A stretch of DNA of 37,051 nt. Origin: Bacteroidota bacterium (GTDB taxonomy: Bacteria; Bacteroidota; Rhodothermia; Rhodothermales; UBA10348). The stretch lies in NCBI GenBank assembly GCA_029262855.1, contig JAJCYP010000036.1, positions 1 through 37,051 on the forward strand. Direction: 5' to 3'. The first letter of the stretch is position 1. Every line of letters starts with the position of its first letter. The notes beneath the pieces are model-generated. The model saw nothing but the letters and a program-made list of their open reading frames with translations, searched no databases and was not told the DNA's origin. Position numbers and translations under genes: made by a program. Positions 1 to 37,051 of this stretch are shown here, piece after piece.

Positions 1-567
1 CCGGGAGGCGTTTCCATTTCGGTAGACATCACCCTCGAACTTCTTCCAGTACCGGTAGGGAACGGCCAACTGCTCTTCCAGCCAGTGGACGTGTGCCACC
101 CCCTCGTGGAATCCGCAGCCGATGAGAAGGTGATAGGCACCCTCATCAACCAAACGGGAAAACACAGAGGCCGGACCAAACGAGGAGGCCGATTCCGTAT
201 CAACCAGACTGGCAGCATTTCGCCCCGCTGCGACGACGCTGTGAAACGGAGGCGCCCAGGTGCGCAGGGTACCCTCGCGAGTCCTGAACCATTCCGCCAG
301 GGCCCCGGTCTGGGCGGGTGTGGCTTCTCGATCGAACGGCTCTGCATTGCAGAAGCCGAAGTTGAAGGCGGGCATCACGACCGTGCCTTCCTCTCCAAGG
401 ACGTCCCAGAGGGCGTTCATGATGGTCTCTTCCGGGCGATCCATCATGCCGAGGGCGGCCAGCGAGGCCGCCGCATATACGGTTTGGCCAGGCTCAACGC
501 CGGCCTCTTCGAAGGCGCTGACAAAGTCCTCACGGCGAGGGCGGAGCGGATCCGGGGGCGCGTTCAT
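1..567 (-). CDS. AAC(3)-family N-acyltransferase, partial (3' end outside window)
   Basis: The reading frame starts at the ATG at 567-565 and stays open to the left edge, so about 189 N-terminal residues are visible. It resembles the aminoglycoside 3-N-acetyltransferase (AAC(3)) fold: VMPAFNFGFC near residue 64, FHSVVAAG near 107, FGPASVFSRLVDEG near 129 and LLIGCGF near 148. In surface-polysaccharide clusters this family acylates amino-sugars from acyl-CoA and is not a drug-resistance enzyme. Its ATG overlaps the TGA of the upstream gene (ATGA), so the two are translationally coupled. By context it probably N-acylates the nonulosonic sugar made by this operon. The donor could be acetyl-CoA or, given the neighbouring carrier-protein-ligase-like gene, an aminoacyl group. 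The C-terminal third, with the catalytic His region, is outside the window. Confidence 0.75.
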   Translation of the reverse strand, partial: MNAPPDPLRPRREDFVSAFEEAGVEPGQTVYAAASLAALGMMDRPEETIMNALWDVLGEEGTVVMPAFNFGFCNAEPFDREATPAQTGALAEWFRTREGTLRTWAPPFHSVVAAGRNAASLVDTESASSFGPASVFSRLVDEGAYHLLIGCGFHEGVAHVHWLEEQLAVPYRYWKKFEGDVYRNGNASR

Positions 568-1703
568 GCCTCTTGGAGGATCTCGGGCCAGTCACCTGGC
601 TCGGGCCCGAAGTGAGAGAGAACCGCCAGAGTCCAGCGCTCGATGCCGAAGCCGACACAGCAGGAGTGTACCGGATCGCCCGTCGAATCCCGGATGTTGA
701 AGGCGAGTCCGAAGTGGTCCCGGTGATGATTCACCGATCCAACGGCCAGGGATTCTGCCCGTCCGGCCACCCGGACGCGTAGTTCTGCCTTGAGATCAAA
801 CCCCATCTGAAACAATCGGCCCTTCTCCCACACATCGGTAAAGAAGGGATCGGAGGCCGACTCGATCCAGGAGTGCAGGCGGGTCGCCTGAAGAAGCCTC
901 CCGCTGAGTGCCAGGAGCGTATCCCGGAAGTCACTTACGGCCTCCGGCTTTCCGATGGCTACGATCTCACGCATCGAGAACTCCCCGAGTCTATCTAGCC
1001 CTGCGCCGGCGGCACCCTCGTGCCGGAAGCACTTGGCTGAGGCCGACTGGACCATCAACTCCGGCTCCACCACCGAATCGGCCAGGGTGGTGAACAGTCG
1101 GTAACACACGGTAGGGGCAAGGGCGGAAGACAGGCGGGACGGGATTTCGGAGCCAGAAATGATCTGGGACGCGGCGAGCTTTACATCCTCCGGCTGGCCG
1201 GGGAGGTGACAAACCAGATTGGCCTGGTGCGGAAAGTCTCGAAGGTATCCCGATCGGGCAAGATCCTGGGTGAACATCAGAGAGGGGAGCAACCACTCAT
1301 CCGCCCCCAGTTTCGCTGCCTCAGTCTTCATCATGCGCTCCAGTCGGGTGGCGAGAAGCGCCGCAGTTCCGCCGAGGGCAAGGGTCGTTGGCCCCACCGG
1401 TTTGAGGTCGCCCCGCTCTCTCAGCAAGTCTTCGACGTTTTCGTACGCCGGTGAGGGATGCTTGGTGAAGCTGGCCAATCGGCGGGATGGGAAAGCCTGG
1501 ATAGCGCGCCCCCGATCGTCGGCCGCCTGCATCAGATCGGCCTGATCCAAGGGCTTCTCGGTCACGAACCACAGTGATCCGGTCTTGCTTTCGAAACCGC
1601 AGGCGGTCACGCCTTCGAGGCTCCAGGCGAGATGCCGCGCAAGCTCATGGCAGGCGTCCTCGCCGAGTCCGGCAGGAGCGGCAACCGCTGTTCGGACACT
1701 CAT
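564..1703 (-). CDS. SerRS-like amino acid:[carrier protein] ligase-type protein
   Basis: A 379-residue class II aminoacyl-tRNA-synthetase-like protein. Motif 2 is visible as CFRHEG (225-230) followed by EFSMREIVAIG, and motif 3 as SCCVGFGIER (347-356). There is no N-terminal tRNA-binding arm of the kind ordinary SerRS has. Cys200, Glu246 and Cys349 are spaced 46 and 103 residues apart. This closely matches the zinc ligands I recall for the Bradyrhizobium amino acid:[carrier protein] ligases (Cys131, Glu176, Cys279) and for atypical archaeal SerRS. Such enzymes activate a small amino acid and load it on a phosphopantetheine carrier instead of tRNA. It overlaps both neighbours by ATGA, so it belongs to the nonulosonate operon. 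No carrier protein is visible in the window. The role, aminoacyl supply for sugar N-acylation, is inference. Confidence 0.72.
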   Translation of the reverse strand: MSVRTAVAAPAGLGEDACHELARHLAWSLEGVTACGFESKTGSLWFVTEKPLDQADLMQAADDRGRAIQAFPSRRLASFTKHPSPAYENVEDLLRERGDLKPVGPTTLALGGTAALLATRLERMMKTEAAKLGADEWLLPSLMFTQDLARSGYLRDFPHQANLVCHLPGQPEDVKLAASQIISGSEIPSRLSSALAPTVCYRLFTTLADSVVEPELMVQSASAKCFRHEGAAGAGLDRLGEFSMREIVAIGKPEAVSDFRDTLLALSGRLLQATRLHSWIESASDPFFTDVWEKGRLFQMGFDLKAELRVRVAGRAESLAVGSVNHHRDHFGLAFNIRDSTGDPVHSCCVGFGIERWTLAVLSHFGPEPGDWPEILQEA

Positions 1704-2701
1704 GCGTGAACCTCGAGTTCAGAGAGCAGGGCCCTCAAGACCCGGCCGGCACCCCCATCGTCCACCATCCCCCGGCTTTGCTGGTGCATGTGGAGGAGTC
1801 GTAGGCGATCGCTCTCCAACTCGGCCACCAGCCGGCGCATGTGTACCAGGCTATCGCGACCGATCACTCCGGCGTTGAGACAGACACCCCGGTCGTAGAA
1901 ACTCTCCGCCATGAGGTTTGCATGTTGCTCGCGTTCGAACAGATTCACCGAGGGAAGGCCGGCATAGACCGCTTCTACTGTGGTAAGTCCTCCAGACAAT
2001 ACCGCCAGAGCACAATTCTCCATGATCTGCCACATTGATCGATTCGTCTTTGCCAGCACGACCTCGTGCCCTGGTCGTCCCTGGACGCAGCGAACCAGTT
2101 CGTCATACCGATGCCCATATCCCTCTCCCAGCAGGACCCATAGCATCAGCGGACTGTCGCATGCCACCAAGGACTCGAGCACGCGAAGCGTCTTGTTGCT
2201 TGCATCGGCCCCGCCCATGCATATGGCTACCGGAAGTGGAGTCTTACGGGCTGCAACCCCAAAAACATCACTGGGAATAGGCCGACAGTATTCGCTGAAG
2301 ACGGCGTACTCCAGGCCCGCAAACACGCGCGTTCCGTGGCTCTCTACAGGATGGTGGCGGAAGAACGCGCAATCAACCGCGTCCATCTGATCGAAGACGG
2401 GTGACAGGCTGGCCACCAACCTGGACGCCTCTCTAAGCGGAGCCATCAATCCACGGTCCAGGCTCACGGTGTCCAGGACCGTGATGTCGGCTGCGAGGTT
2501 CTCCCTGGTCAGGTCGCTCTCAAACTCAATCAGGGAGACCGGAAATGGCAGGTCCCGAAAGAGCGAACTCATCGACGGATCCGCAATCGCAGTCATCCTG
2601 ACATTGGCGTCATCGGCGATTGACCGGCTGAAGGCCCGGGCGCGAAACAGATGGCCCAGTCCCATGGTGGCAGATCCACTGCAGATGACGTGGATGTCCA
2701 T
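1700..2701 (-). CDS. PseG/SpsG-like nucleotide-sugar hydrolase or glycosyltransferase (GT-B fold)
   Basis: The protein begins with ATMGLGHLFRARAF, the G-x-GH-x2-R signature of PseG/SpsG-type GT-B proteins. It has GGADASNKT near residue 185 and GGLTTVEAVYAGLPSVNL near 255, matching the nucleotide-binding loop of the GT28/MurG-like C-terminal domain. PseG removes UDP from the 2,4-diacetamido sugar before NeuB/PseI condenses it with phosphoenolpyruvate, and lying directly after neuB suits that role. An upstream GTG at 2704 is in frame. I chose the ATG at 2701-2699 because it forms a TGATG overlap with the neuB stop. The frame ends in an ATGA overlap with the SerRS-like gene. Some family members are true glycosyltransferases, so the hydrolase role is likely, not certain. 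Confidence 0.75.
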   Translation of the reverse strand: MDIHVICSGSATMGLGHLFRARAFSRSIADDANVRMTAIADPSMSSLFRDLPFPVSLIEFESDLTRENLAADITVLDTVSLDRGLMAPLREASRLVASLSPVFDQMDAVDCAFFRHHPVESHGTRVFAGLEYAVFSEYCRPIPSDVFGVAARKTPLPVAICMGGADASNKTLRVLESLVACDSPLMLWVLLGEGYGHRYDELVRCVQGRPGHEVVLAKTNRSMWQIMENCALAVLSGGLTTVEAVYAGLPSVNLFEREQHANLMAESFYDRGVCLNAGVIGRDSLVHMRRLVAELESDRLRLLHMHQQSRGMVDDGGAGRVLRALLSELEVHA

Positions 2702-3702
2702 CACGGGATCAGCAGAAGATCCCAGGAGAGGGGCGTGTGGCGTTCAATGGCGCGGGTTGTCCTGGCCCCCAGAACAGCCGGCAGATCCCGGGGACCGAGC
2801 ACGCCGACCGGCCTGACCACCAGGATGTCCTCCGGGGTCAGGACATGTCCGGAAGGGAAATCGGTGGCCGCAAAAAGCCCTCGCCGGGCGACGCCCGCCA
2901 CGCGGAGTTCTTCCGCACTCAGCTTCTCGTGGTGAGTTTGAAGGGCGCTCTCTGCCTCCCGGATGGAGTCGATATAGCCGGCCAGGCCGGAAGGCTCCAT
3001 GGCATAGGCGTGGTCATAGCCCTCGCTGGACCGGTCGAGCGTGAAGTGTTTTTCAAACCAGGTGGCACCGAGCGCTACAGCCAAAATGGCGGCCGTATCC
3101 GTCTCCGTGTGATCGGAGAAACCCACCGGCATGCCGAAGGCGCTCTTGAGCGTGGCCACAAAACCGACATTGGCTCTCTCGACCGGCGTGGGATAAACCG
3201 ACACACAGTGAAGCAGCACCGGCGCCTCGGCGCCTGTTTGCTGCACTACGCCAATCGCGTGCTCCACGTCAGCCAGTGTGGACATCCCGGTGGCCAGAAT
3301 AACCTGGAGTCCGGTCTCCGAAGCACTTTGAATCAGCCCGTCGTTGTTCAGATCACACGAGGCGAGCTTGATATACGGCACCCCGAGTCTGACCAACAGA
3401 TCGATTCCCCTCTGATCAAACACAGAGGCCGAGATGGGCAGGCCGAGTCCTAAGGCATGGTTCCAGAGATCCGCATACTCAGCGTCCGACAGCATTCCCT
3501 GTCGGCGTCGCTCGAGCGCCGGGTTGATCTCGAATCCGTCACTGGTTTGGAGTCGAGGGATATAGAGACCCTCGGGGTAGATGATCTGGAACTTGACCGA
3601 ATCGGCACCGGAGGCCTTCGCGACATCGATGAGTTCCTTCCCGGTATCGAGCCGGGCATTGTGATTCGTGCCGGCCTCGGCGATGATGTGTATGCGATTC
3701 AA
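2701..3702 (-). CDS. NeuB-family nonulosonic acid synthase
   Basis: NeuB/PseI/LegI enzymes condense phosphoenolpyruvate with a six-carbon amino-sugar to give a nine-carbon nonulosonic acid. The 333-residue length is typical. The N-terminal barrel shows HIIAEAGTNHN (residues 5-15), KFQIIYPEGLY, KLASCDLNN, LLHCVSVYPTP, FSDHTETD and FEKHFTLDR. The C-terminal SAF (antifreeze-like) domain is visible from LFAATDFPSGHVLTPEDILVVRP onward. The sequence does not reveal whether the product is sialic, legionaminic or pseudaminic acid. The PseG-like neighbour favours a pseudaminic- or legionaminic-type 2,4-diamino sugar. It starts 9 bases after the pyruvyl transferase stop and is coupled to the PseG-like gene. 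The genes that make the sugar precursor (PseB/PseC or equivalents) are not in the window. Confidence 0.93.
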   Translation of the reverse strand: MNRIHIIAEAGTNHNARLDTGKELIDVAKASGADSVKFQIIYPEGLYIPRLQTSDGFEINPALERRRQGMLSDAEYADLWNHALGLGLPISASVFDQRGIDLLVRLGVPYIKLASCDLNNDGLIQSASETGLQVILATGMSTLADVEHAIGVVQQTGAEAPVLLHCVSVYPTPVERANVGFVATLKSAFGMPVGFSDHTETDTAAILAVALGATWFEKHFTLDRSSEGYDHAYAMEPSGLAGYIDSIREAESALQTHHEKLSAEELRVAGVARRGLFAATDFPSGHVLTPEDILVVRPVGVLGPRDLPAVLGARTTRAIERHTPLSWDLLLIP

Positions 3703-3711
3703 TGGAGCGGC

Positions 3712-4806
3712 TTATGCTGTGGCGCCTGTCCCCGCGAAACAGGCAGTAACATCTCGGGCGAAGGCCGAGAAGCTGTTCCGACAGACGGTCCGGTATTCGG
3801 ACCAGATCTGGCGGGCATCCTCCACGATGCGGGAAAGCTCATCCAGACGCCCGAGCCTGTCCTGAACCGCGTCCACGACGCTCGAGGTCTCCATCAGGTT
3901 GATATTCCAGTCTCCCAGTCCAAGGGTGGCCATCAGGCTGAGGGCCCGCTCGTCGTAACTGATCTTGATGGAGGGGGTGCCCATGGTCAGCGCCGGAAGG
4001 GTGGCGTGGAGGCGGTACGATACGCTCAGGTGCGCTTCGCCAAGCAGGGCCAGGTACGTATACACATCATCCGTGTAGATGTACTCGGCTCCGGGAATAG
4101 AGGCGGCGAAGGGAATGTCGCGGTAATCGTGGCACAGCAGTCGAACCGGACGGCCGGTAGCCTGCCCGAGGAGACCTATGAGGTCGACGACGTCCTGATG
4201 TACCTCGGCCTGTTTCTGCAGCGGGATGTTCATCAGGTGCGGATGGCGAATCGAGAAGAGGACGCTGTCCCTGTCCCGGGTCGGGAGACGTGGAAGACGC
4301 GAGGCGATCGAATCCAGGAAGACGGTGGGGCATCCTCCGACAATCACATCGGCACAACCCATCGAGGCCAAATCCTGCTGTGTGGCTTGATCGCGGACCA
4401 GCGTGTAGTCTGCTGCGCTGATGAGAGCGCGGATACGTGAGGCAGGCATGGCATCGGTGCGTGCCGTGAGGTCTCCTGCGCGGTTGTAGATCCTTCCGCG
4501 GGACAGACTGAACAGCATCAGGGGTACGTCCAGTGCCTGAAGGGCGTCCGCGTTGAAGTCCAGCTCACCGTTCTCCAGCAAGTTGCCGCCTCCGACAATC
4601 ACACCGTGGCCATACTGATTGATCTCGTGGATCACGCTGGCACTCAGGCCTGCGCGACCTCGAACATCATACTTGGCGGTTGCCGGCAGGGAAATCACAT
4701 TGACGACCTGCCCAAAGGCTTCGGTCAGCAGTTCCTGCAGGCCCAGATAGATGGCATCGTTTCCGATGTTGAATCCAACGGGTCGGATACAAAAGACGGT
4801 AATCAT
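3712..4806 (-). CDS. Polysaccharide pyruvyl transferase family protein
   Basis: A 364-residue member of the CsaB-like polysaccharide pyruvyl transferase family, which adds a pyruvate ketal from PEP to a sugar or acts as a related GT-B transferase. The N-terminus has NIGNDAIYLGLQELL, followed by GHGVIVGGGNLLENG (residues 66-80). The C-terminal half carries the family hallmark SVSYRLHATLPALTMGTPSIKISYDER (written here as SVSYRLHATL and SIKISYDER). One base separates it from the upstream cytidylyltransferase stop. It probably decorates the glycan or a repeat-unit sugar. The acceptor cannot be told from sequence. Confidence 0.85.
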   Translation of the reverse strand: MITVFCIRPVGFNIGNDAIYLGLQELLTEAFGQVVNVISLPATAKYDVRGRAGLSASVIHEINQYGHGVIVGGGNLLENGELDFNADALQALDVPLMLFSLSRGRIYNRAGDLTARTDAMPASRIRALISAADYTLVRDQATQQDLASMGCADVIVGGCPTVFLDSIASRLPRLPTRDRDSVLFSIRHPHLMNIPLQKQAEVHQDVVDLIGLLGQATGRPVRLLCHDYRDIPFAASIPGAEYIYTDDVYTYLALLGEAHLSVSYRLHATLPALTMGTPSIKISYDERALSLMATLGLGDWNINLMETSSVVDAVQDRLGRLDELSRIVEDARQIWSEYRTVCRNSFSAFARDVTACFAGTGATA

Positions 4807-4807
4807 G

Positions 4808-5500
4808 CTAACGCGTCCTGGGGGTGGTTCCGGCTCGAATGAAGGCAGCCGCGACAGATTGGTAGGGGGCCGTCAGCAATTCACTCCCGAGGAGATCCGC
4901 AACGCGATTGGCCGTTTCCAGATCCTCTGAGGTGTCAACCACTGTCCGGATACGCGGAAACTCCCCTCCGGGAAGGACGATGATCCGGGTCTTGCTGTCA
5001 TCATACAGGGCCTTGGTGACGTGCTCGCGGGCGTCCGAGTCGGTCGTAGTGGCCATCAGTCGTCGAAAGTGTGCTACCTCCACGACCTCGACCGCGATGC
5101 CATAGGGGTAGGCCCGGCCTGGCAGGTTCGAGATCAGATGCGCCCCGGACTCGGCCGCCATCTGAATGCCGCGTGAGGCGAGATCCGCATCCAAGAAGGG
5201 CGAGTCTCCATTCAACCTGAGGAAATGGGTCGATTCGGCGTCGAGCGCTCCGAGGACCCGAGCGCTGACGTCAGAAATGGATCCCCGGTAGCAGCGTACG
5301 CCCAGCGAGTCCGCATAGGCTTGCAGCGCGTCGTCCTCCGGTGCGGTCGTGGTTGCAAGGACCAGGTCTGCAAGTTCCCGGATGGACTGTGCGCGCCGGA
5401 TGACGTGCCCAAGGACCGGCAGGCCTCCGAGGTCTTCCAGCACCTTTCCTGGCAGCCTTCTGGATCCCATACGGGCGAGTATTACTCCCGCGACCCGCAA
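4808..5500 (-). CDS. SpsF/NeuA-type cytidylyltransferase
   Basis: The protein opens with VAGVILARMGSRRLPGKVL, the nucleotide-binding signature of the SpsF branch of acylneuraminate cytidylyltransferases. FLRLNGDSPFLDADLA near residue 92 supplies the metal-binding Asp region. At 230 residues it is normal length. NeuA/PseF/SpsF enzymes activate the nonulosonic acid with CTP to a CMP-sugar, the donor for glycosyltransferases. The only start matching the conserved N-terminus is a TTG at 5500, one base after the preceding stop, so initiation may depend on translational coupling. Substrate specificity is inferred from the neuB-family gene two places downstream. Confidence 0.88.
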   Translation of the reverse strand: MRVAGVILARMGSRRLPGKVLEDLGGLPVLGHVIRRAQSIRELADLVLATTTAPEDDALQAYADSLGVRCYRGSISDVSARVLGALDAESTHFLRLNGDSPFLDADLASRGIQMAAESGAHLISNLPGRAYPYGIAVEVVEVAHFRRLMATTTDSDAREHVTKALYDDSKTRIIVLPGGEFPRIRTVVDTSEDLETANRVADLLGSELLTAPYQSVAAAFIRAGTTPRTR

Positions 5501-5501
5501 G

Positions 5502-6809
5502 CTAGGCGCCGATGATCTGTTCGATCAGGTCAACGACGCGATCGGCTGAGTGCCCGTCGTGATTCAGATTCAGTTCTGGAAGAACGGCTTCTCGGCGGCC
5601 CCGAAGCTCCTGGCGGTATGCATCGCTCTCCAGAATTCGCGCGAGTTCGTCCCGCAGGTGGTCCGAATCGTGGACCCACGACAAACCGTCCTCGGGCGAG
5701 TAAAACTTGACGAAAGGAGTCGGACCGGAATCTACCATGACGACCGGCCGATCCAGAATCATGGCTTCGGTGATGAGTGTCGATGTCGCGTCGGGCACGA
5801 CAACCACGTCCGCCGCACGAATGAGCGATGCCTTTTCCCTGACGAGCGACGCCTGGGAGTAGTCCACATGGATCAGTTCCACGCCCTTGTCCGAGAACCA
5901 GCGCCGATAATCGGCAAGCTCTGCTGTCGTTGGGGGACGTCCCGGTTTCTGTCGGGACTCTCCGGGGTGGGGTCGGACGGCAACCAGAGGGGCCCGCTCC
6001 AACTGTCCGACCGCATCGGCAAACATCTCGTTGCATTCCATGAGCATGAGCGCCTTGTCGGCGAAGAACAGGGTCCCGCCCGAGGCGAATCCTCCCGCGT
6101 AGAGAATGAACGGTCTGTCCAGGGGCACTCCCACCTCCTGGCGCGCCTGCTCCCTTGACAAACGGGCCTCGGGAGAGTAGAGGACGTCCCATTGGGCCGC
6201 CCCCGTCGCATGCACCATCGACGGCTCCGATCCCAACGCGATCAGGGCTTGACGCTCCCGCTCACCGAAGACCACGAAATGCCAGTCGTGGGCCGGTGGA
6301 GCGAGATCGGCGCCCCACGCCGGATTGCCGTGTGACAACTCGATGACCGGAATCCCGTGCCGCGCGGCCACGGCCTGAAGGACACGCTGTCCGGAACTGA
6401 GGCATGATCGCATCACCACCGCCCTAAGATCGGTGGAGGCTATCAGTCGCTCCATGATTCGGACAATCAGGATCTGATTCTCCGCCATGGAGAGGATTTT
6501 CTCGACCAGGGGACGGCCTCCGGCAACAAGGAGATTGCCGACTTCGGAATCGAAAGCACCTGCCGCTGAGCGGCTGGTAATGGCTGTCGCAAACCGGCGA
6601 CCCATTCCCTTGGACTGCTCCGACGCCGCCGTTGCATCCTCCTGCTCGGCAAATTCGAAGAAGGCTCTGGCCTGACCTCCCTGGTCCTGGAGAATCTTCC
6701 TCATTGGAGGTTGATTCATGATGGGCCGAGCGCCCCGCTCAGCCGCCTTGTGGATGATGGGGAGGTATTCTTCGTACGAGAAATCAAAAAAGAGGACGTC
6801 GGCATTCAT
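5502..6809 (-). CDS. GT-B-type glycan transferase (capsule/CDP-glycerol transferase-like)
   Basis: A 435-residue protein with no signal peptide. Its C-terminal half has the layout of GT-B transferases related to capsule or CDP-glycerol glycerophosphotransferases: FILYAGGFASGG, VAVRPHPGES near residue 290, then AADVVVVPDATSTLITEAMILDRPVVMVDSG. The His-Pro-His-like HPGE element and the S/T-x-E nucleotide loop are visible. In this operon it may attach the CMP-activated nonulosonate, or another sugar, to a protein or lipid acceptor. That is inference; I cannot assign it to a numbered GT family with confidence. The ATG overlaps the stop of the 900-residue transferase (ATGA), and it sits one base before the cytidylyltransferase start. 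Confidence 0.65.
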   Translation of the reverse strand: MNADVLFFDFSYEEYLPIIHKAAERGARPIMNQPPMRKILQDQGGQARAFFEFAEQEDATAASEQSKGMGRRFATAITSRSAAGAFDSEVGNLLVAGGRPLVEKILSMAENQILIVRIMERLIASTDLRAVVMRSCLSSGQRVLQAVAARHGIPVIELSHGNPAWGADLAPPAHDWHFVVFGERERQALIALGSEPSMVHATGAAQWDVLYSPEARLSREQARQEVGVPLDRPFILYAGGFASGGTLFFADKALMLMECNEMFADAVGQLERAPLVAVRPHPGESRQKPGRPPTTAELADYRRWFSDKGVELIHVDYSQASLVREKASLIRAADVVVVPDATSTLITEAMILDRPVVMVDSGPTPFVKFYSPEDGLSWVHDSDHLRDELARILESDAYRQELRGRREAVLPELNLNHDGHSADRVVDLIEQIIGA

Positions 6810-9517
6810 GCGGGCTCTCGTCGCTGCGCCGCAGCTATCCAGGCCTGTACCAGATGCGGAAGGAGTTCGAATTCCATGTGCTTGGCCAAATCGAGCCCGT
6901 CGTACGAAAGGACAGGCTTCCAGTCGGGATTCTGACTCCAGGTTGACGCCAGTCTCCCGACCTCGCGAGTGAGGGCCTTCAAGTCCTCAGCCGGGTGTGT
7001 GTTGGCGTAGCCTTCCAGTGCTTCCCGGTATGCTTCGGGTCCGACCTGCACTTTTTCGCCGCATTGTGCACAGCGCTCCCGGGCGACCGGGTGGCCGGAG
7101 ATGGTCTGTTGCTGAAAGTCCATCAACTGCTGGCACCCCGGACATCGACAGGTGACGACCGCATTCACCATCCGTGGGCCGAGTCCCATGATCTGGGTGA
7201 CCTCCAGCGGAGGCTGATCTCCACTCACCTCCCTGGAGACGGTCTCCACCAACGCGCGAACCTGTTCCACCTGACCGTCAAGGCTGTAGTGCTCCTGAAC
7301 GAAGTCCCGGTAGGCCCTGGACGTGTACGCAGGAGAGGTGATCATCTCCACAGCCTCCTCAATGGAGTCGAAAAGCATTTCTTCCGCCCAGATTTCTCCG
7401 GCAAACGCGAAGTTGTGAACCACGGGCTTTATGCCTCTTGCCATCCCTTCGGCTATCGAGTAACCGAAGCTCTCGTGGACGCTCGTCGAGAGGAGATACT
7501 GCTTGTCGGCAAGGAAACTCGCGATGTCATCCTGCCATTCGTACATGACCACATTGTCCTGGAGACCGAGTCGGACGGTCTGATGACTCCAGTACAATTT
7601 CAGAACAGGGTCCTGGAATTTCCCCGCCACGTGAAGCCGATACCTCGTGTCCTTCTTCAACAGTCGGTGCAGAATCTGGAGCGCCATCTGAGGGTTCTTC
7701 CGACCGTGGAGGTACCCGATCAGGGCGATGTCGAATCCTGGCTCCCGCTCGACCAATTCATACCGGGCCATGTCGACGCCGTTGGGTATGTGTGTAACGT
7801 GCGTTCGCTGCCGAAGACCCGGTAGCGCATCGGACACGATTTCGGCAAGATGTGGCGCTACGACGATGAGCGCATCGACCTGCTCCCACTGAACCTTGAG
7901 GGGCATGTCACTGAAGGCCTCGTACCTGTGCAGCCGGCAGATCACCCCCTTGTGACGTGAAATGTCCTGACGGCTCGCCCAGATAATCGGGTCGTTGCAC
8001 CATTCAAACCAGGCGACGTCCGCCCACGCCGTCGCCTTGAGGATGTCATCCTGCGTCTCGACCACAAACCGTCGCGCGTCCACGTGAGGCAGGAGTTCGC
8101 GGATGAGGTCGGTGAGGAACTGGTCCAGGCCCTTCGAGACAATAAACGCCAGCTTCAGATCGGGTACACCGTCCTGGTAGCCGGTCCCGAGCGCGACCCG
8201 TTCGTCCAGACTCTGGCTCATCCAAAGACGATTCCTGAGCCTGGCTGCAACCTCTTCTGACCCCGCCGCTGTGGCCACCTGAGCCAGCATGTGGAGGCAC
8301 TCGGCATGCTCGGGATCGTGCACCAATCCCTCGCTCAGAAGGCGCACAGTTTGGTCGGGCTGATTGTCTTGCCACGCCAATTGGCCTTTGAGCGCCAACA
8401 GCACTGCAGGCTTCTCCAGGTCCGCGGCCCTGAGCGCCCCCGCCAAGGCACGTGCCTGCTCAAGATCGCCCGAATTGAGGGCATGGAGCGCCCCTGCAAG
8501 TCTTTCGCCAGGCGAGGCCTCGCTGGTCGTCTCAGCCACGCGAGAAGAGATGTTTGCCTTCAGGCGGACCAGTTCGCGCGGCAGTTGATCACAGTTGGAA
8601 ATCAGGTACTCACAGGCCTCCCGAGCCTCCTTCGTCGAAAGGTCCGGGTCACGTCCGTCGAGGAAGGCCTCGATGACCCTCAGGCTGTGAATGCCTGACC
8701 CATAAACGGTCGTGATAACCTGCGCCCGTTGCCGAATCAGACCAAGAATAACACTGTCTTCGATGGCGTCATGAGTCTGGAGCAGCCGGCCACCCACAAG
8801 AAGAGCCAGCAGGTTTGTGACCGCTCGCTCAGTGGACATGTTGCTCCGATGGGAGAGCGAAGCGTCATGCTCCCGCCGCAGGTATACCCCCTTTTCGGGC
8901 ACCCGGACCACCGCGTCGGGTCGCTCTGCGCAGAGGCGGCAGATCAGGATGAAATCCTCACTCGTCCTGAAAAGCGAACTCGCGAAATGAGGCCGGGCCT
9001 CGGCCGACCGGATGACGGTGCCCGCCTGAAGTGCTCGCATTTCACCGCCAAACACGAGTTCGCGAAGAAGCTCCCTACCCCTGGTGCCCTCGAAAGCCCG
9101 GCGGTTGAACTGGACCGACTCCGGTCGTCCTTCCACAAGGAAACGTACCTCCGGCATGGCAACAAACAGCGTATCCGGATCGTCCGCGAGTGCAAGGGCC
9201 TCCCCAGCAAAGGCAGGGAAATCCTTGAGGTAGTCGTCATCGCCACACAGGGCAAAGAACTCGGTACCGCAGAATTCTACTCCGTGGAGAGCCGCCTGAG
9301 CGGGCCCGCCGTTCTCCGGTCGAGACGTAAAACGAAGGTCAAATTCCTCGGCCAGGGACTGCAAGCGGATCTGAACCTGAGCGCTCGATGCATCGTCCGC
9401 GATCAGTAGCGGAATCTCGCTCCAGCGGCCCTGCCGAACGTCGGACTCCAGGAAGTTCGGCCGCTCATACGTGTGGACGATCACGGTGAGCCGCGAAGCG
9501 ATGTTTTCTGGCACCAT
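6806..9517 (-). CDS. Bifunctional glycosyltransferase: GT2 + TPR-like middle + GT4-like domain + zinc ribbon
   Basis: About 903 residues, first gene of the glycan operon. The N-terminal GT2 domain shows LTVIVHTYERP, LLIADDASS and the DxD-type FFALCGDDDYL within the first 110 residues. A helical stretch around 340-450 with repeated leucine/alanine pairs (LAGALHALNSGDLEQA and similar) looks TPR-like. A second, GT4-like domain follows, with HIPNGVDMARYE, ALIGYLHGRKNPQMAL and ESFGYSIAEGMARG. Near the C-terminus CxCxxC (about 790-795) and CxxC (about 816-819) form a probable zinc ribbon, which is unusual here. I prefer the ATG at 9517 over the TTG two codons upstream. Two transferases in one chain suggest two successive sugar additions. 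Confidence 0.78.
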   Translation of the reverse strand: MVPENIASRLTVIVHTYERPNFLESDVRQGRWSEIPLLIADDASSAQVQIRLQSLAEEFDLRFTSRPENGGPAQAALHGVEFCGTEFFALCGDDDYLKDFPAFAGEALALADDPDTLFVAMPEVRFLVEGRPESVQFNRRAFEGTRGRELLRELVFGGEMRALQAGTVIRSAEARPHFASSLFRTSEDFILICRLCAERPDAVVRVPEKGVYLRREHDASLSHRSNMSTERAVTNLLALLVGGRLLQTHDAIEDSVILGLIRQRAQVITTVYGSGIHSLRVIEAFLDGRDPDLSTKEAREACEYLISNCDQLPRELVRLKANISSRVAETTSEASPGERLAGALHALNSGDLEQARALAGALRAADLEKPAVLLALKGQLAWQDNQPDQTVRLLSEGLVHDPEHAECLHMLAQVATAAGSEEVAARLRNRLWMSQSLDERVALGTGYQDGVPDLKLAFIVSKGLDQFLTDLIRELLPHVDARRFVVETQDDILKATAWADVAWFEWCNDPIIWASRQDISRHKGVICRLHRYEAFSDMPLKVQWEQVDALIVVAPHLAEIVSDALPGLRQRTHVTHIPNGVDMARYELVEREPGFDIALIGYLHGRKNPQMALQILHRLLKKDTRYRLHVAGKFQDPVLKLYWSHQTVRLGLQDNVVMYEWQDDIASFLADKQYLLSTSVHESFGYSIAEGMARGIKPVVHNFAFAGEIWAEEMLFDSIEEAVEMITSPAYTSRAYRDFVQEHYSLDGQVEQVRALVETVSREVSGDQPPLEVTQIMGLGPRMVNAVVTCRCPGCQQLMDFQQQTISGHPVARERCAQCGEKVQVGPEAYREALEGYANTHPAEDLKALTREVGRLASTWSQNPDWKPVLSYDGLDLAKHMEFELLPHLVQAWIAAAQRREPA

Positions 9518-9594
9518 GGGCAACTCAATTGATGAGCGCAGTTTAAGCCCGTCTTTGCACAGATGCAGGGGAGACCGTGCTATCTTTCGCGACC

Positions 9595-9667
9595 GCCCTC
9601 GTAGCTCAGGGGATAGAGCGTCGGTTTCCTAAACCGCAGGCCGCAGGTTCGAATCCTGCCGAGGGCA
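9595..9667 (+). tRNA. tRNA-Arg (anticodon CCU)
   Basis: A cloverleaf can be folded by eye. The acceptor stem GCCCTCG (9595-9601) pairs with CGAGGGC (9660-9666), with discriminator A at 9667. The D arm is GCTC...GAGC. The anticodon loop TTCCTAA places CCT at the anticodon. The T arm is GCAGG-TTCGAAT-CCTGC. CCA is not encoded. The 3' end is the attachment site of the adjacent element, whose left copy reconstitutes an intact tRNA end. Confidence 0.95.
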
Positions 9668-9669
9668 CA
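9654..9669 (+). other. attL (tRNA-Arg 3' end)
   Basis: The 16-base core TCCTGCCGAGGGCACA covers the T-arm and acceptor 3' half of tRNA-Arg plus two bases. It is repeated exactly and in the same orientation at 20351-20366. The integrase gene ends 47 bases away, as is usual for tRNA-integrating elements. Confidence 0.88.
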
Positions 9670-9672
9670 AAC

Positions 9673-9704
9673 AAGGCCGGCCCTTCATTGGGGCTGGCCT
9701 TTGC
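9673..9704. terminator. Hairpin terminator behind tRNA-Arg, bidirectional
   Basis: An 11-base-pair stem with AAGGCC (9673-9678) pairing GGCCTT (9696-9701) continues inward as GCCC against GGGC around a short loop, followed by a T on the plus strand. Read on the minus strand the tail is TTGTTTG, so it can also end the integrase transcript. It starts just beyond the att core, so the element supplies the tRNA with its present terminator. Confidence 0.6.
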
Positions 9705-9715
9705 CGTACATGGGC

Positions 9716-10936
9716 TTACGGAGATTTTACAGAGGCGGCCAAATCCGTTTGTAGGCTGCTTTGTAGGCTGGGCATTCCCATCGCGCCCAAAACAGCGTCT
9801 GCGTGGCTTCGGGTGAAGATGGCCTCTCGCTGCTGGTATCTCCGGGTCATTACGTTATCCGAATGGCCCATGGCCCCTTGCAGAATGGTGAGCGGAATCC
9901 CTGCCTCTTCGCCGTACTGCGAGATCTGGGCGCGAAGGTCTTTGAACCGTACCCCGTCAAGTCCGGCTTTCGACCTCGCTGCCTTCCACGGGTAGTCCAG
10001 GTCTCGGTAGGAGATCGAGAAGACCGGGTCAGATGGGCCCTTCCCGGCGGCCAGCTGCAGCAGGTCGTGAGCAAGGATCCCGGTGATGGTCACTGTGCGC
10101 GTCCTGCTGGCCGTCTTGGTGTCCTGCAGGTGGACTTCTCCCCAGTGCCCTTGCTCGTCCGCGTAGATACGCAGATCGCCCACCAGCAGGCCGCGGGTGA
10201 CCTTCCCTCGGTGCGAGGGGCCAGCCAGGAGGACCGATCTGTCTGCAGACGTCAGGAGGGCGGTCTGGACAACGACGGCGAGCTCGGGGTATCCGCAGGT
10301 GTGACAGGCATCCAGAAGCCTCCGGATGTCGTCCGGGGACAGGTGGACCTTCCGAGTATCGTTAACCGCGGTGAACTCGACGTCGGCAAAGATCTCGTTC
10401 CGGCGAGCCTTCCCGAGATGGAAGCGGAGCAGCTGGGAGACCGTGCGCTTGAACTGCCGAACGACCGTGTTCCGGTGCCGGGTGCCTTCCTTCTCCGGCG
10501 CCTCCATGGCCGTGTGGCAAAGGGTGGTGATGGTCTTTGCCGTCAGGTAGGAGAGGCGGGCCCCGGCCGGAGTGTACTCGAGCAGTTGGGCCAGCCCCAG
10601 TTCAGTCACATGCGATCCGGAGAACCCTCGGCGGAAGTCGCTCGCCGCTTCGGTGAGTCTCGGATCATCGATGCTCACCAGGAGCGTGTCCAGATCCCGC
10701 CTCGAGGCGAGCAGCTCGGCAGGGGAGACTGAGTGATCCCGGCACACCGCATCGAGGAGTACTCGGTACCGGGGTTCGATCAGGGCCGTTTCTGCCAAGT
10801 CCTCCAGCGCTTCCTCCATCCGGGCGGCCAGCTTCTTGTTCGCTGTCCCCGAAGAGATCTGCCCGGTGTCGCCGTATCCAACCAAGCGGCGGCGCCTGAT
10901 CTGATAGAGCGGAGAGCCTTTGCGTTGAAATGCCAA
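9716..10936 (-). CDS. Tyrosine recombinase/integrase
   Basis: A 406-residue phage-type integrase. The N-terminus RKGSPLYQIRRRR...GYGDTGQISSGTANKK is the arm-type domain that follows the rgt/TGT pattern of site-specific integrases. Catalytic candidates are Arg233 (TSADRS), Lys274 (QDTKTASR), box II KDLR with Arg335, His358 (MGHSD) and the nucleophile Tyr367 (RRYQQ). Box II has Lys332 where His is usual; this is tolerated in some family members. The start is a TTG at 10936 preceded directly by AGGAAGGA, the first AGGA lying 4 bases upstream. Six bases separate it from the excisionase-like gene. It runs toward attL and is the likely enzyme for integration at tRNA-Arg. Confidence 0.92.
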   Translation of the reverse strand: MAFQRKGSPLYQIRRRRLVGYGDTGQISSGTANKKLAARMEEALEDLAETALIEPRYRVLLDAVCRDHSVSPAELLASRRDLDTLLVSIDDPRLTEAASDFRRGFSGSHVTELGLAQLLEYTPAGARLSYLTAKTITTLCHTAMEAPEKEGTRHRNTVVRQFKRTVSQLLRFHLGKARRNEIFADVEFTAVNDTRKVHLSPDDIRRLLDACHTCGYPELAVVVQTALLTSADRSVLLAGPSHRGKVTRGLLVGDLRIYADEQGHWGEVHLQDTKTASRTRTVTITGILAHDLLQLAAGKGPSDPVFSISYRDLDYPWKAARSKAGLDGVRFKDLRAQISQYGEEAGIPLTILQGAMGHSDNVMTRRYQQREAIFTRSHADAVLGAMGMPSLQSSLQTDLAASVKSP

Positions 10937-10942
10937 TCCTTC

Positions 10943-11251
10943 CTATAGTACGCGCCTCGAGACCCCGTTTCCGTTCATCGGCAGGACTCTGGGGCCCGGC
11001 CGGCTGATTCGTGATCGGAGTTCTTCCAAGGCTCCTTTGATGTCGATGGGCTTGATGCCGCGCGCGTAGCAGAGGAGATCGGCTCCCATGTACCGGATGC
11101 GTCCTCTCTTCGGGCCCACACGGCACTGGGGCAGTTCCGCCTCGCTGATCTCATAGATAGCCCGGTAGTTGGACATGCGCAACCAGGCAGCCGCTTCCTT
11201 GGCCGTGTAGAGGGCGGAGGGGTTGATGGTCGTGGGGGCTGGAGTGTCCAT
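10943..11251 (-). CDS. Excisionase-like helix-turn-helix protein
   Basis: A 102-residue protein. Its middle, ALYTAKEAAAWLRMSNYRAIYEISEAELP, continuing with CRVGPKRGRIRYMGADLLCYARG (given here in two parts), matches the MerR-like excisionase fold: an HTH that reads a pole pattern, then the wing, then the R-x-R/F helix. Proteins of this type bind att arms and steer the integrase toward excision or act as repressors. I chose the ATG at 11251-11249 because it gives the complete HTH with a short N-terminal tail. It lies directly upstream of the integrase in the same orientation, the usual xis-int order. Confidence 0.75.
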   Translation of the reverse strand: MDTPAPTTINPSALYTAKEAAAWLRMSNYRAIYEISEAELPQCRVGPKRGRIRYMGADLLCYARGIKPIDIKGALEELRSRISRPGPRVLPMNGNGVSRRVL

Positions 11252-11252
11252 G

Positions 11253-11660
11253 TCAGGCGGTATCGTTGATCTTTGCGTAGCGGAGGACAGTAGCGGTCCC
11301 GAGACCAGTCCATCTGTCACCGTGCCACCGCGCCACATGGAAAACGCGGTCCGTCTGGATGAGGTAGTCTCCGTCCTCCTCCGGCGTGTCACCCTCGGTC
11401 CATACGGGATCGGTGGGCGGCACGGGCTGGCCCTTCCACTGATCCGGCGGATCCAGAAACTCCGGGTCTTTGTCGTCGAGGGTTGCCACGGCGAAGAGCA
11501 GCGCGTTCGCCATCCCGTACATGTAGGGGCCGTAGTTCCAGTTGCCGTCCTGGAGTTGAACATCCGCGGCCTTGCGGATGTCGTCGATGCGCTTGAAGAT
11601 CTCCCGCTGTTCCCTGAGTGGCAGCGAAGCCTTCGGGAGTCTCTCGTATTAGGTTTCCAT
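11253..11660 (-). pseudogene. Phage-type hypothetical gene with an in-frame stop at codon 4
   Basis: Translation from the ATG at 11660-11658 gives M-E-T-stop, with TAA at 11651-11649. The frame is then open for over 130 codons to 11253, with no ATG/GTG/TTG start until MYGMANALLF about 46 codons in. The downstream protein (YERLPKASLPLREQ..., then WNYGPYMYGMANALLFAVAT) reads as a continuous globular protein, so a CAA-to-TAA change at codon 4 is the simplest account. A shorter product starting at the ATG at 11522-11520 (89 residues) is possible. Function is unknown. It ends one base before the excisionase-like gene starts, so it was probably in the same operon. Confidence 0.55.
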
Positions 11661-11667
11661 GGTTGGG

Positions 11668-11850
11668 TTACTTCTTCGCCTTGTACAGGCCGTTGTAGAG
11701 AATCTCGTGGGTCCCGCCGTAGATGGTCCAGGCGATCAGGAGCGACCACCAGGTGACCGGGAGGCCCCAAGCCGCGAGAATGTGACCGCAGATGATGGTG
11801 GCGCCGATGGCCTTGGCCGCATGCCAGGCATCGATGAAGGCAGTCGCCGG
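11668..11850 (-). pseudogene. 5'-truncated small membrane protein fragment
   Basis: The minus-strand frame ending with TAA at 11670-11668 encodes FIDAWHAAKAIGATIICG, then one or two hydrophobic segments with several Trp residues, ending in LYNGLYKAKK. It has no ATG, GTG or TTG start within the coding-looking part and hits a stop upstream inside the opposite-strand gene. It looks like the C-terminal portion of a holin-sized phage or mobile-element membrane protein. Its end lies 7 bases before the ATG of the next minus-strand gene, consistent with a former operon. Identity is not established. Confidence 0.45.
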
Positions 11851-12536
11851 TCCACGGGCTGGCGCACACAGACCCTGACTACCCGATTTTCGTGCTGGCG
11901 TTTTGCCTGTTCAAGGTCGATGAGTACATCGACACGATGCCCGACGTCACCCGGTTTAAGTTTCTGCACTTCAGGCACGATCAGGTCATCCTGCACGAGC
12001 GGGAAATCCGACGGCAAACCGGACCCTTTTCGATCTTGCGCAATCGAGACGTCCGGACTGCATTCATGTCCGACCTTGGGCAGATCATCCAGGACACGCC
12101 GACCACGGTCATCGCTTCCGTGATTGACAAGGCCCGCCACTCAGCCAGGTACAATAACCCGGCCCACGTTTACTACACCGCTCTAGCTTTCTGCCTCGAA
12201 AGACTCTACAGGCACCTGCGCCCCTTGTGCGCAGGCGGAACGACGACGGTCGTGCTCGAGGCGCGTGGCGGAAAAGAGGACGACCAAATGGAGCTTGCAT
12301 TTCGGAGGTCCTGCGCCAACAATGCAACAGGGTATCAACTCCCGTTCGAGCCGATGGTCGTCTCTAAGAAATCCAACTGTTCAGGACTGCAGATTGCCGA
12401 CATGTTCGCGAGACCAATCGGTCTCCATATCCTCCGTCCTGGACAGCCAAACCGTGCCTACGACACCATAGAACCCAAGCTTCGTCGCAGCGCGAATGGT
12501 CGGGTCCTCGGGTGGGGACTCAAAATATTCCCCTAA
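11850..12536 (+). pseudogene. DUF3800 protein, N-terminally truncated
   Basis: Protein homology begins abruptly at HGLAHTDPDYPIFVLAFC (from about 11853) and runs to the stop at 12536. It includes the DUF3800 C-terminal hallmark CSGLQIADMFARPIGLHILR and NRAYDTIEPKLRR. DUF3800 proteins normally start with an Asp-Glu-Ser-Gly motif (RNase-H-like active site) about ten residues further upstream. That is missing here, and an in-frame TGA lies at 11835-11837. The first possible start is a GTG at 11892, which would give a 214-residue protein without the N-terminal acidic residues. The family is common on mobile elements and phage islands. I judge this copy inactive. Confidence 0.65.
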
Positions 12537-12567
12537 AAGCGAAAAGCCTCGATGCAATCACCGAGGC
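12534..12567 (-). terminator. Intrinsic terminator on minus strand
   Basis: Read on the minus strand, GCCTCG and CGAGGC form a stem around a 10-base loop and are followed by TTTTCGCTTTT. It could stop the minus-strand operon that starts at 15221 after read-through across the plus-strand XRE gene. Confidence 0.4.
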
Positions 12568-12820
12568 CTAGCGCCGACCGAGTAAAGCCCAGTCCATTTT
12601 GTCTCTATACGATAGCATATATCCGATGGTTACGCAAACCGCACTCCATCCAACTCGGCCGCGCCCTCGAGCGCGCCATCGGCACGAACCGAGACGTGGA
12701 GCTCGCCTACGCGGCGCACCTGAGAGCACTGGATGAGTCCAGAGACCCGCAGCCTCGAGGCCTGATCCACAAGGTAAGGCTCGAATTGACGGCCTTCTCC
12801 ACATCAAGAGCGGTGACCCC

Positions 12821-13141
12821 ATGAACCCCTTCCGACGCGCGATCGAGGAAACCCCGGGACTGACCCCGTCCAAGGCGGCCAAGGCCATCAAGGTCCACGA
12901 GCAGACTATCTACAAGTGGATGTCCGACGACGAGGAGAACCAGCGCTTCCCGAGGAAGAAGCACCTGAAGGCCTTCGCGGAGCTCACGAACAAGCCCCTC
13001 TACTACTTCCTGGCCGAAGAGGGGCGCTCCGCCCGGATTGCCGGCGGCGGCATGCTCACCGTTCGGATCGACGGGCAGGTGGTATTTCAGGCGCCGACGA
13101 CGCGGACGGCTGAGGTTGAGGTCGACGTGGAGAAAGAGTAG
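12821..13141 (+). CDS. XRE/Cro-type helix-turn-helix regulator
   Basis: A 106-residue protein. Residues 5-60 form an HTH: LTPSKAAKAIKVHEQTIYKWM gives the two helices (shown in part as SKAAKAIKVHEQTIYKW), followed by RKKHLKAFAELTNKPLYYFL. This is the usual Cro/CI-like layout, with a helix placed to judge residence (PLYYFLAEE). The C-terminal 40 residues (MLTVRIDGQVVFQAP...) may form a small beta domain. It converges tail-to-tail with the 106-residue minus-strand gene, 3 bases apart. As a phage-like element regulator it may control its own gene or the operon opposite. The target is unknown. Confidence 0.75.
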   Translation: MNPFRRAIEETPGLTPSKAAKAIKVHEQTIYKWMSDDEENQRFPRKKHLKAFAELTNKPLYYFLAEEGRSARIAGGGMLTVRIDGQVVFQAPTTRTAEVEVDVEKE

Positions 13142-13144
13142 CCT

Positions 13145-13465
13145 CTAGCCCAGATCTCCCGTCAGCAACTCCTCGGCTCGGCGGAGCCCCGCTGAGGTGA
13201 ACTTTGCAGCGGCGTAGTGACCCTCTGTCGACTTGCTACCGGCCCTCCGGAGGTAACCGCCCTCAATCAAACCATTGAGAAGTGGCAGCGTCCCATTCAA
13301 TTCCTCTGTGTCCAAATTGAGGAAAAGGTTGGCCCCGCTTAGGTTAACCACGAGTTCGGTCTGCGTTTCCCGATCTGACGCGGGACCGCAAGCACGGACC
13401 AGGTCCTCCAACATCGCCATCCGGTGTTTGTAGAGGGCAACCAGCACCTCATCTCGTGTAGTCAT
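13145..13465 (-). CDS. Small winged-helix-like hypothetical protein
   Basis: A 106-residue protein, third gene of the 15221-to-13145 operon. Its start overlaps the stop of the HTH-ImmA/IrrE gene (ATGA). The pattern LPLLNGLIEGGYLRRAG...HYAAAKFTSAGLRRAEELL has the helix-wing-helix look of small MarR/PadR-like domains, where a wing is followed by LTxxG. That suggests a DNA-binding or protein-binding winged helix. I do not recognise a family. Coupled translation suggests it works with the two upstream proteins. Confidence 0.6.
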   Translation of the reverse strand: MTTRDEVLVALYKHRMAMLEDLVRACGPASDRETQTELVVNLSGANLFLNLDTEELNGTLPLLNGLIEGGYLRRAGSKSTEGHYAAAKFTSAGLRRAEELLTGDLG

Positions 13466-14616
13466 GAAAGTAGGGGTTTCCTTTCTGAGCCAAACGCAAC
13501 GAATCGGAGGGGTTGAGAGGGGTCCAAGAGACCGTGGGGCAGCCCTGCAATTCGTTCAACTTCCCGGGGGGGCAGATCGACGCCGTTGCAAATATCTGCC
13601 GGAGATTGGATTCCTTGGTCGAGCAGCACGCGGATGCTGCGGCGGAGAAGTCTCGGCACTTCCGGTTTCAGTTGATCGTCGAAAGGCTCGGATTTGTGCC
13701 AACCGCGGTACCGATGCTGTCGCCACAGTTTGGTGGTTTCCTCGTCGGTTATCATGCCGAGAGCGCTTGCTCGCATGATCATGGATGCAATGGAGGCCTT
13801 CAGACGAGGCTTCTGTATTCGAAAGACTTCAAGGCTTGGCTCGGAGATTTCGCGCAGGAATCGACTGGCCGGGAGGAGGAACGCACCAGCGAATCGATTC
13901 GCCTGCTTCTCGATAGTCGCGTGGTGGGCGAGCTTTTCCGCCATCGAGAGGTCGCGATGCAGGACCATGTGGCCAAGTTCGTGGGCAAGATCAAAACGTG
14001 ATCTCACCGAGGCGCCCTTGTCCGCATTGAGCAGGATATAGTCACGCCGACCATCTAGCGCGGGTGTTGAGAGCGCATCCTCAGTTTCCTGATACAAGGG
14101 CTCCCGTGCGACCACAAACCCGTTATTCTCAGCAAGCAGGACAACGTCGGACACGATCCCATCCCCGATGCCCCAGTGCGTTCGCAGCGAGTTGGCTGCA
14201 GCCTCGGCTACCGCAGCATCATAGACCGTCGGGTCCACAGGAATCGAAATGACATTGGTCCCCGCCGGCAGCTCGAGGAACTCATCAAGATACAAGACCA
14301 GGCGGGCGAGCCAGCGGAGCCGCCAGCCGGCCGATCGCCGTCCCGCCTTTTCCTTTCCTATGGATCGAAAAAAAATCGGGCGACGCGACTTAGGCTCTGC
14401 TGGTCGAAAGAAAAACGATACCGGAAGGCCGAGTTTCTCGGCGATCGCGTCCACCGTATCGGGGGTCGGTGTTACGTGTCCGGCCTCATACTGACTTAGG
14501 CTGTGGTTCGAGACGGTGCCACCCAAAAGCTGCGCAATCGCAACCTGCGTCATAGCCCTGGCCTCTCTAGCCTCCCGCAGGCGCGACCCAACGAATCCGG
14601 GTGTACCCTGCCTCAT
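13462..14616 (-). CDS. XRE HTH + ImmA/IrrE metallopeptidase protein
   Basis: A 384-residue two-domain protein. Residues 10-66 are a Cro/CI HTH (LREAREARAMTQVAIAQLLG, then SNHSLSQYEAG). Residues about 140-260 are an ImmA/IrrE (COG2856) zinc peptidase with HELGH at 212-216 and the downstream acidic EKQANRFAGAFLLP, the third-ligand region. Family members cleave a regulator when they sense a signal, as ImmA cleaves ImmR in ICEBs1 and IrrE cleaves DdrO in Deinococcus. This fused form carries its own DNA-binding domain and is common in phages and toxin-antitoxin-like pairs. It overlaps both neighbours by ATGA. The likely substrate is one of the small regulators nearby; this is inference. Confidence 0.88.
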   Translation of the reverse strand: MRQGTPGFVGSRLREAREARAMTQVAIAQLLGGTVSNHSLSQYEAGHVTPTPDTVDAIAEKLGLPVSFFFRPAEPKSRRPIFFRSIGKEKAGRRSAGWRLRWLARLVLYLDEFLELPAGTNVISIPVDPTVYDAAVAEAAANSLRTHWGIGDGIVSDVVLLAENNGFVVAREPLYQETEDALSTPALDGRRDYILLNADKGASVRSRFDLAHELGHMVLHRDLSMAEKLAHHATIEKQANRFAGAFLLPASRFLREISEPSLEVFRIQKPRLKASIASMIMRASALGMITDEETTKLWRQHRYRGWHKSEPFDDQLKPEVPRLLRRSIRVLLDQGIQSPADICNGVDLPPREVERIAGLPHGLLDPSQPLRFVAFGSERKPLLS

Positions 14617-15221
14617 TTGGCGGCCGGTCGTCTGACCTCGCGGACAGCGGGCCTTCCGATGCGATCTTCGATTTCGACGACGTCCGCTGATTTCGCGGCA
14701 CTCGCGTGAAGGCGGCTCACGGCTTCAAAGATTGGGACGTCCGGCGAGAATGGATCTGGTACCACGAACAGGAGGTCGGAGGGTTTGCTACCATCCGTGC
14801 TGGCCGTGTGCTGGAGTATCGCGTACGTCGAAAGTCGGCGGACTGGCTTGGCCGGGCCAAACATTTCGGTTTGGCCATTGTGTCGTTCTGAAAGGAGGGT
14901 CCGGTACCTCGCCTCCGGCACAACTCCCGGGGTATCGCCTTTGGCTACGGTAAGAACGACGTCACCAAGAACGACCTCGGTGTGGGTTTGGTTGTTGCCA
15001 GCCGGAACTCGCGAAACTGGGATGTGGAGGCTCCTGGCCAGATCAAATACTGCATCGTTGACCAAACCCCATCGAGTTACTCCGCGATGTAGCGCGACGT
15101 TGGAGGCGTGCTCTTTTTCGGCGATCTCAGCGGCCCGCATATAGGCTCCTTCGACGGCTGGCGTGAGTAGGTCGCAAAACCGTGCTGGAATGGAGGATCG
15201 GAGTCGATCGATCGCCTTCAT
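14613..15221 (-). CDS. Unrecognised 202-residue protein, partner of the HTH-ImmA/IrrE protein
   Basis: First gene of the three-gene operon. It has no transmembrane segment or signal peptide. An N-terminal helical part (residues 1-60, rich in Ala/Arg/Glu, YMRAAEIAEKEHA) is followed by an alpha/beta part with strands such as TEVVLGDVVLTVAKGD and DLLFVVPDPFS. I do not recognise a family or catalytic motif. The tight coupling to an HTH-ImmA/IrrE protein resembles two-gene modules on mobile elements in which the first protein is a toxin, sensor or peptidase substrate. The gene starts at the ATG at 15221-15219, just downstream of two TTTAACTT repeats. There is no clear Shine-Dalgarno sequence, so translation may be leaderless or nearly so. 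Confidence 0.7.
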   Translation of the reverse strand: MKAIDRLRSSIPARFCDLLTPAVEGAYMRAAEIAEKEHASNVALHRGVTRWGLVNDAVFDLARSLHIPVSRVPAGNNQTHTEVVLGDVVLTVAKGDTPGVVPEARYRTLLSERHNGQTEMFGPAKPVRRLSTYAILQHTASTDGSKPSDLLFVVPDPFSPDVPIFEAVSRLHASAAKSADVVEIEDRIGRPAVREVRRPAAK

Positions 15222-15230
15222 TAGAACGAC

Positions 15231-15269
15231 AAGTTAAATGATGTTGTCATTTCTATGCCAAAAGTTAAA
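15231..15269 (-). promoter_or_regulatory. Candidate operator pair: TTTAACTT direct repeats
   Basis: AAGTTAAA occurs at 15231-15238 and again at 15262-15269, 31 bases apart, which is about three helical turns. The nearer copy is 10 bases from the ATG of the first gene of the HTH-ImmA/IrrE operon. AT-rich sequence here contrasts with the GC-rich surroundings. The pair is a plausible autoregulatory site for the operon's HTH protein. Confidence 0.45.
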
Positions 15270-15310
15270 CTAAGGTTCCGGGCGAGTGGAGTTCCCCAGT
15301 GATGCGACGC

Positions 15311-15346
15311 AAACGGCCCCGCCACCCGAAGGTGACGAGGCCGTTT
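15311..15346 (-). terminator. UUCG-loop hairpin terminator behind the lipoprotein pair
   Basis: AAACGGCC (15311-15318) pairs with GGCCGTTT (15339-15346). The minus-strand transcript closes with a TTCG tetraloop flanked by CACC/GGTG. It lies 13 bases past the stop of the 15359 gene. The following T-run is short, so termination strength is uncertain. Confidence 0.55.
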
Positions 15347-15358
15347 GTGCATCCGGTT

Positions 15359-15847
15359 TCAGTTTGGGCAGGTCAGCGATTCAAGAAAGGACGTCACGAG
15401 TGAGCTAGGCGTCGGGCCATTTGGAGGGGAACGAAGGGATATCTTCAGCACGCCGCTCGGGGTACTCGCCATGAGATTATGTGCGAGAGGCTCCAGTCCA
15501 ACCCGCCGAAGGGTTATCCACGCCGCGTTCCAGTCACAAATGCGCATCCGCTCAACGCTGCCCGCGGCGGCGAGGTAGTCCTCGTCGCGAATCGCTAGCA
15601 TCGAGTCAAGACTGAGCGGACCGGTTGTAGGCGCCGGCTCAAATACAACAGTCACGGTTGCTTCGCCACTTTGAAACGTTGCCGACTCCCACGATCCAGA
15701 CTTGCCAGAGCTCTGCGACAGTTGGCCGGGGACACGCAGGCCGATGCTTGTGAATGTATACCCTGCCCCTCGAGTAAATTCTGCATCGTGACCGCAACCG
15801 ATCATGACGAGGCTAACAAACAGCAGGCTCAGTGAAAAGTATCTCAT
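15359..15847 (-). CDS. Small lipoprotein of unknown function
   Basis: About 162 residues. The N-terminus MRYFSLSLLFVSLVMIGCG is a type II signal peptide with lipobox MIGC. The rest (RVPGQLSQSSGKSG..., YTFTSIGLRVPG, LDSMLAIRDEDYLAAAGS) looks beta-rich; I do not recognise a family. I chose the ATG at 15847-15845 over the upstream one. It puts the signal peptide at the N-terminus and forms an ATGA overlap with the stop of the poly-glycine lipoprotein. The coupling suggests both proteins act together at the membrane. Confidence 0.72.
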   Translation of the reverse strand: MRYFSLSLLFVSLVMIGCGHDAEFTRGAGYTFTSIGLRVPGQLSQSSGKSGSWESATFQSGEATVTVVFEPAPTTGPLSLDSMLAIRDEDYLAAAGSVERMRICDWNAAWITLRRVGLEPLAHNLMASTPSGVLKISLRSPPNGPTPSSLVTSFLESLTCPN

Positions 15848-17124
15848 CCTCCGGGAAGTTGGCATGGTTGGAGGCTGTTGTACGCGACGTCAGAAACAAT
15901 GATGCACTGTAGCGATCCGCCATCGGCGGCCTCCATGATCATCAGCTCTGCCTCAAGCCAAGTTGAAGCATTCACTCCAATATCGGCGCCAACCGAGTTA
16001 TTGTGGAGATCCATATCGCGGGCCAGGTTGGGAGGGTCATCGGATTCGTGGGCGACGCCCCATTGAACCGCATACGCAGTGCCCCACTCTTGGGAGACAT
16101 ATGCCATCCAAGTGGCGTGTCGAACAGCGTCGCCAACACCATCCACCGAGCCCGGCAGCTGGCCGGACACAGCCGCAGCCGTCGATCTGCCCTCAGCAGC
16201 CGTGATGCAGACGGCCACGTTTTGCCAGCAAAGGAGCTTCTCTGCAATATTCATCCCACTATAGTCGCTGCTAGAGACGCCAGCTGGCGCTTCGGCGGGA
16301 GGGGCGTTCGGGTCCGACTCGCCGCCACCGCCGCCGCCACCGCCGCCGCCACCGCCGCCACCGCCACCGCCACCGCCACCGCCACCGCCACCATCGTCCT
16401 CACTTTCGACGCAGGTGTACTCAAGCCATTCTTCGCAGTTCTCCTCGAGGGTTCCGAGCGGCCCAGTGCATATTTCCCAGTGACCTGAAACGTAGCACTG
16501 GTAAGTTATGGCCGCCAGCTTCCCGGCACTGTCTGAACTTCCTAGGGCTTGCTCTTCGGTACACTCGACCACCCTAATCTCCAGCGAGATGGGCGGATAA
16601 TCCGGTGAGTAATGAACACCACCGTTGGGCTGATAGAGGGCATTGTACCGGTTTACCGTGATGTTGGCTTGACCGAAATCCTCATTGAGCAGATTACGGA
16701 CAAGTTTCCGCACATTGTTGGTGGCTCCGTTCTTGTATCCGACGAACTCAACGATCTCGCCCGAGACGACAGAGCCATCAGTGTCCACCTCGACAACTAG
16801 CGTCCGGACAATGTTGTCCGTGTTCCCAAAGTGCTCCCGAGCATCAGGTCCCAGCAAGGCGACAACGAGTTCAGGATGCTGGGGAATCTTAACGATCTCC
16901 GCTGTGGTCCAATCGGGATAATATCGGGCCAACAAGAGAGCGGGATCGATACCATTGCCGTCGTACTTGCGTGCGATAGCTGGCTCAGATGTCTGAGTCT
17001 CGAACCAGGACTTGGCCACTTCGACGGGATCAGATCCTGGATCCTGGACCGAGGCCATGTCGCATGCTGCGAGAGTGGCGGCCGCTAGAAGGAGCAGGCC
17101 AAAAAAAGGAAGGAAACGAAGCAT
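15844..17124 (-). CDS. Poly-glycine lipoprotein with a DUF6973-like C-terminal domain
   Basis: A 426-residue protein with a lipoprotein signal (LLLAAATLAAC, Cys21). The N-terminal domain (about 30-240) has six or more cysteines in its second half. A run of exactly 24 glycines (residues 245-268) forms a flexible linker. The C-terminal domain has DAVRHATWMAY (332-342), HESDD (359-363) and MDLHNNSVG (371-379). This DA-x-RH ... HE ... MDxHNN pattern resembles what I recall of DUF6973, seen in secreted and toxin-like proteins, and could form a metal-binding hydrolase site. The gene is coupled to the small lipoprotein downstream. It is cargo of the element, with no phage-structural resemblance. An effector or surface enzyme is possible but unproven. 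Confidence 0.72.
   Translation of the reverse strand: MLRFLPFFGLLLLAAATLAACDMASVQDPGSDPVEVAKSWFETQTSEPAIARKYDGNGIDPALLLARYYPDWTTAEIVKIPQHPELVVALLGPDAREHFGNTDNIVRTLVVEVDTDGSVVSGEIVEFVGYKNGATNNVRKLVRNLLNEDFGQANITVNRYNALYQPNGGVHYSPDYPPISLEIRVVECTEEQALGSSDSAGKLAAITYQCYVSGHWEICTGPLGTLEENCEEWLEYTCVESEDDGGGGGGGGGGGGGGGGGGGGGGGGESDPNAPPAEAPAGVSSSDYSGMNIAEKLLCWQNVAVCITAAEGRSTAAAVSGQLPGSVDGVGDAVRHATWMAYVSQEWGTAYAVQWGVAHESDDPPNLARDMDLHNNSVGADIGVNASTWLEAELMIMEAADGGSLQCIIVSDVAYNSLQPCQLPGG
16321..16392. repeat. Trinucleotide (GGN)24 microsatellite encoding Gly24
   Basis: Twenty-four consecutive Gly codons, read on the plus strand as a mixture of GCC and ACC triplets with stretches of alternating GCC-ACC. 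Length change by slippage would alter the linker in steps of one residue without frameshift. Confidence 0.95.
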
Positions 17125-17142
17125 AACACCTCCAAGTGTTAT
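17123..17142 (-). promoter_or_regulatory. Hairpin presenting the Shine-Dalgarno of the poly-Gly lipoprotein gene
   Basis: On the minus strand ATAACAC and GTGTTAT form a perfect 7-base-pair stem around the loop TTGGAG. The ribosome-binding GGAG is in the loop and the first two bases of the ATG are in the stem. It may modulate initiation. Confidence 0.5.
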
Positions 17143-17307
17143 CAGGGTGGATGAGAGCGGCCGCGGAATGACGGCCGCCTTTTCTCCCTAGACCCGAGGC
17201 GCGCGTAGGCATAACCTCACGGCAGGAAAAAATTCGCTCGGGTCCGAAGGAGTCCACAAGTTCTGCCCAGCAAAGGTCTCACCGCATGAGGCGAAACGAC
17301 TATGCTG

Positions 17308-17351
17308 GTGGCAGAATTTGACCGTTCTAGTGGCAGAAAGTGACCATTCTG
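17308..17351. repeat. Two 22-base tandem repeats, possible solo IS end
   Basis: Units 17308-17329 and 17330-17351 share GTGGCAGAA, then TGACC, then TTCT, with four or so differing positions. Multiple short repeats starting near a TG are a feature of IS21-family ends. No transposase is present, so this would be a leftover end. It could equally be a repressor-binding array. Confidence 0.4.
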
Positions 17352-17448
17352 CAACAGGGGGCAGCGATTGCCTTGCGCTGAGAGAGATGAATAGCATATC
17401 AGCATTGAGCGGGATGCTTGGTGCCCTTGCCTGTTCGAATTACCTTTA

Positions 17449-17468
17449 TAGGGTAACATGATACCCTA
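17449..17468 (+). promoter_or_regulatory. Operator-like dyad upstream of terminase genes
   Basis: TAGGGTA and TACCCTA are perfect inverted repeats separated by six bases (ACATGA), 18 bases before the terS start. Size and place fit a phage repressor operator overlapping the terminase promoter or leader. Confidence 0.5.
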
Positions 17469-17486
17469 ATAGATGTAGCGGAGATC

Positions 17487-17876
17487 GTGCCTAACCCTAG
17501 TGACATGGAGAAAGCCACGCTCAACGGCGGGCAGCGCAGGTTCGTAGATCGATACTGCGAAACCTTCAATGCGACCAGGTCCGCAGAGGACGCCGGCTAC
17601 TCAAAGAAGACGGCCGCCTCACAGGGATCACGCCTGTTGAAGAATGTCAAGGTTCGTGAGGCGGTCGAGGCACGCCTGGCAGAGATGGCGATGTCGTCGA
17701 CCGAGGCCCTGGTCAGACTGAGAAAGCTGGCCATAAAGGGGGACGACCAGGTCAAGCTATCCGCGCTGGATAAAATTCTCCGGGCGAGCGGCGCCTACAA
17801 GGACCGAGTAGACGTCCCCAGCGGCGGCGAGCGCATTGCAGGCGTCACCTTCATCGCTCCAGCAGGCAACGAGTGA
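17487..17876 (+). CDS. terS: Phage terminase small subunit
   Basis: A 129-residue Terminase_2-type protein. LNGGQRRFVDRYCETFNATRSAEDAGYSKKTAASQGSRLL (residues 12-51; key parts RRFVDRYCETFNATRSAEDAGY) is the family HTH, with its repeated Asn-Ala-Thr-x-Ala-Ala-x-x-Ala-Gly-Tyr pattern. The middle helices and a C-terminal oligomerisation part (LSALDKILRASGAYKDR) follow. TerS recognises packaging sites and hands DNA to the large subunit. The start is GTG at 17487, and the stop overlaps the large-subunit GTG (GTGA). It appears intact while its partner is broken. Confidence 0.88.
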   Translation: MPNPSDMEKATLNGGQRRFVDRYCETFNATRSAEDAGYSKKTAASQGSRLLKNVKVREAVEARLAEMAMSSTEALVRLRKLAIKGDDQVKLSALDKILRASGAYKDRVDVPSGGERIAGVTFIAPAGNE

Positions 17877-19034
17877 GTGTCGGCGGCTTAGGCGATACCG
17901 ACTGGTTCCAGGACGACCGGCCGCCCGTGCCGGACATGTACGTCGCGGATGAGAACGGGAGGCTGCAGTTCCAGCCGCACGAGGGCCAGCGGAAGGCGCT
18001 TCAACTCCACGGCGAGGTTCATCCTGGTACTGGGAGGTCTGCAATCGGGGAAAACCTCCAGCGGCCCGTGGTGGATGCTCCGCGAGATGGCCATGCGGGG
18101 ACCTGGAGACTATCTCGCAGCTGGGCCCACCTTCCCGCTCCTGGAGATGAAGTGCATCCCGGAGTATCAGCTGCTGTTTGAGAAGCGTCTAGGCTGGGGG
18201 AAGATGTACCGGTCCTATCCACCGGTTCTCGTGCTGAACGAAGCGGGCAGGATGGGCCTTTTTGGTAGTCTTGAGGAGACCGAGACCCGGATCATCTTCG
18301 GCGCCGGCATCAAGCCGGAATCCCTCGAGTCCGCCACGGTGAAAGCGGCCCACCTGGATGAGGTCGGGCAGAAGCGGTTCCTCCGGGCATCCCACGAAGC
18401 CGTCCAGGGCCGCCTGTCCATCCACCGCGGCCGCATCCTCTACACCACCACGCCCTACCAGTTGGGGTGGCTGAAGACCGAAGTCTACGACCGGGCCAAG
18501 GTGGACGCGCGCAAGCCAGTGAAGGAGCGGATGTACGAAACCGTCCAGTTCTCCTCGATCATGAATCCAGCATTTTCCAAGGCGGAGTTCGAGGAGATGA
18601 AGGCGAAGATGCCCTCCTGGAAGTTCAAGATGCGCTATATGGGCGAGTTCGAGCGCCCGGCCGGGATCATCTATGACTCGTTCGTGGACGAACCGGTCGA
18701 GAAGGGCGGGCACATCAGCGCCCCTTTCCCCATCCCCAGGCACTGGAAACGCTTCGTTGGCGCGGACTTCGGCGGCGTCAACCAGGCGGCCCTCTTCTGG
18801 GCCAAGGATCCGAACACGGGCATATGCTACGCCTACGCCGAGTACTGGCCACGGGAGAAGCGCTCCAGCCGCCAGCATGCAAAGGCCCTGCTGAAGCGGA
18901 TCCCCAAGGATGTCCCCTTCGACGCCAGGGGTGGGGCGCCCTCGGAGGACCAGCAGCGCGCGGATTTCTCCGACAACGACTTCTACATCCAGCGGCCAGA
19001 GTCCGGTGCGAAACGACTATCGAGAAAGGCGTGA
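17873..19034 (+). pseudogene. terL: Phage terminase large subunit, frameshifted and 3'-truncated
   Basis: Translation from GTG 17873 gives a normal N-terminus up to FQPHEGQRKALQ. Homology then continues in the next frame from about 18006 with STARFILVLGGLQSGKT, which contains Walker A (GGLQSGKT). A one-base insertion near 18005 explains this. The ATPase part includes AAHLDEVG (Walker B-like) and ILYTTTPY. The nuclease part begins with RFVGADFGGVNQAALFWAKD, carrying its first catalytic Asp, and reaches GGAPSEDQQRADF. It stops soon after at about 19010, before the end expected for the family, and runs into unrelated sequence. Frameshift plus C-terminal loss make packaging function unlikely. Confidence 0.82.
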
Positions 19035-19104
19035 CCGCCTCCTTGAACGCAGCGGGGGGCATGCTTATGTTGAAAGGCGATCACATTCACATGGGAGAGA
19101 AAGC

Positions 19105-19371
19105 ATGGCTGAGTCAAAGACGATCAAGGCGGACCCCACATCGGTTGACGACGCGATGCGCCAGGAATATGTTGGAGTCCTGATGAAAGTGATCAGCCAA
19201 CACGGTACAACATCGGAGGCTGTCAACGAACGGCTTCGGGCACTCATGGCGGTCCCGAACCCTTCGGTCAAGGAACTCAGACGCGTAGGAGGACTACTCA
19301 AAACCCTTTGTGACTGCAAGATCCTCGAAAGCATGGTCAACTGTCTTTGCGAGTGGCTTACGAGACGGTGA
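19105..19371 (+). CDS. Small hypothetical protein 1 of a coupled trio
   Basis: An 88-residue mostly helical protein (MAESKTIKADPTSVDDA..., ending NCLCEWLTRR) without recognised motifs. It has a good Shine-Dalgarno sequence, GGAGAG at 19093-19098, ahead of the ATG at 19105. The stop overlaps the next start as GTGA. The C-terminal helix has three cysteines (CDCKILESMVNCLC). It sits directly after the truncated terL. Function unknown. Confidence 0.6.
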   Translation: MAESKTIKADPTSVDDAMRQEYVGVLMKVISQHGTTSEAVNERLRALMAVPNPSVKELRRVGGLLKTLCDCKILESMVNCLCEWLTRR

Positions 19372-19667
19372 CCAAGAGCGGGGGTCAAGAATCCCCGGAG
19401 AGATCCCGGGGTCCCCACCCCGATCCGCGTTGCTGCCTTTGCGCTACCGACGTCGGGCTGTCATACTGCACATTCTGCGACAAGTACTTTTGTGCGCCCT
19501 GCGAGCGTGACTATCCAGCGCGTGTGATAGCGGCCACACTGGAGGGCTTCACGATGCTACAGGGCCTGCTCTTGAGTTCGCTTCACAGTTCGGCCTTGCC
19601 GCAAGAAGAGCCGGTGCCTGAGGCTAACCCCTGTTGCCGCAAAGGGCGTCGCGGATCAGGTCATTGA
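19368..19667 (+). CDS. Small zinc-finger-like protein, second of a coupled trio
   Basis: A 99-residue protein with three CxxC pairs in the first half: CCLC, YCTFC and FCAPC within about 30 residues. This suggests one or two zinc sites of the B-box/treble-clef kind. I chose GTG at 19368 because it overlaps the preceding stop (GTGA); upstream in-frame TTG and GTG codons exist. The stop overlaps the third gene start as TTGA. No family recognised. Confidence 0.6.
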   Translation: MTKSGGQESPERSRGPHPDPRCCLCATDVGLSYCTFCDKYFCAPCERDYPARVIAATLEGFTMLQGLLLSSLHSSALPQEEPVPEANPCCRKGRRGSGH

Positions 19668-19870
19668 CAGGCAGCAGCACCGATCAGCTTGGCTGCCGGT
19701 CCAAGTTCGAGGAGGGACAATCCTGGTTCGAGCGCGCCGTCAATGAAAAAGAGCAGGGTGACATTCAGGGACGCGTCGATCACGAAAGCCTTGACCTCAG
19801 CCGACAAGCTCTAAGCGAATGCCTGACAAAGATTCGCGCTCGGACGTCGGTCGAAAGGAGGTCAAAATAA
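19664..19870 (+). CDS. Small hypothetical protein 3 of a coupled trio
   Basis: A 68-residue charged, helical protein (FEEGQSWFERAVNEKEQGD, then SLDLSRQALSECLTKIR). The start is inferred: a TTG at 19664 that overlaps the previous stop in the same -4 fashion as the gene before it. No homologous family is recognised, and the short length makes this the least certain member of the trio. Confidence 0.45.
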   Translation: MTGSSTDQLGCRSKFEEGQSWFERAVNEKEQGDIQGRVDHESLDLSRQALSECLTKIRARTSVERRSK

Positions 19871-19875
19871 ATCGG

Positions 19876-20187
19876 TTACCTGGGGATCCTCTCGGATATT
19901 GGTCTAGCCGCCGGCGCCATGACTCGGACCAGCCCACCAGCCGGAGGGGGGCCACTCCCCTCGAGTATCAGCAGGAGGCTGCCTCCCTGGAACTTGTGCT
20001 GCAGCTTGCCGACCGATAGGCCACGGGGCAGCGGAAGCCAGGCGTCGCCGAGTTCGATATTGGAGACCGGGATGCCTCGAGGTACGTTCTGGATCTCCAG
20101 CGCGAAACCTCCATTCACCTCTCGCCACTCATCGGGCAGGGTGTAGGTCAGGATCAGCGGACCCGGGATAGCTGGGACGTCGGCCAT
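19876..20187 (-). CDS. Hypothetical protein next to attR
   Basis: A 103-residue protein from ATG 20187-20185. It looks beta-rich: ILTYTLPDEWREVNGGFALEI, SNIELGDAWLPLPRG, GGSLLLILEGSG (in pieces). It converges with the small trio, 5 bases from the last stop. It has no signal peptide and no known motif. The upstream part of the longer open frame is shadow and was left out. Confidence 0.5.
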   Translation of the reverse strand: MADVPAIPGPLILTYTLPDEWREVNGGFALEIQNVPRGIPVSNIELGDAWLPLPRGLSVGKLQHKFQGGSLLLILEGSGPPPAGGLVRVMAPAARPISERIPR

Positions 20188-20350
20188 AGCCCATGAATGT
20201 ACGGAACGGATCCGTGTAGGCTGGATTGTGGGCTGACTATTGACTACGGAGCCGAAACAGAACGGAAACACGGCCCGACTGACTCTCGCAAAATCGCCGT
20301 TTTTCGCACCAAAACGCACGAAACGGTGCCCATTCAGGAAACTGGTTGAG

Positions 20351-20366
20351 TCCTGCCGAGGGCACA
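20351..20366 (+). other. attR
   Basis: Exact copy of the tRNA-Arg 3' core TCCTGCCGAGGGCACA without the rest of the tRNA, marking the right end of the integrated element. The few bases upstream (GGTTGAG) also resemble the T-loop GGTTCGAA, one base shorter. Confidence 0.85.
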
Positions 20367-20439
20367 TGGATGATTTCGGCTGAGGCCGGAATCGGCCGGA
20401 AAAGCCGCCATTCTGACGAAATAAGGCAGGCATGCGGCG

Positions 20440-20943
20440 GGGTGAGTTGGGTGAAGCCGAAAGACTGGAACGGGGCCCGTGGTGAAGTGCGCAAGTCCCA
20501 CAGGTCCGACAAGCTGCGTGAGATGATCAATGATCTGATCGAGAAACATCTCACCGAGGCGAAGGCTGCGATCCTGGAGCTGAAACTCTCGGATGAGGCG
20601 GTTACGCCCTCGGCAGTCAAGCGAGCGATCAAGCCAATCCAGGAATCCGAGAGCGACCTCCGCGAAGTTCAGACGGGCTGTGTCCAGTCAGAATGCCTAC
20701 ACGAACAAGCTCTTGAAAGAGATCGCGGCGGCCACCGGTGTCAAGCGGCGACTCTCATTCCACATGTCGCGGCACTCGTTTGCGAACGTGGCGCTGACGG
20801 GTGGGTGGTCAGTCCGGAAGATTCAGGCGGCGCTGGGGCATAGCGACATCAAGACGACGGAGCGGTATCTGCGCGAGCTGGATGCGGAGTTTACCGGGGA
20901 GGAAATGGGGCGGCTGTTTGCCACAGGCAACCCTCCGGATTGA
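20440..20943 (+). pseudogene. Bacteroidota-type tyrosine recombinase with deleted middle
   Basis: Frame 1 (from about 20445) encodes an arm-binding domain, SWVKPKDWNGARGEVRKSH and then helices, as found at the N-terminus of Bacteroidota integrases. After about 20655 the homology jumps to another frame, which carries NAYTNKLLKEIAA, then HMSRHSF (box II His and Arg), LGHSDIKTTERYL (His and nucleophile Tyr) and a C-terminal tail to 20943. The core-binding domain and the first catalytic Arg and Lys, about 170-200 residues, are absent. It begins within 80 bases of attR, as if an older element had used the same tRNA site. Confidence 0.75.
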
Positions 20944-20992
20944 CAGAATAGAACGTTCGCCAATCCTGGGACACCTTCCTTAAACTGTCGAC

Positions 20993-22455
20993 ATGAGCAC
21001 ACCCATCACAAGCGAGTATGCCGGGGAGATCGTAGCAGAACTCCGCAAGCTGCCCGTCGAGACCGAGTGGGTGGAGTTCAAGCTGAACTGGGAGGACAAG
21101 GACGACATCGGGAAGTACGTCTCGGCGTTGGCCAACTCAGCTGCGTTGGCCGGCAAGACCAAAGGCTATCTTGTTTGGGGCGTGGATGATGCGACCCATG
21201 ATCTTCGCGGCACAACATTCTCGCCAACCACCAAGAAGGTTGGAGGAGAGGTCTTCGAGAACTGACTCCTTCGGATGATGGACCCGAAGGTCGACTTCCA
21301 GTTTGTCGAAGCATTGATTGAGGGCACCCGAGTGGTGCTCCTGGCCGTTGATCGGGCGTTCCGAAACCCTGTTCGATTTCAGTCGGAAGGGTATGTTCGG
21401 GTCGGGTCAGTCGTAAAGAAGCTGAAAGATGTCGCTCCAAGAGAGCGGGAACTCTTCAAGGCACTGGACCAATCGCCGTTCGAGGGCTTGGTGGCGGCCG
21501 AGAGACTTCGCCCCGAACGTGTGCTTAGCCTTCTGGACTCCAGCGTACTTCCGCCTTCTCGACCTCCCGCTTCCGACTGGTCGGGACGGAATCATTGACG
21601 CGTTCGCTGCAGATGGATTGATCACTCGTGGCGAAGCAGGGGGGTGGAACGTCACCAACCTCGCAGCAGCGCTCTTCGCCGCGAACATCGGCAACTTCGG
21701 TACCCTTGAACGAAAGGCCGTCCGAGTGATTCAGTATCGGGGCAAGTCCCGCGTAGACACTCTTCGAGAACAGCTCGGACAGAAAGGGTATGCCAGTGGA
21801 TTCGCCGCCCTCATTGGCTACATCAACGGTCGCCTGCCATCAAACGAGCAAATCGGCGAAGCCTTTCGAACGGAAGTCCCCGTGTACCGGAACTGGCCAT
21901 CCGGGAGCTTGTCGCGAATGCACTGATACACCAGGACCTGTCTATCAAAGGGGCCGGACCCATGGTGGAAATCTTTGAGGATAGAATCGAAATAACGAAC
22001 CCGGGCGTGCCCCTGATTGAAGCGAATCGATTCTTGGGCACGCCCCCACGGTCGCGGAACGAGGCACTCGCTTCGATGATGTGGCGCCTTCGGATTTGTG
22101 AGGAAAGAGGATCGGGAATAGCAAAGGTTGTATTTCAAACGGAACTGTACCAGCTCCCCGCTCCGATATTTGAGTCGTCGGAGACAACACAAGGGCTGTC
22201 CTCCTGTCTCCCCGGCCGCTTTCCAAACTCGATCGCGAGAGTCGAGTGCGCGCGTGCTACCTCCATGCCTGCCTGAAGCGCGTCCAGCAGGAGTACCTTA
22301 CGAATTCGTCGATTCGAGAGCGATTTGGGATTGCCAAGAAGAACAGTGCTCAGGCCTCCCGCATCATCAGGGAGGCCGTCGCAACCGACATGATTAAGGC
22401 ACATGACCCGAATGCTGCGCCCAAGTTCATGAAGTACGTGCCCTTCTGGGCCTGA
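20993..22455 (+). pseudogene. AlbA_2 (schlafen-type) plus ATPase-domain regulator, multiply disrupted
   Basis: The N-terminus EWVEFKLNWEDKDDIGKYVSALANSA with GYLVWGVDD is an AlbA_2 domain. Later pieces include GRDGIIDAFAADG, then RELVANALIHQDLS and IEITNPGVPL, which match the HATPase_c_4-type domain of these proteins. The C-terminal part SIRERFGIAKKNSAQASRIIREAV is a winged helix. The frame is broken by an in-frame TGA at 21263-21265 (ENW to EN-stop) and by frameshifts near 21540, 21890 and 22240. Intact relatives are about 480-500 residues and are common on islands. Drift is still light, so the lesions look recent. Confidence 0.8.
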
Positions 22456-22798
22456 GTTTACTTGACGGTCACTTGACTGGAAGAGTCGGCAACGAGCAAG
22501 AATCGCCCGGTACGCCCTCCGTTCGGCGATTTTGCGATCCAGGTTTACTTGATAGCATGGCGCCGACATTGAGCAATCGGGCGAACTGAGCTGGGAATCG
22601 CGAAATGAGATGTTGTTCAGACTGCGGAAGCCGGACCGTCAGTCCGGGCACGACCAGAGCGGTGCAGGAGAAGGCCTGATGGTGTTGGCCGGCCTTCCCG
22701 TATGGCTCCAGGAAAAGCAAGATGTCCACATTCCGGACCCCGCCCGCCCTCTTGAGCATACATTCGGGCATGTGACGTGTCATAGCCACCGAAATGTC
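22456..22798. other. Non-coding stretch in the older debris region
   Basis: A 343-base gap. Open frames exist on both strands but none shows a recognisable protein pattern. GTTTACTTGA occurs twice (22456-22465 and 22543-22552). I see no RNA gene or terminator. Confidence 0.5.
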
Positions 22799-23032
22799 AT
22801 GACTGCAGGCGAAAAGGTTCAAGAGAATAAGGCCCGTCGCGTCGCTCGCCGCCGCGGTTTCACCGTTGAGCGTTGCCGGCGCCGCGATCCGAAAGCCTTG
22901 GGATTTGGGCGGTACCGGATTGTCGAGAAACGTACTTATCAGGTTGTAGCAGGCGGCGAGCCAAGTGGGTACTCGATGACGCTAGCGGAGGTTGAAGCCT
23001 GGCTGGAGAATGCGACCAACCACCGGAGGTAG
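22799..23032 (+). CDS. Small basic conserved-type hypothetical protein
   Basis: 77 residues: a basic helix (NKARRVARRRGF), then RCRRRDPKALGFGRYRIVE, QVVAGGEPSGYSMTLAEVEAWL. This pattern, a basic RR-rDP-a-x-x-x-GRY-x-v motif ending in a helix after TLAEVEAWL, is familiar from small orphan proteins next to regulators on mobile elements. I cannot name a function. The ATG at 22799 is chosen because conserved-looking sequence begins there. GGAGG overlaps the stop region and serves a second, destroyed gene that starts at 23035. Confidence 0.6.
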   Translation: MTAGEKVQENKARRVARRRGFTVERCRRRDPKALGFGRYRIVEKRTYQVVAGGEPSGYSMTLAEVEAWLENATNHRR

Positions 23033-23052
23033 ACATGACCAACTCGGACACT

Positions 23053-23660
23053 CCGCAGACGTCTTGAGCATTTTTGTTGGTCTGAGGCCTCTCATTGGCG
23101 GCAACGGCGGACCAACCAAGTCGGTCCCGAGAGAGCATTCCATCGAGGTATCCGACTCTGGCCTGATGACGATAACCGGGGGCAAGTGGACCACCTACCG
23201 ACTGATGGCCCAGCAAGCCGTGGATCGGGCTTTGCGACTCCTTGGGAGCGGCAAGAAGAGATGTATCACGGCGGATCTGAAACTGCACGCATGGGAGGCC
23301 GGCCCCAAGGCAGGTGCGCCGGTCGATTTTCGGGAGTACGGTTCAGAGCGAGCGGCGCTCATGGAAGTGGTCGCAGGTGAACAGGGGGGAGGCTCGCGGC
23401 TTCATGCTCAGTTGCCCTATGTTATGGGCCAAATTGTGTGGGCCATCCGAAACGAGATGGCACGAACGGTTGAGGATATTTTGGCGCGGCGCACGCGCTC
23501 GCTCTTCCTGAATGCCCGAGCCAGTATCGAATCAGCCCCCGCGGTGGCGGCGGTGCTCGGCAGGGAGCTTGGGCGAGATGCTCAGTGGCAGGCGAGCCAG
23601 GTTGCCGCCTTCTCTGCCTTGGCCCAACATTACCAAATGCCCTCCGGGGCGATAGGGTGA
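23053..23660 (+). pseudogene. glpD: Glycerol-3-phosphate dehydrogenase, C-terminal remnant
   Basis: Homology starts abruptly at ADVLSIFVGLRPL (from 23055) and includes SVPREHSIEVSDSGLMTITGGKWTTYR, the FAD-enzyme signature of GlpD (key parts REHSIEV and GGKWTTYR). It continues through LPYVMGQIVWAIRNEMARTVEDILARRTR to the natural C-terminus. Only about 202 residues remain of the usual 500-550, and the FAD-binding N-terminus is gone. Upstream is foreign debris, including a start codon with GGAGG at 23035 whose gene survives for about six codons. The fragment is followed 7 bases later by glpQ, so an original glpDQFT operon was cut. Confidence 0.85.
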
Positions 23661-23667
23661 CGACACC

Positions 23668-24588
23668 ATGACTGCACGACTCGCTTTGAGTATGGCCTTG
23701 ATCCTCATCGTGATGGGGTGCGGGCGTACAGATTATCCCGACACGAAGCCCGGCGCTGCTCACGAATTCGATCTACAAGGTCATCGGGGTGCGCGTGGGG
23801 TCCTGCCCGAGAATTCAATTCCGGGTTTCCTGCTGGCGGTGAATCAGGGGGCGGACACCGTGGAGTTGGATGTGGTGGTCAGCGCAGATTCCCAGGTGGT
23901 GGTTTCTCACGAGCCGTGGATGTCTGCCGAGATCTGTTCCCACCCGGACGGCCGCCCCGTGACGGAACAGGAGATGCCGAACACCAATCTGTTTGACATG
24001 CCGTACGCCGAAATAGCGTCCTTCGATTGCGGGAGTCGTGGCAACCCGCGGTTCCCGTCCCAGGAGGCACGCGCCACGAACAAGCCGCTGCTCTCCGAGG
24101 CTCTCCAGGCGATAGACGCCGGCGCGCCCAGGCCCATACGTTTCAATGTCGAAATCAAGTCCCGGGAGGGTGGAGCCGGGGTTTACCACCCGGATGTCGA
24201 CGTGTTCGCGTCGATGGTCTATCAGGTAGTCCGGGAAGCCGAGGCCGTCTCCCGGTCCACCTTCCAATCCTTCGATCCGCGGGCCTTGGAAGCCCTGCAC
24301 CAACTGGATCCGAACGCTACGCTGGCGCTTCTGGTAAGTAACGAGGACGGCCTGGCCGCGAATTTGGCCCGGCTCTCTTTCCAGCCAGAAATCTACAGTC
24401 CAGACTACAATCTGGTGCATCCTGGATTGGTGGACTCGGTCCACACACTGGGGATGACCGTGGTTCCTTGGACCGTCAACGAGCAAGAGACCATGCGGAC
24501 TCTGCTGGCGATGGGGGTCGACGGAATCATCACTGACTATCCCGCCCTCGGTGCCGAATTGAAGGGCGCCTCTACCCAAAACCATTGA
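23668..24588 (+). CDS. glpQ: Glycerophosphodiester phosphodiesterase lipoprotein
   Basis: A 306-residue GDPD-family enzyme. It hydrolyses glycerophosphodiesters to glycerol-3-phosphate and an alcohol. The signal peptide ends in LIVMGC (lipobox, Cys18), so it is an exported lipoprotein. Catalytic features are GHRGARG (38-44, with the first His), TVELDVVVSAD (metal-binding Glu/Asp), VSHEPWMS (second His), RFNVEIKS and the C-terminal MGVDGIITDYP. It sits between the glpD remnant and glpF, giving a logical supply chain: periplasmic diester cleavage, then uptake of glycerol or glycerol-3-phosphate by the two downstream transporters. Confidence 0.93.
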   Translation: MTARLALSMALILIVMGCGRTDYPDTKPGAAHEFDLQGHRGARGVLPENSIPGFLLAVNQGADTVELDVVVSADSQVVVSHEPWMSAEICSHPDGRPVTEQEMPNTNLFDMPYAEIASFDCGSRGNPRFPSQEARATNKPLLSEALQAIDAGAPRPIRFNVEIKSREGGAGVYHPDVDVFASMVYQVVREAEAVSRSTFQSFDPRALEALHQLDPNATLALLVSNEDGLAANLARLSFQPEIYSPDYNLVHPGLVDSVHTLGMTVVPWTVNEQETMRTLLAMGVDGIITDYPALGAELKGASTQNH

Positions 24589-24592
24589 ATCC

Positions 24593-25300
24593 ATGACCCC
24601 CTACCTTGCCGAAGTCGTCGGTACCGCTCTCCTCCTGCTCCTGGGAGACGGTGTTGTAGCCAATGTTGTCCTGAAGCGCACCAAGGGCTTCGACAGCGGC
24701 TGGATTGTAATCACCCTGGGGTGGGGCATGGCCGTATTTGTGGGCGTATTCGCGGTGGCTGCCGTGAGCGGAGCGCACATCAACCCCGCAGTGACCATCG
24801 GATTGGCCGTGGCGGGAAAATTCTCCTGGGCGCTGGTGCCGGGGTACATCGCGGCCCAGTTCCTGGGCGCGGCCATTGGCTCCGGGCTGGTCTGGTTGCA
24901 CTATCGGCCACATTTTAGCGTCACAGAAGACGCGGACAGCAAGTTGGCCGTGTTCTGCACGGCGCCGGCCATCAGGCACACCTCTTCCAACCTCATCTCG
25001 GAGATCATCGGCACCTTTGTCCTGGTGTTCGGTGTCCTGCATCTGGCAGCGCCCGAAGTCGGTCTCGGCGCGCTCGACGCGCTCCCGGTGGCCCTGCTGG
25101 TCCTCGTGATAGGCCTCTCGCTTGGAGGCACCACGGGCTACGCCATCAACCCGGCCCGTGATCTGGCTCCCCGGATCATGCACGCAATACTCCCCATCCC
25201 AGGAAAGCGCGACAGCGACTGGAGTTATTCCTGGATCCCTGTGGTTGGCCCGATCGTGGGCGGCCTAATTGCTGCGGGCCTCTATCTCGCGATGGCCTGA
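24593..25300 (+). CDS. glpF: Glycerol facilitator (aquaglyceroporin)
   Basis: A 235-residue MIP-family channel with six hydrophobic segments. The two NPA boxes are HINPAVTIG (near residue 64) and [12 protein letters not shown] (near 183). Asp after the second NPA-Arg (NPARD) marks the glycerol-permeable subfamily, not water-only aquaporins. The ATG is 4 bases after the glpQ stop region. Its transport substrate fits the operon. Confidence 0.93.
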
Positions 25301-25301
25301 C

Positions 25302-26645
25302 GTGATAGGATTTCTTGCGCCTCCCGAGCACCGGAATCGCCTTCCGGAGCAGGAAATAGACCCTCAGTACAAGCGCCTACGGCTGCAGGTATTTCTGGGC
25401 GTCTTCGTGGGATACGCCGGGTACTACCTGGTCCGGAAGAACTTCTCTCTGGCGATGCCTCACCTCATTGAGCAGGGGTTCTCCCGGACAGAGCTGGGTT
25501 TTGCCTTGTCAGGCGTGGCCATCGCCTACGGCTTGTCAAAATTCGTGATGGGAAGCGTCTCTGATCGCAGCAATGCGAGGACGTTCATGACGCTTGGCTT
25601 GACCGCCAGCGCGCTCATCATGATCGCCATGGGGACCATACCGGCCGCTACCTCATCGGTCGGCATCATGTTCTTGCTGTTGCTGCTGAACGGTTGGTTC
25701 CAGGGCATGGGTTGGCCTCCATCCGGGCGATCCATGGTCCACTGGTTCTCGACCAACGAGCGGGGCACCAAGATGGCGTTGTGGAATGTCTCCCACAACG
25801 TCGGGGGAGGTCTGGTGGGCCCAATCGCAATTCTGGGGATGGCGGTGTTTGCGGACTGGCACGCGATTCTGTATACCCACGGCTTCTTCGCGCTCCTGGT
25901 AGCGGTCTTTGTCCTGGTGATGGTCCGGGATACTCCCCAAAGCCAGGGACTTCCGCCCATCGAGGAATATCGGGACGACTACCCCAAGACGTTCGCCTAC
26001 AAGGAGGGGCACGAGACCGAGTTTTCGGCCAGGGCGATTTTCATGGAGTATGTCCTCAACAACAAGCTGCTCTGGGCCATCGCTGTCGCGAATGCTTTTG
26101 TGTACCTCGTCAGGTATGGGATCCTGGACTGGGCGCCAACCTACCTCGGGGAGGTGAAGAACTTCTCGTTCGATGACTCCAGTTGGGCGTACGCGCTCTA
26201 CGAATGGGCCGGGATTCCCGGCACCCTGGTGTGCGGGTGGATGTCCGACAGGCTGTTCCAGGGCAGGCGGGCGCCGGCGAGCATTGTCTACATGACGCTG
26301 ACCCTGATTTGCGTCGTGGTCTACTGGCTGAATCCTGTTGGAAATCCCGGCGTGGATATCGCGATGCTCATCAGCATTGGCTTCTTGATCTACGGCCCGG
26401 TCATGCTCATAGGCGTACACGCTCTGGACCTGGTCCCGAAGAAGGCTGCGGGAACGGCGGCCGGATTCACGGGCCTCTTCGGATACGTAGGCGGTGCTGT
26501 AGCGGCGAACGTTGCCATCGGAGCCCTGGTCGATGCCGGCGGCTGGGATGCCGGCTTCCTGCTCATTATCGGCTCCTGCGTGGTTTCCATTCTGTTGATC
26601 GCCTTGACCTGGAATGCCGAGAAGCGCTCAGTCGTCCCCAAATAG
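25302..26645 (+). CDS. glpT: Glycerol-3-phosphate transporter, MFS organophosphate:Pi antiporter family
   Basis: About 447 residues and 12 predicted membrane segments. [22 protein letters not shown] near the N-terminus (key [12 protein letters not shown]) is the hallmark of GlpT/UhpT antiporters, which exchange an organophosphate for inorganic phosphate. The adjacent [24 protein letters not shown] has the MFS loop motif. I prefer the GTG at 25302, one base after the glpF stop, over the upstream TTG at 25269 inside glpF. The operon context (glpQ, glpF) supports glycerol-3-phosphate as substrate. Its tail overlaps the convergent AsmA-like gene by 18 bases. Confidence 0.9.
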
Positions 26646-27293
26646 CCGACCGATCCGGCTTCGCAATCCACTCCCTATCCCGCCGCTGATTCCGGCGCTT
26701 ATCAACGCGCGTCCGAGCAGTGGATCGAGCACATTGGCTACCAGGACCAGGACGGGTGTCCCTTCGGTTTCCGAGCCCAGATCCCGCAAGACCATGTCTG
26801 CAATCTCAAAACTGCGTTCGCCTACGTCAGTGTGGAGGGTCCCGGCCGCGCTCTCAATGCGGAACTCCTCAACGAAAACACGGAGCTGGCCGGTGGTGTC
26901 CGCCGAAGCGAGATACTCCTCGAATCGATCCGCCAACTCGCGAACGTTCAAGCGGCGTCCGCGCTGCTCCACGTTGACGTCCACTCCGGAGACGGTCACG
27001 CTGTTTACCACGATGAACGGGCTCAGCATGGTCGAAGCGTCAAACCGGGCGTCCACCTGCCGAATCCGCACCACGTAGGGGGCCGCAAATGGATCCTCGG
27101 ATTGAAGCACAACATTCGTCAGCCGAGCCGTTCCCCCAAACGGATTGAAGGAGACATCGCCCACCGTGAAGGGAATGCCGGAGGCGCCTGATTCCGTCCG
27201 TACAACGGATCGTCCAATGACTCCAGGAAGGAAATACCAAGCCGCGGCCGCCAGGGCGACCAAGACTATCAGAAGCAAGACGATTTTCTTCAA
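26628..27293 (-). CDS. AsmA-like membrane-anchored protein
   Basis: About 221 residues. An N-terminal membrane helix ([20 protein letters not shown]) is followed by [28 protein letters not shown]. That resembles the start of AsmA/DUF748-type proteins, where a helix leads into repeated beta strands ([22 protein letters not shown]). Such proteins lie in the envelope and are linked to lipid trafficking or outer membrane assembly. This one is far shorter than full AsmA (600 or more residues). The true start is uncertain; the TTG at 27293 puts the helix at the N-terminus, while open frame continues upstream to 27371. The 3' end overlaps glpT. Confidence 0.6.
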
Positions 27294-27318
27294 GACGAAC
27301 CGGGAGTATTGAGGTCCC

Positions 27319-27531
27319 CTACGCCGCTCGTCGATGTTGGATCGGTGCGGCGGCAGCCGGCATCGCCGCAATGCTCTGGGGCAGGTAGAAGACTCGTGGG
27401 ATGACTCGCGCTGGGGCGGTAAGCTGTTTGAGCGGATACTCGGACAGCGAAGTCCAGAGTGGAAGATCGGGGGTGTGGCGTGTCAACTGGTGCAGTGAGC
27501 GCCAGACAACGGGGCCCTTCAGGAGGTACAT
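27319..27531 (-). CDS. Possible small protein between desaturase and AsmA-like genes
   Basis: A 70-residue frame from ATG 27531-27529 (MYLLKGPVVWRSLHQL...PLWTSLSEYPLKQL). The composition (Trp, Leu, Pro) looks more protein-like than a random frame. There is no homologous family I can name. A TTG-start version would begin at 27618, 8 bases after the desaturase stop. If real, it is co-transcribed with the desaturase. If not, this 330-base interval contains nothing I recognise. Confidence 0.35.
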   Translation of the reverse strand: MYLLKGPVVWRSLHQLTRHTPDLPLWTSLSEYPLKQLTAPARVIPRVFYLPQSIAAMPAAAAPIQHRRAA

Positions 27532-27625
27532 GGCAATGTCGGTCGATTGGCAGGAAGAATCGACCGCGGCCGAGGGGCTGGACGCGATCAATAATCCATA
27601 ATGCCAACGCCGTGCCAACCCGGAC

Positions 27626-28909
27626 TCAGGCGAGCACGGGCTTGAGCTTGAGCACCTGACTGGTCAGGAGTTGCCAGGCCCGCCAATCCGCCTTGAGCTG
27701 TTCCCGCTGGGACTTGAGGCTCTGGCCGATGCGACCCAACTCGGCCTGGGAGGCCTGTGACTTGGCTTTCTTGTACGCCATTGCGCTCGCCTTCACCTCC
27801 TTGACCCGGAGGTTGAAGCGCTCGGTGGCGTCGTCGATCTGCTGCTGCAGCTTTTCAACGTTTTCGTGACGCAGGGCCCTGAGCTGCTCCAGATTGTCGT
27901 GACCGATGGTCTTGGCAGCCTCTAAATTGACCTGGGCCGATTGCAGGAACTGCTCCAGATTTTCGTGCCCGCGAGCCTTCAGGAACTCGAGATTTGCCTG
28001 GGCCACTTCGCCGATGTGCTCGAGCATCAGGTTACGGTCGGCCATCACAAGGCGCTTCTTGATGGTGAGATCATTCACGCGTTTGAGATTACGCGTGAGG
28101 CCCACCTTGCTGAGCAGCCAGATAATGTGCTTGGAAGGGTCAAACTGCCACCACCGAACGCCATTCCTGTAGTCGCCTGCAAAGGTGTGGTGATAGTTGT
28201 GATAGCCCTCACCAAAGGTCAGGAAGGCAATGATGAAGTTGTTGACCGCCGAGTGCTCGGTGGAGTAGGGCTTGACGCCCCACATGTGAGCCGCCGAGTT
28301 GATGAACCACGTGCCGTGGTGGGCCATGAACAGTCTGAGCAGAAAGACAAAGATCACGGCCCCGAGCACATCGCCAATCGCAAGTCCCACGCCGATGGTC
28401 AACGCGATGTTGACAGACCAGGCCCAGGCATAGTAGTGCTCGTGCTGGGATTTGAGGAGCGGCTTCGCAAAGAGATCCTTGACGATGGACGGATTGACAG
28501 GGGCCTGGCGCTCGAAGAGCCAGAACATGTGGGCAAACCAGAATCCGTGCTGGATTCCGTAAGGATCCTTATCGCCGTCCACATGCTTGTGGTGCAGCCG
28601 GTGGTCATGGGACCACTTGATGATGCTGCCCTGGAGCGAGGCGGTCCCAAATAGTAACAGAACCCACTCCACGATCGGCGACGCATCAAACGTCCGGTGC
28701 GAGTACAGCCTATGGTAGCCCACCGTGACGCTCATCATGGTGGCGCAGAGCATCACAAACGTGATGATGAGAAGCGCTGCGGACGGCGTAAAGAAGACCA
28801 GGTAGAGTGGCAGTGCGATCAGCAGCACCAGGTGATATCCCAGCAAAAAGCCGGTGACTCCCCAGTCGATGTCGCGTGCTCCGAACCAGTTCTTGATGCG
28901 TTTGATCAT
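27626..28909 (-). CDS. Acyl-CoA/lipid fatty acid desaturase with C-terminal coiled coil
   Basis: A 427-residue delta-9-type membrane desaturase. The three histidine boxes that bind the di-iron centre are HRLYSH (near residue 66), HDHRLHH (near 100) and HNYHH (near 238), separated by the usual pairs of membrane segments. From about residue 290 a 137-residue hydrophilic extension follows, with near-repeats GHENLEQ, GHDNLEQ and RHENVEK, and it is predicted to be helical coiled coil. This extension is not part of the standard enzyme and may mediate oligomerisation or contacts with an electron donor. It stands alone on the minus strand, 86 bases after the symporter stop. Confidence 0.9.
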   Translation of the reverse strand: MIKRIKNWFGARDIDWGVTGFLLGYHLVLLIALPLYLVFFTPSAALLIITFVMLCATMMSVTVGYHRLYSHRTFDASPIVEWVLLLFGTASLQGSIIKWSHDHRLHHKHVDGDKDPYGIQHGFWFAHMFWLFERQAPVNPSIVKDLFAKPLLKSQHEHYYAWAWSVNIALTIGVGLAIGDVLGAVIFVFLLRLFMAHHGTWFINSAAHMWGVKPYSTEHSAVNNFIIAFLTFGEGYHNYHHTFAGDYRNGVRWWQFDPSKHIIWLLSKVGLTRNLKRVNDLTIKKRLVMADRNLMLEHIGEVAQANLEFLKARGHENLEQFLQSAQVNLEAAKTIGHDNLEQLRALRHENVEKLQQQIDDATERFNLRVKEVKASAMAYKKAKSQASQAELGRIGQSLKSQREQLKADWRAWQLLTSQVLKLKPVLA

Positions 28910-28995
28910 AGAGTTGTATCAGCGCTTGCGCCAGACGCTGCGTTATCCGATGAGTTGCCCGCCAAACTTGCCGGCGGGAGGATTGATCCGGTTTT

Positions 28996-30504
28996 TCAGT
29001 TGGCCGGCCGGCCCGATGTCCTCCTCGATACCACGTATCCCGCGAGAAGTGCCGTGGCAAATGAAGGGGCCATTTCGCCCATCAGGCCAACGTACTCACC
29101 GATCCCGCCGAGTGCCGGGACCGCGAACTTGTAGAGGGGGATACTGAGGAAGCCCGCAACCATGGAGGCCAGCGCACCTTGAACGGTGAAGCCACGCCAC
29201 GAGAGGGAAAGAATGACGGCGGGACAGAAGGTGGCCGCGATCCCGGACCAGCCGAAGATCACGAACCAGAAGACCGTGCGGTCCGGCGAGAGCACCGATA
29301 CCAAAAGCGCGACCGCCAACGAACAGACCGCCATCACCAGAGTCGCCCCCCGGGAGTAACGCGTCAGCCGCTCGCCTTCCATGTTGGAATGCCGGAGTTG
29401 CTGGTGGTAATCCCGAGTCACGGCGCTGGAGGCTACCACCAGCAGCGAATCAATCGTCGACATGATGGCCGAAAGGACCGCGGCGATGAAGAGACCCACA
29501 ACTATGGCAGGAAACAGGTGCTCCACGATGGCCGGGAGGACGCCTTCCGCGGCACCGCCCAGAATGGTCTCCGGGTTCTCGCCGGGACCGACCAGCAGGT
29601 ATCGACCAAACATGCCCGTCAGGACGGCACCTGTATCCGTGATCACCGTGTAGAGGATGGCAACCCAGCGCCCCTGTCTGATGTCCTCGACCGACCGGAT
29701 GGACATGAACCTCACAAATACCTGGGGCGAGCCGAGGAAGCCCAGGCCGATGGCCAGGTAGCTGACGATCAGGAAGAAGCTCTCAGGAGTGGCACCGGCA
29801 GGCCCCCAGGCGCTGACCAGCCCCGGATCAATGGCGCCGAGTTCCTGAAGGAGTCCCGTACCGGCAGGGATCGCGATCCAGGCCATCACGGGTACCATCA
29901 CCAGGCCGATCGCCATCAGCGAGCCCTGAAAGAGATCAGACCAGGCCACCGCCACAAACCCACCGAAGAAGGTGTACGCAACCACGATGGCGAAGCCAAC
30001 CAGAAGGCCGGTGTAATAGTCCCATTGAAGGAACTGCTCAAACGCTTTTCCCGTCGCGTCGATCTGGGCCGAAACGTAGATAACCACGAAGATGGCCAGT
30101 GCACTGGCGGCCACCTTTCTCAGCAGGGTTGTCGATTTCTCGGTTTCAGCCGTTCCGTCCGAGAAATGGCTGACGAAGTAGTCCGGGACCGTGATGGACC
30201 CGTAGTCGTCGGTCCGCTCCTTGAACGGCCTGGCCATGAGGAACCAGGCGCCCGCTACGCCGATGACCTCGCCGAGGACCACCCAGAGGGCGCTCACGCC
30301 GACCATGGCGCCGAGGCCAGTCAGACCAAGCAGAAGCCACGCGCTTTCCCCGGTGGCCCGAGCAGAAAACGCCACGACCCAGTATCCGAGTCTCTTGCCG
30401 CCGACCAGGTAATCCTCCAGACTCGAAACCCGCTTTCTCGCCACCAGGCCGATCCCAAAGAGGATGGCGAAGTAGGCCGCAAGAACCAGGTAAAGTGCAG
30501 TCAC
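28996..30504 (-). CDS. Sodium:solute symporter (SSS family, PutP-like)
   Basis: About 502 residues with 12-13 hydrophobic segments. ARATGESAWLLLGLTG (residues 48-63), VAYTFFGGFVAVAWSDLFQG near 185 and AVLSAIMSTIDSLLVVASSAVTRD near 340 are SSS signatures. The last matches the A-x-S-x(4)-DS-x-L sodium-site segment of PutP. Proline is a fair guess, but other amino acids or organic acids are possible. The start is a GTG at 30504. The divergent response regulator lies 240 bases away. Confidence 0.87.
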   Translation of the reverse strand: MTALYLVLAAYFAILFGIGLVARKRVSSLEDYLVGGKRLGYWVVAFSARATGESAWLLLGLTGLGAMVGVSALWVVLGEVIGVAGAWFLMARPFKERTDDYGSITVPDYFVSHFSDGTAETEKSTTLLRKVAASALAIFVVIYVSAQIDATGKAFEQFLQWDYYTGLLVGFAIVVAYTFFGGFVAVAWSDLFQGSLMAIGLVMVPVMAWIAIPAGTGLLQELGAIDPGLVSAWGPAGATPESFFLIVSYLAIGLGFLGSPQVFVRFMSIRSVEDIRQGRWVAILYTVITDTGAVLTGMFGRYLLVGPGENPETILGGAAEGVLPAIVEHLFPAIVVGLFIAAVLSAIMSTIDSLLVVASSAVTRDYHQQLRHSNMEGERLTRYSRGATLVMAVCSLAVALLVSVLSPDRTVFWFVIFGWSGIAATFCPAVILSLSWRGFTVQGALASMVAGFLSIPLYKFAVPALGGIGEYVGLMGEMAPSFATALLAGYVVSRRTSGRPAN

Positions 30505-30744
30505 GTGGTGGGTCGCTGAGATCGACAGAAGATAGTCGAAGGGCCGGCGACCAACCAGCCAACATGCGTCGTGCGATACCCGGGGAATGCCCTGAAGGCC
30601 TCCCGGGCTTCCCCTGAAGGAGGCGATCGAGGGAACTTTCAGCCTGACGCGGGATCTTCCTGAGATACAGCCATCCGCGGCCGCTCATCGGAGGTAATCC
30701 CGAGGCTCGGCCGATGGAACAGCCCAGCCGAAGCTCCTACCCGA

Positions 30745-31392
30745 ATGCAAGAAACCATCAGGATCGTCCTGGCCGATGACCACGGAATGATGAGGGCCGG
30801 CATCGCCGCCTTGATTCGCTCGATGGACGGCTTCGATGTGGTGGGAGAGGCTGAGAACGGATTCGAGCTGCTGGAGCTGGTCCGGGAATTTGAACCCGAC
30901 ATCGCCCTGTTGGACATCTCGATGCCCCAGATGTCGGGTACCGATGCTGCCGCTCGTATCAAGCGCGACTTCCCGAAAGTTCGCACCATCGCCCTTTCGA
31001 TGCACGATACGGAGGACTGGGTTCTGAGGGCGCTCCGAGCGGGCGTGCAGGGATATGTCACGAAAGGCGCAGCGGCGACTGAACTGAAAGAGGCACTACG
31101 CGCGGTCGCCTCGGGCGATATGTTTCTCTCGTCAAAGATCTCGCGCCAGATTGTGACGCGCCTGCTGTCTGAAACCGAGGCCGAATCCCGCTACGATCAG
31201 TTGTCGGACCGTCAGCGGGAGATCCTGACTCTGGTTGCGGATGGCAAGACCACAAATGAGATCGGCGCCTTGCTTCACCTGAGCCCGAAGACGGTCGAGT
31301 GGCACCGCTCCCAGATTATGGGGAGGCTGGGGACGGGCAACCTGGCAGAGTTGATCCGCTACGTGGTGCGCATCGGAGTCCTGGATCCCTGA
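30745..31392 (+). CDS. NarL/LuxR-family response regulator
   Basis: A 215-residue two-domain regulator. The receiver has the acidic pair Asp11-Asp12, phosphoacceptor Asp57 (IALLDISMP) and Lys107 (YVTKGA). The C-terminal GerE HTH is LSDRQREILTLVADGKTTNEIG, then LHLSPKTVEWHRSQIMGRLG (about 148-200; shown in parts). No histidine kinase is adjacent, so it is an orphan in this window. It starts at ATG 30745 with no strong Shine-Dalgarno. It may control the divergent symporter gene; that is only position-based inference. Confidence 0.93.
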   Translation: MQETIRIVLADDHGMMRAGIAALIRSMDGFDVVGEAENGFELLELVREFEPDIALLDISMPQMSGTDAAARIKRDFPKVRTIALSMHDTEDWVLRALRAGVQGYVTKGAAATELKEALRAVASGDMFLSSKISRQIVTRLLSETEAESRYDQLSDRQREILTLVADGKTTNEIGALLHLSPKTVEWHRSQIMGRLGTGNLAELIRYVVRIGVLDP

Positions 31393-31475
31393 GCACTCCC
31401 GGGGCGAGTCAGCGCTGCGCGGCGGTGGCGATCCTCTGTGCCGAAAGTCTCTGGTCCGATGGGGTACTAAAAGGA

Positions 31476-31513
31476 GGGCTGCCGTGTCGTCCCCTGAACA
31501 ACACAGGCAGCCC
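31476..31513 (-). terminator. Intrinsic terminator for the DUF4230 gene
   Basis: On the minus strand a 12-base-pair stem with one bulge, GGGCTGCC-TGTGT against ACACGGCAGCCC, is followed by TCCTTTTAG. It lies 157 bases after the gene stop. The rest of the 31393-31669 interval shows nothing else I can identify. Confidence 0.65.
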
Positions 31514-31669
31514 AAGACACCGGGACCGTTAGGCGCCAGCCCTCGGTTGTCAGAACTGAGTATCGGGACTGGGCGCAGACTTCGTGACTGGCAAAAACCC
31601 TGGGATCGCCCCTGGGGAAACACTGGTTTCGACCTGCAACCCCATTCCCCTGACAGCCCAGGCCCGGCG

Positions 31670-32329
31670 TCAGCCCGTCGGCGGGACCACAGTTGGACGG
31701 ACTTCGATGACGAATACCGGGTTCTCGAGCCCGGCAATCCGCAGAGCCGGCCCCAGCATTCTCTCCACCGCCCTCTGCGTGTTCTCTCGCGGATAGTCGG
31801 CACTGGCCAGATACTCCATCGCCAGTCTTCGCATGGCCGGCTGCAGCTTTCTCAATGCAAGGGTGGACTGGGCCTGGCCGCTCGATCTATACATGCGCGC
31901 CCAGCCGACATCCACCCGCTCCTCCAACTTCTCCAGATCCGGCTCCACCGCGAAGACCTCCAGGGCGGGGAGGCGGACGAATACCGTGTCGTTCACGAGG
32001 CGGATATCCTCTCCAGAAAGGACACTCGCGTCAAAGCCGTAGGCTGCTCGCCCCGGGGCCCGTACCGTGGCGACGGTCGTCCCGAGATCGAGATTCAATA
32101 TGCCGGGCAGCAGTGTCTTCTCGGACTCTGAAATCACTGATGTCGTGAAGGTGATCGTCCCGGTGATCAGAAAGGCCTCCGGCTCCTCGCTCAAGAATGT
32201 GTCGACCACAACCATCCGGACCTGAGATTCCGTCAGGCTGGGACGACCGAGGGCAATCACGATCACGATCACGCCCGCGAGAAACGCGAGGGCGATCACG
32301 GCATACATCAAGACCCGAAAGGTTCGCAT
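31670..32329 (-). CDS. DUF4230 membrane-anchored protein
   Basis: About 219 residues from ATG 32329-32327. One N-terminal membrane helix (VLMYAVIALAFLAGVIVIVIAL) is followed by a soluble domain: TFTTSVISESEKTLLPG, IRLVNDTVFVRLPALEVFAVEPD and a C-terminal helical part ending with VFVIEVRP. The order of a TM helix, a beta-rich stretch containing V-x-LP-x-P/A-x-V, then helices fits DUF4230, frequent in Bacteroidota and Firmicutes and of unknown function. It is transcribed divergently from the sugar-dehydrogenase lipoprotein with only 46 bases between the two starts. Open frame upstream of the ATG is shadow. Confidence 0.7.
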   Translation of the reverse strand: MRTFRVLMYAVIALAFLAGVIVIVIALGRPSLTESQVRMVVVDTFLSEEPEAFLITGTITFTTSVISESEKTLLPGILNLDLGTTVATVRAPGRAAYGFDASVLSGEDIRLVNDTVFVRLPALEVFAVEPDLEKLEERVDVGWARMYRSSGQAQSTLALRKLQPAMRRLAMEYLASADYPRENTQRAVERMLGPALRIAGLENPVFVIEVRPTVVPPTG

Positions 32330-32375
32330 GACAATAGATAGGCGGCGTATCCTTGGCTTGCAAACCCCCATCGAC

Positions 32376-34430
32376 ATGCTCCGACGGCTGACTCCGCTCC
32401 TGATCCTCGCCCTCCCGCTCGTCGCCGCCTGTACCGCGCCGACGCCGAACGTGCTCGTTTTTTCGAAAACGGCGGGCTGGCGGCATGATTCCATCGAGTC
32501 CGGACACGCCATGTTTCGGCGCATGGCTGAGGAGGAAGGATGGGATCTTGAGATCACCGAGGACTCGACGGTTTTCGAGTCCGGCCCGCTTTCGGAGTTC
32601 GACACCGTTGTCTTTCTGCTGACCACACTGGACGTCCTGGGAGAGTCCGGCCAGCGGGAGATGGAGCGGTTCATCCAGGCCGGCGGTGGCTACGTGGGCA
32701 TTCATGCAGCAGCGGACACCGAGTATGGCTGGCCCTGGTACGGCCGGCTGGTGGGTGCCTACTTCACCGGTCATCCGCCTGGCACCCCGGAGGGCGTCAT
32801 CACGGTTGTGGACTCCACCTTTGTGGCGACGTCACACTTGCCTGCGACCTGGAACAAGGCCGACGAGTGGTACGACTTCCGCACTACGAATCGATTTCGC
32901 AACATCCTCCTGACGGTCGATGAGTTCAGCTACAAGACGCCGGAGCAGGGCCCTGTGACACCGAGTCACGAGCTGGCCTGGTATCACGAATTTGACGGTG
33001 GGAGGTCGTTCTACACGGCCCTTGGGCACACATCGGAGTCCTATACGGACCCCTTGTTCGTCGAGCACATCCGGGGAGGCATGCAGTGGGCAATCGGCAC
33101 ACCGCGATCGTTGGACTACTCCGCCCCCACCGTCCGGCCAACCGAAGACCGGTTCGAAATCACCGTTCTGGCGGACACGCTGAATGAGCCCATGGAGTTG
33201 GACATCCTTCCGGACGGCGAAGTCCTGTTCATAGAGCGGGGCGGAGAGATCCACAAGGTCACCGCTGCCGGGGAAGATCGTGTCTTGGCGACGCTGCCTG
33301 TCTCCACCACATTGGAGGACGGCCTGCTTGGGCTGGCGGTGGACCCGGATTTCGAGGCCAGCGGCTGGATCTACCTCTACCACTCGCCGCCGGACGTTTC
33401 GCTGAACCGACTCTCGCGCTTCGAACTCACCGGCGATGGTCTCGACCTCGCCTCCGGGGTGACCATTCTGGACGTTCCGACGCAGCGGGTGGAATGCTGC
33501 CACGCGGGCGGCTCTGTCGAGTTCGGCCCGGACGGGTCCATTTTCGTCTCAACCGGTGACAACACCAATCCCTTCGCCTCGTCGGGATATGCACCGACGG
33601 ACTCGCGCCCGGGCCGCGAGCCCTGGGATGCCCAGAGAACATCCGCCAACGCGAACGACCTCCGGGGGAAAGTCCTCAGGGTGATCCTGAGATCCGAAGG
33701 TGGGCACGACATCCCCGAAGGCAACCTGTTTCCGGCCGACGGTTCGCGCGGCAGACCCGAGATCTACGCCATGGGACTCCGCAATCCGTTTCGCATCAAC
33801 ATCGATCAGCGGACAGGCTGGCTCTACTGGGGCGACATCGGGCCGGATGCGGCCGATGACGATTCACTTCGCGGCCCGCGGGGACACGACGAGATCAATC
33901 AGGCGCGGTCCCCCGGGTTCTTTGGCTGGCCCTATTTCATTGGCGACAACAAGCCCTACGCAGCCTACGACTTTGCCCGGGAGCGCGCGGGCGAGTTTGC
34001 CGTGGGAGCCGCTCCGGCCAACGAGTCCCGCAACAACACGGGCAGGACGTTTCTCCCGCCGGCGCAGGGTGCCTGGATCTGGTATCCGTATAACGAGACC
34101 GACCTTTTCCCCTTGCTCGGCGATGGCGGGCGCAGTGCCATGGCCGGCCCGGTGTACTACCGCGAAGAAGGACAGACCGCTGGCTTTCCGGAGTATTACT
34201 CCGGCCGACTGTTCATGTACGAGTGGATGCGGAACAAGGTGTACGCCGTGGACATCGACGAGTATGGCTGGTATGGCCACATGGAAGAGCTGCTGCCGGG
34301 CGAAAAACTCAGTCGTCCGATGGACCTCCGATTTGGACCCGAGGGTGATCTATACATGATCGAATACGGCAATCAGTGGAATGCCGAAAATCCCGATGCC
34401 CGTCTGACCCGAATCAGGTTTAAGGGGTAG
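32376..34430 (+). CDS. ThuA domain + PQQ-type sugar dehydrogenase lipoprotein
   Basis: About 684 residues. The signal peptide ends LPLVAAC (lipobox, Cys19). Residues about 25-250 form a ThuA domain: VLVFSKTAGWRHDSIESG, GGGYVGIHAAADTEY, WYHEFDGGRSFYTALGHTSESY. From about 270 a beta-propeller of the glucose/sorbosone dehydrogenase (GSDH) type follows: LDILPDGEVLFIERGGEIH, GLLGLAVDPDF, GGSVEFGPDGSIFVSTGDN, GLRNPFRINID. ThuA-GSDH fusions are frequent envelope lipoproteins of Bacteroidota and are presumed to act on sugars outside the inner membrane. The start is ATG 32376 because it begins the signal peptide. Its tail overlaps the convergent M50 gene by 11 bases. Confidence 0.9.
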   Translation: MLRRLTPLLILALPLVAACTAPTPNVLVFSKTAGWRHDSIESGHAMFRRMAEEEGWDLEITEDSTVFESGPLSEFDTVVFLLTTLDVLGESGQREMERFIQAGGGYVGIHAAADTEYGWPWYGRLVGAYFTGHPPGTPEGVITVVDSTFVATSHLPATWNKADEWYDFRTTNRFRNILLTVDEFSYKTPEQGPVTPSHELAWYHEFDGGRSFYTALGHTSESYTDPLFVEHIRGGMQWAIGTPRSLDYSAPTVRPTEDRFEITVLADTLNEPMELDILPDGEVLFIERGGEIHKVTAAGEDRVLATLPVSTTLEDGLLGLAVDPDFEASGWIYLYHSPPDVSLNRLSRFELTGDGLDLASGVTILDVPTQRVECCHAGGSVEFGPDGSIFVSTGDNTNPFASSGYAPTDSRPGREPWDAQRTSANANDLRGKVLRVILRSEGGHDIPEGNLFPADGSRGRPEIYAMGLRNPFRINIDQRTGWLYWGDIGPDAADDDSLRGPRGHDEINQARSPGFFGWPYFIGDNKPYAAYDFARERAGEFAVGAAPANESRNNTGRTFLPPAQGAWIWYPYNETDLFPLLGDGGRSAMAGPVYYREEGQTAGFPEYYSGRLFMYEWMRNKVYAVDIDEYGWYGHMEELLPGEKLSRPMDLRFGPEGDLYMIEYGNQWNAENPDARLTRIRFKG

Positions 34431-35523
34431 CGTCGGAGGACGCCTGAGCCTCGAAGAAACTAGCCACAGCGGCCTCGTGGTCTTCGGTCAGGAGCGACTC
34501 GGTGCCGCGCGCGCGACCACGCCATTCGGCCGCGACCTCGGGCGCGGAGCAGGCCCACATACTGAATCGCGCGGCATCCAGGGCCGCCTGTCTTCGAACG
34601 GCGTGGTCGTGGGCCTCGGCTACTCTCAGGGCTCGCTGGAGGATGGCCGAAGCCTCGGCAATCCTGCTGCAGTCCCAATGGTGCAGCCACAGGTAGCGCA
34701 GGGCCCAGAACTCAAAGAGCGACGAATCGGCAATCCGTCCAGCCGCCTGGAGCAGATGGCCGTCCCAGAGTCGGGGCGCATCGCCGGCCATGGACCGGGA
34801 CGATGTGCTGAGGAGAGTCAGGTCCCGACTCGCCCTCTCACCGCCGCGCATCAACTGGAGCCAACGCGCGCCGTCGCTGAGCAGGGAGCGCCCCCCAGTC
34901 GGGAGCCCGGTGAAAAGACCCACCAGGAGACTGCCGCAGCCCATCAACAAGAGCAGCGCTCGGGCCACCGACTCCCAACCCGAGGTGGCGGGCATGAGCA
35001 CCGCCGCGGCGAGTGAACCGATTCCGACGATCAGGCTTGCGCCTGGTCCTCCCGAAATGTGCAGCACCATAGCCCGCCGCAGCTCCTGAGGGATCATCTC
35101 GGGAGGCGGCAGGCAGACGGAGTATCCTGCCAGCAGCGCGGGCTGCCGGTTGAGGCCAAGCTTGAGGCGCCGGCCGGTGCCGGGCTCGACGGAGCGCAGC
35201 AGGACGGGCCCGGCCGCCATCATTTCAAACCGAAGTCCGCCCAAGATCCCGGCCAACGCGTGGCCGGCCTCATGGCTGAGAATGATGAGGAACAGGACGG
35301 CCGGGCCACCAAAAATCACGGAGAGCGTTTGTGCCAGCGTCAGGCCCTCCGGCGGAAAGAGTCGGAGGAGAGGCGCTCTCACCCAATCGGCCAGATACGG
35401 GTACCCCACTGCCATCAGGGCGATGAGTCCCAGAGGAACGGCCCAGTTCGCCAGGCGCCGTCTGCGGACGGGCGGAAGGCCCATATCGGAAGGCGAGGGG
35501 AACGCTGAATGATCAGATGCCAA
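34420..35523 (-). CDS. M50-type membrane metalloprotease (site-2-protease-like)
   Basis: A 367-residue protein with about 4-5 membrane segments in the first 210 residues. The zinc motif ILSHEAGHALAG places HEAGH at 84-88 inside a membrane segment, and SDGARW (Asp217) supplies the third ligand further along. Site-2-type proteases cut transmembrane helices of regulators. A helical C-terminal domain (about 245-367) with TPR-like Ala/Leu pattern follows. The start may be the TTG at 35523, inside the tonB-type gene end, or the ATG at 35484. Coupling to the TonB-family gene suggests an envelope-regulation role. Confidence 0.8.
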   Translation of the reverse strand: MASDHSAFPSPSDMGLPPVRRRRLANWAVPLGLIALMAVGYPYLADWVRAPLLRLFPPEGLTLAQTLSVIFGGPAVLFLIILSHEAGHALAGILGGLRFEMMAAGPVLLRSVEPGTGRRLKLGLNRQPALLAGYSVCLPPPEMIPQELRRAMVLHISGGPGASLIVGIGSLAAAVLMPATSGWESVARALLLLMGCGSLLVGLFTGLPTGGRSLLSDGARWLQLMRGGERASRDLTLLSTSSRSMAGDAPRLWDGHLLQAAGRIADSSLFEFWALRYLWLHHWDCSRIAEASAILQRALRVAEAHDHAVRRQAALDAARFSMWACSAPEVAAEWRGRARGTESLLTEDHEAAVASFFEAQASSDATP

Positions 35524-36202
35524 AACGCAGCGTAAACCTGGTCAGGCTGTTGACGCGTCGCCCATTTTCGCGGGCTGGCCGAAACATCCACTGCTGCGCC
35601 GCGGCGATGGCCGCTTCCTCGAGGCCGTAGCCGAGAACGGCCACCATCTCGCGCTCATCGTTGTCCCGTCCCCCGAGCAGAAATCGCTCGACCACTGCGG
35701 CCGACTCGACCTTGCCCGATTTGTTGACCAGGACCTCGACCACCACCTCCGCCCTCACGCTTCTGCGTTTGGCTTCGTCGGTGTACTTGGGGTGGACGAC
35801 GCGAAAGGCTCTCGGTCCCGCATCCGGTTGCGTAGAGCCCCCGGAAACCGGGACATCCGTGCCTTCTTCTTCCTGCTGGTTGTCTTCTCCCGTATCCGCC
35901 GTGACGAGTTCGTCGGTGAGCTCGATCTCGATCTCATCCAGGATCACATCGTCCGGAACGATGACCGGCGGGAGAGGAGCGGGAGGAGGGGGGCGACTCT
36001 GCTTCTGCTGGGTCGGCTGAATATCTTCGATCTGAATGAGTTCCTGGCTGCGGGCGTCGTAGACGATGTCGGCCACCGAATCGGTGGACATGGGCCAGAA
36101 CTCGAACGCGGAAATTGCCAGCAACAGGGCGAGGACTACGCATCCGCTCATGCGGAGTGCGTAGTCCTGTCGTTCCTTTTCTATGGCTTGAAAGCGGCTC
36201 AC
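35513..36202 (-). CDS. TonB-family energy-transducer protein
   Basis: 229 residues. One N-terminal membrane helix (GCVVLALLLAISAFEFW) is followed by a proline-rich, then acidic linker (RPPPPAPLPP, then DEIEIELTDEL). The TonB C-terminal domain follows: VHPKYTDEAKRRSVRAEVVVEVLVNKSGKVESA and AAQQWMFRPARENGRRV (key parts YTDEAKRRSVRAEV and WMFRPARENG). It would span the periplasm and energise outer-membrane transport, or be one of the many paralogs with other roles. No exbB/exbD is nearby. The start is a GTG at 36202. The M50 protease start lies inside its last codons. Confidence 0.88.
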   Translation of the reverse strand: MSRFQAIEKERQDYALRMSGCVVLALLLAISAFEFWPMSTDSVADIVYDARSQELIQIEDIQPTQQKQSRPPPPAPLPPVIVPDDVILDEIEIELTDELVTADTGEDNQQEEEGTDVPVSGGSTQPDAGPRAFRVVHPKYTDEAKRRSVRAEVVVEVLVNKSGKVESAAVVERFLLGGRDNDEREMVAVLGYGLEEAAIAAAQQWMFRPARENGRRVNSLTRFTLRFGI

Positions 36203-36250
36203 TGTCGATGGGGCACCGGTAGTCTAACGAGGTTGCCGCCGCACGGATTC

Positions 36251-36310
36251 GCCCGAGCCGACCCTGCTGGGCCCGAGCCGTCCCTGTCAGGCCTGAGCCG
36301 TCGGCACAGG
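36251..36310. repeat. Three 20-base tandem repeats upstream of the tonB and carA genes
   Basis: Units 36251-36270, 36271-36290 and 36291-36310 share GCCCGAGCCG or GCCTGAGCCG at the front. The second half varies. They lie in the divergent intergenic region. Confidence 0.7.
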
Positions 36311-36423
36311 GCCTCTGACTGTGCCAGAGCACGCGCCACCTGGAGAACGGCGTCACTTTGTGGAAAAGTGCACACTTCGGCACCCGCCAAATCGACCTGC
36401 GCGCCGTACTTTATTTGAAATGG

Positions 36424-36440
36424 GCCGATTGCGAATCGGC
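36424..36440. promoter_or_regulatory. Perfect dyad upstream of carA
   Basis: GCCGATT and AATCGGC are perfect inverted repeats around GCG. It sits 157 bases before carA and 13 bases after an AT-rich TACTTTATTTG segment that could be a Bacteroidota-type -7 region. A repressor operator or RNA hairpin is possible. Confidence 0.4.
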
Positions 36441-36518
36441 TTCCCCAACTGACCTCAACAGAGCGACGAGGCGTGCACGGCACCCCGCCCTCCTTCTTAG
36501 CTGCTCCGCGCTGATAAA

Positions 36519-36547
36519 CCTTCCCGAGGTCACGGGAGGGTTTTTTT
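36519..36547 (+). terminator. Intrinsic terminator or attenuator ahead of carA
   Basis: CCTTCCCG (36519-36526) pairs with CGGGAGGG (36533-36540), with one G-T pair, followed directly by seven T. It stops 50 bases before the carA ATG, so transcription of carA from any upstream promoter must pass it. Confidence 0.8.
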
Positions 36548-36596
36548 ATAGCCTTTGGGTCCGGTCAGAGTACATCAACACGAATTACGCCACCTG

Positions 36597-37051
36597 ATGG
36601 AAGAGTCAAAACCCTGCAAACTGGCCCTGGCCGATGGCACCGTCGTAACCGGAGTCTCCGTTGGACACCGGGGAGAAACCGGTGGAGAACTGTGCTTCAA
36701 CACCAGCATGTCGGGATATCAGGAAATCCTCACCGATCCGTCCTACCACGGACAGATGATGATGATGACCTACCCGCACATCGGAAACTATGGCGCGATG
36801 GATGCGGACATGGAGGCGGACCGGCCCATGGTGGCGGGACTGGTTGTCCGCGCCTTCACGCATCGCTATTCGAACGCCAATGCGGACGAGTCCCTTTCGT
36901 CATTCATGCAGCGACACGAGTTGGTCGGCATCTCGGGTGTCGATACCCGGACGTTGGTTCGACACATCCGCGACAAGGGCGTGATGAACGCGGTCATCAG
37001 CGCCACGGACCTGGACCATGAGAGCCTGATTGAGAAGGCGCGAAACTGGCC
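36597..37051 (+). CDS. carA: Carbamoyl-phosphate synthase small subunit, partial (3' end outside window)
   Basis: The N-terminal 151 residues of CarA, the glutamine-hydrolysing subunit that supplies ammonia for carbamoyl phosphate in arginine and pyrimidine synthesis. LALADGTVVTGVSVGHRGETGGELCFNTSMSGYQEILTDPSYHGQ (key parts FNTSMSGYQEILTDPSY), YPHIGNYG and GISGVDTRTLVRHIRDKG are family hallmarks of the N-terminal domain. The ATG at 36597 has no clear Shine-Dalgarno sequence, as is common in Bacteroidota. The class I amidotransferase domain lies beyond the window. Confidence 0.95.
   Translation, partial: MEESKPCKLALADGTVVTGVSVGHRGETGGELCFNTSMSGYQEILTDPSYHGQMMMMTYPHIGNYGAMDADMEADRPMVAGLVVRAFTHRYSNANADESLSSFMQRHELVGISGVDTRTLVRHIRDKGVMNAVISATDLDHESLIEKARNW

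Follow-up and report, generated by a model that had tools for sequence, protein, structure and literature searches.

A class II synthetase-like ligase in a nine-gene nonulosonate cassette, a probable carrier-dependent N-acylation module

A nine-gene cassette spanning two contigs

The window, which is the whole 37,051-nucleotide stretch analysed here, is contig C36 of a Bacteroidota genome in 146 contigs (98.95% complete, 4.29% contamination). Near its left end, on the minus strand, is a gene for a 379 aa homologue of SerRS-like amino acid:[carrier protein] ligases (564..1703, ATG start). As an earlier note on this DNA had claimed, it overlaps both of its neighbours, by 4 bp each: a minus-strand gene for a PseG-like UDP-sugar hydrolase (1700..2704; TIGR03590, 58.1 bits, below the cut-off of 153.55) and a gene for an AAC(3)-like acyltransferase, the first 189 codons of which occupy 1..567 on the same strand before the contig end cuts it. 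Beyond the PseG-like gene, also on the minus strand, are genes for a NeuB-family nonulosonate synthase with a SAF domain (2701..3702), a polysaccharide pyruvyl transferase-like protein (3712..4806; PF04230, 78 bits) and a CMP-sugar synthetase-like cytidylyltransferase (4808..5500; PF02348, 83.5 bits). The NeuB-family protein is above the gathering score for both PF03102 (217.9 bits) and SAF (32.0 bits) and below the cut-offs of both specific models, NnaB TIGR03569 (254.9/399.65 bits) and PseI TIGR03586 (231.8/340.25 bits). No PseB or PseC model matched above its cut-off anywhere in the source genome. When the PseG-like protein was used to query 238 genomes of the class, 14 genomes besides its own had a match, the two best-scoring at 23–24% identity, and a single plasmid record matched (26.4% identity).

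The cut acyltransferase gene continues on contig C119, which came to attention when its carrier protein surfaced as a small second carrier in a genome-wide carrier search. The end of C119 (7534–7674) is identical to positions 1–141 of the window, and this 141 bp sequence was found in only two places in the genome, both of them contig ends; a length of 141 equals the largest k-mer that a common metagenome assembler uses by default. Joined, the acyltransferase gene (window 1..567 plus C119, locus L012, to 6862, minus strand) encodes 412 aa with a C-terminal methylmalonyl-CoA-epimerase-like VOC domain, and the protein is here called AAC(3)-VOC. The fusion is independent of the contig join, as the AAC(3) part from residue 143 and the VOC domain are in a single frame inside C119 alone. 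The small DSL-motif carrier that the earlier note had proposed looking for to the left of the window is encoded directly after this gene (75 aa; C119 6638–6865, minus strand; PF00550, 29.9 bits, cut-off 20.8). It is followed on the same strand by genes for a SAM methyltransferase (C119 5952–6641) and a DUF4910 protein (C119 4657–5955). The order on the minus strand is therefore cytidylyltransferase, pyruvyl-transferase-like, NeuB, PseG-like, ligase, AAC(3)-VOC, carrier, SAM methyltransferase and DUF4910, and every junction from NeuB to DUF4910 is a 4 bp overlap.

Comparison with a genome of the same genus, G001, set the limits of the cassette. An adjoining run of genes for two glycosyltransferases, a class V aminotransferase, an MFS protein, NIF3 and a zinc-ribbon protein is present there at 48–82% identity. 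None of the nine cassette genes was found by tblastn in the matching 19.9 kb of G001 (L113, G001:C3:121000-140900), and searches of that whole genome for the ligase and for the PseG-like protein returned neither. As genes from both contigs lie together in G001 without the nine, the contig join is supported and the nine genes are one discrete cassette, which marks one insertion, or one loss in G001. The cytidylyltransferase is the first cassette gene. At the cassette border is a gene for a glycosyltransferase-like protein (5502..6809, minus strand) that is kept in G001 at 48% identity, and outside it is one for a large glycosyltransferase with GT2, TPR-like and GT4 stretches (6806..9523, minus strand), kept at 53% identity. 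The class V aminotransferase, considered as a further operon member, was dropped since G001 has kept it while lacking the cassette. NIF3, which is on C119, matched along its length in two same-genus genomes, with 374 and 324 bits (a comparison that in the second, G002, covers a short stretch around NIF3 only); in seven other genomes examined its matches were split in two and did not exceed 150 bits. Contamination or a false join was rejected on the strength of these scores, the confinement of the 141 bp sequence to two contig ends and the presence of both contigs' genes together in G001.

In the part of L113 where the cassette is absent (4047–9213), the glycosyltransferases are 48–53% identical to those of the window while the MFS protein is 82% identical, and the whole surface-sugar locus may for this reason be variable. 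Upstream of the glycosyltransferases, window positions 9719–11869 include an unassigned ORF next to a gene for a protein resembling tyrosine recombinases (PF00589, 28.2 bits), and the two are possible remains of a mobile element. An IrrE-like M78 peptidase domain and an HTH domain are encoded at 13465–14616; regulators of this type are common in mobile elements. Elsewhere in the source genome is another glycan cluster, with a lower G+C of 56% (L115, G000:C25:15000-34900, positions 3445–9489). It encodes an aminotransferase that matches the PseC model, an acetyltransferase of the hexapeptide type and an N-acetyl sugar amidotransferase of the WbuX type (265 bits, above its cut-off).

The ligase and its family

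The ligase consists of a ferredoxin-like domain (residues 1 to approximately 85), which the earlier note had not described, and a catalytic domain (residues 88–379). Its top PDB sequence match with phmmer was Bll0957 (3mey; E 1.1e-38, residues 120–375). Among NCBIfam models, the amino acid--[acyl-carrier-protein] ligase model NF005479 ranked first with 174 bits, short of its cut-off of 357. The SerRS models NF002120 (110.8 bits) and methanogen-type TIGR00415 (99.7 bits; cut-off 489.55) came next, and the bacterial SerRS model TIGR00414 gave 15 bits. Judged by its sequence, the protein may work like the Bll0957 type, yet it sits outside the curated NF005479 equivalog. A structure model built from 28 sequences (pLDDT 88.4) had as its best fold match the glycine:[carrier protein] ligase 4h2s, and as this match has an E-value of 1.9e-27 and a VIA Z of 32.5 (287 residues of the 88–379 segment, 2.5 Å), the likeness of the model to carrier ligases is not due to chance. 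The comparison with Bll0957-type ligases by structure prediction that had been suggested as a check thus returned carrier ligases as the best match by both sequence and fold. The first non-ligase in the fold ranking was the Methanopyrus kandleri SerRS (VIA Z 30.3). The nearest true synthetases in fold are of the methanogen type (TIGR00415, 3w3s, 2cim), which are approximately 520 aa long; the M. barkeri SerRS is 17–19% identical to the window ligase.

The class II motifs 2 and 3 reported earlier are borne out by a 28-sequence family alignment in which R227 and E229 (motif 2) and R356 (motif 3) are invariant. In the same alignment Cys200 and Cys349 are invariant and Glu246 is conserved in at least 90% of sequences, with Asp read at this column in the relative at locus L090. 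These three residues, whose spacing had been likened to that of the zinc ligands of carrier ligases, do fall on the Bll0957 columns: they align with 3mey chain residues 151, 196 and 299, which become 131, 176 and 279 after subtraction of an apparent 20-residue tag, and these are the residues that we take to be the zinc ligands of Bll0957. Archaeal SerRS shares the same zinc site, and the Cys/Glu/Cys columns therefore do not separate a carrier ligase from an archaeal SerRS. A SerRS coiled-coil arm was not found in the predicted model, in agreement with the claim that a tRNA-binding arm is missing. The window ligase and the Bll0957-type ligases (3mey, 4h2s) thus have in common a predicted class II core, the zinc-ligand columns, a nearby carrier gene and the lack of this arm. 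The window ligase differs in being only 29% identical in a structural alignment, in falling below the equivalog cut-off, in its extra N-terminal ferredoxin-like domain and in its location in a nonulosonate operon. Folded separately, the N-terminal domain (pLDDT 84.1) had no Foldseek match in the PDB at 0.001 or below, the best being a ferredoxin-like, metal-binding-like fold at E 0.019, and no PDB sequence match below E 0.3. The relative at L057 has a similar N-terminal extension, aligned from residue 13 of the ligase onward.

To survey relatives, 283 pattern matches were reduced to 177 confirmed relatives, and the best 80 loci of the 177 were analysed, with flanks that stop at contig ends. 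A carrier-protein ORF (E < 1e-4) was found within 4 kb of the ligase gene in 70 of these 80 loci. The profile was our own build from 10 seeds, one of them the window's carrier, two (L020, L021) annotated only as hypothetical proteins and three (L065, L074, L083) from among the 80 loci; with these three loci removed the count is 67/77. No ORF scored among 13,701 reversed or 13,701 shuffled controls (0/13,701 each). Of the 10 loci outside the 70, L056, L078, L086 and L091 have weaker matches, that in L067 is further away, and L047, L053, L057, L069 and L102 have none. With the threshold relaxed to E < 0.01 and no limit on distance within the locus, the count was 75/80.

The pairing of such a ligase with nonulosonate genes was seen in the source genome only. 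When the cassette proteins were used as tblastn queries over 89 ligase loci (the best 80 of the 177, eight plasmid loci and L016, a weak match), NeuB, PseG, AAC(3) and VOC had no match at E ≤ 1e-3, the VOC query starting at residue 291 of the joined protein, and the cassette carrier had one match, in L090. The ligase itself was found in its own genome alone both among 60 genomes and among 244 genomes of the class, and 395 phylum genomes yielded one further match, which is partial (34 bits). Matches in 94 plasmid records were all below 60% identity and none covers 80% of the ligase. Viral contigs and a single-protein scan of genome contigs returned none, and phages a single unannotated match (27.6%).

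Two glycan contexts among the relatives indicate that the ligase family does occur in glycan settings. At L090, from a Pseudomonadales MAG, a relative of the ligase is encoded at 1470–5113 together with WbqC, a hexapeptide protein, a carrier and a 2OG-oxygenase-like protein (19.8 bits, under its cut-off), possibly a second glycan use of such ligases. In a Tsukamurella plasmid, the ligase relative shares its cluster with genes for glycosyltransferases and an exopolysaccharide glycosylphosphotransferase. The four Tsukamurella loci (L023, L099, L101, L104) each combine a ligase relative with a carrier protein, and in the annotated plasmid of L023 the two are accompanied by a phosphopantetheinyl transferase among polysaccharide genes. 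Eight plasmid regions with ligase relatives were examined. Two have no gene table and the other six have a small carrier or carrier-like gene nearby (four so annotated, two identified here). In five of the regions (Streptomyces, Azospirillum, Tistrella) the relatives are beside other biosynthetic genes, for instance those for oxygenases or an acyl-CoA dehydrogenase, and no nonulosonate gene is annotated.

AAC(3)-VOC and related modules

The window part of AAC(3)-VOC is by itself sufficient to assign the AAC(3) fold (PF02522, 105.8 bits; gathering score 25). None of the aminoglycoside-resistance AAC(3) models reached its cut-off with this 189 aa part, the best being AAC_3 (70.5 bits; cut-off 270). 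The AAC(3) domain of the window was aligned with three from the phylum and four from plasmids. The His of an HxxE-like motif, presumably catalytic, is present in seven of the eight, including the window's; the exception is that of Solidesulfovibrio. The VOC domain reached the general model PF13669 (42.5 bits; cut-off 27) and scored 49.7 bits against methylmalonyl-CoA epimerase TIGR03081, its closest family, under the cut-off of 114.95, with a 139 aa query that starts inside the domain. Its PDB match was 1jc4 (E 9.9e-7). A phosphopantetheinyl transferase is also encoded in the genome (PF01648, 48.1 bits).

Matches to AAC(3)-VOC were returned from 209 of 395 phylum genomes, its own included, and among the matches listed most of the further ones cover the VOC part only. 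The three best after its own were examined. L165 includes genes for a carrier, a GNAT, AAC(3), DUF4910, a glycosyltransferase, NeuB, a methyltransferase and a cytidylyltransferase, and no loader was recognised in the region. L167 has a NeuB-cytidylyltransferase fusion, a second cytidylyltransferase, an AMP-binding enzyme that is the apparent loader, a carrier, a GNAT, AAC(3) and DUF4910, with a pyruvyl-transferase-like protein further on. L166 has an AMP-binding enzyme, carrier, GNAT and AAC(3), the last at the contig end, and no DUF4910 match in the stretch before it. AAC(3)-VOC also matched 26 plasmid records, some in the VOC part only. Three of the nine regions examined (Maritalea, Agrobacterium salinitolerans and Tritonibacter) include pse/NeuB genes, all three with DUF4910. 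In Maritalea the AAC(3) domain is inside an 819 aa protein annotated as a HAD-IIIC phosphatase and there is a carrier-like match in the adjoining protein (E 2.4e-5); no loader or carrier was seen in the A. salinitolerans and Tritonibacter regions. Solidesulfovibrio L135 combines an adenylation protein, a carrier and an AAC(3) located near the record end, with no DUF4910 match in the stretch.

Comparable gene sets are in print. The available part of the DUF4910 structure paper describes clusters for surface carbohydrates such as Clostridium acetobutylicum CA_C2186-2199, which shares with the window's cassette NeuB, a nucleotidyltransferase (SpsF-type), a glyoxalase, DUF4910, a methyltransferase, amino-sugar N-acetyltransferases and an acyl carrier protein, and also includes an ATP-grasp aminoacyl ligase and an N-acetyltransferase-HAD protein; unlike in the window's cassette, the glyoxalase is a separate gene and the table includes no class II synthetase homologue (PMC4000134). 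Aeromonas polar-flagellin islands similarly combine pseudaminic-acid genes for flagellin glycosylation with an acyl carrier protein and an AMP-dependent synthetase, but in the text available the loaders (AMP-dependent synthetase, LuxE) are described as fatty acid synthesis and an aminoacyl step is not mentioned (PMC7874193). The earlier note knew of no characterised glycan pathway with the pairing of ligase and N-acyltransferase. This stands in so far as none of the papers listed, judged by titles and the starts of abstracts, links acylation of a glycan to a homologue of class II synthetases, and none was found that joins nonulosonic acid to seryl-tRNA synthetase; it does not extend to carriers and N-acyltransferases, which these partly available sources place in nonulosonate clusters. 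Carrier/AAC(3)/DUF4910 modules in varying combination with NeuB-type genes are thus already known, the recognised loaders there being of other kinds, and what is new here is the synthetase-like loader and the AAC(3)-VOC fusion.

A proposed route and its alternatives

The cassette is best called a carrier-dependent N-acylation module for surface nonulosonates, with a class II synthetase homologue as its loader. We favour, with moderate confidence, a module for carrier-protein-dependent N-aminoacylation, in which an amino acid is loaded and then transferred by AAC(3) to a sugar amine. From the genes, their order and their family matches we infer each reaction, the amino acid and the acceptor. 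The SerRS-like ligase would use ATP to form the adenylate of a small amino acid and load it as a thioester on the 75 aa carrier, whose gene is the second one downstream. The AAC(3)-like domain, in place of the usual acetyl-CoA-dependent N-acetyltransferase, would move the aminoacyl group to the free amine of a UDP-amino-sugar precursor or of the nonulosonate, and the PseG-, NeuB- and cytidylyltransferase-like enzymes would make the CMP-activated sugar. As a guess, the methyltransferase may methylate the carrier-bound acyl group, giving an N-methyl, and the fused VOC domain may epimerise its alpha carbon.

The module is consistent with the likeness of the ligase to Bll0957 in predicted fold and zinc columns and with the DSL-motif carrier in the same overlapping gene run. 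The carriers near the ligase family, the absence of the cassette from G001, the phylum and plasmid modules and the phosphopantetheinyl transferase also argue for it, as does Leg5GluNMe7Ac, an aminoacylated nonulosonate cited for C. botulinum in the available part of one source (PMC5207245); N-acetyl-alanyl amino sugars are listed in another (PMC3210612, seen in part). Against it are the score of the ligase under the NF005479 cut-off and the lack of a recognised loader at L165. The aminoacylated nonulosonate that the earlier note had proposed is thus upheld in part: its predicted chain of parts is present, but the pairing was seen in one genome only and PseB and PseC are missing above cut-off. 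In addition, acetyl-CoA is the donor chiefly known for enzymes of the AAC(3) type, and AAC(3)-VOC could therefore simply acetylate.

Methylmalonyl-CoA epimerase acts on an acyl thioester, so inversion at the alpha carbon of the acyl group could be the work of the VOC domain. It is possible, if doubtful, that this domain acts in this way on the carrier-bound amino acid, and that the product, formed with a class II synthetase-like loader and without an amino acid racemase or NRPS-type domain, is a nonulosonate bearing a D- or N-methyl-aminoacyl group. We know of no physiological end product for the solved Bradyrhizobium ligase, and a ligase locked in a nonulosonate cassette offers the family a definite product that can be put to the test. 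The modules compared here suggest a rule of surface-sugar variation, in which one carrier/AAC(3) module, often with DUF4910, is served by interchangeable loaders (AMP-binding, HAD-type, synthetase-like). If the N-aminoacylation route is correct, the cassette is one possible source of the aminoacylated nonulosonates reported by chemists.

An alternative that we consider unlikely is that DUF4910, the gene for which is inside the cassette, moves the carrier-bound aminoacyl group to the sugar while AAC(3) acetylates with acetyl-CoA as a substitute for PseH. Transacylation of peptide or glutamine to an amino sugar is indeed one option proposed in the available part of the DUF4910 paper, which also reports that the protein has no conventional peptidase active site (PMC4000134). 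This reading is weakened by that lack and by the combination of carrier, AMP-binding loader and AAC(3) without a DUF4910 match in L166 and Solidesulfovibrio L135, in both of which AAC(3) is at or near the end of the sequence. It is decidedly unlikely that the product of the ligase, carrier and methyltransferase is a modified amino acid, or a small aminoacyl compound able to diffuse, with no relation to the sugar, their location among sugar genes being incidental. The five plasmid regions in which ligase relatives accompany other biosynthetic genes would fit such a product, but sugar genes overlap the window ligase gene at either end and form with it one block that is either wholly present or wholly absent, and the Tsukamurella exopolysaccharide cluster and L090 are further glycan settings in the family. 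That the protein still aminoacylates tRNA, with aminoacyl-tRNA as the donor for the sugar, is very improbable: the NF002120 and TIGR00415 scores, the M. kandleri SerRS close behind the ligases in fold, the zinc site shared with archaeal SerRS and an N-terminal domain that could bind RNA (its best match, at E 0.019, neither supports nor excludes this) are countered by the adjoining carrier gene, the carrier ligases as best match by sequence and fold, and a canonical SerRS in the genome. A role as the SerRS of translation was rejected, as the genome has its own canonical enzyme on contig C46 (TIGR00414, 465 bits) and the ligase gene is thus probably not needed for serylation.
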